NCBI GenBank assembly: GCA_030429735.1
Contig: JAUIET010000001.1
Location: forward strand, 310,001-374,000
DNA length: 64,000 nucleotides
Source: Gammaproteobacteria bacterium
Lineage (GTDB): Bacteria; Pseudomonadota; Gammaproteobacteria; Pseudomonadales; JAUIET01
Direction: 5' to 3'
Below, piece by piece: positions 1 through 64,000 of the stretch. The notes beneath the pieces were generated by a model. It was not told the DNA's origin and did no database searches. It worked only from the letters and a program-made list of their open reading frames with translations. The number at the start of each line of letters is the position of its first letter. Position 1 is the first letter of the stretch. The translations under genes and the position numbers were made by a program.

Positions 1-44
1 CTTTGCCAAGACCTTCGCTGACAGTAATGGGCTGTAACAGACTG

Positions 45-1955
45 TCAGGTCCTGAGCTGCTTTTCTATCCACTCATCTATTATGCGCTGCAAGACATTCA
101 GCGGTACAGCGCCAAATTTAAGCACTTCATCATGATAGGCACGGATATCAAACCGTTCGCCCAGACGTGTACGCGCATTTTCACGTAACTCCAGAATCTT
201 CAGCATGCCAACCTTGTAGGCAGTGGCTTGCCCTGGCATCACAATGTGGCGCTCTACCATTTTAGTGGCATCCCAGACACTGTTAGGAGTATTGCTGACG
301 TAATAGTCTATACCTTGTTCACGAGTCCATTTCTTCGCATGAACACCCGTATCCACCACCAGTCGACACGCCCGCCATAGTTCCATTGCAAGCCGGCCAA
401 AGTCCGAATACGGGTCGGAATAGAGGCCGATTTCTTTTGGAACATACTCCGAGTACAAGCCCCAGCCTTCTGTATAGGCCGTGTAACCACCGTGCTTGCG
501 AAACTTCGGTACGTCCTTCAGTTCCTGGGCAATGGCCAACTGCATATGGTGACCAGGAATGCCCTCATGATAGGCCAGCGCCTCCATCTGATAGATTGGC
601 ATCGATTTCATGTCGTACAGGTTAGCGTAATAAATACCGGGGCGACTGCCATCCTCTGACGGGCGCTGATAAAACGCTTTGCCCGCAGATTGCTCACGAA
701 ATGGTTCAACCGCTTTGACTATCAGTTCGGCTTTTGGCTTGGTGATAAACAGCTCATCCAATCTGGGCTTCAGATGGTTGATCAGCTCGGTTGCTTCGCT
801 CAGATAGCGCTGCTTTCCCTCTTCCGTATCCGGATAGTAAAAGCGAGAGTCATCGCGCATAAATTGCATGAACGCTTTCAAATCGCCTTCAAACTCCACC
901 TGATCTTTGATCGCGGTCATCTCTTGATGTATGCGCGCCACCTCGCTGAGGCCCAACTGATGTATGTCTTCAGCAGTCATGTCGGTTGTGGTCATTCGTT
1001 GTAAAGCGACGCTGTAAAACGCCTCGCCGTCAGGCCACTTCCACACACCATCATCGGTAGTGGCGGTTTTTTCGAGGCTTCGCAGGTGGTCTACCAGGCC
1101 TTCATACGCGGCCTTGAATTCCGTCTGCAATGCCTTTTCCAATGACGCGATCAAGTCGTCGCCTTTTTGTTGGGAAACGACCTCAGTGTCAACCAGCGTT
1201 TTAACTTTTGATTTGAAGTCGCTGAGCAAGGCATTGTCTTCCGCATTGTCTTCAAACGGCGCGCCTTTAATAATGTTAAGACTATCGCGAATAACGTGTG
1301 CGAATACAAACTTTGGCGGCAGTATGCCAGCGGCCGCGCGCTCATCGATGCCTTCTCGCATTTGCGCAAAGAATTTATCGACCGTTTTAACCCGGTTTAT
1401 GTAGGCTTTTGCGTCTGCCAGATCCTGTACCCGATGCTGGTTGATCAGCAATGCCGGCACCGCACTGTGCGTTCCGCGCATTTGTTCAACTGGGTAGTTA
1501 TGCATGCGCCACCGAAAATCTGCAATGCTGTTCTCCAGATCCTGGCGCATCAATTCGTAACTGAGTGCTTCGCTGGCATGTAACTGATCAAGCTTCAGAG
1601 TATGTAACTCAGCCAACTGGCGCTTATGCATTTCCAGGGTTTCACGCTCGTACTCTTCGCTGAGGTTGTCCCACTTATCATTGTCATTTTTTCTGCCCAG
1701 GTAGGTTTGATACATTGGGCTGCGCGCAACGGATTCTTCGAAGAACCGCGCAAACATATCGTTTGCCCGATTATTTTCTTGACGCACTTCAGTGTCTTGC
1801 GGCGCTGTCTGTTGATTGTCAGCGTTTGATGCAGCCACGTCTGTTGTGGCGCTGTCTACTACCGGGGATTGTTCCGATCCACACCCGAACAACATTGTTA
1901 AAAAGGCGAAGATTGCGATGCTCGCCGACCATTTTCTGTTCAGTATGACATTCAT
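45..1955 (-). CDS. DUF885 family lipoprotein/peptidase-like protein
   Basis: 636-aa ORF with lipoprotein-type N-terminus (FLTMLFGCGS) and HEGIPGHHMQ motif typical of DUF885. Confidence 0.85.
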   Translation of the reverse strand: MNVILNRKWSASIAIFAFLTMLFGCGSEQSPVVDSATTDVAASNADNQQTAPQDTEVRQENNRANDMFARFFEESVARSPMYQTYLGRKNDNDKWDNLSEEYERETLEMHKRQLAELHTLKLDQLHASEALSYELMRQDLENSIADFRWRMHNYPVEQMRGTHSAVPALLINQHRVQDLADAKAYINRVKTVDKFFAQMREGIDERAAAGILPPKFVFAHVIRDSLNIIKGAPFEDNAEDNALLSDFKSKVKTLVDTEVVSQQKGDDLIASLEKALQTEFKAAYEGLVDHLRSLEKTATTDDGVWKWPDGEAFYSVALQRMTTTDMTAEDIHQLGLSEVARIHQEMTAIKDQVEFEGDLKAFMQFMRDDSRFYYPDTEEGKQRYLSEATELINHLKPRLDELFITKPKAELIVKAVEPFREQSAGKAFYQRPSEDGSRPGIYYANLYDMKSMPIYQMEALAYHEGIPGHHMQLAIAQELKDVPKFRKHGGYTAYTEGWGLYSEYVPKEIGLYSDPYSDFGRLAMELWRACRLVVDTGVHAKKWTREQGIDYYVSNTPNSVWDATKMVERHIVMPGQATAYKVGMLKILELRENARTRLGERFDIRAYHDEVLKFGAVPLNVLQRIIDEWIEKQLRT

Positions 1956-2044
1956 GATAATAATCCCCAGTGCGCGTATTAGCCGTGAAACGATCCAATA
2001 ACGGTTTCCCTCAAAGAAAAGGCCCCCATCTATTGCCTTTAACC

Positions 2045-2233
2045 CTACTCGCTGTCAGTGCTTGCCCAAAGCTCGATATTGCCAAGACTGTCTATAGACA
2101 CCGAGAGTTCAATAGGGCGGCAACAAACCTGGCAGTCTTCGATATACTCTTGCTGCTCAACGGAATCATCTATCAGAACTGAGATGGTTTCTCCGCAGTA
2201 GGGGCACTGAGTGCGCTGCTCCAGTATTTGCAT
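2045..2233 (-). CDS. CPXCG motif-containing cysteine-rich protein
   Basis: 62 aa with CPYCGE and CQVCCRP motifs. Confidence 0.8.
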   Translation of the reverse strand: MQILEQRTQCPYCGETISVLIDDSVEQQEYIEDCQVCCRPIELSVSIDSLGNIELWASTDSE

Positions 2234-2283
2234 AACAAAGTGGTGTCCTGTTAACCTCGCCGGAGTGGCCCGCCATTCGAGGC

Positions 2284-3210
2284 CTACAGCGAATTAAAGG
2301 CCTGCAGAATTTGCTTGCGCTGTGTTTGGTCAGGAAGCTCCGCAAAACCTGCGCCCATATTGTCTCGTGTATGCTTGGGTTTACTGCTTGCCGGAATCAC
2401 ACAGGTTGCAGCCGGGTGACCCAAAATCCACTTCAGATATAACTGGCCCCAGCTGGTGCAGTGTAATTCTTCAGCCACAGCTGGCAACGGCTTGCCGCGA
2501 CTTCGACTGAACAATTCACCGCGCTGATAAGGCCGGTTGATCAATGTCGCGATTCCTTTGTCTTGCGCCATCGGCAATAACACTTGCTCGGCTTCCCTGT
2601 CCATAATGTTGTAGCTCAGCTGCACGAAATCCAGCGGCTCCTTGCGCATTATGTCGATCAATTCGCTGTGGAAGCGACCGTGTGATGTGGTGACTCCCAA
2701 ATAGCGTATCTTGCCCTGCTCTTTCCATTCGCGCAGCGTTTTGAGGTGTGTTTGCCAGTCTTTCAGATTGTGGATTTGCATAAGGTCCATGACAGGTACC
2801 GACATCTTACGCATCGACTCCCGCATTTGTTCGATGCCGGCTTGCTCACCTCGCGTCCACACCTTCGTCGCCGCGAACAGGTCACCTGCATTATCGAGTT
2901 TTGGTAATAACTGGCCCACGATACTTTCCGCCGGACCATACATGGGTGAGGAGTCCAGTAACTGCCCGCCATTGCTAAAAAATATCCGCAGAACTTCCAG
3001 AAGCTGTTGTTGGAACGCCGCATCGTCTGGGTTGATAAAGGTTCGCGAAGTGCCCATGCCCACCACCGCCAATTTTTCACCGCTGGACGGAATAATTTTC
3101 CTGATACGCACGGGCTCTTCGGCAGCAAACAATGCTGGATTGTTCCCAGCGATCGCCAGCATAGCGGCATTTTTAAGAAATCGCCGCCTATCAATCGACA
3201 TCAAGGACAT
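2284..3210 (-). CDS. Aldo/keto reductase with Tat-like signal
   Basis: RRRFLKNAAMLAIAG N-terminus; AKR fold sequence (LLDSSPMYGPAE, YLGVTTSH). Confidence 0.85.
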   Translation of the reverse strand: MSLMSIDRRRFLKNAAMLAIAGNNPALFAAEEPVRIRKIIPSSGEKLAVVGMGTSRTFINPDDAAFQQQLLEVLRIFFSNGGQLLDSSPMYGPAESIVGQLLPKLDNAGDLFAATKVWTRGEQAGIEQMRESMRKMSVPVMDLMQIHNLKDWQTHLKTLREWKEQGKIRYLGVTTSHGRFHSELIDIMRKEPLDFVQLSYNIMDREAEQVLLPMAQDKGIATLINRPYQRGELFSRSRGKPLPAVAEELHCTSWGQLYLKWILGHPAATCVIPASSKPKHTRDNMGAGFAELPDQTQRKQILQAFNSL

Positions 3211-3469
3211 AACTAACCTCCACTAGCTACTCAATTGGTGCGACAGCCAATCCATCGCGTCACTGATGATACCAAAACAACGTCTTTGCATCTGCGCCAA
3301 TGCAGGCTCACGGTTGATTTAGCGGCAGTAGCTGCTCAGCAGATAATTCTCGCGATACAATGCTGCTTTACACCTTAGACATCGTTTTACGGTTTATTTA
3401 CGCTCGACGATTAACGCCTGGCAACCTGCTTCCGCTATGCTGTGCGCTGAGAATTACGCGAGGATCGCA

Positions 3470-4726
3470 TTGAGTATTTTCGATCGCATTGACCGACGAC
3501 TTCGGCCTTTCATTATCTTGCTTGGTTTCTTGCTGGTCGCAGGCCTTTTTTTCTTTAACGAGCCCACGCCAGACCGCGCGGCGCCAGCCAGGCCAGCCCC
3601 CATTTCGGTTGAGGTAATGCCGCTTGTGCGGGAGAACATGCAGATTAATGTGGAAAGTTACGGCACAGTCCAGCCGCGCACGCAGAGTATGCTGGTCGCT
3701 CAGGTGTCCGGGCAAATAACGCGCGTGAATCCCGCGTTTCGCGATGGCGGGTTTTTCGATAAAAATGAAGTGTTGCTGGAGATTGACCCACGCGACTATG
3801 CTGCCAACGTAAAGATTGCTGAAGCCAGCTTGGTCGACGCACAACAGCTACTGATGGAAGAAACCGCCAGAGCCAAGCAGGCCGAAAAAGACTGGGAGCG
3901 ACTTGGGCGTGGCGAAAAACCCAGCGATCTGGTGCTTCGTAAGCCGCAGTTGCTGGCTGCCAAAGCGCGCCTTGCGTCCGCCAGTGCAAATCTGGACAAG
4001 GTTCAGCTGGATTTGGAGCGAACCAGAATACGCGCTCCCTACGCAGGTAGAACCCTGAAGAGCCTGGTTGATCTGGGTCAGGTAGTCTCCATGAATGCCC
4101 AACTTGGCGAAATATACGCAACCGATGCGGTGGAGGTTCGCTTACCGATTCGCAATCGCGACCTTGCCTATGTGCATCTGCCCGAGCGCTACACCAATTC
4201 ACAGCCTGAGTCCGATGAACTGCCCGCTGTTGTGCTCACCTCACAGCTTACGGGCAATGAATTCTGGGAGGGAAAAATCGTTCGTACAGAAAGCGCCATT
4301 GACACCAATGCCCGACAATTGCACGTAGTCGCCAAAATTGACGAGCCATTTGCCGCCATTGATCCCAATAGTGATCAGCAAACCTCAACGCGGCCAATCA
4401 AGATCGGCGAGTATGTGAACGCATTCATAAGCGGCAAAACGCTTAGCGATGTTATTGCTATCCCGGTTGATGCAATCTACCAGAGCAGCTATGTCTATAC
4501 GGTTGTCGATGGCTTGTTGCAACGTCGCGCCATAGAGATCACCTGGCAGAGTGGCGATCGGGCGATTATCGGGTCAGGACTTGAAGAGGGTGACCGGCTG
4601 GTTATCACCCCGCTGGGACAAGTCACTTCTGGTGTTCGGGTAACCGCGACCGAGTTTGAGCCCCCGGCAACGGCCGATGTTCTGCAAAACTCTGTAACCG
4701 GAAGTAACCAGGACGCCGGCACATGA
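3470..4726 (+). CDS. RND efflux periplasmic adaptor subunit
   Basis: Membrane fusion protein sequence; the ORF opens at 3437, but a TTG at 3470 preceded by GAGGA is the likelier start. Confidence 0.85.
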   Translation: MSIFDRIDRRLRPFIILLGFLLVAGLFFFNEPTPDRAAPARPAPISVEVMPLVRENMQINVESYGTVQPRTQSMLVAQVSGQITRVNPAFRDGGFFDKNEVLLEIDPRDYAANVKIAEASLVDAQQLLMEETARAKQAEKDWERLGRGEKPSDLVLRKPQLLAAKARLASASANLDKVQLDLERTRIRAPYAGRTLKSLVDLGQVVSMNAQLGEIYATDAVEVRLPIRNRDLAYVHLPERYTNSQPESDELPAVVLTSQLTGNEFWEGKIVRTESAIDTNARQLHVVAKIDEPFAAIDPNSDQQTSTRPIKIGEYVNAFISGKTLSDVIAIPVDAIYQSSYVYTVVDGLLQRRAIEITWQSGDRAIIGSGLEEGDRLVITPLGQVTSGVRVTATEFEPPATADVLQNSVTGSNQDAGT

Positions 4727-7700
4727 TCAATTGGTTTGTTCGCAATACGGTTGCTGCCAATCTGCTGATGTTCTCAATTGTATTGGGCGGCTTACTTGCC
4801 CTGTCGAGTACAGTTCTGCTTGAAGTATTTCCACCTGGCGATATGCGGATGGTCACTATTTCGGTACCGCTTCGTGGGGCAACTCCGGAAGATGTCGAAC
4901 TCGGTATCGCCGTTAGAATAGAAGAAGCGGTACAAGACCTGGAGGGCATCAAAGAAATAGTCAGCACCTCGTCAGAGGGTTCAACCAATATTTCCATAGA
5001 GTTGGCCGAAGGTTATGACGAACGCGAGCTTCTTGCCGATGTGAAATCACGGGTTGATGCAATCAACACATTACCAGCTGATGCTGAGAAGCCCGTTATT
5101 AGCCTGGCACAATGGCAGTTTGCGGTGATTGATCTTGTGGTTTCTGCAGATCTGCCCGAAGTTGAATTACGTACCTATACGGAACAAATTCGCGATGAAG
5201 TGCTTCGCATCGACGGTATATCGGTTGCTGAAATCGAGTTTGGCCGTAACTACGAAATTAACATCGAAGTGTCACAAGACAAATTGCGAGACGCGCAACT
5301 GACCTTGTCTGATGTGGCAAATCTTATTCGGGAAAGCTCACTGGATGTATCCGCTGGCAATCTTCGCGCGCAGGGTGGCGATGTTTTGATTCGTTCCAAA
5401 GGCCAGGCTTACCGCAAGAATGACTTCGAGTCGATAGTGGTGAAAACCAACCCGGACGGCTCGATACTTCGTATTTCCGATATTGCCACAGTGCGCGACG
5501 GCTTCGAAGAAGACAGTATCCGCTCACGTTTTAACGGCCATAACACGCTGTTTATAAAAGTGTATCGCGCCAGTAACGAAGGTGCGCTGGACATCGCCGA
5601 AAAAGTACATCAGTACATTGCCGACAAACAATCGACTCTACCAGAAGGGGTGGTGCTGAGTTACTGGGATGACGATTCAGAACTTTTAAAATCGCGCCTG
5701 GGTACGCTGGTTAACAATATCTGGCAGGGTGGTCTGCTGGTCATACTGTTGTTAACCCTGTTCTTGCGACCTGCTGTGTCGTTTTGGGTATTCATTGGTA
5801 TACCCATCAGCTTTATTGGCGCATTTATGGTGCTCGGCTTTCTGGATGTCAGCATCAATATGATGAGTTTGTATGGTTTTATCCTGGTATTGGGCCTGGT
5901 GGTGGACGATGCCATTGTGACCGGCGAGAGTATTTATACCTCACTGGCCGAACATGGCCCGGGCGACGACGCCGCGATAGAAGGGACCCATCGAGTTGCT
6001 ATACCTGTGACCTTTGGCGTGCTTACAACAATCGCCGCCTTCATGCCATTGCTGGCTCTCGAGGGGCACATGTCCCGCATGATGGAACCTGTGCCTATTG
6101 TCATCGGTGCCATCCTCATGTTCTCGTTAATCGAAAGCAAATTGGTTCTGCCGGCGCATCTGAAGAATATCGAAGTGCGCAGGCAGCCCAATAGCAACGG
6201 CAAAAACAGCTGGTTCCGCCGCTTTGAATTATGGCAGCAGGATTTTGCGGATGGTTTCGAGCAAGCCATAATCAAGTACTACAAACCGGCACTGAAGACC
6301 GCTGTGAAGAACCGCTACAGTGTTCTGGCCGCGTTCCTTGGCCTATTTGCATTAGCGCTCTCACTATTACTGAAAGGATGGCTGCCGTTTACATTTATGC
6401 CACGCATCCCCGCGGAAACTGTTGCCGCCAGTCTCACTATGCCGGTGGGCACTCCTTTCGAAGTAACCGACCGTCATATTGCTCGAATGACAGAAGCGGC
6501 CGAGCAAATTCGCGATAAATACACAGATGCAGACGGCAATAGCGCAATACGTCATATATTGTCTGTCAGTGGTGGCAGCGGTCGCGGAGGTGCGGCAAGC
6601 CATCGTGGCAGGGTAGCTATTGAAACCGTGCCCTTGGCAGAAAGAACCATTCCGCTTGATCCGGCAGAAGTTACCCGCGAGTGGCGGGAATTGATCGGCC
6701 CGATCGCCGGAGCTGAATCTTTGAATATGCGCTCTGAGCTGTTTCGTTTTGGCGACCCGATCAATGTGCAGCTTAGCGGCCACTCGCTGGAGACACTCGG
6801 CAAAGTAGCTGATCAGGTCAAGCAACGACTCGCCAGCTACCCAACTGTTTTTGACGTTGCTGATTCTTTATCTGACGGTAAAGATGAGCTGCGTGTGGAG
6901 TTGACCAATCAAGGTACCGTGCTGGGACTGACTCGTTCCAGTATTCTTCGCCAGATCAGCGAAGCATTTCGGGGTTTTGAAGCACAGAGAATCCAGCGTG
7001 GCCGTGATGACGTACGCGTATTGGTTCGCCTGCCAAAGAGTGAACGAAGCAATCAGGACACGCTGAGCGAACTACTTATTCAGACACCAGATGGCCGGCA
7101 AGTGCCTCTGGCGCACGTGGCTGAGATCTCGCCATCAACCGGTCCATCCACCATTCGCCGAGTTGACCGCTATCGTGTTGTTAACGTGACGGCTGACTTC
7201 GACAAAAAGAAAACCAATGCGATAACGCTTAACGCGGACCTTGGCCAATTTCTGGATGAGCTGCTAGCACAATACCCCGGAGTCAGCTATTCATTGGAGG
7301 GCGAAGCAAGGGAACAACGGGAAACAACACAGAGTTTGAGCGTTGCGTTAGTGGCTTTACTGTTTCTAATATATTGCCTGCTGGCCCTGCCGCTGAAGTC
7401 TTACACACAGCCGTTGATTGTGATGTCTATAATACCTTTCAGTTTGATTGGCGCAGTTATTGGCCATCTGATAATGGGTCAGTATTTCGCCATGGTCAGC
7501 TATATGGGCTTACTCGCTTTGGTGGGCGTTGTGATCAATGACAGCCTGGTACTGGTAGATTTTGTCAACCAAAGCCGGCGCAAGGGCCTGGATCTTTTTG
7601 ATTCCGTAATCAATGCCGGGCCGCTACGATTTCGTGCGGTCATGTTAACGTCAGTCACAACCTTTGTCGGTTTGATGCCAATGATGTTTGTCAGTTCTAC

Positions 7701-7869
7701 CCAGTCGCTGTTTATGATTCCAATGGCGATTTCACTGGGCTTCGGTATATTGTTCGCTACTGCAATTACGCTATTTCTGGTGCCGTGCAACATGCTGATT
7801 GCCAACGATATGGGTAATGGTCTGCGGCGTCTATTCGGGCGAAGTGGCAACGCCGAAGTCACCGCCTAG
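4723..7869 (+). CDS. RND efflux permease subunit (AcrB/MMPL-type)
   Basis: 1048 aa, overlaps the adaptor stop by 4 bp; RND transmembrane motifs (VLGLVVDDAIVTGES). Confidence 0.93.
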   Translation: MINWFVRNTVAANLLMFSIVLGGLLALSSTVLLEVFPPGDMRMVTISVPLRGATPEDVELGIAVRIEEAVQDLEGIKEIVSTSSEGSTNISIELAEGYDERELLADVKSRVDAINTLPADAEKPVISLAQWQFAVIDLVVSADLPEVELRTYTEQIRDEVLRIDGISVAEIEFGRNYEINIEVSQDKLRDAQLTLSDVANLIRESSLDVSAGNLRAQGGDVLIRSKGQAYRKNDFESIVVKTNPDGSILRISDIATVRDGFEEDSIRSRFNGHNTLFIKVYRASNEGALDIAEKVHQYIADKQSTLPEGVVLSYWDDDSELLKSRLGTLVNNIWQGGLLVILLLTLFLRPAVSFWVFIGIPISFIGAFMVLGFLDVSINMMSLYGFILVLGLVVDDAIVTGESIYTSLAEHGPGDDAAIEGTHRVAIPVTFGVLTTIAAFMPLLALEGHMSRMMEPVPIVIGAILMFSLIESKLVLPAHLKNIEVRRQPNSNGKNSWFRRFELWQQDFADGFEQAIIKYYKPALKTAVKNRYSVLAAFLGLFALALSLLLKGWLPFTFMPRIPAETVAASLTMPVGTPFEVTDRHIARMTEAAEQIRDKYTDADGNSAIRHILSVSGGSGRGGAASHRGRVAIETVPLAERTIPLDPAEVTREWRELIGPIAGAESLNMRSELFRFGDPINVQLSGHSLETLGKVADQVKQRLASYPTVFDVADSLSDGKDELRVELTNQGTVLGLTRSSILRQISEAFRGFEAQRIQRGRDDVRVLVRLPKSERSNQDTLSELLIQTPDGRQVPLAHVAEISPSTGPSTIRRVDRYRVVNVTADFDKKKTNAITLNADLGQFLDELLAQYPGVSYSLEGEAREQRETTQSLSVALVALLFLIYCLLALPLKSYTQPLIVMSIIPFSLIGAVIGHLIMGQYFAMVSYMGLLALVGVVINDSLVLVDFVNQSRRKGLDLFDSVINAGPLRFRAVMLTSVTTFVGLMPMMFVSSTQSLFMIPMAISLGFGILFATAITLFLVPCNMLIANDMGNGLRRLFGRSGNAEVTA

Positions 7870-9309
7870 CGCAAGATAAAAGTTAATACGGTTTTTTAGC
7901 AACTCGGTTTCCAGTTGCGCCAGTTGGCTTTGCCGATCGAACGCTGTTCGCTGAGCCTGTAACCAGGTATTCAAATTGCTCAAGCCTGCAACATAGGATT
8001 CAAATGCTTGTCGCTCTGCTTGTTGTGATATCTGATCGGCACGACGCGCCGCTTCCAATCGTTCTTTGATGAGCAATTCATTATCGATACTTTGCTCAAC
8101 TTCACTGATGGCATTTAACACAGTGCTTTTATAATCGGCCACGCTGGCAGCAAGCAGTGCCTGTTGCCGACGCTGCTCAGCAGCCAATTGACCGCCTTGA
8201 AACAGGGGCGCTGCAATACCTGCAACAGCGCTCCAAAAAACATCGTCGCCATTAAGAACATCGCGCAGCCGCTGATTGCTGGCGCCGTAGGTGCCACGCA
8301 AGCTAAGACTGGGCAGGCGATTGGCTTTTGCAACACCCAGATTTGCCTGCTGGCTTAGCAAAGCATGACGGCTGGCCTCAATATCCGGGCGGCGCTCGAG
8401 CAGTGTAAGTGGCAATTGGAGCGGAATATCAATACTCAGCGTCGGTGCTTTGTTTGGCAGATCAAGCTGATTGTCCGGGTATCGACCCAGCAATATCTTC
8501 AGCTGCCTCACCACACTTTGAAAATTTTGTTGCCTGAGGATCGTGGTGGCCTGCGAAGCATCGGCTTCGGCGCGCGCCGAATACACGTCAAGCGCATCGC
8601 GTATACCCGAGCTAAAGCCGTTTTCAATAATATCGAGATTATCACGCAGATTTTTTTCTCGCTGTTGCGCAAGACGCCATTGCTGCTTGAGTTCGATGGT
8701 ATCCAGCCAGGTACGGGCAATTTGCGCAGCCAGGGAAAACTGCGACCAACGCAGTAACTGGTCTTGCTGCAGAGCGGTGTTCACGGCGGCCTTCTGACCG
8801 AGCGCGAGCTGCCCCCAGACATCCAACTCCCAGCTGGCAGACACACTGGCATTGACCGTTTCAGTAATCGCACTGCCCGCAGTGGTAAAGGCCGTATTGG
8901 CGCGCTGCTGTCGATTACCATCCAGTGCCGCACTCAGGCTTGGCCAGCGTCGCCCACTTGCGATTTTCGCTTGCTCAAACGCGGCGTCACGACGTGCTGA
9001 TGAGGCCTGCAATTCAAGGTTATTCAGCTGTGCCTCAGCAATGATCTGGCTAAGCGCGGCGGAATCTACAAACCTCGCCCAATCGAGCGGCGTATTGGCC
9101 GCGGGTTCACTGCTCCAGCCACTGGCCAGCTTGCCCATGTGAGATAGACTGTCCGAGTCAGACTTATTCAACATAGGTGTGCAGGCAAGCAAGCTGAGAA
9201 AAGCGCTGACACCAAAAACTCTGAGAAACGCTCTTTGCACCGCTTTCTTAACACCTGTTTTGAGAAGGGCTCCGATACTACTGAATCCACAGAAGCTTGT
9301 CAGTGCCAA
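7831..9309 (-). CDS. Efflux outer membrane lipoprotein (NodT/TolC family)
   Basis: 492 aa; LLERRPDIEASRHALLSQQANLGVAKANRLPSLSL is typical of the OMF family. Confidence 0.9.
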   Translation of the reverse strand: MALTSFCGFSSIGALLKTGVKKAVQRAFLRVFGVSAFLSLLACTPMLNKSDSDSLSHMGKLASGWSSEPAANTPLDWARFVDSAALSQIIAEAQLNNLELQASSARRDAAFEQAKIASGRRWPSLSAALDGNRQQRANTAFTTAGSAITETVNASVSASWELDVWGQLALGQKAAVNTALQQDQLLRWSQFSLAAQIARTWLDTIELKQQWRLAQQREKNLRDNLDIIENGFSSGIRDALDVYSARAEADASQATTILRQQNFQSVVRQLKILLGRYPDNQLDLPNKAPTLSIDIPLQLPLTLLERRPDIEASRHALLSQQANLGVAKANRLPSLSLRGTYGASNQRLRDVLNGDDVFWSAVAGIAAPLFQGGQLAAEQRRQQALLAASVADYKSTVLNAISEVEQSIDNELLIKERLEAARRADQISQQAERQAFESYVAGLSNLNTWLQAQRTAFDRQSQLAQLETELLKNRINFYLALGGDFGVATSPE

Positions 9310-9382
9310 GCGGGTAAAGATGAGGTAAATTGAAAATCAGGCAGGCTGTGGTTAGCTGACAAAGGAACACTGGAGATTCACA

Positions 9383-9937
9383 ATGAAACGATGCGCATGG
9401 GCAAACGGCTCTAAACTGGAGCAAGAGTATCATGACACCGAGTGGGGTGTGCCAGTGTATGACGATCGGGTTTTATTCGAATTTCTGGTGCTGGAGGGCG
9501 CGCAAGCGGGCCTAAGCTGGGCAACCATCTTGAATAAGCGCGAGGGCTATCGACACGCGTTTGACGATTTTGATGTGCAGAAAATTGCCCGCTACTCGGA
9601 AGCAAAGATTCAGCAGCTGCTCAACAACCCTGAGATTGTGCGCAACAAACTCAAAGTGCGCGGAACCGTGACCAATGCTCAGCTGTTTATTGATGTGCAA
9701 CAAGAATGTGGCAGCTTTAGCAACTACATTTGGCAATTTGTTGACGGCGAACCCATTAATAACTCGCCTCTTACTGTGGCCGATGTACCGGCCAGCACTG
9801 AACGCTCGGACGCAATGAGCAAGGCTCTGAAGAAACGCGGTTTCAAGTTCGTTGGAACCACCATCTGTTACGCCTATATGCAGGCAGTTGGCATGGTCAA
9901 TGACCATACGACGGACTGTTTTCGCTACCAGTCCTGA
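9383..9937 (+). CDS. tag: DNA-3-methyladenine glycosylase I
   Basis: MKRCAWANG...[31 protein letters not shown] is characteristic of Tag. Confidence 0.95.
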
Positions 9938-10059
9938 CGCGACCGCCGGTCTATAAACACGGAAATAAAGCCTTTAAGCAGACTTTCGGTAGTGTAACCG
10001 CGATTACTGTGGGACAATGGCCGCCGATAACAATTGATCATATTTTGACCTCTTCTAAA

Positions 10060-11556
10060 ATGTATCTACTCCGAATTTTCGCTCTCACGCTGTTCCTTTC
10101 TGCCTGCTCGGGCGGGGAGGTTGAGTCGGATAGCACAGGCGGCGCATCATTGGGCAGCCAAGCGCCGGAGCCCGAACCGCAACCTGAGCCTGAGCCAGAA
10201 CCGCAACCTGAGCCTGAGCCAGAACCGCAGCCTGAGCCAGAACCTGAGCCAGAGCCAGAGCCTCAACCAGCTCCAGAGCCTGCGCCACGGCCCGAACCCG
10301 AGCCCTCCCCAGAGCCGCGGCCAGAACCTACGCCGGAGCCCACCCCGGAACCGCGGCCGGAACCTGAACCCGAGCCGGAACCTGAACCTGAGCCAGAGCC
10401 GGAACCTGAGCCGGAGCCGGAACCTGAGCCGGAGCCGGAACCTGAGCCGGAACCTGAACCTGAGCCAGAACCTGAGCCAGAACCTGAGCCAGAGCCGGAA
10501 CCTGAGCCAGAGCCGGAACCTGAGCCAGAGCCGGAACCTGAGCCGGAACCTGAGCCGGAACCTGAGCCGGAACCTGAGCCGGAACCTGAGCCGGAACCTG
10601 AGCCAGAGCCAGAGCCAGAGCCAGAGCCCAGTCTGCCGCTGACATTTGTTAGCCCGCCAATCGATTTGGCCGGCATCAATGCGAACTTTGCGCAGAACAT
10701 TGCCTACGGCCCGTTTAGCCGGAATCAATTTGACGTTTTTCTTCCGGAATCAAGCGCTCCCACCGCGCTAGTCATTTATATGCACGGCGGCGCTTTTATC
10801 TCTGGGGATAAGTCCGTTTCGTATATTCCGGTGCGTGCGGCTCAGATTCGCCAATTTCTGCAAGCGAATATCGCATTCGCTACGATTAACTACCGTTATA
10901 TTCTGGCAAACGACAGCGAAGGGGTTATTAAACCTATGCGGGATGCGGCGCGCGCACTGCAGTTCATGCGCTTCCACGCCGATGCACTTAACATCAACAA
11001 ACGGCGCGTCGCAATGTATGGCTATTCCGCTGGCGCCGGCACAAGCCTGTGGCTGGCGTTTCATGATGACATGGCACAACCGGGTAGCGGCGATCCAGTA
11101 CTGCGGGAGTCCACGCGCCTGTTGGGAGCCGGCGGAATCGAAGGGCAGGCAACCTATGATTTGCTGAAATGGGAAACCGTTGTTTTTACAGATTTTGGCT
11201 TCACACTAGAGGAAATTGCCAACAGCATCGGCTTGTTCGATCGTATGCTGGCGTTTAACGGTGTGTCAACTTATGGTGACATGTTCACCGCTAGCGGCAA
11301 TGCCTATCGGGCCAATGTTGATATGTTAGGCTTGATGAGCCCGGACGACCCTGAGTTTTTCTTCAGCAACACACGCGAGCCACCGGGCTTTCCAACAAAT
11401 GAGACTGAGCTGGTTCACCACGGCTTGCATGGTACGGCATTGCTCAATCGAGCGAACGCAATTGGCCATCCGAGTGTTATCTATGCGCCACAGGTTGGGA
11501 TTTCTGACCCTTCCGGGGAGCAGATCGCACCGTTTTTAATTCGAAAATTGCGGTAA
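10060..11556 (+). CDS. Alpha/beta hydrolase lipoprotein with a long Pro-Glu repeat linker
   Basis: Lipobox-like [11 protein letters not shown]; ~150-aa (PE)n tract; hydrolase motifs MHGGAF and GYSAGA. Confidence 0.8.
10164..10627 (+). repeat. Low-complexity tandem repeat encoding (Pro-Glu)n
   Basis: Repeated 6/12-mer units such as cctgagccggaa. Confidence 0.9.
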
Positions 11557-11614
11557 TGCACGGCGAGCCAGAATCAAATGACAGTTGTTGATGTTGATTT
11601 GACACGCCACGCCA

Positions 11615-13987
11615 TCAGCTAGCATGGCGCTGGGCAGACGTATCAACGCACGCATTGTCGTTAGCCGTGTCTACCTGCTGATAAGCGCTCTGGTATTCGA
11701 ATTGCTGCATCCACTGTAGGAAATCATCAATAGGCAGTGGCTTGCTAAAGTAGAACCCTTGCAGCTTATCGCATCCCCACTGCTCCAAAAGCGCTTGCGC
11801 TTCACGGTCTTCTACACCTTCTGCAACAACTTTAAGACCAATATTATGGGCCATAGCAATAGTGGATTTCACAATCACCTGATCACTGCTGTCCGTGCTC
11901 AGCTTGCGCACAAAACACATATCAATTTTTAACTCGTCAACAGGCAATTGCTTCATCTGACCAAGCGAGGAGTATCCAGTGCCATAATCGTCAATCGCCA
12001 GAGTGAACCCTTGCGCTTTAAACCGGTTCAGCACCCTGAGTGCCTTATCCGGATCTTCCATCATTGCTGACTCTGTGACTTCCAGAATCAATCGTGAACT
12101 TGAATATCTGCTGTCTTTTAGCAACGCATCAAGAAATGCGGGCAAGTCATCATGCATCAAGTCATAGGCGGATAAGTTAATAGCAACTGATACGTCATGG
12201 CCTGCTTGTTGCCAAGCACTTGCATCCCGAATACCGCGCCTCAGAATCCACCGGGACAAAGCCGGCATAAGGCCAGACTGCTCCGCTAAGCCTATAAACT
12301 CATCAGGTGGAATAAAGCCAAGTTCCGGGTGAACCCAGCGCACTAGCGCCTCAACCTCAGTGACAGCCTGTCTCGCAACATTGATTTTGGGTTGATAATA
12401 CAGTGTCAGTTGATCAGCCTTCATGGCTTGCTTCAAATCGTTAATCAATCGAATTTGTTTGAGGTGTTTTTGATCCTCACCCTGCTGGTAGTATTCCGAT
12501 TGGTGCCGCAATTCCAAGGCCCGATTCAGGGCCATATCCGAACGCCGAAGAAGCTCCTCTGCCTGGTCACCATGCTCAGGCGACTGCGCCAAGCCAAGCG
12601 TCAATGGAACGTTGATCTCAAAACCATTCACCTCGAACGGTTCCAACCAGGCTTCGTGCAATGCACCGGCAAGTTCAGTGAGGTTTTCAGTGCCGGAAAG
12701 TACATAAAGCAAGGTGAATTCGCTGGCGGTTGAACGCCCAATAAGATGCGGCGCCGGAAACAACTGTCGCCATCTATCGGCGCATGCACACAGCAACTTG
12801 TCACCGACTGCAAAGCCCAGCGAGTTGTTGATCGACTTTATGCGCTGAACACCGATACTAACAATCGCTATTCGAGCCGATTCGTTGCTGTCTATCAGGC
12901 GCTGCAACTCAATCGCTATTTTGTCACGGACGGGCAGTCCAGTAAGTGAATCATGATGGGCCTGATAGACAATCTTTTTTTCACGGCTCGCCACCGCAGA
13001 CTGCATTTGGTTGAAACTGTCAGCCAATTGCGCAATTTCGAAGCCACCGACATGTGCCAGTTTAATAGGAGCAGTGTAATCACCACTGGCTATGCGCTGT
13101 GCACCGTCGACCAGCTTGCCTATCGGTCGCGTTATGCCTCGCAACATCGGAATCATCACGATCAGGCAGCCAACCAGAATGGCGCCGCTGATCAGTAATA
13201 TCTGTAGTTTAAGCGTGTTAAACCGAGCGCGCTCTTCGGCCAACGAAACACTGAGCACAACGGTTAGACCCGCACCGTTACCGAGTACGGTAGGCAGGTG
13301 TGAATATTCCGATCCACCAGAATTGGACAACGATTGAAGCTGACTTGAATGCACATCCGGTAAGGTGGTCACCAACAGACTATGCTTGTTTTCCTGTGCA
13401 AAACTCACGTCAAGCAAGGTCATTTGCTTCAGATTTTGCGCAAAGGCTCTGTCAATTTCGTAAGCGATAACAGCCCAGGCGACTGGTGCCGGAGCGCGCA
13501 CCTGCACCATCACCAACTGGTAGGCTTTGTTGCCCAGCGTTGTGGTTGTTTGAATGCCAGCGGGTGTGGCGTTATCCGCAAGCAATTTTTGTATCAACTC
13601 CTGGTGAGCGCTTACTTCAAAAGAGGCCGTTGACGCGAGCAGTTCGCCGGACAGATCAAACAGGGAAATGAGATCGGCGTTGATACGGGCACCGTGATTT
13701 TGCAATACCGATTCTATAGTCGCCTTGTCGCGTAAAGCCACAGCCTGTTTAAACCCAAAGTCTGCGGTCAACACCCGTGCGGATTCCAATAGCTGTTTGC
13801 CCTGGGTGTCGAGCATAGACTCCAGAACTGAGCTGCCCACCTGCAAGCGCGCATTCGCTTCGCGTTCAATATTGTTGTCAGTTGCTGTGATAACAGCAAT
13901 CAGCGTCGCGCCGCTGGAAACCACCAAAAGGCTCAAAACCAGAAGCAGGAGTCGGGTGTACAGTTTGGCTTTTGGAGAGCCCGGCAT
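11615..13987 (-). CDS. Membrane sensor protein with HAMP, degenerate GGDEF and EAL domains
   Basis: N-terminal TM/sensor region, HAMP, GGDEF site altered to STASEF, intact EAL signature EVEALVRW. Confidence 0.88.
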   Translation of the reverse strand: MPGSPKAKLYTRLLLLVLSLLVVSSGATLIAVITATDNNIEREANARLQVGSSVLESMLDTQGKQLLESARVLTADFGFKQAVALRDKATIESVLQNHGARINADLISLFDLSGELLASTASFEVSAHQELIQKLLADNATPAGIQTTTTLGNKAYQLVMVQVRAPAPVAWAVIAYEIDRAFAQNLKQMTLLDVSFAQENKHSLLVTTLPDVHSSQLQSLSNSGGSEYSHLPTVLGNGAGLTVVLSVSLAEERARFNTLKLQILLISGAILVGCLIVMIPMLRGITRPIGKLVDGAQRIASGDYTAPIKLAHVGGFEIAQLADSFNQMQSAVASREKKIVYQAHHDSLTGLPVRDKIAIELQRLIDSNESARIAIVSIGVQRIKSINNSLGFAVGDKLLCACADRWRQLFPAPHLIGRSTASEFTLLYVLSGTENLTELAGALHEAWLEPFEVNGFEINVPLTLGLAQSPEHGDQAEELLRRSDMALNRALELRHQSEYYQQGEDQKHLKQIRLINDLKQAMKADQLTLYYQPKINVARQAVTEVEALVRWVHPELGFIPPDEFIGLAEQSGLMPALSRWILRRGIRDASAWQQAGHDVSVAINLSAYDLMHDDLPAFLDALLKDSRYSSSRLILEVTESAMMEDPDKALRVLNRFKAQGFTLAIDDYGTGYSSLGQMKQLPVDELKIDMCFVRKLSTDSSDQVIVKSTIAMAHNIGLKVVAEGVEDREAQALLEQWGCDKLQGFYFSKPLPIDDFLQWMQQFEYQSAYQQVDTANDNACVDTSAQRHAS

Positions 13988-14190
13988 CGTTTGTCTAGTC
14001 TCAGATCACAGCAGTCGCAATGGAATTGATGGCCCTGCGTTTAATGATACCCACGGTTGTGTCGTTCCCGGATGTGGGCGCAGAAACCCAGTCTTTTAAG
14101 ACTAGCAATTTGGCGCGAAGACACAGAACTTATTTGAGCCGGCAGCAAACACACCGTGTCACCAGCGACTTGATCAATAATTAATCGAAT

Positions 14191-14499
14191 TCAACGCAGG
14201 TGCGGGGGTATATCTCTCAAAGATGCTGCAAATTCGGTCAATTCCTGCTGACTATAGCGAGTATGGACGCGAGCGGTCGACGCAATTTGATGCTGAAGGC
14301 TGACACCAGGACGATGAGCGTGCTGCGGTCTGATCGGTCTTTCAACAAAACCACCTCCGCAATTGGGGCACACGTTGTTCAATAGGTGCGCAACGCAGTC
14401 GGCACAAAAAGTACACTCATACGTACAAATGCGGGCTTTGTCGCAGTCAGGCGGGAGATCCCTGTCGCAGGCCTCGCAATTTGGACGAATTTCCAACAT
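14191..14499 (-). CDS. DUF1272 domain-containing cysteine-rich protein
   Basis: MLEIRPNCEACDRDLPPD...CTYECTFCADCV. Confidence 0.85.
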   Translation of the reverse strand: MLEIRPNCEACDRDLPPDCDKARICTYECTFCADCVAHLLNNVCPNCGGGFVERPIRPQHAHRPGVSLQHQIASTARVHTRYSQQELTEFAASLRDIPPHLR

Positions 14500-14565
14500 A
14501 GAGGAAGAACAGGAGCGCCCGGATGCAAACTACGCATCCGGACGTCAAGGACTAGAAGAACCTGC

Positions 14566-14772
14566 TTAGCAGGGTACTACGTTGTTAGCGCATGGCCCTT
14601 TCTGGCCCTGGCCAACTTCATACTCAACTTCCTGGCCGTCATCCAGAGTGGCGTAATTGCTACCGCTCTTGATTTCGGAGTGGTGAACAAACAGATCTTT
14701 GCCACCGTCTTCAGGTTTAATGAAGCCGTATCCTTTGTCGGCATTAAACCACTTTACTGTACCTTTACTCAT
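14566..14772 (-). CDS. Cold-shock domain protein (CspA family)
   Basis: [34 protein letters not shown]. Confidence 0.95.
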
Positions 14773-15010
14773 ATTACTCTCTTTACTGAACTATTATCGC
14801 AGACGTCTGCCAGTTCATTATAACGATTAATGGATTACTGGCTAATGTAATTCGCGCTTTTCTGCCCTTATGAGCACTATATTTGCGCGTTTTTGCGCAA
14901 ATTTCGGGTTTCAACTGCTTTTTTAGCCCCGCACGCCGCACAGACAAGCACCTCTGCGGAAAGTACAATAGCCGCCCCAGCTGCACAATAAGCCACCATT
15001 GAGGTAAACA

Positions 15011-16183
15011 ATGCCCCTGAAAAAGTTCCTCCACGACCTCTATGTTGTTGTAATGAAGACCATGGTGCTATTTATGCCCGCGGCCAGCTATACCCTTTTT
15101 GCAGGCGAAGGCAGCGCCAGGCAGCTGTGTCGCTACATGCTTCGAAACGGCCACAGAAAAACGTTGATTGTCACCGATAAACCACTGGTTGAGCTCGGTA
15201 TAGTGGCCCAGGCCTCTGCCGAGCTTGAAAACGCCGTGCTTTTTTCAGATGTTGAACCAGACCCAAGCTACCAGGTAGTGACTGCTGGCGCCGCGGTATA
15301 CAAAGAAAACCAGTGCGATAGCATTTTGGCCATTGGCGGTGGGTCATCTATTGATGCAGCCAAAGGCATTGGCATTCAGGTTTCTTGCCCGGGAGACGCA
15401 AAGGACTACGTGGGTTTTAATAAAGTTAAAAATGATACTCCGCCCTTGTATGCCATACCAACTACGTCGGGCACTGGCTCTGAGACAACCTCAGGCGCGG
15501 TGCTAAGCGATACAGTGACGCATGAGAAAGGAGTGATCTCGGGCGCTCAATTGCTGCCAAAAGCCGCCTGCCTAGACCCCACGCTGCTGACCGGTTTACC
15601 TCCCCATATCACCGCGGCCACTGGCATGGACGCACTCACTCATGCCATAGAAGCGTACATCGGCGTTTGGGATCGCGGCGACAGTATGCAACGCGCGGCA
15701 TTGGCTGTGGAGCAAATTTTTAAGTACCTGCCACAAGCGGTTAGCAACGGCTCAGACCTGCAAGCGCGTGATGCAATGGCACACGCATCTTATCAAGCCG
15801 GGCGCGCCATCAACCAGGTTAACGTGGGTAATGTACACGCGATTGCGCACCAGATTGGCGGTCTGTATGGCGTGCCGCATGGGTTGGCTAACGCAATCGT
15901 GATGCCAGCAGTGCTGGACCTATCTCTCGACAAAGCCCGCAACCGTCTCGAAGAGCTTGGCAAGCTAACAGGTAGTCCTTCGGCAGAAGCTTTTATTGAA
16001 TCAGTGCGCCAGCTAAACCGGCAATTAGAGATACCTGAATTTCTGGAACCGCTAAAAGAAACTGATTTTGATGGAATCGCAGAGCGCGCTTGCAAGGAAG
16101 CGTTTGCGTATCCTGCGCCGTATTTTATGGTTGAAGAAGATGTACGTAAGGTATTGAAAACCTTGCTGCCGCCGGCGGGCTAG
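15011..16183 (+). CDS. Iron-containing alcohol dehydrogenase
   Basis: GGGSSIDAAKGI, PTTSGTGSETT, MDALTHAIEAY motifs. Confidence 0.9.
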   Translation: MPLKKFLHDLYVVVMKTMVLFMPAASYTLFAGEGSARQLCRYMLRNGHRKTLIVTDKPLVELGIVAQASAELENAVLFSDVEPDPSYQVVTAGAAVYKENQCDSILAIGGGSSIDAAKGIGIQVSCPGDAKDYVGFNKVKNDTPPLYAIPTTSGTGSETTSGAVLSDTVTHEKGVISGAQLLPKAACLDPTLLTGLPPHITAATGMDALTHAIEAYIGVWDRGDSMQRAALAVEQIFKYLPQAVSNGSDLQARDAMAHASYQAGRAINQVNVGNVHAIAHQIGGLYGVPHGLANAIVMPAVLDLSLDKARNRLEELGKLTGSPSAEAFIESVRQLNRQLEIPEFLEPLKETDFDGIAERACKEAFAYPAPYFMVEEDVRKVLKTLLPPAG

Positions 16184-16191
16184 GGCTAGGG

Positions 16192-16668
16192 CTAGATATG
16201 CTCTACCGAGGCGATTTCATATTCAATTTCACCCGCGGGCGTCTGCACTCTAACGATCTCACCCTCTTCCTTGGCAATGATCGCACGCGCAATCGGCGAG
16301 TTAACTGAAATTTTCTGCTGCTTTACGTCAGCCTCATCATCGCCGACAATCTTATACTTTACTTCTTCGTCGGTTTCCACGTTGATCAGCTCAACTGTGG
16401 TTCCGAAAATAACCCTGTGCTGATTAGGAATACTGGTGACATCGATCACCTGTGCATCTGACAGCTTGCTTTCAATTTCCACAATTCGGCCTTCGGCAAA
16501 ACTCTGCTGTTCTCGCGCGGCGTGGTACTCTGCGTTTTCTTTCAGGTCGCCGTGTTCCCGCGCTTCGGCAATGGCCTGAATAATACGCGGACGATCCTCA
16601 CTTTTCAGGCGCTCCAGCTCCTGGCGCAGCATGGCTTCACCTTCAACGGTCATCGGTATTTTGCTCAT
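16192..16668 (-). CDS. greA: Transcription elongation factor GreA
   Basis: Full-length GreA sequence; downstream of carB. Confidence 0.95.
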
Positions 16669-19600
16669 TGGCTCACCCTCTTGTGCAGGTCCTGTAGGCG
16701 TCGAACTTTCATACCACCGGCGTACTTCAGCGCTTCTGCTACCGCCGCACCACCAGCAAGAGTTGTTGTGCAGTACACTTTATGCTGCAGCGCGCTGCGC
16801 CGGATTGTAGCCGAATCAGCAATAGCCTGACGGCCTTCGGTGGTATTTATGATCAGGCTTATTTCTTTGTTCTTTACCGCATCAACCACATGTGGCTGGC
16901 CTTCGAGCACTTTGTTGATCACTCGCACTTCCAGCCCCGCATCCGACAACACTTTACCTGTGCCGCGGGTAGCCATCAAATCAAATCCCAATGCCTTCAG
17001 CTCTTTGGCCACCTCAATGGAGGCATCACGATCGGTGTCTCTCACACTGATAAAAGCAACACCTTTCGTAGGAATCGATTCACCTGCGCCGGTCTGCGAT
17101 TTGCCGTAAGCTTCGCCAAAGGTTTCACCAACGCCCATCACTTCGCCCGTCGATTTCATTTCCGGGCCTAATATTGGATCAACTGCGGGAAACTTGTTGA
17201 ACGGGAAAACCGCTTCTTTCACCGAATAGTAGTCGGGCACAATCTCTGTGGTAAAGCCCTGCTCTTCCAGTGAAGTTCCGGCCATACAACGCGCCGCTAT
17301 CTTGGCCAGTGAAACACCGATCGCCTTGGATACAAATGGAACGGTGCGCGACGCACGAGGATTGACCTCAATAACGTAAATTGCCCCATCCTGATAAGCC
17401 AGCTGCACGTTCATCAAACCAACAACACCCAGCTCAAGCGCCATCAGCTTCACCTGACGGCGCATCTCATCTTGCACCTCGGCAGGCAGGCTGTACGGTG
17501 GTAAAGAGCACGCGGAATCACCCGAATGAATACCCGCTTGCTCAATATGCTGCATGATCGCGCCGATCACTACATCTTTGCCGTCGCTGACCGCGTCAAT
17601 ATCCACCTCAATGGCAGCATTCAAAAAATGGTCCAGCAACACTGGCGACTCTTCGGATACCTGAACCGCTTCGCGCATGTACATTTCAAGTTCAGTGTCT
17701 TTGTGAACGATCTCCATCGCGCGCCCGCCCAGCACATAGGAAGGACGCACTACTATTGGATATCCAATTTCACCGGCAACATTCAACGCATCCTGCTGGG
17801 TGCGAACCGTGGTATTTGCCGGTTGCAGCAAATGCAGCCGTTCTATCATTCCCTGAAAACGTTCACGATCTTCGGCGCGATCGATAGCATCTGGCGTAGT
17901 TCCTATGATCGGCACGCCAGCGTCCTGCAAGTCACGGGCCAGTTTCAAGGGCGTTTGGCCACCGAATTGCACAATCACGCCTTTGGGCTTTTCCAGCGCC
18001 ACAATCTCAAGCACGTCTTCCAGCGTAACCGGTTCAAAGTACAACCTGTCAGACGTGTCGTAATCGGTAGACACCGTTTCCGGGTTACAGTTGACCATAA
18101 TGGTTTCATAACCATCTTCTCGCATTGCCAGCGCTGCATGCACACAGCAATAGTCAAACTCGATACCCTGGCCTATGCGATTAGGGCCGCCGCCAAGCAC
18201 CAGAATTTTGTCTCGCCCGCTGGGCTCTGACTCACACTCTTCCTCGTAACTGGAATACATGTACGCGGTATCCGAGGCGAACTCTGCGGCACAGGTATCG
18301 ACCCGTTTATAAACAGGTCTTACATTCAGTTCATGGCGTCTTGCGCGCACTTCTTTTTCTGTGCGCCACATGAGTGCGGCAATTCTGGAATCGGAAAAGC
18401 CTTTACGCTTCCAGCGAAACAACTCACTTGAGCCAAGCGCTTCAAGCTCAGTGCTTTCTATCACTGCTTCGGTTTGCACAATGTCTTCTATTTGCACCAG
18501 AAACCACGGATCAACACCGCTGAACTCGTAAATTTCTTCTACGCTAAAGCCTGCCCTGAACGCATCAGCTATGTGCCAGATTCTGTCGCCATTGGCCGCT
18601 CTGAGCTTACCAATAATTATACTGCGGCTATCATCTGCAGACAGATCCAGAACCGGATCAAAACCACTGGCCCCAACTTCCAGGCCGCGAAGTGCTTTCT
18701 GCATAGACTCCTGAAATGTTCTGCCGATCGCCATGACTTCGCCGACCGATTTCATCTGTGTGGTTAATCGATCATCAGCGGCCTGGAATTTTTCGAAAGT
18801 AAATCGCGGCACCTTGGTAACCACGTAGTCGATACTGGGCTCGAACGATGCCGGCGTGGCACCACCTGTTATCTCGTTTTGCAATTCATCCAGTGTGTAA
18901 CCAACAGCCAGCTTTGCCGCAACCCGAGCAATCGGAAAGCCCGTGGCTTTTGACGCCAGTGCCGATGAACGCGACACGCGCGGATTCATCTCGATGACCA
19001 CCAGACGCCCATCCTCCGGGTTTAACGCAAACTGCACATTAGAACCACCAGTTTCAACACCAATTTCGCGCAATACCGCAATACTGGCGTTACGCATGAT
19101 CTGATATTCTTTATCAGTTAGCGTTTGCGATGGCGCTACGGTGATTGAATCGCCGGTATGAATACCCATGGCGTCAAAATTTTCAATGGAACAAACAATA
19201 ATGCAGTTGTCATTCTTGTCACGAACAACTTCCATTTCATATTCTTTCCAGCCAATCAGCGATTCATCCAGCAACAATTCATTGGTAGGCGACAGGTCAA
19301 GGCCGCGGCTGCATATTTCTACGTAATCTTCGCGGTTGTAAGCAATACCTCCGCCAGAGCCCCCCATGGTGAACGACGGTCGAATAATGCAAGGGAAACC
19401 AAGATGGTCAACCAGTTGCATTGCTTCTTCCATGCTGTGTGCAAGTGCTGACCTGGGCGTTTCCAGGTTGATGGCTTTCATCGCCAGGTCAAAACGCTGC
19501 CGGTCTTCGGCTTTATCAATGGCGTCGGCAGTGGCGCCAATTAACTCAACACCGAATTCTTCCAGCACGCCTTCACGCGCCAGATCGAGCGCGCAATTGA

Positions 19601-19886
19601 GCGCGGTTTGCCCACCCATAGTGGGCAACACTGCGTCCGGCTTTTCCTGCTCAATAATTTTCGCTACCGTGCGCCAGTTAACCGGCTCAATATAGGTTGA
19701 ATCGGCCATCGCCGGATCGGTCATGATGGTGGCCGGATTGGAGTTCACCAATATGACGCGGAACCCCTCTTCTCGCAGGGCCTTACAGGCTTGCGCCCCG
19801 GAATAGTCGAATTCACAGGCCTGGCCGATCACGATCGGGCCAGCACCGATGATCAGAATTGATTGGAGATCAGTTCGTTTTGGCAT
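16665..19886 (-). CDS. carB: Carbamoyl-phosphate synthase large subunit
   Basis: 1073 aa, [37 protein letters not shown]. Confidence 0.98.
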
Positions 19887-21015
19887 CGATCAATTCTATA
19901 AAGTGGTCAAACAAAGGGGCGACATCATGTGGGCCAGGGCTGGCTTCAGGGTGGCCCTGAAAACTGAATGCCGGCTTTTCACGGTGGTGAATACCCTGTG
20001 CCGTGCCATCAAACAATGACTTGTGCGTCAAACGCAGCGTATCGGGCAAGCTTGACTCGTCAATCGCAAAGCCATGGTTTTGACTGGTGATCATGACCGT
20101 ACCATCATCCAGGTTTTGTACCGGGTGGTTAGCGCCATGGTGGCCAAACTTCATTTTCATGGTTTTCGCACCACACGCCAGGCCAAGCAGCTGATGCCCG
20201 AGGCAAATACCAAAAATGGGGATGCCGGTTTCAAGCAACTCGCGAATTGCGCTTATCGCGTAATCACAGGGTTCCGGGTCACCAGGGCCGTTGGACAGAA
20301 ATATGCCGTCAGGATTGAGCGCCAACACCTCAGCGGCCGAGGTTTGTGCGGGTACCACGGTCAGGTCGCAGCCACGCGCTGTCAGCATGCGCAGAATATT
20401 GCGCTTAACGCCAAAATCGAATGCCACCACCTTTCTCGGCAGCTCTTCGGCCGAACGCTCCAGATGACCTTCGCCCAGCTGCCACACCGATGAACGCCAT
20501 TGGTAGGACTCAGCCACACTGACCTCCCTGGCCAGATCCATACCTTTCAAACCCGTAAACTCACGCGCCAAATCCACAGCCGCCTGCTCATTCACTTCCT
20601 GGCCAGGCTCAGCAGTCATCAGGCAACCTGATTGTGCACCCTTTTCTCTCAATAGACGGGTAAGACGGCGCGTATCAATATCAGCGATTGCCACCACATT
20701 GCGCTCACGCAGGTAGTCGCTGAGGTTCTGTTCGCTGCGAAAATTCGACGCCACTAAGGGCAAATCACGGATTACCAGACCAGCCGCCCACAGCTCGGAC
20801 GACTCTTCATCCTCGGCGTTTACGCCGGTGTTACCTATGTGGGGGTAGGTGAGTGTCACAATCTGGCGGGCATAAGATGGGTCGGTCAGAATTTCCTGAT
20901 AACCCGTCATGGCGGTATTGAATACCACTTCACCCACGGAGTGCCCCGCAGCACCAATAGCCACTCCACGGAACAGACTTCCGTCCGCGAGCGCCAATAC
21001 AGCCGGTTGGGTCAA
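19870..21015 (-). CDS. carA: Carbamoyl-phosphate synthase small subunit
   Basis: 381 aa; class I GATase motif GICLGHQLL. Confidence 0.97.
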
Positions 21016-21204
21016 AGGGTCGCCTCAAATGGTCATAAGCAAATGTACAGCTGCAAAAAAGCGAGACGTACGCAGTGATTTGCGGCGCATCTCGCTCTTT
21101 CGACTGCATGCGCCATCTTTCTCGAATACGCGCACGTGCGGGTGGCAATTGTACGCACAGGCGGGCGGACTGTCCATGCTGTTTGAACGCACAATCGGCG
21201 ATTA

Positions 21205-22113
21205 ATGCCGATCCGGATTGCTTGCGTGTTAGCATGCGTCTCGATGTATTCTTCTCAGACCCACTCTATCAAATCCATTATAGTGCTGACGCTGACAATA
21301 GGCGTTTTATCAGCCTGCACCAGCGGTCTGTTGATACGCAACCTGGACTGGTTAGTAGAGCGCTATATCGATGATTACTTCGATGTCACCGATGACCAGT
21401 CTGAATTGCTCTCACAACTGGTTGATGACAGCGCCCAGTACAGCGCCGCACACTCAATACCGGCGCTTATAGCCATTCTTGATCAGGCTGTCGCTGAAAA
21501 CGCCAAGGCCGAATTGCACGACTCTCTGCCGAATTTGGTCAAAGCTGCTGAAGCTCTTGGTGATCAGGTAACCAAAGACAATACCAACAACCTTATACGA
21601 TTCGCACTGACTGTGACCGCTGCGCAGCGCGAGCAAATTGCCGTGGAGTTACAGCGTAAAAACCGCAAATACGCCAAAAAGTACATCGATCCAGGACAGA
21701 ACGCCCGACGCAAAGTATTTGAAAAAGACGTCAGGCGCTATGCGTCGCGCTGGCTGGGGCACCTGAATAGCGAGCAGCAAGCCAATCTTCAACGCTACGT
21801 GGAGCAGTACCGACTTGATGAAACTGAATGGATGTCCTCCAGAACAGCCTGGCAGACTGAGTTTCTTCACGCGCTTGCACTACCCTCACGCGAGGCAAAA
21901 CGGCAACGATTACAGACACTGATTAACAACCCCGATACCACATTTTCTGAGCAGCAACGTGAGGACGCTGAATTCAATACCGAACTGTCCATACGCCAGC
22001 TACAGGCAGTAATTCGTGTCAGCTCCGAACAGCAAAGAGCGCGCATTGAAAAACAATTATTGAAACTTCGAAGGCGAATCAGCGGCTTCCAGCAAGCTTT
22101 GGGGCAAGGTTAG
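21205..22113 (+). CDS. DUF6279-like lipoprotein
   Basis: Lipobox-like VLSACTSG; helical protein rich in Q/R/E. Confidence 0.65.
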   Translation: MPIRIACVLACVSMYSSQTHSIKSIIVLTLTIGVLSACTSGLLIRNLDWLVERYIDDYFDVTDDQSELLSQLVDDSAQYSAAHSIPALIAILDQAVAENAKAELHDSLPNLVKAAEALGDQVTKDNTNNLIRFALTVTAAQREQIAVELQRKNRKYAKKYIDPGQNARRKVFEKDVRRYASRWLGHLNSEQQANLQRYVEQYRLDETEWMSSRTAWQTEFLHALALPSREAKRQRLQTLINNPDTTFSEQQREDAEFNTELSIRQLQAVIRVSSEQQRARIEKQLLKLRRRISGFQQALGQG

Positions 22114-22137
22114 AGTTGCGCCTGTCAGAGCTGCTCA

Positions 22138-23430
22138 CTACGCCATTTCAACTACTTTTTCACGGCAAAGCTCTAACATGCTTTCCAGCGCGATATCCAG
22201 ATCAACAGCTTTTAGAAGCACGCCTGACTCAGAATCGTCTGCTGGATCGTTGTCTGCTGCCAGTTCTTGGGTCAGACCAAACTCCTTGAGCTTTTCCAAG
22301 GCATCATCTATTTCAAAATCACACTGCTTGCTGCCAAACCCTCGCAACCATTGCTCTATTTTGATGTCCAGCTCCTGCTTGCTGAGAGCATGCTCAGAGG
22401 TCACAAGGAAGAAATACGCCAGCATAGACTCTTTACGCTCAGCCTCTTCGGCCGCATCAATCAAGCGATGGAAAACACCCGCGTTATTGTCCAGGTTTTT
22501 GAAGTACAGGTTGTCGGCCAGCACTTTCATGAACTTAATCTTTCGGTTTCGAAAGGCGTTGAACTGCTTCCATATATAAGCACCCACTGACGCCAAGCCA
22601 ATGCCGAGCGCAACCAACGCGGTTTGATCAATAAACACCGGCTCATCACGCCACCCGAGCCAGAATGCAAACAGCGCACCTAGCAACAAGACGGTTGAAC
22701 CCAGCTTGGTGACCAACACTACTACACCACTGACAGCAGCGGGCACGCCGATCATAATTTTATCCTGCACGCGCATCGCCACTTCGGTGTTAGGAAACAG
22801 CATCTCCAGGTCAGCTTTTGGAATATTGCGAAACAGCTTGAGCATGGTTGTGCCGGGTTTAAAAAATAAGTCTTTCGGGTCACGCTTGCGAAAATAGTCT
22901 TCATTCTTGAATTTCACATACACCAACACACGTTCGTAGTTGGTAAATTCAATATCGAATTTTTTCCAGCTGTACCATTTTCTCGCTTGCGCGGTACGTC
23001 GTGATTCACCGCGACGGTAAAAAAGGATTTGTTCAAAATCGTCGAAGTCCACGTTCAAACGAATGTTAAACAAGGATTGTTCCAGCAAGGCGCGGTTAAG
23101 ATCTTCCTGGCTGACCGGCTTAAAGTTGGCTGACTGGACAACATCAGTGAGTGTTTCAACCAACAGTGATTGTTTGTCTTTCAATTCGCTGGTGGTTGAG
23201 TGCGTGACAGGCAGTGTGTCGCTGTCGGGATTGAATGGCGCGTAACAATCTTTGAGCGTGTCCAACTTACGCTGGAATTGCAGGTGAAAATACCGGCTCA
23301 TCAGCACACAGATTTTTTCGAATCGACGTTTGTCTTTGTCTGCAAGGTCCTTCGATCGCAGACACATCTCCAGCAGATCGTCAGCGCGAAACGGAATAAA
23401 GTGCTCTTGTTCTACGTCGGGTAATTCCAT
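22138..23430 (-). CDS. TMEM143/DUF3754-like membrane protein
   Basis: Two TM helices; start trimmed from 23544 to the Met at 23430, which removes the overlap with dapB. Confidence 0.7.
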   Translation of the reverse strand: MELPDVEQEHFIPFRADDLLEMCLRSKDLADKDKRRFEKICVLMSRYFHLQFQRKLDTLKDCYAPFNPDSDTLPVTHSTTSELKDKQSLLVETLTDVVQSANFKPVSQEDLNRALLEQSLFNIRLNVDFDDFEQILFYRRGESRRTAQARKWYSWKKFDIEFTNYERVLVYVKFKNEDYFRKRDPKDLFFKPGTTMLKLFRNIPKADLEMLFPNTEVAMRVQDKIMIGVPAAVSGVVVLVTKLGSTVLLLGALFAFWLGWRDEPVFIDQTALVALGIGLASVGAYIWKQFNAFRNRKIKFMKVLADNLYFKNLDNNAGVFHRLIDAAEEAERKESMLAYFFLVTSEHALSKQELDIKIEQWLRGFGSKQCDFEIDDALEKLKEFGLTQELAADNDPADDSESGVLLKAVDLDIALESMLELCREKVVEMA

Positions 23431-23446
23431 TGCAGGTCGCTGCTCG

Positions 23447-24289
<843 letters not shown>

Positions 24290-24302
24290 CTATAGCGTAT
24301 TT

Positions 24303-25427
24303 TCAGCCTGTCATATCGTCGAAGAATTTCTTAACGCCTTCAAACCAGCTGTCTTTGCGCGGTGAATGCTTTGAGCCGCGTTCATCCATCATGCCCCGCA
24401 ATTCCTCCAGCAAATCTTTTTGCCGCCGATTCAAATTCACTGGTGTTTCAACCACCACACGACACATCAGGTCACCGGCACTGCCACCACGCACCGGTAC
24501 CACTCCTTTACCGCGCAAGCGGAACAGTTTGCCGGTTTGGGTTTCGGCGGGGATCTTCAGTTTAACGCGACCGTCCAGGGTGGGAACTTCAAGCTCTCCG
24601 CCCAATGCGGCATCGACAAAGCTAATTGGCACTTCGCAGTACAAATGTTTTCCATCGCGCTCAAAGAGCTGATGATCACGCACCGAAATCTGCACGTAAA
24701 GATCGCCACTGGGGCCACCGCTCGGGCCTGCTTCACCTTCGCCGGACAGGCGAATACGATCGCCGGTATCAACACCGGCAGGAACTTTGACTGACAGCGA
24801 TTTGCGTTCTTCAACCCGACCTTGGCCACCGCACTCCCGACAAGGATCGGATATTACTTGCCCGCGGCCACGACAGTTCGGGCAGGTTTGTTGCACCGAG
24901 AAAAAGCCTTGCTGCATGCGCACCTGACCAACACCACCGCAGGTACCACAGTTGCTGGGCGAGCTGCCGGGTTTGGCGCCGCTGCCATCGCAGGATTCGC
25001 AGGAAACCAGCCTTGGTACCTTGATCTTGACCGTGGTGCCTTTCACCGCCTGCTCAAGATCCAGGTCCAGTGTGTATTGAAGATCTGAACCGCGCTGCGG
25101 ACCACCGCGCGAACGGCCACCACCGCCACCAAAGATATCGCCAAATACGTCGCCAAAAATATCACTGAACGAACCGCCACCAAAACCGCCACCGGCTTGT
25201 GGATCTACACCTGCATGACCGAACTGGTCGTACGCTTGGCGCTTTTCCTGGTCGGATAATATTTCGTACGCTTCTGTGGCTTCTTTAAACTTGGCGTCTG
25301 CGTCAGCATCATCCGGATTACGGTCTGGATGAAACTTCATCGCAATACGGCGGTAGGCTTTTTTGATCTCGGCCTGTCCGGCACCCCGATCGAGGTTCAG
25401 TACTTCATAATAATCGCGTTTGGACAT
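24303..25427 (-). CDS. dnaJ: Chaperone DnaJ
   Basis: [17 protein letters not shown] domain HPD, G/F region, four CxxCxGxG repeats; start placed at 25427. Confidence 0.97.
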
Positions 25428-25523
25428 AGTCTGTTCCGTATCAATCCGCCGTATTTTTCTTTGCAGACGCAGCAACGCGGAGACAAGCTCCGCGTTTGGG
25501 TTCCCATATTCTTAAGCAGGTTC

Positions 25524-25837
25524 GGCGTTGGAATTCAGAGCGCTTTTCGGGACACGCCGTGAACCCATCCATGGGGGCTCGTTGAAAAGGTCCCTCTTTT
25601 CAACGGTCCCGAAAAGCGCTCTGAACCCCAACACCTAAGTGCTAAATTTCTACATTGTGGCACGGAGGAGTCGCCCTCTGTAGCAATTTTATAGACCTTC
25701 AAAAAGAGGGACCTTTTTGAAGAGCCCCCATGGATGGGTTTAAAGCTGGCCCCGAGAGCGCAGCGAGCGCTTTGGGTCCGGCGTGTCTATAAAATTGCTA
25801 CAGAGGGCGACTCCGGTGTTCACTAAAAACAGTGAAC
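25524..25837. repeat. Interleaved inverted-repeat block in the dnaK-dnaJ intergenic region
   Basis: Arms 25534-25553/25606-25625 (20 bp perfect), 25668-25696/25785-25813 (29 bp perfect), 25562-25604/25698-25740 (imperfect, with a 19-bp perfect core), 25551-25559/25779-25787 (9 bp); local hairpins at 25581-25604, 25697-25722 and 25818-25837. Confidence 0.95.
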
Positions 25838-25852
25838 TCCTAGCCGTCCGTA

Positions 25853-27781
<1,929 letters not shown>

Positions 27782-27833
27782 TTCTTTGTCCTCTTTGTGA
27801 TCCCAGATGGGATCCGGTCAGTCTTGCTTGTGT

Positions 27834-27861
27834 ATATTGGTGCTTAAAACGCTAATTCAAG
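27834..27861 (-). promoter_or_regulatory. Putative heat-shock sigma-32-type promoter of dnaK
   Basis: Minus strand CTTGAAT-N14-CCAATAT upstream of dnaK. Confidence 0.5.
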
Positions 27862-27894
27862 GGTTAAAACACGTGAAAAAGGGGTAAATGATGA

Positions 27895-28509
27895 TTATTT
27901 GCTGACCACCACCATGGCGGGTCGCAACAGCCGGCCATGCAAGGTGTAACCTTTTTGCATAACATCCATTACTGTGTTTGGCTCCATGTCAGGGTTTTCA
28001 ACCATTGTCATTGCCTGATGCAGCTGCGGGTCAAACGGTTCGCCCACCGGGTCTACTCGTTCCAGGCTGAATTTCGCCAACACATCAATAAAACTTTTTT
28101 GAGTCAGTTCGATGCCTTCCAGCAATGGTTTCAGGGTTTCGTCATCCGCACTGATTTGATCTTGCGCGCGCTCAAGGTTATCAACAACAGCTAGCAATTC
28201 GCGACAAAACTTTTCCATGCCAAATTTGTGCGCGTTTTCCACGTCTTTTTCCGCACGCCGGCGCACGTTCTGCGCTTCAGCGGCTGCGCGAAGGGCTTGA
28301 TCCTTGGCGTCTGCAAGCTGCTGGTTGAGCGATTCCACTTCGGCTTGCAGTGCGGCCATGGGGTCTAGCTCAGCAAGCTGCTCTTCAGCGCCATTTGACG
28401 TATCATCATCGACGGCTTCTGCCGTGGCTGCATTCTCATTTTGCTGTTCAACGTCTGCAACCGGATCTACCACGTCGTCTTTCTTATCTACCACCAGGTT
28501 TCTCTCCAA
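27895..28509 (-). CDS. grpE: Nucleotide exchange factor GrpE
   Basis: [34 protein letters not shown]; upstream of dnaK. Confidence 0.96.
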
Positions 28510-28528
28510 ATTGGCCTAACACCAGCCG

Positions 28529-28556
28529 AAATGGGGTTGAACTTTCTTTTTTCAAG
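28529..28556 (-). promoter_or_regulatory. Sigma-32 promoter of grpE
   Basis: Minus strand CTTGAAA-N13-CCCCATTT, an essentially consensus RpoH promoter. Confidence 0.85.
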
Positions 28557-28653
28557 GTTGATTTGAAAATTATTGCTGAATCTGTTGATTGTTCTGCTGA
28601 AGCACGAAGTTGGCTGCGCTATGATCCAGCCCTGCACCTCAAGGAGAGTCTTT

Positions 28654-29022
28654 ATGCGTCTTGTTTTTACCTTCGTTACCGCCCTTGCTGTAAGCAACCC
28701 CGCTGCTGCTGACTCGGCATTCAGCACCGAGATATCGGCTTTGTGCGAAAAAACCAAAGCCTGCGCGATTGCTGAAATGAAGAAATCATTACCGCCGAAT
28801 ATGCAGGAGATGGCCATGGGCATGGTGTCTCAGGCCTGCGTGTCCATCGAACAAAGCTACGCGTATCTTGAAAATGGTGAGTATGCGGACCTTGTGGACA
28901 GCGCAACAGCCTGCATGAAAAGCATGAGCAGTCTGAGCTGCGAGGAATTGATGAACGACCCGGAGACACAAGCCTGCAAAGACTACGAGAAAGAAGCGGA
29001 AAAATACGAAACGAATTATTAG
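28654..29022 (+). CDS. Small secreted cysteine-containing protein
   Basis: AAGGAGA SD before the ATG at 28654; signal peptide MRLVFTFVTALAVSNPAAA. Confidence 0.65.
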   Translation: MRLVFTFVTALAVSNPAAADSAFSTEISALCEKTKACAIAEMKKSLPPNMQEMAMGMVSQACVSIEQSYAYLENGEYADLVDSATACMKSMSSLSCEELMNDPETQACKDYEKEAEKYETNY

Positions 29023-29615
29023 CCCAGCAGCGTTCGGCCTTTGGCACTGCGCCGCCACAGCACCGTGTAAATACCGCCAAACACCGCACCGCCCAAGTGG
29101 GCGAAATGCGCCACGCCGCTGGCGGCACCGCTGACACCAAGGGTCAGGTCGATAATAATCAATGCGGCAATCATGTACTTTGCTTTCATCGGAATAGGTG
29201 GAATCAACAGCATAATGCGGTGATTCGGAAACAGAATCGCGAAGCCGACAAATACTCCGTATACCGCCCCGGAAGCGCCCAGAACAGGCACTGGATCAGC
29301 AAGCCCGGTCTGCCAGGCCAGCGCCTGGATTGCGGCGGCTCCGAATGCACACAACAGGTAATAGCCAAGAAATGCCCTGGAGCCCCAAATCTGCTCCATG
29401 ATGGAGCCAAACATGTACAAGCCGAACATATTGAACAGAATATGCGTGGTACCGCCGTGCATAAAAAAATGAGTGATTAGCTGAAATGGCCGAAACAATT
29501 CCATACCCGGCGGGAACAGGGCCAGCATCAGGCGGCTGTCCCAGTTCATGGTTGCCACGAATACCACCACATTGATGATCAGCAATACCGTGACAACCGG
29601 GGTCATTTTGTTCAC
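29019..29615 (-). CDS. Rhomboid family intramembrane serine protease
   Basis: HGGTTHILFNMFGLYMFG, GASGAVYG, HLGGAVFG motifs. Confidence 0.93.
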   Translation of the reverse strand: MNKMTPVVTVLLIINVVVFVATMNWDSRLMLALFPPGMELFRPFQLITHFFMHGGTTHILFNMFGLYMFGSIMEQIWGSRAFLGYYLLCAFGAAAIQALAWQTGLADPVPVLGASGAVYGVFVGFAILFPNHRIMLLIPPIPMKAKYMIAALIIIDLTLGVSGAASGVAHFAHLGGAVFGGIYTVLWRRSAKGRTLLG

Positions 29616-29660
29616 AACTGGCGTCCTGTCCTGCGCTTTGGCATGTCTTTCTTACCTGAC

Positions 29661-30338
29661 TTATTCAGCATGATCAGAATCAGTTCGTTCAGAGAGGCGA
29701 GCTTTTAGTTCCGCAACCTCGCGCTCCAGCACACTGAGCCGATCGGCAAGCTCAGCAACACCGATTCGCGAAGCACTGCTGGCCGCGGGCTGCGAAGCCT
29801 CAGACGCATAACGATCAACATCGATCGGGCCGGACAACAAATGCATAAATTCTGAATCTTTACGGCCCGGGGTTCTGGGTAGCTTGACCAGCAATGCATC
29901 ACCTTCTCCCTCCATGAGCGAGTTGAGCGTGACGACCACCTCTGAATTATCGGCAAACTCGTGCAGGCGCCCACTGCGCGAGCGGATTTCGCCCGGCGTT
30001 TGCGGACCGCGAAGCATGGCCAGTGTCATTACGGCGTATTGAGCCGGGTTGAATTGAAAGCCATGCAAACCGGTATTGCAGAAACGCTGGTGGTATTTCT
30101 TCATGCCGGTTTTAAAGTTTTCTTCCTCTTTCACCAAGTGCTTTTCAACAAGATCAAGAGCCGCTCGCTCCACCTGCCCTTTGCTCAGCGACATGACCGG
30201 ATTTCGCCCTGATTTCTGATTACAGGCATTGGTCAATGCATTCAGCGTGAGCGGGTATTGGTCAGGCGTGGTTACTGCTTTTTCGAGCAGACAACCAAGC
30301 ACTCTTAATTCATTATCGGTCAAACGTGGTATTGGCAT
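29661..30338 (-). CDS. YceH family (DUF480) protein
   Basis: LTDNELRVLGCLLEKAVTTPDQYPLTLNALTNACNQKSGRNPVM. Confidence 0.93.
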   Translation of the reverse strand: MPIPRLTDNELRVLGCLLEKAVTTPDQYPLTLNALTNACNQKSGRNPVMSLSKGQVERAALDLVEKHLVKEEENFKTGMKKYHQRFCNTGLHGFQFNPAQYAVMTLAMLRGPQTPGEIRSRSGRLHEFADNSEVVVTLNSLMEGEGDALLVKLPRTPGRKDSEFMHLLSGPIDVDRYASEASQPAASSASRIGVAELADRLSVLEREVAELKARLSERTDSDHAE

Positions 30339-30505
30339 TAGTTTTACAGATGTTCCTCGCTGGTTCTAAAGCATAACCCACTTCAGCGCGCGTGGCCGAC
30401 AGCGACTTTCAATACATGCAGAAACAGGCCGAGCCAAGGCTATAAACGCGCTTAAAGATACGACATCAGCTGCGCCCTGACACTCGCAGGTGGGGTTATT
30501 GAGAC

Positions 30506-31537
30506 CTAGCGTGACAACGCAGCACTGAGCATTTTTGCCGTCACGTCCACCACCGGAATAACACGCTCGTACGCCATGCGGGTGGGACCAATAATGCCAA
30601 TCACGCCAATGGCTGTCGCGCTGCTTTGATACGGTGCCGTGATCAGACTGAAATCTTCAAATGCGTGGTAGCCTGATTCCTGACCAATAAAAATCTTGAT
30701 ACCTTCGGCGTCGATGCAATGGTTCATCAACATCAAGATATCTTTCTTATATTGAAAGGCGTCAAACAACTCTTTCAATTGGCTGACACGCCCGGTATCC
30801 GCACTATCGAGCAGATTGTTTTGTCCTGCAACCACGCAATCTTGCTCTGCAATGGCTTCCATTGTGTCACCGGCTACTTCAATCATCAGCTGCATCAACT
30901 GATTTATTGAGTCTTTGTCCGCATGCATGGACGCCAGCAAAGCGTCACTGATTTCTTGAAGCTCTTTACCGGCAAAGTGTTCATTGATGTACCTTGCTGC
31001 TGCCACCAGCTCCTTACGGCTAAATTCGCGCTGGGTATGGATGATTCTGTTCTCAACGTCCTTATCCGTAAGAACCAGCACCACCAACACGCGATTGCCC
31101 GACAAAGGCACGAATTCCACCTGCTCCATGCGGCAAGAGTCGCTGCGCGGTGTCACCACAATGCCAGCCTGTGAAGTTAACTGCGACAACAGGTTAGATG
31201 CTGATTCAACCAGTGCGCTGTTGGGTTTGCTTGGGCTCAACTCCGAACGCAGGTTATTCAGGTAACCTTCGTCAAGCGCATCAACGCTGATCAGGCTATC
31301 TACAAACATTCGATAACCCTGCTCCGTTGGCACACGACCGGCTGATGTGTGTGGGGCGCTGACCAGCCCATGCGCTTCCAGGTCAGACATAACGTTGCGC
31401 ATGGTGGCCGGACTGATGCTAAGACCGGTCTCTTCAACCAGGCTTTTAGAGCCAACCGGCGTGCCCTCGCGAATATAGCGATCAATCAACGCTTTCAGGA
31501 TTAGTCGGCTGCGGTCAGAAATCTGTGGTTCGTTCAT
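30506..31537 (-). CDS. hrcA: Heat-inducible transcription repressor HrcA
   Basis: SPATMRNVMSDLEAHGLVSAPHTSAGRVPTEQGYRMFVD. Confidence 0.95.
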   Translation of the reverse strand: MNEPQISDRSRLILKALIDRYIREGTPVGSKSLVEETGLSISPATMRNVMSDLEAHGLVSAPHTSAGRVPTEQGYRMFVDSLISVDALDEGYLNNLRSELSPSKPNSALVESASNLLSQLTSQAGIVVTPRSDSCRMEQVEFVPLSGNRVLVVLVLTDKDVENRIIHTQREFSRKELVAAARYINEHFAGKELQEISDALLASMHADKDSINQLMQLMIEVAGDTMEAIAEQDCVVAGQNNLLDSADTGRVSQLKELFDAFQYKKDILMLMNHCIDAEGIKIFIGQESGYHAFEDFSLITAPYQSSATAIGVIGIIGPTRMAYERVIPVVDVTAKMLSAALSR

Positions 31538-31687
31538 AAATCAGTGAAACCTCTGAACACGAAACTCTAAACAACATAGTAAGAGATTGCCCGCAGTATA
31601 CCAAACGCCCGACCACGTACGGGCTGCAAGGGCGCTGGATGGTAGTGATCACTCAGCGAAAAAAAATACTGTATATATTCCCATATA

Positions 31688-31703
31688 CTGTATTAATATA
31701 CAG
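31688..31703. promoter_or_regulatory. LexA (SOS) box upstream of recN
   Basis: CTGTATTAATATACAG (CTG-N10-CAG); a weaker CTGTATATATTCCCAT lies just upstream at 31669-31684. Confidence 0.85.
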
Positions 31704-31730
31704 ATAAATCCTTCGTCGGTGCGCAGAACA

Positions 31731-33401
31731 ATGCTTACTCAATTAACCATCAATAATTACACCACCGTGGAACATCTGGAACTGGATTTCCGTGCAGGCA
31801 TGACCGTCATAACCGGTGAAACCGGTGCGGGCAAATCCGTCATGTTGGACGCACTAACCCTGGTGGTTGGCGGCCGGGCAGACAGCAAAGCGGTCCGCAA
31901 TGGCTGCGCTCGGGCCGATTTGCACGCCATTTTTGATGTATCTGGCAATCCGGCTGCCAGACAATGGCTGAGCGAACGTGACCTTTTTGATCAGGACGAG
32001 TGTTTGCTGCGCCGGGTGATCACCAGCGAAGGGCGAAGTCGTGCCTATATCAATGGCCAGCCAGCGCCGGTACATGATCTGAAAAGCCTGGGCGCTTACC
32101 TGATCGACATCCACGGGCAACATGAACAGCAGTCGCTGCTGAAAAGGGAAACTCATCGGCAATTGCTGGACAGCTTCGCCAATGCGACGGATCTGTTGTC
32201 TGACGTAGCACAGGCATACCATTCCTGGAAAAGCGCTGCTCGCCAGCTGGAGCAGCTGAAATCGGGCGCGCGCGAGCACGATGCGCATGTACAGCTTATT
32301 GACTACCAACTGCATGAGCTGCTGGACATGCAGCTGCAGGAAGGGGAAGTTGCGCAGCTTGAAATGCAGCAAAAACGCTTGAGCAATAGCGAAGCCATTT
32401 TACAGTCCTGCCAGCAAGCGCTGGAGATTTGCGACGGTAGCGAACATCTGAATGCTCTCAGTGCCTGCAACCAGGCACAACAACTGCTAAGCCCGCACGT
32501 TGCGCATTGTGAGGGTTTGCGCGAGTCTTTAGATCTGCTTGCCTCCGCCAGCATTCAAATTCAGGAAGCGGCCTACTCTATTCAACAACAGCTTGATGAT
32601 CTGGACATGGACCCGGAGGCATTGCAGCACATTGAGCAGAGGCTGAGCAGTTTGTACAACCTGGCACGTAAACATCGTAGCAATCCTCATGACTTGATGG
32701 AGCTGCAAAATAATTTGCAGGCCGAGTTCGACAGCCTGCAGCGCAGCGACGAGCACATGGAAGAGCTGCAGGCCGAAGCCGACTTACAATGCCACCGTTA
32801 CCTGAAGCTGGCCACTGAGCTAAGCGAGCTGCGTGCGCCGGCCGCTCGTAAGTTACAGACGCTGGTGAATCAGCAGCTCAAGCGTTTGAATATGAGCGGC
32901 TGTAAATTTGAAGTGGCACTGCAAGCACTGGTTGATGAACAGCGCGGTGCATTTGGCATCGAAAATGCCGAGTTTTTGATTAGCACGATCCCCGGCCAAG
33001 CCCCACAAGCACTGTCTAAAGTGGCCTCAGGCGGCGAGCTATCGCGAATTAGCCTGGCCATACAGGTTATTACCGCCAGCAAGTCCAGCATTCCCACTTT
33101 GGTGTTTGACGAAGTGGATGTAGGCATCGGCGGCACAGTGGCCGACGTGGTTGGCAAGCTATTACAAAAACTTGCCGAGCACAGTCAGATTTTGTGTGTA
33201 ACCCATCTCGCGCAGGTGGCCGCGAAAGGGCATCAACACCTTGGCGTGCGCAAATTGCGTAGCCGCAAAAAAGTGGCCACGGAACTGAGCGTGTTACAGA
33301 ATGACGACAAAATAAATGAGATTGCGCGCATGCTGGGCGGCATGGCAATTACCGAACAATCGCGCGCACATGCAATGGAAATGCTCGGTGGGCCGCACTA
33401 G
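31731..33401 (+). CDS. recN: DNA repair protein RecN
   Basis: MLTQLTINNYTTVEHLELDF...GETGAGKSVMLDAL; start placed at 31731. Confidence 0.96.
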   Translation: MLTQLTINNYTTVEHLELDFRAGMTVITGETGAGKSVMLDALTLVVGGRADSKAVRNGCARADLHAIFDVSGNPAARQWLSERDLFDQDECLLRRVITSEGRSRAYINGQPAPVHDLKSLGAYLIDIHGQHEQQSLLKRETHRQLLDSFANATDLLSDVAQAYHSWKSAARQLEQLKSGAREHDAHVQLIDYQLHELLDMQLQEGEVAQLEMQQKRLSNSEAILQSCQQALEICDGSEHLNALSACNQAQQLLSPHVAHCEGLRESLDLLASASIQIQEAAYSIQQQLDDLDMDPEALQHIEQRLSSLYNLARKHRSNPHDLMELQNNLQAEFDSLQRSDEHMEELQAEADLQCHRYLKLATELSELRAPAARKLQTLVNQQLKRLNMSGCKFEVALQALVDEQRGAFGIENAEFLISTIPGQAPQALSKVASGGELSRISLAIQVITASKSSIPTLVFDEVDVGIGGTVADVVGKLLQKLAEHSQILCVTHLAQVAAKGHQHLGVRKLRSRKKVATELSVLQNDDKINEIARMLGGMAITEQSRAHAMEMLGGPH

Positions 33402-33418
33402 TAGTAGCTACGCGCTGT

Positions 33419-33835
33419 TCACTCCTGTTTTTTAACGTACAACACCATGCTGTGATCGACGATTTCGTAGCCTTGCTCAGCGGCAATTTCCCGTTGACGA
33501 GTTTCGATAATGGGGTCGTAAAACTCCATGACCTCGCCTGAATCCACACATACCATGTGGTCGTGGTGTTCACCCTTGGCCAACTCAAACACCGAATGAC
33601 CGCCTTCAAAATGATGGCGCTCCACCAGCTTGGCTGATTCAAACTGGGTAAGCACACGGTATACCGTAGCCAGGCCCACATCATCGCCACTTTCGAGCAG
33701 CATTTTGTACACATCTTCAGCACTTAGATGCTGCCGGTCAGTCTCTGCCGCTTGCTCCAGAATTTGCAATATCTTTACCCGAGGCAGGGTAACTTTGAGA
33801 CCGGCCTGTTTCAGCTCGGCATTTTGATTGGGCAT
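33419..33835 (-). CDS. fur: Ferric uptake regulator Fur
   Basis: LKVTLPRVKILQIL...GLATVYRVLTQFE...HHDHMVCVDSGEV. Confidence 0.96.
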   Translation of the reverse strand: MPNQNAELKQAGLKVTLPRVKILQILEQAAETDRQHLSAEDVYKMLLESGDDVGLATVYRVLTQFESAKLVERHHFEGGHSVFELAKGEHHDHMVCVDSGEVMEFYDPIIETRQREIAAEQGYEIVDHSMVLYVKKQE

Positions 33836-33904
33836 GACAACTTCGCGATGGCGTTGTGATAGGTTATTATCTCACCTTTAACCCATTCGCGAAACGCTGT
33901 ACCC

Positions 33905-34270
33905 ATGCCTTTAAACTCTTCGATGATCAGAACAGCAGTACTGGCCGTTCTTTGCACAAGCCTGGTTGCCTGCCAAAGCTTCCGGTTTCCCGGCGTATAC
34001 AGGGTTGTTGTTCCGCAAGGCAATGTGTTCGACGAAGAGATGATCAGCCAGCTGGAAGTAGGCATGACACGCAGCCAGGTCCGCTTCATTATGGGCACGC
34101 CACTGATCAAAGACACGTTTAACCCCGATCGATGGGATTACACCTACCAGGTTCAGCGCGGCAGTGAGCTTTCGCAAAAAAAGCGCATGTCATTGCATTT
34201 TAATGGCGATCAACTTGTGAAAATTGATAAACAGGCGTTGCCAGAGGAAGGCACCGCCAGCACCGATTAA
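33905..34270 (+). CDS. bamE: Outer membrane assembly lipoprotein BamE
   Basis: Lipobox LVACQSF; VGMTRSQVRFIMGTPLIKDTFNPDRWDYTY; true start may be 33923. Confidence 0.93.
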   Translation: MPLNSSMIRTAVLAVLCTSLVACQSFRFPGVYRVVVPQGNVFDEEMISQLEVGMTRSQVRFIMGTPLIKDTFNPDRWDYTYQVQRGSELSQKKRMSLHFNGDQLVKIDKQALPEEGTASTD

Positions 34271-34581
34271 CCCTCGTTTTCGGGCTGGTTCTTTTTCGCC
34301 TTTGCTTTCGCCGCCCTCTCTTTGCGGGATTCTTTGGGGTCAATAATCAACGGCCGATAAATTTCCACGCGGTCGCCGGCTTGCAAAACGTGCTCCTGCG
34401 GTTTTGGTACGACCTTACCAAAAATACCCATTTTGGCCGTGGCAAGCTCAATTGCTGGAAAAATATCGGCAATGCCAGACAACTCCGCTGCCTGGTACGC
34501 AGTTGTCCCGCTGTCTACATCCAATGCTAGTATTTTTTGCTCATCGGGCAGCGCGTAGGCTACCTCCACTCGTATTACCAT
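34267..34581 (-). CDS. rnfH: RnfH family ubiquitin-like protein
   Basis: VEVAYALPDEQKILALDVDSGTTAYQAAELSGI; FGKVV; DRVEIYRPLIIDPKE. Confidence 0.92.
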   Translation of the reverse strand: MVIRVEVAYALPDEQKILALDVDSGTTAYQAAELSGIADIFPAIELATAKMGIFGKVVPKPQEHVLQAGDRVEIYRPLIIDPKESRKERAAKAKAKKNQPENEG

Positions 34582-34584
34582 AAG

Positions 34585-35016
34585 CTACCTATTCGCTGAT
34601 TCAGCGCGCGCACTCATTGCGCCCACCAGGTCATCCGCCACCGATTTGAATAATTGTTCAAGGGCCTTGCTGGCCAAGCCACTGCTGACAGTGAAATCCA
34701 GACGCAGTTCCACTTTACTCGCCTGTTCAGACAGCGCTGTAATGTGCCACTGCCCCGCAAATTTTGAAAATGGCCCCTCTACCAATTCCATGATGATACG
34801 CTCTGGTCGGCTTAGCTCATTTCGCGTTGTGAAGCTCTGTCTAAGCCCCGCCTTCTTAACACTCAGGCGAGCCACCATAATGCAGTCTGATTGCTCAATA
34901 ACAACGGCCTGCTCACAGCCGCGCATGAATTCCGGGTACGCTTCAACATCGTTAATGAGGTCAAACATCCGCTCTGCGGGCTGCATCAATATAGCGCTGC
35001 GTTCAATCAATGCCAT
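34585..35016 (-). CDS. ratA: RatA family SRPBCC protein (coenzyme Q-binding type)
   Basis: AERMFDLINDVEAYPEFMRGC; canonical ratA-rnfH neighbourhood beside smpB. Confidence 0.9.
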   Translation of the reverse strand: MALIERSAILMQPAERMFDLINDVEAYPEFMRGCEQAVVIEQSDCIMVARLSVKKAGLRQSFTTRNELSRPERIIMELVEGPFSKFAGQWHITALSEQASKVELRLDFTVSSGLASKALEQLFKSVADDLVGAMSARAESANR

Positions 35017-36458
35017 CAGAATAAAAACTTATTGTTCAGCGAGAACCAGACAACGCCGGCAATCACCAGCGGTGATACATACGCCAGATGTACCCGGCTC
35101 AGAAAGCGCGTGGGCGAAAACCCTGTTTTCGAATAGCTTGGCGAACCCAACAATGTGGCTGCCAGGTAAGCATTAAAAATGGCCACCAACGGTACGATAA
35201 GGTGGGCTGTTAACGATTCCAATAAGCGAAACGGTGTGAAATAACCAAACAGTTTGATCTCTGACCATTCGTTAAACGACAAGCCCGCCGTAACACAGAG
35301 AAGCCATACCAATGCCCCCCCTGCTGCGGCCGCAATATAGCGTGGCACGATCAGGGAACGCCGTAACCAGGCAACGATCGGTTCCAACAACACCAGAGCA
35401 CTGCTAAATGCAAACAAGGTTACCAAGCCAAAAAACAGTGCACCGTAATAGTCACCATGAACGCTGCTGCCAAAGGCCAGTGGCAGATTAAGAAACATCA
35501 ACGGCGCGCCTTCGGCGATTTCGACATTGGTGTGAAACAGCAACGGCAAAACGGCAAGACAGACCAGACCTGCCACCAACAGAGTGATTACTACCACGCC
35601 GCCAACTGCCGTTGATATCCGTTGGCCAGGCGGCATATACGCCGCCATCGACATAGCCGCCCCCATGCCAACGCTTATCGTGAAAAAGGACAGCGTGATC
35701 GCCGACCAGGCACCATCCAGAGTGAGCTGTGTATTGCTGCTGAACACAGAACGAATGGCGTTGCCGTCAAACGCGCCTACTGCCACATTACGTGCAATCA
35801 GAACCAATAAAATGAGCACTGCCAGCGGAATAATTAGTCGAAGTGCAAACCCGAGACCTCGGTCAACTCCCAACGCAGACACCAGCGTAGCCAACAGCAA
35901 AAACAAAGACAGCCAGGACACCACCTGGTTGCCATCCTCCAGAAAATCACGCAAGTGCTCGACCAGAAAGTCTGCATCTTTCAAAATAAACGAGTTATTA
36001 GCAGATTCAAGCCCAAAGGCCAGCGCCCAGCTGCCAATCACCGCCAAATACGACAGCACCAGGATACTAACAATAATATTCAGCAAACCAAGCAAGCGCC
36101 ACCAACGGCTGATACCCGAACGAATCTGCAGCAGCTTCACCGTGTGCACGGGATTGCTGCGCCCTTCTCGCCCTAACCAGATTTCAGCCGCCAGCAGTGG
36201 TACAGCGAATAACAATAGCGAGGCGACATACACAATTGCATACCCGGAACCACCATGCCTTACCAACACTGCAGGCAAAGTCCAAATCAGCTGCAAGCCA
36301 ATGGTTACGCCACATATTGCAAGGCAGAACGTCCAACCGCTCTGCCAAACTGTGTGCTCCGTATTTTGCTGCATAGTACCCGCGCCCACCATAAGCGGCT
36401 CATTCTGGGGCAGAAAATTGCCATGAACAACTGTTTTGTCCCGCTGCAGTATTGCCAC
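35016..36458 (-). CDS. Sodium-dependent transporter (SNF/NSS family)
   Basis: 480 aa, ~12 TM helices, SNF-family-like sequence. Confidence 0.75.
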   Translation of the reverse strand: MAILQRDKTVVHGNFLPQNEPLMVGAGTMQQNTEHTVWQSGWTFCLAICGVTIGLQLIWTLPAVLVRHGGSGYAIVYVASLLLFAVPLLAAEIWLGREGRSNPVHTVKLLQIRSGISRWWRLLGLLNIIVSILVLSYLAVIGSWALAFGLESANNSFILKDADFLVEHLRDFLEDGNQVVSWLSLFLLLATLVSALGVDRGLGFALRLIIPLAVLILLVLIARNVAVGAFDGNAIRSVFSSNTQLTLDGAWSAITLSFFTISVGMGAAMSMAAYMPPGQRISTAVGGVVVITLLVAGLVCLAVLPLLFHTNVEIAEGAPLMFLNLPLAFGSSVHGDYYGALFFGLVTLFAFSSALVLLEPIVAWLRRSLIVPRYIAAAAGGALVWLLCVTAGLSFNEWSEIKLFGYFTPFRLLESLTAHLIVPLVAIFNAYLAATLLGSPSYSKTGFSPTRFLSRVHLAYVSPLVIAGVVWFSLNNKFLF

Positions 36459-36533
36459 TTTTTATAATTGTTCTGCGCTTGCGTCGCACTTGCCCACGCA
36501 GCACAGATATAATGCGGCGATGAGAACCGTGCT

Positions 36534-37010
36534 ATGAGTAAGAAATCAAAGAAACCGAGCAATAATATTGCTCAGAACAAGAAGGCTCGCCACGAATACG
36601 CCATTGAAGAGCGATTTGAAGCCGGTTTGGTGTTGACCGGCTGGGAAGTAAAAGCACTGCGCGCCGGTAAAGCCCAGCTGGTGGACAGCTATGTATTGAT
36701 CAAAGACGGCGAGGTCTGGCTGCTCGGCGCCCAGATCGAACCCCTGCAAACCGCCAGCAGTCATGTTGAAACCGACCCCAAACGAACCCGCAAACTACTG
36801 CTCAACGCCAGAGAAATTGCCCGAATCCGTAACGCAACCGAACGCGACGGCTACACCTGCATTGCCACGTCCCTGTTCTGGAAGAAACACCTGGTCAAAT
36901 GCGAAATTGCCATCGGCAAAGGCAAGAAAGCACACGATAAACGCGCCGCCGACAAACAGCGCGACTGGGACCGCGAAAAACAACGCGTAGTGCGCACCAC
37001 CAACCGCTAA
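36534..37010 (+). CDS. smpB: SsrA-binding protein SmpB
   Basis: [40 protein letters not shown]. Confidence 0.98.
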
Positions 37011-37115
37011 AACCCAACGGAACTATACCCGCTCCTCACCTGTCAAATAAGCTACAATAGGGTGTGGCCGCAATAGCAGCCATGTTTCGAGGAGGGCTTG
37101 CTCTTCGGTATCGGT

Positions 37116-37470
37116 AAAACGATTCTGAGGAGTGCAGTGCAAGGCGCTTTCTAAACGAGGGAGGGAGTGCACATAAAGTGCATGACCGACTTAGCGCAGT
37201 AAGCGACGAAGCAATGCACTTCCAGAACGGTTAAAACGATTCTGAGGAGTGCAGTGCAAGGCGCTTTTCGATCGAAGGAGGGAGTGCACATAAAGTGCAT
37301 GACCGACTGAGAACGAAAAGCAACGCCGCAATGCGCCCTCAGGATGGTTAAAACGATTCTGAGGAGTGCAGTGCAAGGCGCTTTCTAAACGAGGGAGGGA
37401 GTGCACATAAAGTGCATGACCGACCGAGAGCAGAAAGCAACGCCGCAATGCGCCCTCAGAATCGTTTTAA
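37116..37470. repeat. Three tandem ~117-bp hairpin-forming repeats
   Basis: Units start at 37116, 37233 and 37350 with AAAACGATTCTGAGGAGTGCAGTGCAAGGCGCTTT; the last unit ends in the 17-bp inverted complement (37348-37364 vs 37454-37470). Confidence 0.97.
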
Positions 37471-38086
37471 GGGGGCGATCTGGATTCGACGTGGGTTACT
37501 GACCTATATGATGCATGCCGAGATGACAGCCAATCTCGTTAATCCAAAGCTGTAATTGAATAGTCGCAAACGACAATTCGTACGCTTTAGCAGCTTAAAA
37601 CCCTGCTAACAGTTGCCACTGGATGCCAGTAAACGGGAAGCAACTGTCATATAGAACTGGATCGCAAGCAAGGCTCGCTTGAGGCCGCGCTGTTAAAAAC
37701 TCATCAAGATCGCAACTTACGTCCTGCCCGTCGGGCTGTAAGAAGCTAAATTAATCGACGGACCTAAGCATGTAGAGTCTATAGCAACGGACTGACGGAC
37801 GCGGGTTCGATTAACACAATGGTCGCCACGGGGAGTGATCCCCGATGGAAAAGAGGGCTCATACGGTGAACGCTAAGGGGAAACCTATGCCAACGCCGTC
37901 CGGTGAAGGGGAAACCCGTAAGCCGGCTAGAGACTCATAGGCTTCTAACGGGGAAACCCTATGAAGTACTAGGGTAGGCAGAAGTAGCACACTGCTTACA
38001 ACACGCTCTCCCCTGCTGAGAAGCAGGTGAAGGAATAGTCCAGCCCATAGCGAAAGCTATGGATCACTGTCCCGCCGCCTCCACCA
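37471..38086 (+). ncRNA. ssrA: Intron-containing tmRNA gene; exon 1 37471-37811, exon 2 38070-38086
   Basis: 5' GGGGGCGATCTGGATTCGAC pairs with 3' CGCCTCC-ACCA; tag GCAAACGACAATTCGTACGCTTTAGCAGCTTAA (ANDNSYALAA*, 37566-37598); T-arm GCGGGTTCGAT/TCCCGC is split by the intron; encoded CCA; spliced length ~358 nt. Confidence 0.96.
37812..38069 (+). mobile_element. Group I intron in the tmRNA T-loop
   Basis: Exon 1 ends in U, intron ends in G; IGS GUCG pairs with exon CGAU (terminal U.G wobble); GACU/AGUC P7-like strands (GAGACUC ... AAUAGUCC); GNRA-like hairpins including terminal CATAGC-GAAA-GCTATG; precise excision restores GGGTTCGATTCCC. Confidence 0.92.
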
Positions 38087-38094
38087 ATACGCAT

Positions 38095-38115
38095 AGCCCG
38101 ATTCGTCGGGCTTTT
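38095..38115 (+). terminator. Rho-independent terminator of ssrA
   Basis: AGCCCGA-TTCG-TCGGGCT followed by a short T run. Confidence 0.8.
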
Positions 38116-38132
38116 GCCGTTTAGAGGTGAGA

Positions 38133-38830
<698 letters not shown>

Positions 38831-39200
38831 ATCATACCCAGGACAAAAAAACGCTCGCCAACGCAAATCCTTCTTTAAAAACCGACACGGCGAACCGGCG
38901 TCGTATTCGTGGCTTGGCCAGTTCCACAGCCATCGAAACTAACGAATCGATTGAAAAACTGGAACAGAACATCATTTATCTTCGAAGCGCTAAACATCGG
39001 ATAACACTCGCCTAACCATCTCTTGCATTGGTTGGTAGTCACCAAGACTTGCTTGAACGGCAGAAAAATAGCCGTCTTTTTGCTCATCCTATAACGAAAA
39101 ATCCAGTTCCGGTTTACCCGCCTGTAGCGCCGTTACATTGGCCTATTGCAGTGCACGCGAGGCGCTGTTCTCTCCACAACTAACATCGGCACCAACAGCC

Positions 39201-39227
39201 CTTGATAATTTCTATTCTGGCCTTACT
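39201..39227 (+). promoter_or_regulatory. Putative promoter upstream of yfdX-like gene
   Basis: CTTGATA-N14-CTTACT; same layout as upstream of the hsp20 gene at 42210. Confidence 0.35.
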
Positions 39228-39293
39228 GGTGAAGTATGAGCCGGTTCTCCAAGACCGGAATATACAACCTATTCGATACAGGAGATCAGACCA

Positions 39294-40214
39294 ATGAAAC
39301 TATTGGCTTTATTAAAATCTCTGGGATTGGCGACAGCTTGCAGTCTGTTTGTGCTTAGCATGCCTTCATGGGCAGAATCCGAGCCAGCAGACAACGCTGT
39401 GTCAAACTCAGTTCAAACCACTGCAGACGAAACCGCCTCTGCTGAAGTGGATTCAGAGGCGAATCAGCAAGCTGCTGAGCGACGCAAGCAAATTCTTAAG
39501 GAGGCTGTCGACGCGTTAGCGCAAAGCAACAAAGCGTTAAAGGCTCTGGATGAAGGTAAGACGGAAGACGCGCTGAATGCGCTGGCATTGGCCACAGGCA
39601 AGCTGGAGCTCATAGTCGCACGTGACCCGGAACTGGCGCTCGCGCCTACTGACGTGCGGATCGCAAGACATGACGTCATTGCTTCATCAGATGCGTTAAA
39701 AGCAGCGATCAAAGAGGCCGAAAACGCGCTCGATGATGGTGACATTCAACAAGCTCGCTATCTACTTAGCCGACTGGGAAGTGAACTCATCATTACAGTT
39801 GAGAACTTGCCACTGGCGACCTATCCCGATGCGATCAAGGCCATCAGCCCACTGATTGACGATGGTCAAATCGAGGAAGCCAAAGCACAATTGCAAGCGG
39901 CCTTGAGCACCGTGGTGTTGGTTGATCATGTGGTTCCCCTACCCATGATCCGCGCCGAAGCGCTACTGGCTAATGCTGAGAAGCTGACAGAGAAAGACGA
40001 CCGCACGGAAGACGAAAATGTCCAGCTCACTGATGACCTGGCTGCTGCTAGAGATCAACTCGAAATGGCCCAATTGCTTGGCTATGCGGATAAAAAATCG
40101 ATCAAAGAGCTGAAAAAGCAGATCGAATCCATCGAGGAGAAGACCGAAGACGGCCAATCCGGCAAAGGATTTTTCGACAAGCTGAAAGATTCTTTCTCCA
40201 AGGCCTTCGATTAA
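39294..40214 (+). CDS. YfdX family secreted protein
   Basis: Signal peptide ending MPSWAE; YfdX-like helical domain. Confidence 0.8.
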   Translation: MKLLALLKSLGLATACSLFVLSMPSWAESEPADNAVSNSVQTTADETASAEVDSEANQQAAERRKQILKEAVDALAQSNKALKALDEGKTEDALNALALATGKLELIVARDPELALAPTDVRIARHDVIASSDALKAAIKEAENALDDGDIQQARYLLSRLGSELIITVENLPLATYPDAIKAISPLIDDGQIEEAKAQLQAALSTVVLVDHVVPLPMIRAEALLANAEKLTEKDDRTEDENVQLTDDLAAARDQLEMAQLLGYADKKSIKELKKQIESIEEKTEDGQSGKGFFDKLKDSFSKAFD

Positions 40215-40337
40215 TCGAGCGAGCCATGCACAGCCCCGCATTTGCAGCGGGGCATTGTGCTCGGTTAGCCAAACAGCAGGCTTGGCGCACATCAGAAGAC
40301 CAGCCCAAGCCGCCACTTATACTAAGGAGACGTTTCC

Positions 40338-40913
40338 ATGTCTAATACACCATCCACCAAAGTACTATGGGGCGCATTGATACTCGTGTTTGGAATTGCA
40401 ATCGCACTTGCATTTTATAGCTGGCAGCTGCGTTCAGAATTGCAGTCCGCTGAACAGAAGATTGCTGAACAAGGTCGTCCATTTCCTTTGTTGACCGATC
40501 CATGGCTCAGCAAGTCCGACCCCTTTGACGCATTTACTGATATGCGCAGTCGAATTGACGACATGATGGAATCCTTTTCGAATGACAAGTTTTTCAATAG
40601 CCCGAGCTTTGACCTGTTTGCATTCGACGTACCCGAGATTTCTATGGATGAATCTAAGACCGCGTATGTGATCACAATGGACGTGCCCAAAGGTCAGGCG
40701 GTGGAAATAAACACAAAACTTGAGGATCAACGGCTCTCGCTCACCGGCGTGGTGAAGGACTCCAAATCAAATGCACGGGGTCAGCAGAGTATCGTTTCAT
40801 CCAGCGTTCGCCAATTCACTCGCAGTTTTTACTTTCCGTTGGCAGTGGATGAAGCGGCAATGACGGTTGAACAGAGTGATGACAATATCACCATCACCGT
40901 GCCTAAATCATAA
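40338..40913 (+). CDS. Hsp20/alpha-crystallin family protein with N-terminal membrane anchor
   Basis: N-terminal TM helix VLWGALILVFGIAIALAFYSW followed by an alpha-crystallin domain. Confidence 0.82.
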   Translation: MSNTPSTKVLWGALILVFGIAIALAFYSWQLRSELQSAEQKIAEQGRPFPLLTDPWLSKSDPFDAFTDMRSRIDDMMESFSNDKFFNSPSFDLFAFDVPEISMDESKTAYVITMDVPKGQAVEINTKLEDQRLSLTGVVKDSKSNARGQQSIVSSSVRQFTRSFYFPLAVDEAAMTVEQSDDNITITVPKS

Positions 40914-41200
40914 GCGAACACTTCGACATAAGGTTTTATAGACTCTGTTATTTGATTCATGGAGTCTCGGGTCGTTGTGAAGTCAGGGGATTCGACTGGC
41001 TTTCTGCAGCGATCAATCCTATCGCGCAGCGGCCACACCAAATCTTATTTCCATATCGATATAAAGGCATATTTTTCTAAGAAAAAAATATTCTATCGGT
41101 GGCGCTTCTGATGCTTGAAAATCGAAATTCGAAATCCTATAACTTTCCCATACAACACATTGATTACCTGGTTTGCCAACGATACTAAGGAGGTTTCGCG

Positions 41201-42067
41201 ATGGGCACATCATTTAATCACACTCTCTCGCCGACCAGTGCTGGCCTCAGCCAATACCTTCAATCTGTGTTTGGCGCGCCTGAGCTTACCGAAGAGCAGG
41301 AACAGCAGCTGTTTACCCGGTACAGGATTCACCATGATCTGGACGCGGTAAAGGAACTCATATTGTCGCACTTGCGTTACGTCGTCTACATCAGCCGACA
41401 ATATGCGGGTTATGGCATGCCGGAGGAAGATCTGATTCAGGAGGGCAATGTAGGCTTGATGAAGTCGATCAAGCATTTTGATCCCTCGCGGGGACTTCGC
41501 CTGCGCCACTACGCTGCGTACTGGATAAAAGCGGAAATTTTGGAATTTATCGTGCGCCGCTGGCGTATGGTCAAAGTTGCGACCACCAAAGAAAAACGCA
41601 AATTGTTCTTCAGGTTACGCCAGGCCAAAAAACGCCTGGCCTGGCTAAGCGCCGAAGAAACTGACGCGATAGCCAATGAACTCGGCGTTGATGCTGATTG
41701 CGTACAAGAAATGGATAGCCACATGTACAGCCAAGACAGCTCCGTGTTAACCACGGATGTTGACGAAGAATATGAGGAGAACAGCCTGATTATCGAGGAC
41801 GATTCCTGGAGCCCTGAGCACTCCGTCGCCCACGATGAAATTGAGCGCCTGACCTATGATGGATTGGTTGAATCACTCAAGTCTCTGGACTACCGATCGC
41901 GTGAAATAGTTGAACAACGCTGGCTGGCCGTCAAAAAAGAGACCTTGGAAGCATTGGCAGATCGATTTGAAATTTCAGCCGAGCGTGTGCGACAAATAGA
42001 GAAACAGGCTCTGAACAAAATGCGCGCGCACTTTGATGTCGAAGCCATGCAGTTGGTGTCGGAATGA
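41201..42067 (+). CDS. RNA polymerase sigma-32 (RpoH)-like sigma factor
   Basis: RpoH-box-like KRKLFFRLRQAKKRLAW; region 2 DLIQEGNVGLMKSIKHFDPSRGLRLRHYAAYWIKAEI; region 4.2 LADRFEISAERVRQIEKQALNKMR. Confidence 0.92.
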   Translation: MGTSFNHTLSPTSAGLSQYLQSVFGAPELTEEQEQQLFTRYRIHHDLDAVKELILSHLRYVVYISRQYAGYGMPEEDLIQEGNVGLMKSIKHFDPSRGLRLRHYAAYWIKAEILEFIVRRWRMVKVATTKEKRKLFFRLRQAKKRLAWLSAEETDAIANELGVDADCVQEMDSHMYSQDSSVLTTDVDEEYEENSLIIEDDSWSPEHSVAHDEIERLTYDGLVESLKSLDYRSREIVEQRWLAVKKETLEALADRFEISAERVRQIEKQALNKMRAHFDVEAMQLVSE

Positions 42068-42124
42068 TCCACCGCAGCCTGTGCTGGCGCCACGCAAAAA
42101 AATCGAAAAAATATTTGGCAGACT

Positions 42125-42151
42125 CTTGAAATTGAAACAGGTGAACTTATT
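42125..42151 (+). promoter_or_regulatory. Putative promoter upstream of hsp20
   Basis: CTTGAAA-N14-CTTATT. Confidence 0.35.
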
Positions 42152-42209
42152 AAATCTATGAACACTGTGTCTTTCGCTTAATTGGCAAATTATTTGGAGG
42201 AATACAACC

Positions 42210-42656
42210 ATGTCATTAGCACGTTTCGAACCGATTCGCGTGGGTCAGTTGCAGAACGACATTAATCGCTTGTTCAGCAATTGGGAAGACTCTCAATACA
42301 GCAGTGGCGCAACCGCCGGATGGATGCCCAGCACCGACATTCACGAATACGGTGACCGTTTCGAATTGTTTGTTGATCTGCCAGGCGTCAACGTAGACGA
42401 TGTGGCATTAACACTGGATAACGGTGTGCTGTCCATTACCGGCGAGCGTAAAGAGCTTTCGGTTAATACTGATGAAAAGCAGGTCCAACGGCGCAGTGAG
42501 CGCGGCCTAGGCCAATTCCACCGCCGTTTTATACTCCCTGACACTGTGGATGCCGACACGGTCAATGCGAAAACTGAAAATGGTGTGTTGTCGATCGTTA
42601 TCCATAAACAGGCCAAGGCTCAGCCTCGTCGCATCGAGATCTCTGCCGCTGCCTAA
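42210..42656 (+). CDS. Hsp20/alpha-crystallin small heat shock protein
   Basis: 148 aa; FVDLPGVNVDDVALTLDNGVLSITGERK and C-terminal ENGVLSIVIHK. Confidence 0.93.
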   Translation: MSLARFEPIRVGQLQNDINRLFSNWEDSQYSSGATAGWMPSTDIHEYGDRFELFVDLPGVNVDDVALTLDNGVLSITGERKELSVNTDEKQVQRRSERGLGQFHRRFILPDTVDADTVNAKTENGVLSIVIHKQAKAQPRRIEISAAA

Positions 42657-42722
42657 ACGATTGGCCTCGCACGGAGAATTGACTGGGGAATACAGCAAAA
42701 CGCAGGGAGGTAAGTTAAAAGG

Positions 42723-42851
42723 AATGGCGCCAGCGTTTCACGCTTGCTGAAGTCAAGACGGTAAAAACGAAGCGCAAAAAAAAACGCGCAAAGTGGCACA
42801 ATAGCCGCAGTACATATGGGACTTAACAGCAGCTTGGACGCTGGCGCCATT
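42723..42851. repeat. 129-bp imperfect palindrome with 14-bp perfect terminal arms
   Basis: AATGGCGCCAGCGT (42723-42736) / ACGCTGGCGCCATT (42838-42851); inner TGCTGAAGTC / GACTTaaCAGCA. Confidence 0.85.
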
Positions 42852-42940
42852 ACCCTTTGAATTCACTGTTTTTAAGCAGATCAGGATTCCAATCATCGCC
42901 GGCCTATCAAACAACCAATGCCGCAGGCGACATAGCTCGT

Positions 42941-44008
42941 TCAGCGCAGATCAGCAGCGGCGCGACCTGTCACCATCGGTAAGGTCAGATAATTGCATAA
43001 GCCCGGTGCTGCCTCACACACAGCTGGTACTGAATTCACGCAGTGCACGCCGGTGGCCACAATCGCAGACTCTTCATCAACACCCCCCTGGTATTCTCCT
43101 TCGTGATGCAAGTGTTCAGTAATCAGCTGTATACGATTATCGCCGTCAACCTGCATTTCAAAGCGTTCTTTACCGAGAACCCAACCGGGTTCCAGATGAT
43201 CGTGCCCCATATACCAGTTAACCGCTGCCTGAATGACAGGCGTACCGCGCACGGTGCCAGTCCAGCTGAAATGCTGTGCTGCAACCGTGCCCTTATCCAG
43301 TTTGCCAAAGGGTGACTCAATATCAGCTGTGGCCAAGCTGAAGCGATGCACGGTGCTGTATTCTTTGTCCAGCGTTACACCGATGGCGTCGGCCATCATG
43401 TCCACTGACTGACAGAAACCATCACCCAGCAAATGCAGCATTGGGCTGTTTCGAACGTCATCTTGGGGTTTGCCAAACAGCATGACGTCAGTCACTACAT
43501 CGGGTGCATCGTACGTTCGAATATCTGAAAATTCCTCACCCCGCATAAAACGAATGTTAGTAATCAGGGCAGACGCTACGAGTGGCAGTTTCTCTGTGAT
43601 TCCTCCGGGGTGAATCCCGGTTCCATGCAAACTTACATTTCCAGCTATTGCTGCCGCTTCCACATCAGAAAAGTCTCTGCGCCCCTTGTAGAACCAGCCA
43701 TTCGATGCGATCACATTTTTCCCTGAACGCAAAAGCGAGATGACTTCCTGCTTGCTCGCGAGCAGTGGCATATAGACAACACAATCTGCATCCATTGACA
43801 CTATGTCGTCGAGTTTGTTGCTGGCAATCACACCGGTATCGGGTCGCCCACACAAGGCACCAGCATCCTGTCCATGCTTGTGTTCACTGTGCACTTTGAC
43901 GCCCACCAGCTCCAACTCAGGGTGGTCAAGTATTCCACGCAGTGCTAGGCGCCCATGCGTTCCAGTACCCCATTGAATCACCCGATAACTCATAATTAAC
44001 CTGTCCAT
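42941..44008 (-). CDS. Dihydrodipicolinate reductase-like / NAD(P)H-dependent amine dehydrogenase-like protein
   Basis: YRVIQWGTGTHGRLALRGILDHPELELVGV. Confidence 0.75.
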   Translation of the reverse strand: MDRLIMSYRVIQWGTGTHGRLALRGILDHPELELVGVKVHSEHKHGQDAGALCGRPDTGVIASNKLDDIVSMDADCVVYMPLLASKQEVISLLRSGKNVIASNGWFYKGRRDFSDVEAAAIAGNVSLHGTGIHPGGITEKLPLVASALITNIRFMRGEEFSDIRTYDAPDVVTDVMLFGKPQDDVRNSPMLHLLGDGFCQSVDMMADAIGVTLDKEYSTVHRFSLATADIESPFGKLDKGTVAAQHFSWTGTVRGTPVIQAAVNWYMGHDHLEPGWVLGKERFEMQVDGDNRIQLITEHLHHEGEYQGGVDEESAIVATGVHCVNSVPAVCEAAPGLCNYLTLPMVTGRAAADLR

Positions 44009-44098
44009 TTCGATTACGCGCTCGTTCGGAGTGTGACGCGAAATCCGGTAATAATCACCGACTGAATCATTAAAGAATATAAAGGGCCTGTCTCTTAC

Positions 44099-45139
44099 CT
44101 AAGTTGGCGCACCTGGTGCCCGGCCACATTGCTCCAGTAGCGGTAACAAGGATGTCGCGTGTCGCTTAGGCGCCAGTGCATAGTACTGGATCAATTCGTC
44201 GCGCTGACCCCGCCACGTACTGAAGGCGTGTGGCTCTGCGTGCGACAGTGCACCCTCCAGCGCCTCAATTTTGGGTGACAACTTAAAACGCCGTGCCTCA
44301 AGCCTGGCCGACCAGGCCTGCACTTCAGCGATAAAGAACTTCCGAACAACATTATCAAGAATTTGGCCACGCGATGCAGAGGCGTTATAGCACAGTGGCT
44401 TTTCGGCCAAACGCTGACGAATAGCGCCGTCTATTGAAGCCAGCGACTCTTGCTGCATAGCTAAGGACTTAAACAGAGAACCGCCGTCGCCGGATGATAA
44501 TTTTTGCAAATCAGACTCAAGCGCTGCGGCATCTACCTGATAGTCACCAGCAAGCCAGCGATGAATTTTTTCCGTAAGCGACACAAGTGCTGCATCAGCG
44601 TCCGTGAACGCCTGCGCTGGATACGCAGACAAAGTATTCGGCTTTCGCCAGAACGCTCTGTACTCCTCTCCACCGATTATTGCCTTCCATATCGTAGCCT
44701 GAAGTTGCTCATGCTTACGACTGTGCGCCAATCGCAACGTCTCAGCCAGTCTGGCCTGGTCGTTCGTTTCCAGATGCGCAATACAGCTCGGCGCCAGGCG
44801 CAAGAAGTTCAGGTGGTGCACCAGCTTGGTCGAGGGCTGCGCAACACGCCCCAAAGAGTCATTTGATCTGGCAACAACGTGCTGAAGCTTGCACCCTTTT
44901 AGGGATAGATAATCGATCAGATCAATCGACACGTCTTCCTGAGCAATCGTCAAATCTCTTGGTCTCGGGAACGATAATGCTTCCTGCGCTGAGCCGTCTT
45001 TGACGATAGGTTTCTCCAAAACACGCCCCATGCGCGTCATGTAGTCGTCTAATCGAGCCTCAGGGGAATCAGCGCTGCAGGCAGCGAGTAATATGATTGC
45101 TGCCACGAGCCATAGCCCGCCCGGAAGACATCGAGTCAT
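44099..45139 (-). CDS. DUF3080 family lipoprotein
   Basis: Lipobox AACSAD; start set at 45139; adjacent to photolyase. Confidence 0.75.
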   Translation of the reverse strand: MTRCLPGGLWLVAAIILLAACSADSPEARLDDYMTRMGRVLEKPIVKDGSAQEALSFPRPRDLTIAQEDVSIDLIDYLSLKGCKLQHVVARSNDSLGRVAQPSTKLVHHLNFLRLAPSCIAHLETNDQARLAETLRLAHSRKHEQLQATIWKAIIGGEEYRAFWRKPNTLSAYPAQAFTDADAALVSLTEKIHRWLAGDYQVDAAALESDLQKLSSGDGGSLFKSLAMQQESLASIDGAIRQRLAEKPLCYNASASRGQILDNVVRKFFIAEVQAWSARLEARRFKLSPKIEALEGALSHAEPHAFSTWRGQRDELIQYYALAPKRHATSLLPLLEQCGRAPGAPT

Positions 45140-45275
45140 CATTGTCTCGAGCAAACACATTGCACTGATCCCGGTTTTTACACGCTTAACGATGATCTCC
45201 TTACGCCGCCGTGACGTAGACGTTATGCTACTGACTACGCACAATACTGTGCACAGTCTTAATAGTTTAACGTTA

Positions 45276-46589
45276 ATGCGCACAATCTACTGGTTTCGCA
45301 ACGATTTACGATTGCACGACAACCCTGGCCTGCTTGAGCAGCGCAACGCCGATGCCTTGCTGCTGATCTATGTATGGCCAAAACACCGTCCCTGGTGCAA
45401 CACAGTCGGCATGGGCGAACAACGCAGTCGCTTTCTACGCGAGTCCTTAATGGCGTTGGACGACAGCCTTAAGGCTATCGGCCAACGGCTATTGGTATTG
45501 GAGGGAGCACCGGAAACCCTGCTGCAACCATTGGTCGATCGCCTCAACGCCGATCAGGTGGTCACGGCAGCTACCCCGGGAACGTACGAACGGCTTGCCA
45601 TTGAACACCTGGAAAAAAATCTGTCTGTGCCTGTAAAACAGGTACAGGGCAACAGCTTGTTTACCGAAGACCAGCTTGGATTCGAATTGCCCGCCATGCC
45701 TTCGCATTTCACACCATTTCGAGAACGAGTTAAAGACAGAGTTGAGAGCAGTGACAACATGCTTCCTGCCGGTTCCGTCGACTATTTACCCGCGGCACCG
45801 AATTGGCAATGGGACAACCGCTGGCGACACAAAGTGCCAGCACCGATTGCCCTGCCTTTACGCGGTGGCGAGCAACACGGTCTCGATCGATTGCGCAACT
45901 GGGTATTTGGTCAGCAAGGCATAGCCGACTACGCCAACACCCGTAATTGTCTGGACGGTCTTGGCGGTTCCAGCACACTGTCTGCGTGGCTTGCCAATGG
46001 CTGTTTGTCAGTGCGCACAGTGTTAGCGGAGGTACACAGGTTTGAGCAAGAGCAAATGCGCAATGAATCCACACAATGGCTGATTCAGGAACTGCTATGG
46101 CGTGAGTTCTTTTACTGGCGCGCGATGATGGATGACAAGGCGCTGTTTCACGCGGGGGGCGCAAAAAGACGAATTCGCCGCTGCGTTTTTGAACCAAGAA
46201 ATTTTGCCCGCTGGTGCCAGGGCGACACCAACGAGGCCTTGATCAACGCCTTGATGCGCCAACTCAACACCACCGGCTGGATGAGCAATCGCGGCCGACA
46301 GATCGCGGCCAGTTACTTAATCAACGAATACGCCATCGACTGGCGCTTTGGTGCTGCCTATTTTGAGAAGCAACTGATCGACTTTGACGTGGCGAGCAAC
46401 TACGGCAATTGGCAGTATATTGCAGGGGTTGGTGCAGACCCCCGCGGTGGTCGCCATTTCAATATTGCCAAACAAGCCAAGCAGCATGACCCGGAGGGCG
46501 TGTTCACCCAAAAATGGCATGGCCACCGGGCAAAGCAGCCGGAATTCATCACTGACGCAGCAGATTGGCCAATTGCGCCAGACCATTGA
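45276..46589 (+). CDS. DASH-family cryptochrome/photolyase
   Basis: MRTIYWFRNDLRLHDNPGLLEQ; WMSNRGRQIAASYLINEYAIDWRFGAAYFEKQLIDFDVASNYGNWQYIAGVGADPRGGRHFNIAKQA; start set at 45276. Confidence 0.93.
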   Translation: MRTIYWFRNDLRLHDNPGLLEQRNADALLLIYVWPKHRPWCNTVGMGEQRSRFLRESLMALDDSLKAIGQRLLVLEGAPETLLQPLVDRLNADQVVTAATPGTYERLAIEHLEKNLSVPVKQVQGNSLFTEDQLGFELPAMPSHFTPFRERVKDRVESSDNMLPAGSVDYLPAAPNWQWDNRWRHKVPAPIALPLRGGEQHGLDRLRNWVFGQQGIADYANTRNCLDGLGGSSTLSAWLANGCLSVRTVLAEVHRFEQEQMRNESTQWLIQELLWREFFYWRAMMDDKALFHAGGAKRRIRRCVFEPRNFARWCQGDTNEALINALMRQLNTTGWMSNRGRQIAASYLINEYAIDWRFGAAYFEKQLIDFDVASNYGNWQYIAGVGADPRGGRHFNIAKQAKQHDPEGVFTQKWHGHRAKQPEFITDAADWPIAPDH

Positions 46590-46638
46590 CCAACCAGGGT
46601 TGTCAGTTTTTTGAAAGCCTGGCTTAATAGAGGTCCCA

Positions 46639-48354
46639 TTAAGGTGAGTAAACCAATTGGCCACGAAAAAACGTTTTCAGCACACGCGTTTCAGATACGT
46701 CATCAACAGGAATATCGAATAGATTTCGATCCAGCACAATTAAATCCGCTGACTTGCCCACCTCAATGGAACCGGTAAGCGCCTGCAACTTTAGCGCCTT
46801 TGCCCCCGCCCGCGTATAAATCTGCAAGGCTTCGTCCAGGCTCACGGCTTGTTCCGGCCACAGAGTTCCCCCAACCTGCCCATATGGGTCTCTGCGGGTT
46901 ACCAGTGCCTCAATACCAACCCAGGGATTGGCGCTGGGCACGGCCGAAGGCCAATCTGAACCGGCGACAATGCTGGCACCGGAATCCAGTAAGGAACGAG
47001 TTGGCCAGTATTGTGCGCCTCGCTGTTCACCAAGGGCCGAGAACACCGCATCCATAATCGGTGATGGGTGCCACAGGTAAGGCGAAAAGTCGGCGGCCAC
47101 TCCCAGTGAGCTGAAGCGCGGAATGTCCGCCGGATCGATATAGCCACCATGCGCCAGCTCATGCTGTAAACCACTGTTGCCATTGGCTTTGCGGGCTGCC
47201 TCGATCGCATCCAATGCTACCCGCACTGAGCCGTCGCCTGCGGTATGAATTTTTACTGTGAAGCCGCGCTTGTCGAGCTCTATCAGATCTGTTTTTAATC
47301 GCTGCGCTGTTAAATGCATTTCGCCACGATAGTCATCACCGTGGCGCTCATCGGCCACATAAGGGTGAATCATGGCTGCGGTGCGTGCTGGCGTAGGCAC
47401 ACCGTCCATAAATATTTTTACGAAATTGCTGTGCACATTGGTCGACTTAAAGCGCTGCCGATCTTTTTCCAGTTGCTCATAGTCAAGTGCCTCTGTGCGT
47501 TTGCCGTAGGGTGTCGCCAGACATACCGCCGCATGAAGGTGCAGTTCACCGCGTTGATCAAGTGCGTGAAACGCCACCGGCGGTGTTGTCATATAGCCAG
47601 CGTCTTTGAAACCGGTAATTCCCAGGGAATTCATCGTCGTTGCCGAATGTGCAGCAGCGGCAATGTTCTGCGCATCAGTCCACTGATCGATAACGTCATC
47701 CATCAGCATGATTGCTGTTTCGAGTAGCACGCCGGTTGCCTGACCACTGTCGTCACGAACAATCGTGCCGCCCTCAGGGTTTTCAGTATTGACACCAATG
47801 CCGGCCAGCGCCAGTGCCTTACTGTTCACCCAGGCATTGTGGCCAGAATCATCATTCAGATAAATCGCATGCGTGCCTGACAAGGCATCCAAAAACGTCC
47901 GTGGCGACTCAATCGTATTGCGCTCAAAAAAGTCACTGCCCCACTGCCCCCCTCGAATCCAGCGCGCCTCGGTTTCTGCTTCAGCACACTCTCGAACAGC
48001 AGATGCAACTTCGTCGGGCGTGGCGGAAAATGCAAAATTGCATTCGTACAATGCTTTCACCCCGGCCAGCACCGGGTGAATGTGGGCATCATTGATGCCA
48101 GGCATGGCCATGGCGCCTTGCAGATCGATGACCTCTGTAGCATCACTTGTATAGCGACTTACCGATGAATTATCGCCGACCGCAATGAACTGGCCGTCTC
48201 GAATTGCTACCGCTGTTACCTGCTGATCACCTGGAACAGCTGTGTAGATCGTGCCATTGATCAGCACAAGGTCTGCATTTTTTTCAGTTGTGTTCGTGGC
48301 GCACGCGGTCAGAAATAGTAGTGCAGCAATCAAGCCCGGAGTTCGTATGTTCAT
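46639..48354 (-). CDS. Amidohydrolase family lipoprotein (YtcJ-like)
   Basis: Lipobox LFLTACATN; INDAHIHPVLAG; GSDWPSAVPSANPW. Confidence 0.88.
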   Translation of the reverse strand: MNIRTPGLIAALLFLTACATNTTEKNADLVLINGTIYTAVPGDQQVTAVAIRDGQFIAVGDNSSVSRYTSDATEVIDLQGAMAMPGINDAHIHPVLAGVKALYECNFAFSATPDEVASAVRECAEAETEARWIRGGQWGSDFFERNTIESPRTFLDALSGTHAIYLNDDSGHNAWVNSKALALAGIGVNTENPEGGTIVRDDSGQATGVLLETAIMLMDDVIDQWTDAQNIAAAAHSATTMNSLGITGFKDAGYMTTPPVAFHALDQRGELHLHAAVCLATPYGKRTEALDYEQLEKDRQRFKSTNVHSNFVKIFMDGVPTPARTAAMIHPYVADERHGDDYRGEMHLTAQRLKTDLIELDKRGFTVKIHTAGDGSVRVALDAIEAARKANGNSGLQHELAHGGYIDPADIPRFSSLGVAADFSPYLWHPSPIMDAVFSALGEQRGAQYWPTRSLLDSGASIVAGSDWPSAVPSANPWVGIEALVTRRDPYGQVGGTLWPEQAVSLDEALQIYTRAGAKALKLQALTGSIEVGKSADLIVLDRNLFDIPVDDVSETRVLKTFFRGQLVYSP

Positions 48355-48400
48355 TATTGGAACCTGCGTAAAGTTAATAGGTGCATCGGGAATTCCGGTT

Positions 48401-50284
48401 TTATGTCGTCAGTTCGCTAATTGCGCGATGCGCCTGATCAATTGCAGCATCCATTGTCGCGCGCCCCGCCGCATCGGAATTCGCAATAGCGATGTTTCCC
48501 AACGATTTACGGCCGGTTACGTATGGGGGTGATTCCTGCGTCATGTCGTCAAACAGTGGATTAAACCAGTTGGCGTAGCCGTGCGCCCAGCGATTCACGG
48601 TAATACCCACTATATCAGTCGCAGGGTCAAACCCGCCACCGGCGAGTGCGCCTGCTAACTGCTGGCGGGTTGCTCGTTCGATGGTTTCAAAGGGTGTTGC
48701 AAACAGAAGGTGGCGGCCTACCCTGCGTTGATCACTGGGTGAATCTGTGGTGTTAGGGCCAAGTACAAATTTTTCCATGTGCACCACAATCGGATCATCG
48801 GGCCCTTGCGCAAACTGGTAGCCACCCATACTGACCGGAAAATCAAGAAAGCTGACAGAGTAGTACGAAGACGGCGATGAAATCTGGGCGACGCCCAGCT
48901 TTTTCCAGGCCTGCCAGTTTCGCAACAACACACTGGTATAGAGAATCGGTGCTTTTACCGACCACGATAAGCCTTCCGATTGTTGTTCGCTGAGCTCAGG
49001 GCACAAATGCGGAATAATCGCATTGTAAGCCGCAAGCACACACTGCTTCCCTACAACGCGATGGGCCTGACCACCTGTGACGTAATCAATGTTCACTTGC
49101 TGCTTGTCGTCATGCGCCACTTTGACTGCGGTGGCATTCAAGCGAATACGCGTGGCTGATTCGCTTCTGTCCAGCTGGCGGTAATCAAACACGGCGCCCA
49201 CCACATCTTCCATCGTTCGACCGCTGGCGACGCTTGGAATCAGTTGTCTTACCAGCAGCCTCGCTATGGACGCATTGCCGTCCGGGAAGTGATAAATATA
49301 GGGTTCTTCATTCGCTGTGTAATCGGCGATGCCGGTTGCTTTTAAGCCTGGTAAGCCAACGTAGCTGATAATGCCCAGCGCTGTTGCCGTTTCAATACTG
49401 GCTGCGGAATCGTTGGTCAAACCCTGCAGCAATTGCAGGACCTGCGGATGATCAATCGCAAGATGCTTGTTTAAAAACTCTTTGTAGCTTATCTGCCAGA
49501 GGTATTCCTCCTGTTCATCAACAGGCATATTCATCTGGTCGCTGTTGTAGCTCATCAACCGTATCAACTGCCGCTGTGCCTCTTCTGCCAGGGGCATCTG
49601 CCTGACTGCCTGATCAAGGCTGATCTTCGGCTTACTCAGCGGCAGAAAATAATCGTATCCCTGAAGCGGATATTGAATTAACTGATCACTGCCATGGTGC
49701 TCTGCATCAAAATAGATACTGCCACCCAGATCATGCCGTCTAAAAAATGACTGATCATACGCGGTTTCAAAAAAAGTGGTATCTATGCCTAAGTCACGCA
49801 ACAAAGTCTTACTAATCTGGCTATAAGAGCCAGGATCTTCAATAGACTGACTGCCACCATAACTCAGGTACTGTTTGCCCTTGTAGAAAAACTCGTTGCG
49901 TTTGGCGTGCCCGCCAAAATCATCATGGTTGTCCAACAGTAGTATTTTTGCAGCAGGGTGCTTCTGACGATAAAAATAGGCCGCAGCCAAGCCACTGATG
50001 CCGGCGCCAACCACAATCAAATCAAAGAGCTCATCCGCTTCTACAACAGAACCCCAGTCTTTTTTTCCTTCGCGGGCCAACTCATGGGCCACTTCATAAG
50101 AACCTTTGTGACTGCCACGCAGACCGGTTTGCGCTGGTGGGTAATAGTTCGCCAAGGGGCTCATGGTTTGGCTTACAGTACTGGCACTTACGGGAATTAC
50201 CGATACTGTTGCCGCTGCAGCCATGCCATTAACGAAGTCTCGTCGTGATATATTGCGGTCCATGCCAAGCTGCTTATCGTTCAT
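48401..50284 (-). CDS. Tat-exported FAD/NAD(P)-binding flavoprotein
   Basis: SRRDFVNGMAAAATV Tat motif; Rossmann motif DLIVVGAGISGLAAAYFYRQ. Confidence 0.85.
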   Translation of the reverse strand: MNDKQLGMDRNISRRDFVNGMAAAATVSVIPVSASTVSQTMSPLANYYPPAQTGLRGSHKGSYEVAHELAREGKKDWGSVVEADELFDLIVVGAGISGLAAAYFYRQKHPAAKILLLDNHDDFGGHAKRNEFFYKGKQYLSYGGSQSIEDPGSYSQISKTLLRDLGIDTTFFETAYDQSFFRRHDLGGSIYFDAEHHGSDQLIQYPLQGYDYFLPLSKPKISLDQAVRQMPLAEEAQRQLIRLMSYNSDQMNMPVDEQEEYLWQISYKEFLNKHLAIDHPQVLQLLQGLTNDSAASIETATALGIISYVGLPGLKATGIADYTANEEPYIYHFPDGNASIARLLVRQLIPSVASGRTMEDVVGAVFDYRQLDRSESATRIRLNATAVKVAHDDKQQVNIDYVTGGQAHRVVGKQCVLAAYNAIIPHLCPELSEQQSEGLSWSVKAPILYTSVLLRNWQAWKKLGVAQISSPSSYYSVSFLDFPVSMGGYQFAQGPDDPIVVHMEKFVLGPNTTDSPSDQRRVGRHLLFATPFETIERATRQQLAGALAGGGFDPATDIVGITVNRWAHGYANWFNPLFDDMTQESPPYVTGRKSLGNIAIANSDAAGRATMDAAIDQAHRAISELTT

Positions 50285-50454
50285 TTATCGCCCCTTATGA
50301 AACCCTGGCCGAATCCTACGCCATGCAACAATAGGAACCAAGCATTCGAAAACTCCTTCAATGTAAAAACAAGTTTGCACTTGTCGCCATGGAGTAGAAT
50401 GAGTTACTTCACAGCCAGGAAACTCCCGGACAGCACACTGGCAGATAGCAAATA

Positions 50455-52524
50455 ATGACATACAGAGACCCACGCTACGATATTTTGTTCGAACCAGTGA
50501 AGATCGGCCCGCACACTGCAAAGAATCGGTTTTACCAGGTGCCTCATTGCACTGGTATGGGATGGCAGCGACCACGTATGCTGGCCAGTATGCGCGGCAT
50601 GAAGGCAGAAGGCGGCTGGGGTGTGGTATGCACCGAGTATTGTTCCGTGCACCCGGCAGTAGACGACTTGCCATACCCAACGCAGTCATTATGGGATAAA
50701 GGCGATATCAAAGCCAACCGGCTGATGACGGACAAAGTTCATGAACACGGCGCGCTTGCCGGCGTGGAACTTTGGCTAAGCGGCAGTCGTTCACCCAATT
50801 TTTTTACCCGTGAAATCCCGCTTGACGTTGTGTCGATGCCGAACTGGAACAATGACCCGGTTCAGTCACGCAAGATGGATCGCAAGGATATTCGCGAAGT
50901 ACGCCGCTGGCACAGAAATGCCGCGCTCAGAGCGCGCGACGCCGGTTTTGATATTGCTTATGTCTATGCCACGCATCAGTACCTGCTCGATAATTTTATG
51001 AACCGCGAACTGAATACCCGTACCGATGAGTACGGCGGCTCGATCGAAAATCGCGTGCGCCTGATACGCGAAGTGATAGAAGACACCAAGGAAGCCGTCG
51101 GTGACACGATGGCCGTTGCCGTTCGTTTTTCCGTGGACGACCCAGGTGGTAGCGACGGTAATCCTGTTGTTGGCGACAAAATGGCGATGTTTGAAATACT
51201 CGCCGATTTGCCTGACTTATGGGACATTAATGTAGACGACTACAGCCTGGAGATGGGCGTTTCCCGATTTGTTCAAGAAGGCTCTCTGGAAAACTACGTC
51301 AAGCACGTCAAATCGAAAACCAGCAAACCAGTGGTCAGCGTAGGCCGTTTTACATCACCCGATACCATGGCCAGCCAGGTTAAACGCGGCATTGTTGATT
51401 TCATTGGCGCAGCACGACCTTCTATTTCAGACCCGTTTCTACCAAGCAAAATAGAGCAGGGCCGAATTGACGACATTCGCGAATGCATCGGTTGCAACAT
51501 TTGCTATACAGGCGACAGCAAGCACTACCCTTTGCGCTGCACGCAAAATCCAACCATGGGCGAAGAATGGCGCCGCGGCTGGCACCCGGAAAAAATTGAA
51601 CCCAAAGGGAACTCCGAATCTGTGTTAGTTGTCGGCGCCGGCCCTGCCGGACTTGAGGCCGCTCTAGCCCTGGGCCAGCGTGGTTACCATGTGATACTGG
51701 CTGAGGCCAGCCGCGAACTGGGTGGCCGAGTCAGCCTTGAAAGCAAGCTGCCGGGTTTGTCTGAGTGGGCACGCGTTCGTGAGTATCGTGTTGGGCAAAT
51801 CGAGAAAATGAGTAATGTAGAGATTTACCGCGAAAGTGAACTGGTATTGCAAGACATTCTGGATTTGAACGCAGATCATGTGGCGATTGCCACAGGCTCC
51901 AAATGGCGCGCAGACGCGTACGGCAATTACAATAACCGTGCCTTGAATCTTAGTCGGTTTAACCGTCAGATCTTCACCGCGGACGATATCATGGGTGGCG
52001 CATCACCTGCCGGACGAACTATTGTATTCGACGACGATTGTTTCTACGTCGGCAGCCTGATCGCCGAGAAGCTAACACTCGGCGGCCATGATGTTGTCTA
52101 CCTGAGTCCTGCCAGCCAGGTGGCCGCCTGGAGTGTTAACAATGGCGAACAAGCACGGGTTCAAAGGCGCTTGATTGAGCTCGATATTGAGATTGTGTTG
52201 AATCATGGCCTGGATGATTACGACGGTAGACAGGCAACGATAGGCTGCGTGTATTCAGAACGCCAGCGTTCAGTTCCTGCAGATAATATTGTTATGGTGA
52301 CAGCACGAACACCGCAAGACTCATTGTATTATGAGGTGTTGGAGGCGATGGAGCAGGCCCGGCAAGGCGCACCGCAATCTGTGCGCCGTATTGGTGACTG
52401 CGATGGCCCGGGGCTTATTGCCGCGGCTGTTTACTCGGGGCATAAATTCGCTCGAGAGTTGGACAATAACATTGACCCGGATGCCTCGGCCAAAATTGAT
52501 CGGATATTCTTTGAAGAAGTGTAA
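50455..52524 (+). CDS. FAD/FMN oxidoreductase of the trimethylamine/dimethylamine dehydrogenase family
   Basis: OYE-type N-terminal half; Fe-S motif CIGCNICYTGDSKHYPLRCTQNPTMGEEWRRGWHPEKI; C-terminal FAD domain. Confidence 0.88.
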   Translation: MTYRDPRYDILFEPVKIGPHTAKNRFYQVPHCTGMGWQRPRMLASMRGMKAEGGWGVVCTEYCSVHPAVDDLPYPTQSLWDKGDIKANRLMTDKVHEHGALAGVELWLSGSRSPNFFTREIPLDVVSMPNWNNDPVQSRKMDRKDIREVRRWHRNAALRARDAGFDIAYVYATHQYLLDNFMNRELNTRTDEYGGSIENRVRLIREVIEDTKEAVGDTMAVAVRFSVDDPGGSDGNPVVGDKMAMFEILADLPDLWDINVDDYSLEMGVSRFVQEGSLENYVKHVKSKTSKPVVSVGRFTSPDTMASQVKRGIVDFIGAARPSISDPFLPSKIEQGRIDDIRECIGCNICYTGDSKHYPLRCTQNPTMGEEWRRGWHPEKIEPKGNSESVLVVGAGPAGLEAALALGQRGYHVILAEASRELGGRVSLESKLPGLSEWARVREYRVGQIEKMSNVEIYRESELVLQDILDLNADHVAIATGSKWRADAYGNYNNRALNLSRFNRQIFTADDIMGGASPAGRTIVFDDDCFYVGSLIAEKLTLGGHDVVYLSPASQVAAWSVNNGEQARVQRRLIELDIEIVLNHGLDDYDGRQATIGCVYSERQRSVPADNIVMVTARTPQDSLYYEVLEAMEQARQGAPQSVRRIGDCDGPGLIAAAVYSGHKFARELDNNIDPDASAKIDRIFFEEV

Positions 52525-52563
52525 ACACCAATTGTCGGTGACAAGCTGTCGGTTGTTAGTCTC

Positions 52564-52968
52564 GTGAATGTAGAACACAAAGAACACTGCCCCTGCGGTA
52601 GTCAAAAGAGTTTCTCAAAATGCTGCGACCGATTCCTTAATGGCGTGCAGGCAGCGAGGACACCAGAGCAGCTGATGCGCTCGCGTTATTCTGCATACGC
52701 ACTCGGCGGCTACGGTGAATACCTGTTGAGCACCTGGTTTCCAGCCACCGCAACTGGTCTAACGGTGGCTTCTCTTGCCAAGCGAACAGTAGATTGGACT
52801 CGTCTGGAAGTACTAGGCAAATCCCAGCAAGGCGACGATGGCATGGTGGAGTTTATCGCGCACTTTATTGATGAGGGTGAGCAGAAAGCGATGCACGAAC
52901 AATCTATCTTCAAACGGGTGCAAGGTCGCTGGCTTTACGTGGGTGGCGAAGTGCTGACCCGCAATTGA
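52564..52968 (+). CDS. YchJ family SEC-C motif protein
   Basis: CPCGSQKSFSKCCDRFLNG; RSRYSAYALGGYGEYLLSTW. Confidence 0.9.
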   Translation: MNVEHKEHCPCGSQKSFSKCCDRFLNGVQAARTPEQLMRSRYSAYALGGYGEYLLSTWFPATATGLTVASLAKRTVDWTRLEVLGKSQQGDDGMVEFIAHFIDEGEQKAMHEQSIFKRVQGRWLYVGGEVLTRN

Positions 52969-54005
52969 TCGTTTTTCTGCTTTTGGGCCAGCCAGCCCCT
53001 GGCATGCACGTTAAATATTGCCACTGCCAACAGTACCGCAGACGCATAAGCCCACCAGGCGTGTCCCATGCCATGATGCGCGACAACGCCCGTCAAAAAA
53101 TTCACGCCAAGGTCATTAGCCAAAATGTTTAGCGCGTAGCCAAATACAAAGCTTGTCAGAATCACGCCACTTAAATACGCAATCAGAGACCGCTTGCCCA
53201 ATTCGCGGGCAACGATTGCCAACGTACCAATGTTAGTTGCCGGTCCTGCCATCATGAACACCAACACCGCCCCCGGTGAAACCCCGGCCAACAGCAGACC
53301 GGCCGCAATTGGCGTGGATGCAGTCGCACAGATATACATTGGTACACCGATCAAAACCATCACCACAAACGCCAGCCAGCCCGAACCCCATTCAGCCAGT
53401 ACCGAAGGCGGCACCCAGGTTTGAACAGCGGCAGCAAATAAAATACCGAGTAATAACCAGCCAGCGATATCACGGATCATATCAACAAACACAAAGCGCA
53501 AACCGTCGTACAGTGAACTGGACGCAGTGGCAGTGGCACCGGTATCAGTCTGCGACCTCGCCGCGCAGCAAGACGATTCGCCGCTGGCTTGTGCAACAGA
53601 TTGCCCCTTGTCTGCCCGCCCGACCAGTAAGCCGGACACAATACCGCTTGTGATTGCCGCAATTGGCCGCACAATCGCCATGACTGGACCCAGCAAGGCG
53701 TAAGTCACCGACACCGAGTCGACGCCCGTCTCCGGTGTGGCGACCAAAAAAGACACTGTGGCGTTTTTCGAGGCGCCACTTTTACGCAAACCCAGTGCGG
53801 CGGGCACAACACCGCATGAGCACAGGGGCAATGGCGCACCGATAAAAGCCGCCTTAACGGTTGTCCACGCTCCACGCCCGCCCAGATGCCGGCCAAGAAA
53901 ATCAGCCGGTATCAGCCCCTTTATCAGCCCGGCAATCACAAAACCCAGCAGCAACCAGGGTGCTGATTCTACAAACAAATCGATAAAGTTCTGGATCAAT
54001 TCCAT
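52935..54005 (-). CDS. Permease of the SO_0444/YraQ type (putative metal efflux)
   Basis: APLPLCSCGVVPAALGLRKSGASKNATVSFLVATPETGVDS. Confidence 0.85.
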   Translation of the reverse strand: MELIQNFIDLFVESAPWLLLGFVIAGLIKGLIPADFLGRHLGGRGAWTTVKAAFIGAPLPLCSCGVVPAALGLRKSGASKNATVSFLVATPETGVDSVSVTYALLGPVMAIVRPIAAITSGIVSGLLVGRADKGQSVAQASGESSCCAARSQTDTGATATASSSLYDGLRFVFVDMIRDIAGWLLLGILFAAAVQTWVPPSVLAEWGSGWLAFVVMVLIGVPMYICATASTPIAAGLLLAGVSPGAVLVFMMAGPATNIGTLAIVARELGKRSLIAYLSGVILTSFVFGYALNILANDLGVNFLTGVVAHHGMGHAWWAYASAVLLAVAIFNVHARGWLAQKQKNDQLRVSTSPPT

Positions 54006-54008
54006 TGC

Positions 54009-54437
54009 CTATAACCTCGTGTCGGCCAGATCACCCGTTTCCAGTGCCTGCAATATGGAGCAATGTTCCGCTGACTCCGGCCCACCGCAGCACGCTTCGT
54101 TGAGTTTTTCCAGGGCCAGTTTTATTCGGTTCAGTTCGGCCAGTTTTTGCTGCACATCCGCAAGCTTGGCTTCAGTGAAGGTTTTTACTTCATGGCAGGA
54201 GTGTTCGGTTTTCTCAAGCTGGATGGAAAGAAGCTCATTGATGTCACTCAAAGTGAAACCCACGCCTTTGGCTCGCTGAATAAAGCGAATTTGACGCACT
54301 GCCTCGTCTTCATACATTCGATAGCCCGCATCTGTTCGACCGGCGGGTGCGATCAGTTTGTTTTTCTCGTAGTAGCGCAGGGTGTCGTTGCTCACGCCCG
54401 TCAGCTTCGCCAATTCTCCAATTCGATACATGCTCAC
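54009..54437 (-). CDS. Heavy-metal-responsive MerR family regulator
   Basis: MYRIGELAKLTGVSNDTLRYYEKNKLI; C-terminal CCGGPESAEHC. Confidence 0.9.
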   Translation of the reverse strand: MSMYRIGELAKLTGVSNDTLRYYEKNKLIAPAGRTDAGYRMYEDEAVRQIRFIQRAKGVGFTLSDINELLSIQLEKTEHSCHEVKTFTEAKLADVQQKLAELNRIKLALEKLNEACCGGPESAEHCSILQALETGDLADTRL

Positions 54438-54466
54438 CTCGGCACGGTCTCGCTTAACATACTGAT

Positions 54467-54498
54467 ACTATAAACCCTGGAGTCTACTCCAAGGTCAA
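54467..54498 (-). promoter_or_regulatory. MerR-type operator/promoter
   Basis: Minus strand TTGACC-N20-TATAGT with dyad ACCTTGGAGTAGACTCCAGGGT. Confidence 0.9.
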
Positions 54499-54619
54499 CA
54501 GGATTTTAAGAAATTTACCGGCCGCTCGCATAGACACACCGCATACTTCATCTGTCATCCGTTATCAGACCCAGTATACTCGCCTGCCGCGCACGTGCTG
54601 ATTTTGGATTGCACCCACA

Positions 54620-55516
54620 ATGTTTGACTTCTACCTGCAACACGAATACTGGTTTGCGGCCATTCAACTCGGCCTTGCAATGTTGGGTATGGGTGCGACT
54701 CTGTCGGTAAGCGATTTCTTTAAAATACTGGCCGCTCCGAAAGCGGTGTCTATTGGCTTGATCTTGCAACTGTGCGCTGTACCTCTGCTTGCCCTGTTCT
54801 TTATCTCCGTGTTTGGTCTGAACAGTGGCATTGCAATTGGTATCGCGTTGATCGCATCGATACCGGGTGGCACTACGTCAAATGTGTTCACCTACCTGGC
54901 GGGTGGTAATACGCCGTTGTCGATCACGATTACCGGCGTTAGTACTCTGGCATGCTTGTTTACTACTCCGTTTATTCTTCAGTGGCTCACCGCCAGCTCA
55001 ATGCCCGAGAACTTTAGTATGCCGGTTGCCCAGATAGCCTTCGAGATCGGCGTGTGTTTGTTGTTACCACTGTTTGCAGGCATGCTCATTCATCGTTTTG
55101 CGATTCAGCACTCGGTATGGGTTGCCAAATGGGGTGTGCGGGCTTCGCTGTTTGTCATCTTACTGATTGTGATTGGCGCAAGTGGCAGCGGGCGACTGGA
55201 TATCGATGCCTTTGGAGGGCTAAATGTTGCTTATGTGCTTGGCTTCACCTCGTTACTTATTCTACTTGGCGTCTGCGTACCCAGGTTTTTAGGGCTTGCC
55301 AACGTGGATGCTACCGCCATTGAGATGGAAGTGGTGGTTCGGAATACGAATCTGGGTATTTTGGTGAATGCGTCATTGTTCCCAACCGTTGCAGGCAATG
55401 TCAACGCTATCGGAAGCACGGTATTACTTGCTTTATTACTCTATGGAGGTATGCAACTACTGTTGGCAGTGCCATTTGTTTTTCATAATCGTCGCCGTAA
55501 TGCATCATCACCATAG
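54620..55516 (+). CDS. Bile acid:sodium symporter family transporter
   Basis: BASS-type membrane protein; GGTTSNVFTYLAGGNTPLSITIT. Confidence 0.9.
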   Translation: MFDFYLQHEYWFAAIQLGLAMLGMGATLSVSDFFKILAAPKAVSIGLILQLCAVPLLALFFISVFGLNSGIAIGIALIASIPGGTTSNVFTYLAGGNTPLSITITGVSTLACLFTTPFILQWLTASSMPENFSMPVAQIAFEIGVCLLLPLFAGMLIHRFAIQHSVWVAKWGVRASLFVILLIVIGASGSGRLDIDAFGGLNVAYVLGFTSLLILLGVCVPRFLGLANVDATAIEMEVVVRNTNLGILVNASLFPTVAGNVNAIGSTVLLALLLYGGMQLLLAVPFVFHNRRRNASSP

Positions 55517-55593
55517 TAATGCAGTGCACGAACAAACACTGTTGCCTCAGGCCGCCAGGATTTTAATAACTACGTAGAGAAGCGGAAACACAT

Positions 55594-57795
55594 ATGCAAT
55601 CGTTCAGAATGACAATTGTTACTACCTCAATAGCGGCAATTGTTATTGCCTGTGGTGGCGACCCTCACCCCAGTGGCTCCATAGCTGGTCAAGCACTACC
55701 CGCTTCACTGGTCGAGCAACGCGATGAACGCAGACAGGCTGTGATTAAACAACCGCGCGACCGGGCAGAATCGACGCGAATTTTGTTCGGTGACTTGCAC
55801 GTGCACAGCACTTATTCAGTAGATGCCTTCACACTCGAACTTCCGATGATGGGGCAGCAAGGCATTCACACTGTAGCCGACGCCTGTGACTTTGCGCGCT
55901 ACTGCGGACAACTTGACTTCTTCAGTTACAACGATCATTCAGAAGGCCTAACACCTAAGCACTGGCAAGCCACCAAAGATACTGTGCGCGCCTGCAACGC
56001 CAGTTCTGATGCTAACAATCCCGATCTGGTTGCATTTGCTGGTTGGGAGTGGACCCAAATGGCAACCGCAGCAAATGCGCACTGGGGGCATAAGAACGTT
56101 ATTTTTCCTGGCACAGACGATACAGAACTGCCCGCTCGCCCCATCAGCGCACGCATCACGCCGGAAGATCTTGGCGTGTTTGCGCTGTCACGGCAAAGTG
56201 GATCTGCGAAGTACATTGATCCATTGAATTGGAAGTCGTATGTCAACCTAATTCGATTGCTGGACGACATCGCAGCAGTTCCCGGGTGTGACACGAACAC
56301 CCATGTCAAGGACCTGCCGGTGAATTGTCACGAAAACGCACCAACTCCCGACATACTGTTTAGAAAGCTCGATGAATGGAATCTTGATCATTTGGTGATT
56401 CCGCACGGCAATACCTGGGGTGCATATACGCCACCCATGGCAACTTGGGACAAAGCACTTAGTTCTAAATACCACAACGACAGACAGCAGCCACTGCTTG
56501 AGATTATGTCAGGGCATGGCAATAGCGAAGAATTCAGACCCTATCAACAAGCTGTTGCTGACGAAAACGGCTTGGCCTGCCCTGCGCCACAAAACGGCTA
56601 CGTGCCCTGCTGTTGGCAGGCCGGTGAGATCATGCGCAAACGCTGTGCGGGTTTGGACGAGGAGGCGTGCAACAAACGAATTGAGCTTGCTCGTCAATAC
56701 GCGGTTGATGCAGGTAACCGCTATATCGGTGTTTTCCCGGATACCAGCGCGAACGATTGGCAACAGTGTGGCCAATGCACCGATTGTTTCAAGCCTGCAT
56801 TCAATCAGGTGTTCAAGGAGAGTTCGCAATACGCAATGGCGCTTAGTAATTTTGATGAGCGGGATGAAAACGGCAGACCGCAGCGCTTCAAGTTTGGTTT
56901 TATTGGCTCAACTGATGATCACACATCACGCCCGGGTACCGGTTACAAACAATATGAACGCCGAAAAATGACCATGGCCAGCGGAGTACGCAGTGACTTT
57001 TTTGGCAGCATTACATCACGCATGGCCGGCGAAATGATCGACCCGCAGATGCCGCAACAAGTAAACACTACAACACCTATTCCCGACATGGAACGTATGC
57101 AGAGCTTTTACTACCCAGGCGGCATAGTGGCTGTGCATGCTGAGAGTCGCCGCCGTGAAGACATCTGGGCAGCAATGAAGCGCAAGGAAGTCTACGGCAC
57201 CTCAGGTCCGAGAATACTGCTCTGGTTTGATCTGCTTAACGGGGCAGACGGACCCGCACCAATGGGCAGCAATCACTCTTTAGAACAAACACCAAGATTT
57301 GAAGTCAGGGCGATGGGGGCCTGGAAGCAACTTCCGGGTTGCCCTGCGGATACCAACGCATTAGATGGGCAAAGAAAGCAATACCTCTGTGCTGGCGAAT
57401 GCTTTAACCCGGCAGAGGAACGTGAAGTGATTAGTGCCATTGAAGTTGTACGCATTCGTCCACAGTACTTTCGTGGAGAGGCGTTAGAATCACTGATAGA
57501 AGACCCGTGGCGAACATTTTCATGCGCACCAAGCCAGGAAGGGTGCGTTGTGCAGTTTGAAGACGACGAGTTTCTCGAGTCTGGCAGAGATACGCTGTAC
57601 TACGTGCGCGCCTTGCAAGCTGCAACGCCGGCTATCAATGGCGGCAACCTGCGGCCTCAATACGACGCCAATGGCAAGCTCACTTCGATTGACCCTTGCT
57701 ATGGCGATTACCGCACAGACTTTAATGATGAATGCCTGGCGCCAGTGCAAGAACGAGCCTGGTCATCCCCTATATTTGTTGACCAGGGCCTTTGA
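55594..57795 (+). CDS. DUF3604 domain-containing lipoprotein
   Basis: [41 protein letters not shown]. Confidence 0.9.
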
Positions 57796-57803
57796 CCACA
57801 TCG

Positions 57804-58682
57804 CTAACGCGTAAAAATTCTGCGCAGCATCGGGCCAATACCACGTTGCTCACTGCGGTAATCAAGCAATTCGTCAATCATTGACTCAAGTTGTGACGCC
57901 ACTTTGCCACGAATGGTCTTTAATTGCCGCTGGCTGGGTTCCCTACCTTCGAACTTCGAAAGATCAATCGGAGTACCAAATTGAATAAAACACTGTTGCG
58001 GTTTGGGCCAAAAGCTACCGAACAAACCGGCAGGTATTGGAGGCACCATGTCCGGACGTATATCTTTATCTAACAGCCCCAGCGTTCGCGCAATATTGGC
58101 CAGCGGGGTTTTCAACAAGTCTTCACCTTCAATACGGTGGTCAAAGAATTCATCGGGCCCAACCATTGCAACCGGCATAATCGTATAGCCATGCAATGCC
58201 GCCATCTTCACGAAGCCATAGCGCTCCTTCCATTGCAGGGTATAGCGCTGCGCCTGGGTCTTAGTTGCTTCATGCGCGCCGCCCGGATACACCAGCAAAT
58301 CTCTTCCATCTCGCATCAAAGCGCTGCACACGTCCGGATGGCCAAGCACCCCACCTTGCGAAAGAATGAAGTCTTCTGTCACTTTATTCCATAAGAACCG
58401 ATCACCCAGACCGCGCAGGAAGCGTCCCGTCTGCGCATACATTGTCGGGCCCAGCACCATGCCATCAAGCGCGAACAGGGAATGATTTCCTACAAACAGA
58501 CAGGGTTTGTCAGGCAAATTCTGCAGATCAAATAATTGAGGGTCGAAAACCCAGTCGATGTACTTGTAGGCACGAGCGTGAAAATCACCCTGTGGCTCGG
58601 TTAATGCAAGCGCCGACCGAATGTGCTGTCGCAGCCAGGCCTGGTCAAAAGGTCCATTGTTCTGTTTACTGTGTTTCCCCAT
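57804..58682 (-). CDS. Lysophospholipid acyltransferase family protein
   Basis: LFVGNHSLFALDG; VYPGGAHEA. Confidence 0.82.
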   Translation of the reverse strand: MGKHSKQNNGPFDQAWLRQHIRSALALTEPQGDFHARAYKYIDWVFDPQLFDLQNLPDKPCLFVGNHSLFALDGMVLGPTMYAQTGRFLRGLGDRFLWNKVTEDFILSQGGVLGHPDVCSALMRDGRDLLVYPGGAHEATKTQAQRYTLQWKERYGFVKMAALHGYTIMPVAMVGPDEFFDHRIEGEDLLKTPLANIARTLGLLDKDIRPDMVPPIPAGLFGSFWPKPQQCFIQFGTPIDLSKFEGREPSQRQLKTIRGKVASQLESMIDELLDYRSEQRGIGPMLRRIFTR

Positions 58683-58741
58683 CCTGCGATTATACGCTTA
58701 GAGCACCTAAATAAGGTCTGCCTAATCGAAAAGAGGAACCC

Positions 58742-60844
58742 ATGCCGGAAATAACCATAAAAAAACGCGCCTGCCACCTTTGCGAAGCCATATGTGGCCT
58801 TGATATTCACCTTCAGGGTGATGAAATTGTAGCGATAAAAGGCGACAAGGATGACCCTCTGTCGCGAGGGCACATTTGCCCCAAGGCTGTGGCCTTGCAA
58901 GACATTCACAATGATCCCGAACGTCTGCGTTGCCCGGTAAAACGCGTGGGCAATGACTGGCATGATATTGGCTGGGACGAAGCGCTTGATCTTGTTGCAT
59001 CCAAGGTAGCTGGAACCATCGCTGAGCATGGCGCCAATGCGATTGGCGTCTACGCCGGCAACCCCAGTGTGCATAACTATGGCAGCCTAACCCACCCTTC
59101 GCAGTTTTTGGGTTTGATTCGAACTCAGAATCGATTTTCCGCTACATCCGTTGACCAATTACCTCATCAATTGATGGCGTATTGGCTGTATGGCCACCAG
59201 TTGATGGTGCCTGTTCCTGACATAGATCGGTGTGATTATTTTTTGATGCTGGGTGCAAACCCTATGGCGTCGAACGGCAGCATAATGACGGTGCCTAATT
59301 TTCCCAGGCGATTAAAAGCCCTGCAGCAACGCGGTGGGCAATTACTGGTGGTTGACCCGCGCAAAACCGAAACGGCAGATCGGGCTGACGAGCATATTTT
59401 TGTTCGGCCAGGGACTGACGCTGCGTTTCTTGCCGCTATTGTGCATATTATTTTCCGCGATTCACTGCAAACCCTGGGTCGGCTTGCCGAATTCACAGAA
59501 GGTTTGGATCAATTACCCTCGCTATTTGATCAATTCACTCCCGCGGCCGTTGAACCGATAACCGGGATTTCTGCGGCCACGATAGAACGCATCGCAAACG
59601 ATTTTTGCACTGCAGAACGGGCTGTTTGCTACGGTAGGATGGGGTGTTCAACCCAGGAGTTCGGCACGCTGTGTCAATGGCTGACACAAGTTATCAATAT
59701 ATTGACCGGCAACCTGGACGAACCTGGCGGCATGATGCTAACCAACCCGGCAGTGGATATGATTGGCAACAGTAATGGCGGCGGGTTTGGTAAGCCCGGT
59801 CATTTCAACCGGTATCAAAGCCGTGTATCCGGCCTGCCGGAATTCGGCGGTGAACTGCCCGCCAGCTGCATGGCTGAAGAAATCACGACACCCGGCGAAG
59901 GGCAAATTAAGCTGATGATTACGTCAGCTGGAAACCCCGTGCTGTCCACTCCCTCAGGGCATACACTGGCTGGCGCATTGCAACAACTCGATTTTATGCT
60001 GAGCATAGATTTGTACATTAATGAGACCACTCAGTACGCAGACGTCATACTGCCACCTACCTCACCACTGGAGCACGATCATTACGATCTGATTTTTCAT
60101 CACTTTGCGGTGCGCAATACCAGCAAGTATTCGGCTCCCATATTTGAAAAATCTGAGGGCAGTTTGCACGACTGGGAGATTTTCACGCAGCTTGGCGAAC
60201 GGCTTGGCAAATTACTGGATAAAAAGCCTAAGCCTACTTTGCCGCCCGATCAGTTAATTGAGATGGGTCTACAAATTGGCCAATACGATCTCACACTGGA
60301 GCAGCTAAAAGAAACCCCGGAAGGGATTGATCTGGGTCCATTGCAATCGTGCATGCCGGAGCGTTTATTCACTGACAACAAACGCATTCATTGCCTGCCG
60401 GATGCCATGCCCGCCGAGCTGACACGCCTGGCTGATAGATTGTCGCGCAGCGACGAATCACTGCTGATGATCGGTCGACGCCACGTTCGAAACAACAATT
60501 CGTGGATGCATCAGTACCATAGGCTGATTAAGGGTGCGAACCGCTGCACTCTGCTGATCAACCCGGTTGATGCCCGGCAACAAGGCGTTTCTGAAGGAGA
60601 TATGGTAACGCTTGAAAATGAAGCAGGACGGATAACCTTGCCCGCCGAAATCAGTGACAGCATGATGCCTGGGGTAGTGTGTATGCCACACGGATTCGGA
60701 CACAAGGCTGAGAATGGACGGGTAAGTACCGCATCAGAAAATGCCGGCGTTAGTATGAACGATGTAATACCTGCTAACGCATACGATCCGTTGTCTGGCA
60801 ATGCAGCCGTAAATGGCGTGCCGGTTCAGCTTAGCTTAGCTTAG
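58742..60844 (+). CDS. Molybdopterin-dependent oxidoreductase
   Basis: N-terminal 4Fe-4S motif CHLCEAICGL...ICPKA; MopB fold sequence throughout. Confidence 0.9.
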   Translation: MPEITIKKRACHLCEAICGLDIHLQGDEIVAIKGDKDDPLSRGHICPKAVALQDIHNDPERLRCPVKRVGNDWHDIGWDEALDLVASKVAGTIAEHGANAIGVYAGNPSVHNYGSLTHPSQFLGLIRTQNRFSATSVDQLPHQLMAYWLYGHQLMVPVPDIDRCDYFLMLGANPMASNGSIMTVPNFPRRLKALQQRGGQLLVVDPRKTETADRADEHIFVRPGTDAAFLAAIVHIIFRDSLQTLGRLAEFTEGLDQLPSLFDQFTPAAVEPITGISAATIERIANDFCTAERAVCYGRMGCSTQEFGTLCQWLTQVINILTGNLDEPGGMMLTNPAVDMIGNSNGGGFGKPGHFNRYQSRVSGLPEFGGELPASCMAEEITTPGEGQIKLMITSAGNPVLSTPSGHTLAGALQQLDFMLSIDLYINETTQYADVILPPTSPLEHDHYDLIFHHFAVRNTSKYSAPIFEKSEGSLHDWEIFTQLGERLGKLLDKKPKPTLPPDQLIEMGLQIGQYDLTLEQLKETPEGIDLGPLQSCMPERLFTDNKRIHCLPDAMPAELTRLADRLSRSDESLLMIGRRHVRNNNSWMHQYHRLIKGANRCTLLINPVDARQQGVSEGDMVTLENEAGRITLPAEISDSMMPGVVCMPHGFGHKAENGRVSTASENAGVSMNDVIPANAYDPLSGNAAVNGVPVQLSLA

Positions 60845-60850
60845 CTTAGC
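60828..60850 (+). repeat. Pentanucleotide repeat (AGCTT)n overlapping the stop codon
   Basis: agcttagcttagcttagcttagc; the stop codon TAG lies within it. Confidence 0.9.
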
Positions 60851-60867
60851 ATGAAGCTGCCGGGTCC

Positions 60868-62484
60868 CTAACGACGAACTTGATAATCCGATTGCTTGAG
60901 ATCCCAGGTATTGGCACCTACCCCAATATCACGTAGCTTATACTTTTGTACTTTGTTGGTTGGTGTGTATGGCAGTTCGGTCACGAAATCCATATAACGT
61001 GGCACAAAATAATACGGCGCATTGTCATTCACAAATTCGCACAGCTGCTCAGCAGTGATCGATTCACCTTCTTTCACCACGATATCCACTTTCAGCTCGT
61101 GCTCTGATTCCACTTCAGCCGACGGGATTCCATAGGCCGCCACATCACTCACGCCTGGGAAACGGCGAAACACGCTTTCCACTTCCAGCGTGGAGATGTT
61201 TCTGCCGCCATATCGGACGGCGTCTTTCTTGCGATCAACAAAGAAATACGCGCCGGTTGCAGCGTCCTGTCGCGCCATGTCACCGGTCAAATACCATTCG
61301 CCCCGATACGCGTTTGCGGTCGCCTCGGGGTCATCGAAGTATCCGTTAAACAACAGATGCGGCTCCTTAGGCTTAATGCAAATCTCTCCAGGCTGACCTA
61401 CTTCTACTTCATTGCCGTCATCGTCGCACAGTTTCAGCTCAACATCCGGTGGCGGGAAACCCAGCGAGTAAACCGGCACATCATCACGCGCCTCGGGTTG
61501 CGTGGTGATCAGCTGTGATTCGCTCTGACCCAAGCCTACCCGGCATAACTCAAGATTAAAACGCTGCTCGAACTTTTTCCAAAGGTCCGGCGGAAACGGT
61601 ACCACCATCGCTTTTCGCAAGGTGGTCTTTGCGTCATCGTCGCGTTCTGGCTGGTTCCATAAAAACACTCCCATGGCCCCAATCAGAAAGGTCTGTGTTG
61701 CCTGAAATAATTCAATCCGTTCCCAAAAACCAGTGACCGAAAAGCGCGGTTCGATCACGCATGGAATGCCTTCCAGCAAGGCGCGATAGATAGCCGTTAT
61801 CCAGGCACCCGTATTAAACAAGGGCATTGCACAGTAAATGACATCGCCTTTGCGCGTTTCAAATATGATCGAAGCACCCTGAAAAATCGCTCTAATCCAG
61901 CCATTGTAATTTTGCATTACTCCCTTGGATTTTCCTGTAGTACCCGAGGTCCACAAAATGGCACAGTTGTCGCCATAGTGCTGGTCGCTGTAGTCTGACT
62001 GCAATGGTGGGTACTCAGTCAGGCTTGCGTAATCATGCATGCCATCGACGGGATCGGTCGTTTTATCGTTGATGCATATCCAAACCGGGATATCCAGTTG
62101 GCTTTTGATCTCGTCAATTCGTGCACAGTATTCCGTATCTGTCACAAATACTTTACAACGTGAGCGCTGCACAGAATCCAGTAACCATTCTCCCTTGTAA
62201 TCGGTGTTGATAGGCACCCAAACCGCACCCAGCTTGTTGGCTGCCAGGGCAAGCAATACAAATTCAGGGCGATTACCGGCATACAGACCAATACGGTCAC
62301 CTTTTTCAAGCCCTAGTTTGGCCAGGCCGGTGGCCAGCCTGTTGGTCACGTCATCCGCTTGTGCAAACGTGACGCGTATTTCCTCATTCACCAAAAACTC
62401 GGTATCACTGTTATTTTCAGCCTGCATGCGCAGAATTTTCGGAAAGATTCGCAGATCAGTGTCACTCAGGTCTGGCTTGTACAT
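60868..62484 (-). CDS. AMP-binding acyl-CoA synthetase/ligase
   Basis: CAILWTSGTTGKSKGVMQNYNGW; start placed at 62484 rather than 62661. Confidence 0.9.
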   Translation of the reverse strand: MYKPDLSDTDLRIFPKILRMQAENNSDTEFLVNEEIRVTFAQADDVTNRLATGLAKLGLEKGDRIGLYAGNRPEFVLLALAANKLGAVWVPINTDYKGEWLLDSVQRSRCKVFVTDTEYCARIDEIKSQLDIPVWICINDKTTDPVDGMHDYASLTEYPPLQSDYSDQHYGDNCAILWTSGTTGKSKGVMQNYNGWIRAIFQGASIIFETRKGDVIYCAMPLFNTGAWITAIYRALLEGIPCVIEPRFSVTGFWERIELFQATQTFLIGAMGVFLWNQPERDDDAKTTLRKAMVVPFPPDLWKKFEQRFNLELCRVGLGQSESQLITTQPEARDDVPVYSLGFPPPDVELKLCDDDGNEVEVGQPGEICIKPKEPHLLFNGYFDDPEATANAYRGEWYLTGDMARQDAATGAYFFVDRKKDAVRYGGRNISTLEVESVFRRFPGVSDVAAYGIPSAEVESEHELKVDIVVKEGESITAEQLCEFVNDNAPYYFVPRYMDFVTELPYTPTNKVQKYKLRDIGVGANTWDLKQSDYQVRR

Positions 62485-62570
62485 AGCGGATACTCTTATG
62501 ATGACCGTTGAATAGTGTACTCTGCGAATAAGCGGTCGTGTAAAGTCTTGCGATGATTTAACAGCAACCC

Positions 62571-64000
62571 ATGAAACCTCAACTATTTGTCTTTTTGATA
62601 TCCTCACTTCTGTTGGCCCCCGCCGCGATGACCAGGGGTGAAGTCTTGCCAGGTGTCGCAAACACCGAAGACGAGGAGCCTAAAGAGAGTGTTTATACGT
62701 TCAAGGAAAGCCCGGCCAACGCACTCAGGGTGCTGGAACAACTTCAGTCTGAATTTGATGTTAACGTCAGCGAAGACGAGCGCTCTTTGTTTGATGATGC
62801 CAGTGACGGTCGATTGGACAACTGGTCGCTGGCTGAGGCTGCCTTACTGGCATCAGGCATAGATGACGCAGTTCAGCGCCAGCGTTATCTTAAGCAGCTA
62901 AGCCGTCTTGGTGTGTCGGCAAAACGCGCAATCGAGGAAAACACTGACCAAGCACTTGGCCAGCAATTGCTGCGCTGGATGCACGAAAAGCCGCTAAAGT
63001 CCGGTTATTATGCTCAGCAAACTCTGCTCTCAACGACGCTGGATAAGGGCACCTATAACTGCGTTTCTTCTGCGGTGCTTTATGCCTTGCTTGGCAAAGA
63101 ACTGGGGCTGGATGTGCGTGGCGTAGAAGTACCAGATCATGCCTTTGCAAAAATAGCGACTGTCGATCAAGATATTGACGTAGAAACAACCACCGAGCAT
63201 GGTTACAACCCTGCGCGGTCTAGAAAGGCCGCCAGTAAATTCGCCGAGCGCACTGGCTTCGCCTACATCCCGGTATCCAGATCGCACCTGCGAAGAGAAA
63301 CGTCAGCATTAGGACTGATCGCACTGATCTACTATAACCGCGGCGTGGAGTACAGTTCGAGAGAAGAGCACTATACGGCGCTGCTTTATTACTTCCGCGC
63401 ACTCAGTTTAGACCAGGAAGCAGCGTCGGCAATCAAGAACGCGCTGGCGTCAATTTCCAACTGGGGCTTGCGGCTGGCCAAGTCCGGGGACTTTGACGGT
63501 GGCCTGAAAGTATTGAACGTTGGACTGAGCCTGGCACCGGAAGACAGAGGGTTGAAGCACAACAAGAAAGCGTTGTGGCAAATGCGCATCAACGACGCCA
63601 GGGACAATGGCTCGCGCGAGAAACTAATAGCCGTTTTGCGCGAGGCGGATGCCGCAATGCCAAACGCAAGATTCGCACAGCAGCTAGTGCATGCTCTGAT
63701 TCAGCCAGCCGAGCAAAAGGCAAAAATGGGCAACTGGGCAGAATCAGTCGAACTGTATGCGCTCGTTAGAAAGGAGTTTCCGACGAATCATATTTTGAAG
63801 CAGAACGAAGTTGCCACCTGGCATCAGTGGGCAAACCACTATCTCGAGCAAAACCGCTGGCAGGAAGCTCTGAACGTTTACGAAAAAGCGGTCAGGCAGC
63901 GACCCAAAACCAGCAGCTTTCAGCAAAACATTGCGTATGCTGGTCAACAAATGCTCGCAGAGCTTCGCCTGCCGGACGCAGCAACCAGGCAAGCAGTGGA
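62571..64000 (+). CDS. Secreted TPR-containing protein, 3' end truncated by window edge
   Basis: Open frame from ATG 62571 to the window end, MKPQLFVFLISSLLLAPAAMTRGEVLPG...; TPR-like repeats; missing from the ORF track because no stop is reached. Confidence 0.75.
   Translation, partial: MKPQLFVFLISSLLLAPAAMTRGEVLPGVANTEDEEPKESVYTFKESPANALRVLEQLQSEFDVNVSEDERSLFDDASDGRLDNWSLAEAALLASGIDDAVQRQRYLKQLSRLGVSAKRAIEENTDQALGQQLLRWMHEKPLKSGYYAQQTLLSTTLDKGTYNCVSSAVLYALLGKELGLDVRGVEVPDHAFAKIATVDQDIDVETTTEHGYNPARSRKAASKFAERTGFAYIPVSRSHLRRETSALGLIALIYYNRGVEYSSREEHYTALLYYFRALSLDQEAASAIKNALASISNWGLRLAKSGDFDGGLKVLNVGLSLAPEDRGLKHNKKALWQMRINDARDNGSREKLIAVLREADAAMPNARFAQQLVHALIQPAEQKAKMGNWAESVELYALVRKEFPTNHILKQNEVATWHQWANHYLEQNRWQEALNVYEKAVRQRPKTSSFQQNIAYAGQQMLAELRLPDAATRQAV

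Follow-up and report, generated by a model that had tools for sequence, protein, structure and literature searches.

The spacer between dnaK and dnaJ contains two inverted copies of a single ~110-nt unit. This pair probably belongs to a family of structured dimeric repeats, dispersed over intergenic sites throughout the class Gammaproteobacteria and organised like BIMEs and REPINs. The repeat is widespread (Stenotrophomonas, Xanthomonas, Marinobacter, Rheinheimera and others, with up to hundreds of copies per chromosome) and strongly structured on one strand. It also poses a puzzle: its cores can be identical to the letter, whereas the ~30-bp stems that close them are unique to each copy in the genome studied here (the home genome) and yet almost perfectly paired.

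Each unit is a three-way junction made of a closing stem, P1 (~27-30 bp), and two hairpins, P2 and P3, with a total length of ~106-118 nt. On the strand that we call the GGA strand, the order is an arm of ~27-30 nt; P2, with the loop ANGGAN; an A; P3, which reads GCC-CCC-AUGGAU-GGG-UUYAC-GGC; GU; and the complementary arm. Within the window, the stretch of 64,000 nucleotides that we analysed, a covariance model built from 37 units finds only two, those described here. Unit 1 gives a full match (25632-25527, 112 bits) and unit 2 a partial one (25694-25751, 43.6 bits). The features are:

25853-27781, minus strand: dnaK (Pfam)
start near 25427, minus strand: dnaJ (Pfam)
25521-25814, no strand: the whole dimeric element in the dnaK-dnaJ spacer (unit 1, spacer and unit 2), from repeats, fold and home-genome copies
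25521-25638, minus strand: unit 1, whose GGA (functional) strand is the dnaK-dnaJ sense strand
25521-25553, no strand: outer P1 arm of unit 1 (A), perfectly paired over 25534-25553
25606-25638, no strand: inner P1 arm of unit 1 (A'), from inverted-repeat pairing
25554-25605, minus strand: 52-nt core of unit 1, letter-identical in several other copies with different arms
25580-25605, minus strand: hairpin P2 of unit 1, with loop AGGGAC on the minus strand at 25590-25595
25556-25578, minus strand: hairpin P3 of unit 1, with CCC/GGG and GCC/GGC pairing, bulge UUCAC, and loop AUGGAU on the minus strand at 25567-25572
25634-25668, no strand: facing, inverted inner boxes CCTAAGTGCTA (25634-25644) and TGGCACGGAGG (25658-25668)
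25667-25814, plus strand: unit 2, whose GGA (functional) strand is antisense to dnaK-dnaJ
25667-25696, no strand: inner P1 arm of unit 2 (C), from inverted-repeat pairing
25785-25814, no strand: outer P1 arm of unit 2 (C'), from inverted-repeat pairing
25697-25722, plus strand: hairpin P2 of unit 2, with loop AGGGAC at 25707-25712
25727-25738, plus strand: hairpin P3 of unit 2, CCC-AUGGAU-GGG
25739-25784, plus strand: variant segment of unit 2, in which an additional GC-rich hairpin separates P3 from the closing stem

The variant with the extra GC-rich hairpin recurs in two other copies (C5:50701 and C21:223142) and in the congeneric genome G001 (L031).

A sequence-only reading of this block had described interleaved inverted repeats in the order A-B-A'-C-B'-C', and we find all of them, in that order. 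The perfect 20-bp repeat is A/A' (25534-25553 / 25606-25625), which lengthens at lower identity to 25521-25553 / 25606-25638; the second perfect repeat, given as 29 bp, is C/C' and is in fact 30 bp long (25667-25696 / 25785-25814); the long imperfect repeat, B/B', lies inside a 74-nt pair (25547-25620 / 25682-25755, 77%); and the 9-bp pair that spans the block is at 25551-25559 / 25779-25787. What we do not uphold is the pseudoknot-like crossing. A/A' is the long closing stem of unit 1, C/C' is that of unit 2, and B/B' is mere homology between the two unit cores, which crosses A and C because the block contains one unit twice, in inverted orientation. The A/A' and C/C' helices make up the predicted fold, and the block folds at -194.8 kcal/mol, compared with -116.8 +/- 5.9 kcal/mol for dinucleotide shuffles (z = -13.2); no shuffle out of 100 folds as well. 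When the A and C arms are masked to let B/B' form, the best fold reaches -87 kcal/mol against -171 kcal/mol for the two-unit fold. It is thus ~84 kcal/mol worse, and B/B' is therefore not a competing structural helix.

The element is not confined to this spacer. BLAST of the block against the home genome gave 61 matches in many places, and a search with a core pattern found 25, against none with the reversed pattern as control. Applied to the stretches around these copies, the covariance model finds at least 34 units at 24 sites. All 24 are intergenic, mostly between co-directional genes; examples are dnaK-dnaJ and atpG-atpD (the atp names come from reading the proteins). The facing inner boxes, which overlap the inner ends of both closing stems, recur in most dimers of this genome. 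The dnaK-dnaJ spacers of five relatives (G001, G005, G010, G019 and G032) lack the element, and the first of these is from the same genus, with a DnaJ that is 91% identical.

These observations bear on the earlier proposal that the block is a cis-acting switch between alternative folds, selected to set the DnaK:DnaJ ratio. Its position between the two genes and its very stable hairpins would suit such a role, but the five relatives do without it, 23 other sites carry the same element beside unrelated genes, and the crossing helix is not competitive; we regard the switch as very improbable. The search for other genomic copies had been put forward as the check that would decide against dnaK/dnaJ regulation, and the many copies at unrelated intergenic sites support the fallback offered alongside it, a composite mobile repeat. 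The copy studied here would be a lineage-specific insertion tolerated in the operon spacer, and any effect on DnaK:DnaJ would be secondary, caused by the strong hairpins that the mRNA contains. The stems may have such an incidental influence on the dnaK-dnaJ transcript.

The junction itself appears in an alignment of the units. In this alignment, 95.9% of pair cells are standard, where shuffles reach 56.8% and slid controls 36-44% (maximum 43.8%), and the covariation score is 0.997 vs 0.21. Two-sided changes occur in 27 of the 27 aligned P1 pairs; as units were chosen for pairing arms, P1 pairing is partly so by construction, and the in-place comparison of Stenotrophomonas sites given below is independent of that. 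RNAalifold recovered the junction and extended P3 by GCC/GGC. The arm mismatches that are left over, read on the core strand, comprise 93 A.C and 16 G.T (p = 2e-14), meaning that only the GGA strand tolerates G.U or G.T. This bias is present in both orientations to the neighbouring genes (18:3 in antisense units, 13:4 in sense units), with no difference between units that are sense and antisense to the host transcript. Strand-biased mutation linked to host transcription therefore does not account for it, and nor does a need for the host transcript. As the bias favours one strand whatever the gene direction, it points to selection on one folded single strand, which could be folded single-stranded DNA or an independent transcript.

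The arms behave quite differently from the cores. Several 52-nt cores are identical within the home genome while their arms are wholly different, and a search of that genome for a second copy or donor of any arm found none: each arm sequence is unique. If whole units were simply copied and pasted, identical cores with wholly different, single-copy arms would not be expected. Stenotrophomonas genomes offer two orthologous sites for comparison, in which the flanking DNA is conserved and as many as 11 of 27 arm positions differ, nearly always on both sides. The flanks of the first site differ at 0-3 of ~29 positions; at the second, the flanks of unit A are of two differently aligned types and were excluded from the flank evidence. 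The arm differences at these sites number either 0-2 or 6-11, a grouping that suggests replacement of blocks in addition to stepwise change. The repeat thus offers a natural system for studying how long palindromes are rewritten in place, and for asking which enzyme or RNA-binding protein reads them.

One way to keep such stems perfect is by mutation and not selection, with template switching in the palindrome copying changes from arm to arm. The fast turnover of arms in place with pairing kept, and the uniqueness of every arm in the home genome, are what this would produce. A purely mutational process should not, however, favour one-strand G.U-type mismatches in both genomic orientations, and we consider it quite improbable. 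We also considered the arms as guides or spacers and rejected this: concatenated arms match nothing else in the home genome save one chance 18-mer, and a comparison with phages gave no match.

Beyond the home genome, the core is present in 43 of 369 sampled Gammaproteobacteria genomes, with one match overall for the reversed control. Named genomes with the exact core include Stenotrophomonas, Xanthomonas, Rheinheimera, Marinobacter, Microbulbifer, Arsukibacterium, Haliea, Halopseudomonas, Arenimonas and others. The sample maximum is 534 core copies in one gammaproteobacterial genome (G308, L323), evenly split between strands. Plasmids are almost free of the core (3 of 72,556), phages have none (0 of 50,697), and among 2.9 million viral contigs it occurs in two stretches. 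Pairs of units in the '+-' orientation, 134-350 bp apart, are found at ~35 places in several genera, while '-+' pairs less than 400 bp apart are found at only 2. Rfam 15 gave no match above the gathering score, the only hit being a sub-threshold one to mir-515 at 36 vs 68 bits. Full-text literature searches, of partial coverage and thus compatible with an earlier description elsewhere, gave no named family, and the repeat is apparently undescribed so far.

What might read such a folded strand? One answer is an RNA-binding protein. Judged from their sequence, transcripts of the GGA strand would offer two ANGGAN hexaloops to a CsrA/RsmA dimer, so that the copies might serve as local sites or as a distributed decoy; in this scheme the dimeric arrangement would give one sense unit in either direction of transcription. 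GGA is found in 96 of 101 P2 loops, which lie outside the search pattern; GGA (as TCC) is inside that pattern at P3 and biases the statistics of the P3 loop, and only P2 loop counts were used. In the alignment both loops read A-N-G-G-A, at positions that are invariant or at least 90% conserved. Among the loops, CAUGGAUG, CAAGGAUG and CAGGGAUG are examples that look like the CsrA SELEX consensus, RUACARGGAUGU (PMC4347634). Tandem G.A pairs recur in P2, and tolerance of G.U pairs is limited to the GGA strand. Against these points, the mismatch bias is also seen in units antisense to neighbouring genes, inspection revealed no conserved promoter beside the units, and single-stranded DNA would yield equal tolerance of G.T. 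Like the CsrA/RsmA-binding hairpins of the CsrB/C and RsmX/Y/Z type, the units place GGA in stable apical loops, two per unit. Unlike those RNAs, they form tens to hundreds of dispersed copies and not one dedicated RNA gene; they are also without known promoter or regulation. We regard binding by CsrA/RsmA as unlikely. The stronger version of this idea, in which tens to hundreds of chromosomal RNA three-way junctions with paired ANGGA hexaloops would form a distributed CsrA/RsmA-binding network across Gammaproteobacteria, their long stems rewritten pairwise at each site with length and shape kept, is a little more doubtful still. The repeat raises the question of whether GGA-loop repeats load the Csr/Rsm system.

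The reading that we favour as the best and most economical, and that is probably right, is a REPIN/BIME-like dispersed element. Here the folded single GGA strand would be the thing recognised, most simply as single-stranded DNA at the replication fork, by an enzyme acting in trans on that strand, in the manner proposed for RAYTs and REPINs. The units share with REPINs and BIMEs their short, dispersed, extragenic nature, inverted dimers and many copies per chromosome, as well as lineage-specific subfamilies and hairpin folds with compensatory changes (PMC3116915, PMC2817692); the published account of REPINs likewise has compensatory changes within inverted doublets (PMC3116915). They differ in that a REP is a simple palindrome of 20-40 bp, whereas the unit here is ~110 nt with a closing stem of ~27-30 bp and two inner hairpins, and in that the stem letters vary in every home-genome copy and no RAYT is linked. 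The Y1_Tnp/RAYT genes checked in the home genome and nine other unit-bearing genomes, a small sample, have no unit within 1.5 kb, and Rheinheimera sp. D18 has units yet yields no Y1_Tnp match. A RAYT as the mobilising enzyme is thus unsupported in these genomes, and no candidate for that enzyme came to light. The home genome does contain two near-identical Y1_Tnp (RAYT-like) genes ~3 kb apart (L080 and L081; G000:C5:63653 and 66506), with no units nearby. A clean empty site with junctions was not seen.

Other small non-autonomous elements, MITEs and integron attC sites, are also comparable, and attC sites, like the units here, are folded single strands whose stem letters vary. Unlike MITEs, the dimers revealed no conserved terminal repeats of the kind that DDE elements have. 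Still, the dimers could be MITEs in the sense of internally deleted derivatives of a DDE insertion sequence with units near both ends, and one such sequence exists. Plasmid pDCA (NZ_KU922118; L283, 3937-5508) carries a 1572-bp ISAs1-family element with the terminal inverted repeat CAGGGCAATCGCACTA and what looks like a 10-bp target duplication, ACCCCAACCT; in this element a + unit sits inside the left end and a - unit inside the right end, with the transposase between them. The orientation of this unit pair is the '+-' of the chromosomal dimers. On the other side, dimers of the home genome and of Stenotrophomonas are without CAGGG termini, no relative of the pDCA transposase was detected in the home genome, none of 20 other ISAs1-family loci is flanked by units on both sides of the gene, and two ISAs1-family loci in one unit-rich genome have nearby units on one side only. 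The relatives and the home genome thus argue against a pDCA-type ISAs1 element as the general parent, and we hold an origin of the dimers by internal deletion to be quite improbable.

Within the REPIN/BIME-like reading, the units are distinct from the REPs already known from the same hosts. GTAG- and CGTC-tagged REPs are known in Stenotrophomonas and Xanthomonas (PMC3733652, PMC2817692), where they share genomes with the units described here; the foot of the unit bears no constant GTAG or CGTC tag. Of the REP sequences read in the table of PMC2817692, none is similar to the unit core, and the REP catalogues consulted hold other sequences, the core not among them. The two kinds of repeat can occur together: in Stenotrophomonas dimers of ~400 bp (L180 5900-6315, L254-L259), known GTAG-type REPs are nested in the central spacer.

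Follow-up and report, generated by a model that had tools for sequence, protein, structure and literature searches.

Second RpoH sigma factors with a promoter preference of their own are well known in alphaproteobacteria. For RpoH1 of S. meliloti, the promoters are reported as CTTGAA-N15-16-CCTATAT (PMC4843759). In the open complex of E. coli sigma32, residue H107 acts as a wedge between positions −11 and −12 of the promoter, and F104 lines the pocket of A−11 (PMC10216364). Extra RpoH genes can also travel with stress genes, as on the plasmid of Phenylobacterium zucineum, where an RpoH occurs with chaperones (PMC2529317). YfdX and Hsp20 proteins are cargo of the tLST, or locus of heat resistance, and a periplasmic role is stated for tLST YfdX (PMC8290217). 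The locus described here, in a stretch of 64,000 nt of a gammaproteobacterial genome (the window), combines YfdX and Hsp20 genes with an RpoH-type sigma factor. No open-access paper on such an RpoH–YfdX–Hsp20 cassette was found, which is weak evidence of novelty.

The four genes and their surroundings

The cassette occupies positions 39294–42656, beside smpB–ssrA, and consists of four intact open reading frames, all on the plus strand. The initial annotation had read them as YfdX, a membrane-anchored Hsp20, an RpoH-like sigma factor and a soluble Hsp20, and the Pfam and NCBIfam matches agree. The first gene, yfdX (39294..40214), encodes 306 aa with an N terminus resembling a signal peptide and belongs to the YfdX family (PF10938, 6.8e-34, 117.4 bits vs. 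a cut-off of 26.6). The second (40338..40913, 191 aa) belongs to the Hsp20/alpha-crystallin family (PF00011, 34.6 bits, 2.1e-8, cut-off 20.8) and carries an N-terminal membrane anchor, a single strongly hydrophobic segment at residues 9–27 (mean hydropathy 2.47); the anchored protein may lie on either side of the membrane. They are followed by the sigma factor, a second and divergent RpoH copy (41201..42067, 288 aa), and by a soluble member of the same Hsp20 family, sHsp20 (42210..42656, 148 aa; PF00011, 74.5 bits, 7.9e-21, cut-off 20.8), which is 44% identical to its closest paralogue in the genome. No clear RNA thermometer was found in the leaders: the folds of the sigma, sHsp20, and anchored Hsp20 leaders lie within 1.4 sd of shuffled sequences, and that of yfdX has a z of −2.3. 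Directly past the cassette, a perfect 14-nt inverted repeat (AATGGCGCCAGCGT, at 42723–42736 and 42838–42851) surrounds 101 nt.

Upstream, smpB (36534..37010, plus strand) is conserved in the sister genome, G001, the only other genome of the genus. The tmRNA gene ssrA (37479..38086, plus strand) is split in its T-loop by a group I intron of ∼258 nt (∼37812–38069, same strand; boundaries inferred from reconstitution of the T-loop), the T-loop being the location of all known tmRNA introns (PMC11915505). Because of this intron, ARAGORN misses ssrA and the Rfam match stops at 37813. Between smpB and ssrA (37090–37470), there are three imperfect direct repeats of ∼130 bp, of which the genome has one further, partial copy at C10:6642-6711. 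A LAGLIDADG-type ORF (38127..38519, plus strand; weak Pfam match, just under the cut-off) begins 40 nt past the 3′ end of the tmRNA, outside the intron, of which it is possibly a free-standing partner; its codon usage is atypical (z −2.6). It overlaps on the minus strand an hsdM (N6_Mtase) fragment (38479..38787), the remnant of a type I restriction-modification methylase. The cassette follows from 39294 and, as first annotated, does lie downstream of ssrA. In G001, smpB is present with an uninterrupted tmRNA (tag ANDNSYALAA) and a single rpoH; the cassette is absent, and synteny with the window breaks just downstream of ssrA, so that this cassette is not a constant of the locus among relatives. 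The hsdM remnant and the differing neighbors in G001 make the site look like a place of turnover.

A second RpoH and its relatives

The window sigma keeps regions 2 and 4 intact (Sigma70_r2/r4, PF04542/PF04545, above cut-off at 2e-16 and 1.4e-13). It scores above the cut-off of the NCBIfam sigma-32 subfamily NF005143 (332.6 bits vs. 241) and below that of the RpoH equivalog TIGR02392 (315.9 bits vs. 323.1), and is therefore RpoH-type but divergent. Region 4.2, which reads the −35 element, is conserved, including its recognition helix. There are, in all, 33 departures at residues kept in at least 90% of RpoHs. The RpoH box reads KRKLFFRLR instead of QRKLFFNLR, with Q132K and N138R, at positions where Q is kept in 50/50 and N in 48/50 other RpoHs; F104 and H107, each kept in 49/50, are also replaced. 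Residue 107 aligns with residue 107 of E. coli (match to E. coli RpoH 8hkc, E 3.3e-74). One change in the homeostatic control region (PMC4823717), A50V, was considered as a basis and set aside, as it occurs in the window sigma only and is absent from the other cassettes described below.

The suggestion that the cassette brings an RpoH of its own led to the question of a canonical rpoH elsewhere in the genome (G000). Such a gene exists at G000:C24:231324-232121, in the order ftsY-ftsE-ftsX-rpoH, and its product is only 45% identical to the cassette sigma. The latter has no ftsY-ftsE-ftsX upstream, the canonical place being occupied by the copy on C24, and it is not the sole RpoH of its host.

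A search through 85,462 genomes with the single sigma sequence returned no relative, and ∼1,600 whole genomes gave no match above 52% identity; the best of these matches, where the surroundings were inspected, were canonical rpoHs. Homologues of the anchored Hsp20 occur in 13 of 394 genomes of the order, in no case beside a sigma, and none of the 19 YfdX loci of the class adjoins one. When named genomes were scanned with an alignment of YfdX, 80 loci emerged, 56 with an Hsp20 and three with an RpoH. In Woeseiaceae OFTM327 (a bin; L168) and UBA1847 (L158), the RpoH gene is divergent from a row sHsp20-Hsp20-yfdX, with a DegP-like protease between them in L158; a 6.5-kb stretch of Ww577 (L169) contains sHsp20, two DegP-like proteases, RpoH, and yfdX. 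Identities to the window proteins are 64%, 64%, and 50% for sHsp20 and 55%, 61%, and 51% for YfdX (L168, L158, and L169, respectively). The sHsp20 proteins of L168 and L158 are thus much closer to that of the window than is the nearest paralogue of its own genome (44%). The second Hsp20 of L158 and L168 has no evident N-terminal anchor. The proposed unit yfdX-hsp20-rpoH-hsp20 is thus kept as a gene set, while its order and strands are rearranged. Each of these three hosts (G1105, G1106, G1107) has in addition a canonical-type rpoH, flanked by an FtsX-like ORF and 61%–62% identical to the canonical copy of G000, so that a second RpoH stands alongside the canonical one in 4/4 cassette hosts, in a sample of four cassettes of which two are closely related and three come from metagenome bins.

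The four cassette sigmas have the same kinds of replacement: Y/Y/Y/Y at position 104, Y/Y/Y/L at 107 (the Leu in L169), K/R/K/K at 132, and R/K/K/K at 138. They form one clade (support 93/94 in the full tree), which includes neither the canonical RpoHs of the same hosts nor the plasmid-borne ones; support is 96/96 when L169 and further long branches are omitted, and 96/98 after deletion of residues 100–142, the promoter-contacting columns. The long branches of the window sigma (2.93 vs. a median of 0.24) and of L169 call for caution in reading this tree. Defined here by the clade together with Y104, a non-His residue at 107, and K/R at 132 and 138, the cassette subfamily includes the window sigma. 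An early tree had paired the window sigma with L081 (G005:C121:1260-2087), a join flagged as possible long-branch attraction that vanished with better sampling. L081 is a further divergent second RpoH of the same order, with the canonical FAVHW motif and a reverse-transcriptase-like ORF on one side.

Putative promoters of the cassette genes

Putative promoters precede the sigma gene (41114..41142, plus strand; CTTGAAA-N15-CCTATAA) and the sHsp20 gene (42125..42152, plus strand; CTTGAAA-N14-CTTATTA), both of the form CTTGAAN-N14/15-CYTAT. The sigma-gene promoter also fits sigma70 (TTGAAA-N17-TATAAC). The yfdX and anchored Hsp20 genes are at background; the weak candidate before yfdX (39201..39228, plus strand; CTTGATA-N14-CTTACTG) does not rise above it. 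Across the 5.03 Mb of G000, cassette-type sites are found only in front of the sigma and sHsp20 genes, a count that speaks for privacy and not for significance, since these very sites served to define the pattern.

In L158, L168, and L169, the sequence CTTGAA(A/G/T), 14 or 15 nt, and CCTAT or CTTAT stands upstream of all Hsp20 and yfdX genes, as well as of one DegP gene in L158 and one in L169. Counted in the same way at all YfdX loci, CTTGAAN-N13..15-CYTAT precedes 8/8 Hsp20 or yfdX genes of the RpoH cassettes, 8/108 genes of non-tLST YfdX loci without RpoH (several of these eight from Magnetococcales), and 0/84 genes of tLST loci; shuffled sequences give it at a rate of 0.0002. The enrichment in RpoH cassettes over other loci (Fisher p = 2e-8) overstates the evidence, because the eight genes come from three loci only, two of them related. 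A search of 1.56 Mb from the Woeseiaceae host gives three sites for CTTGAA[AGT]-N14/15-CCTAT, all in the cassette locus, and one of them precedes a DUF6491 gene that was not used in defining the motif. That gene (L168:3533-3994) adjoins the cassette rpoH and possibly belongs to the module as well.

Canonical heat-shock genes of the same genomes have C or A in place of the T: dnaK, grpE, cbpA, an hsp20 pair, and rpoH in G000, and dnaK and grpE in the Woeseiaceae host (G1106). The hsp20 pair, the second of the genome (L077:5687-6660, contig C9), is divergent from cbpA and serves as a control for the cassette; its promoter is of canonical type, CTTGAAA-N13-CTCAATAT. In L158 and L169, the cassette rpoH itself has a promoter of the CCAT/CCCAT type. 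Canonical RpoHs may tolerate CYTAT, since eight genes without a nearby RpoH carry it. At the place of the wedge, alphaproteobacterial RpoHs have TYA-x-WW, that is, Y104/W107, and the promoters reported for RpoH1 of S. meliloti have CCTATAT; a replaced wedge residue is therefore paired with T in the −10 element in two lineages. The change at residue 107 may be the cause of the −10 preference.

Proposed regulation and comparison with known systems

The cassette is probably a small, locally wired heat-shock regulon built on a dedicated sigma–promoter module. The homologous cassettes, with a common sigma subfamily and promoter type, strengthen at the sequence level the earlier ideas of an own RpoH-like sigma and of a self-regulating module. 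The cassette sigma would be active and would read the promoters described above, with heat or envelope damage as the likely trigger. It keeps the reading head for the −35 element (CTTGAAA) and, altered at the −11/−12 wedge (F104Y, H107Y), would serve a −10 element C(C/T)TAT where the host has CCCCAT. Protein-damaging stress would raise its level, in the window through the sigma gene's own promoter; in L158 and L169, canonical RpoH may switch on the cassette rpoH through its CCAT/CCCAT-type promoter. The cassette sigma would then transcribe its own gene and sHsp20 in the window, with Hsp20, YfdX, and DegP as further targets in the relatives. Protection would be separate from the canonical RpoH regulon, with sHsp20 acting in the cytosol and YfdX and the anchored Hsp20 at the envelope.

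The main alternative to such a regulon is that the cassette genes belong to the ordinary heat-shock or sigma70 regulon of the host, with a second RpoH that overlaps the canonical one and residue changes that reflect drift. The very long branch of the window sigma would fit drift, the sigma promoter does fit sigma70, and CYTAT also precedes Hsp20 genes at loci without a local RpoH. This reading is rather unlikely, given that the same residue changes recur in four sigmas whose clade persists without those columns, that regions 2 and 4 are intact, that the promoter type is found at 8/8 vs. 8/108 genes, and that canonical genes of the same genomes lack the T. Another alternative is a decaying cassette with a sigma that has lost its function, for which one can cite the 33 departures from conserved residues and the missing motif at two of the four genes. 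Such decay is most improbable with four intact reading frames of host-like codon usage, a conserved recognition helix in region 4.2, and changes that are non-random and common to the cassette sigmas.

The initial annotation had also proposed a proteostasis island at ssrA, which would amount to a recently acquired mobile element, a minimal tLST. The absence of the cassette from G001, which diverges just past ssrA, the hsdM remnant between ssrA and yfdX, the 50% identity of YfdX to tLST YfdX2, and the plasmid-borne rpoH genes beside Clp ATPase, MscS, and Tni genes or Hsp20 genes would all suit a mobile origin. The island claim is nevertheless unsupported and a recent acquisition very improbable: there is no integrase or transposase near the cassette and no duplicate of the tmRNA 3′ end (att repeat) within the window, codon usage of the cassette is host-like (z −1.0 to 0.3, within about 1 sd of host genes), ClpK, HdeD, Trx, and KefB are absent, and the plasmid search gave no match of at least 60% identity for the sigma or YfdX and none whatever for the anchored Hsp20. 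Despite the apparent turnover at this site, nothing looks like a recent island; a past transfer is quite possible, because mobile elements with an extra RpoH exist.

Beyond local wiring, we tentatively propose, as a possibility short of probable, an orthogonal sigma–promoter pair undescribed before. A gammaproteobacterial second-RpoH subfamily, changed at residue 107 (mostly to an aromatic one), would have come independently to prefer a −10 element like that of alphaproteobacteria, C(C/T)TAT, and would drive just the adjacent chaperone genes; triggering by canonical RpoH in some hosts would make a two-tier heat-shock relay. If so, the heat-shock response of some gammaproteobacteria would consist of two sigma circuits, separated by one −10 base and one wedge residue, and YfdX/Hsp20 chaperone cargo could carry its own control. 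The locus would then offer a clean test of a change in promoter specificity in an alternative sigma (H107 and −12) and a compact candidate for an orthogonal sigma–promoter pair.

The likeness to the tLST lies in the YfdX and Hsp20 cargo, the window YfdX being 49.7% identical to tLST YfdX2 and 47% to YfdX1. The tLST example examined has ClpK, FtsH, HdeD, Trx, and KefB and no sigma, whereas the tLST core (dna-shsp20-clpK with hdeD, trx, kefB, and mobile flanks) is absent around the window cassette, as judged from the ORF list. The plasmid-borne RpoHs (Phenylobacterium zucineum plasmid, Salmonella p58011, Sphingobium p1) likewise associate an extra RpoH with stress genes, but they belong to other clades, with the canonical FAVHW or the alphaproteobacterial TYAxWW motif, and have other cargo. 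On a Salmonella IncHI2 plasmid (L139, CP049309.1:213198-214055), the neighbors of RpoH are genes for a Clp ATPase and a mechanosensitive channel, together with transposition genes of Tni type; plasmid pAW1.7_1 from E. coli AW1.7 carries a closely related RpoH (L138).

With the canonical gammaproteobacterial RpoH, the cassette sigma has in common the domain architecture, region 4.2, and the −35 element CTTGAAA, along with an RpoH box that is altered at two residues. It differs as a second copy, not placed by ftsX and below the TIGR02392 cut-off, with F104Y, H107Y, Q132K, and N138R and a putative −10 element C(C/T)TAT in place of CCCCAT. The alphaproteobacterial RpoH1/RpoH2 (RpoHI/RpoHII) come near in that they, too, are second RpoHs that prefer promoters of their own and have an aromatic residue 107. 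They form a separate clade, however, the plasmid-borne alphaproteobacterial copies being mostly 34%–40% identical, and their regulons are genome-wide, whereas that of the cassette looks local.
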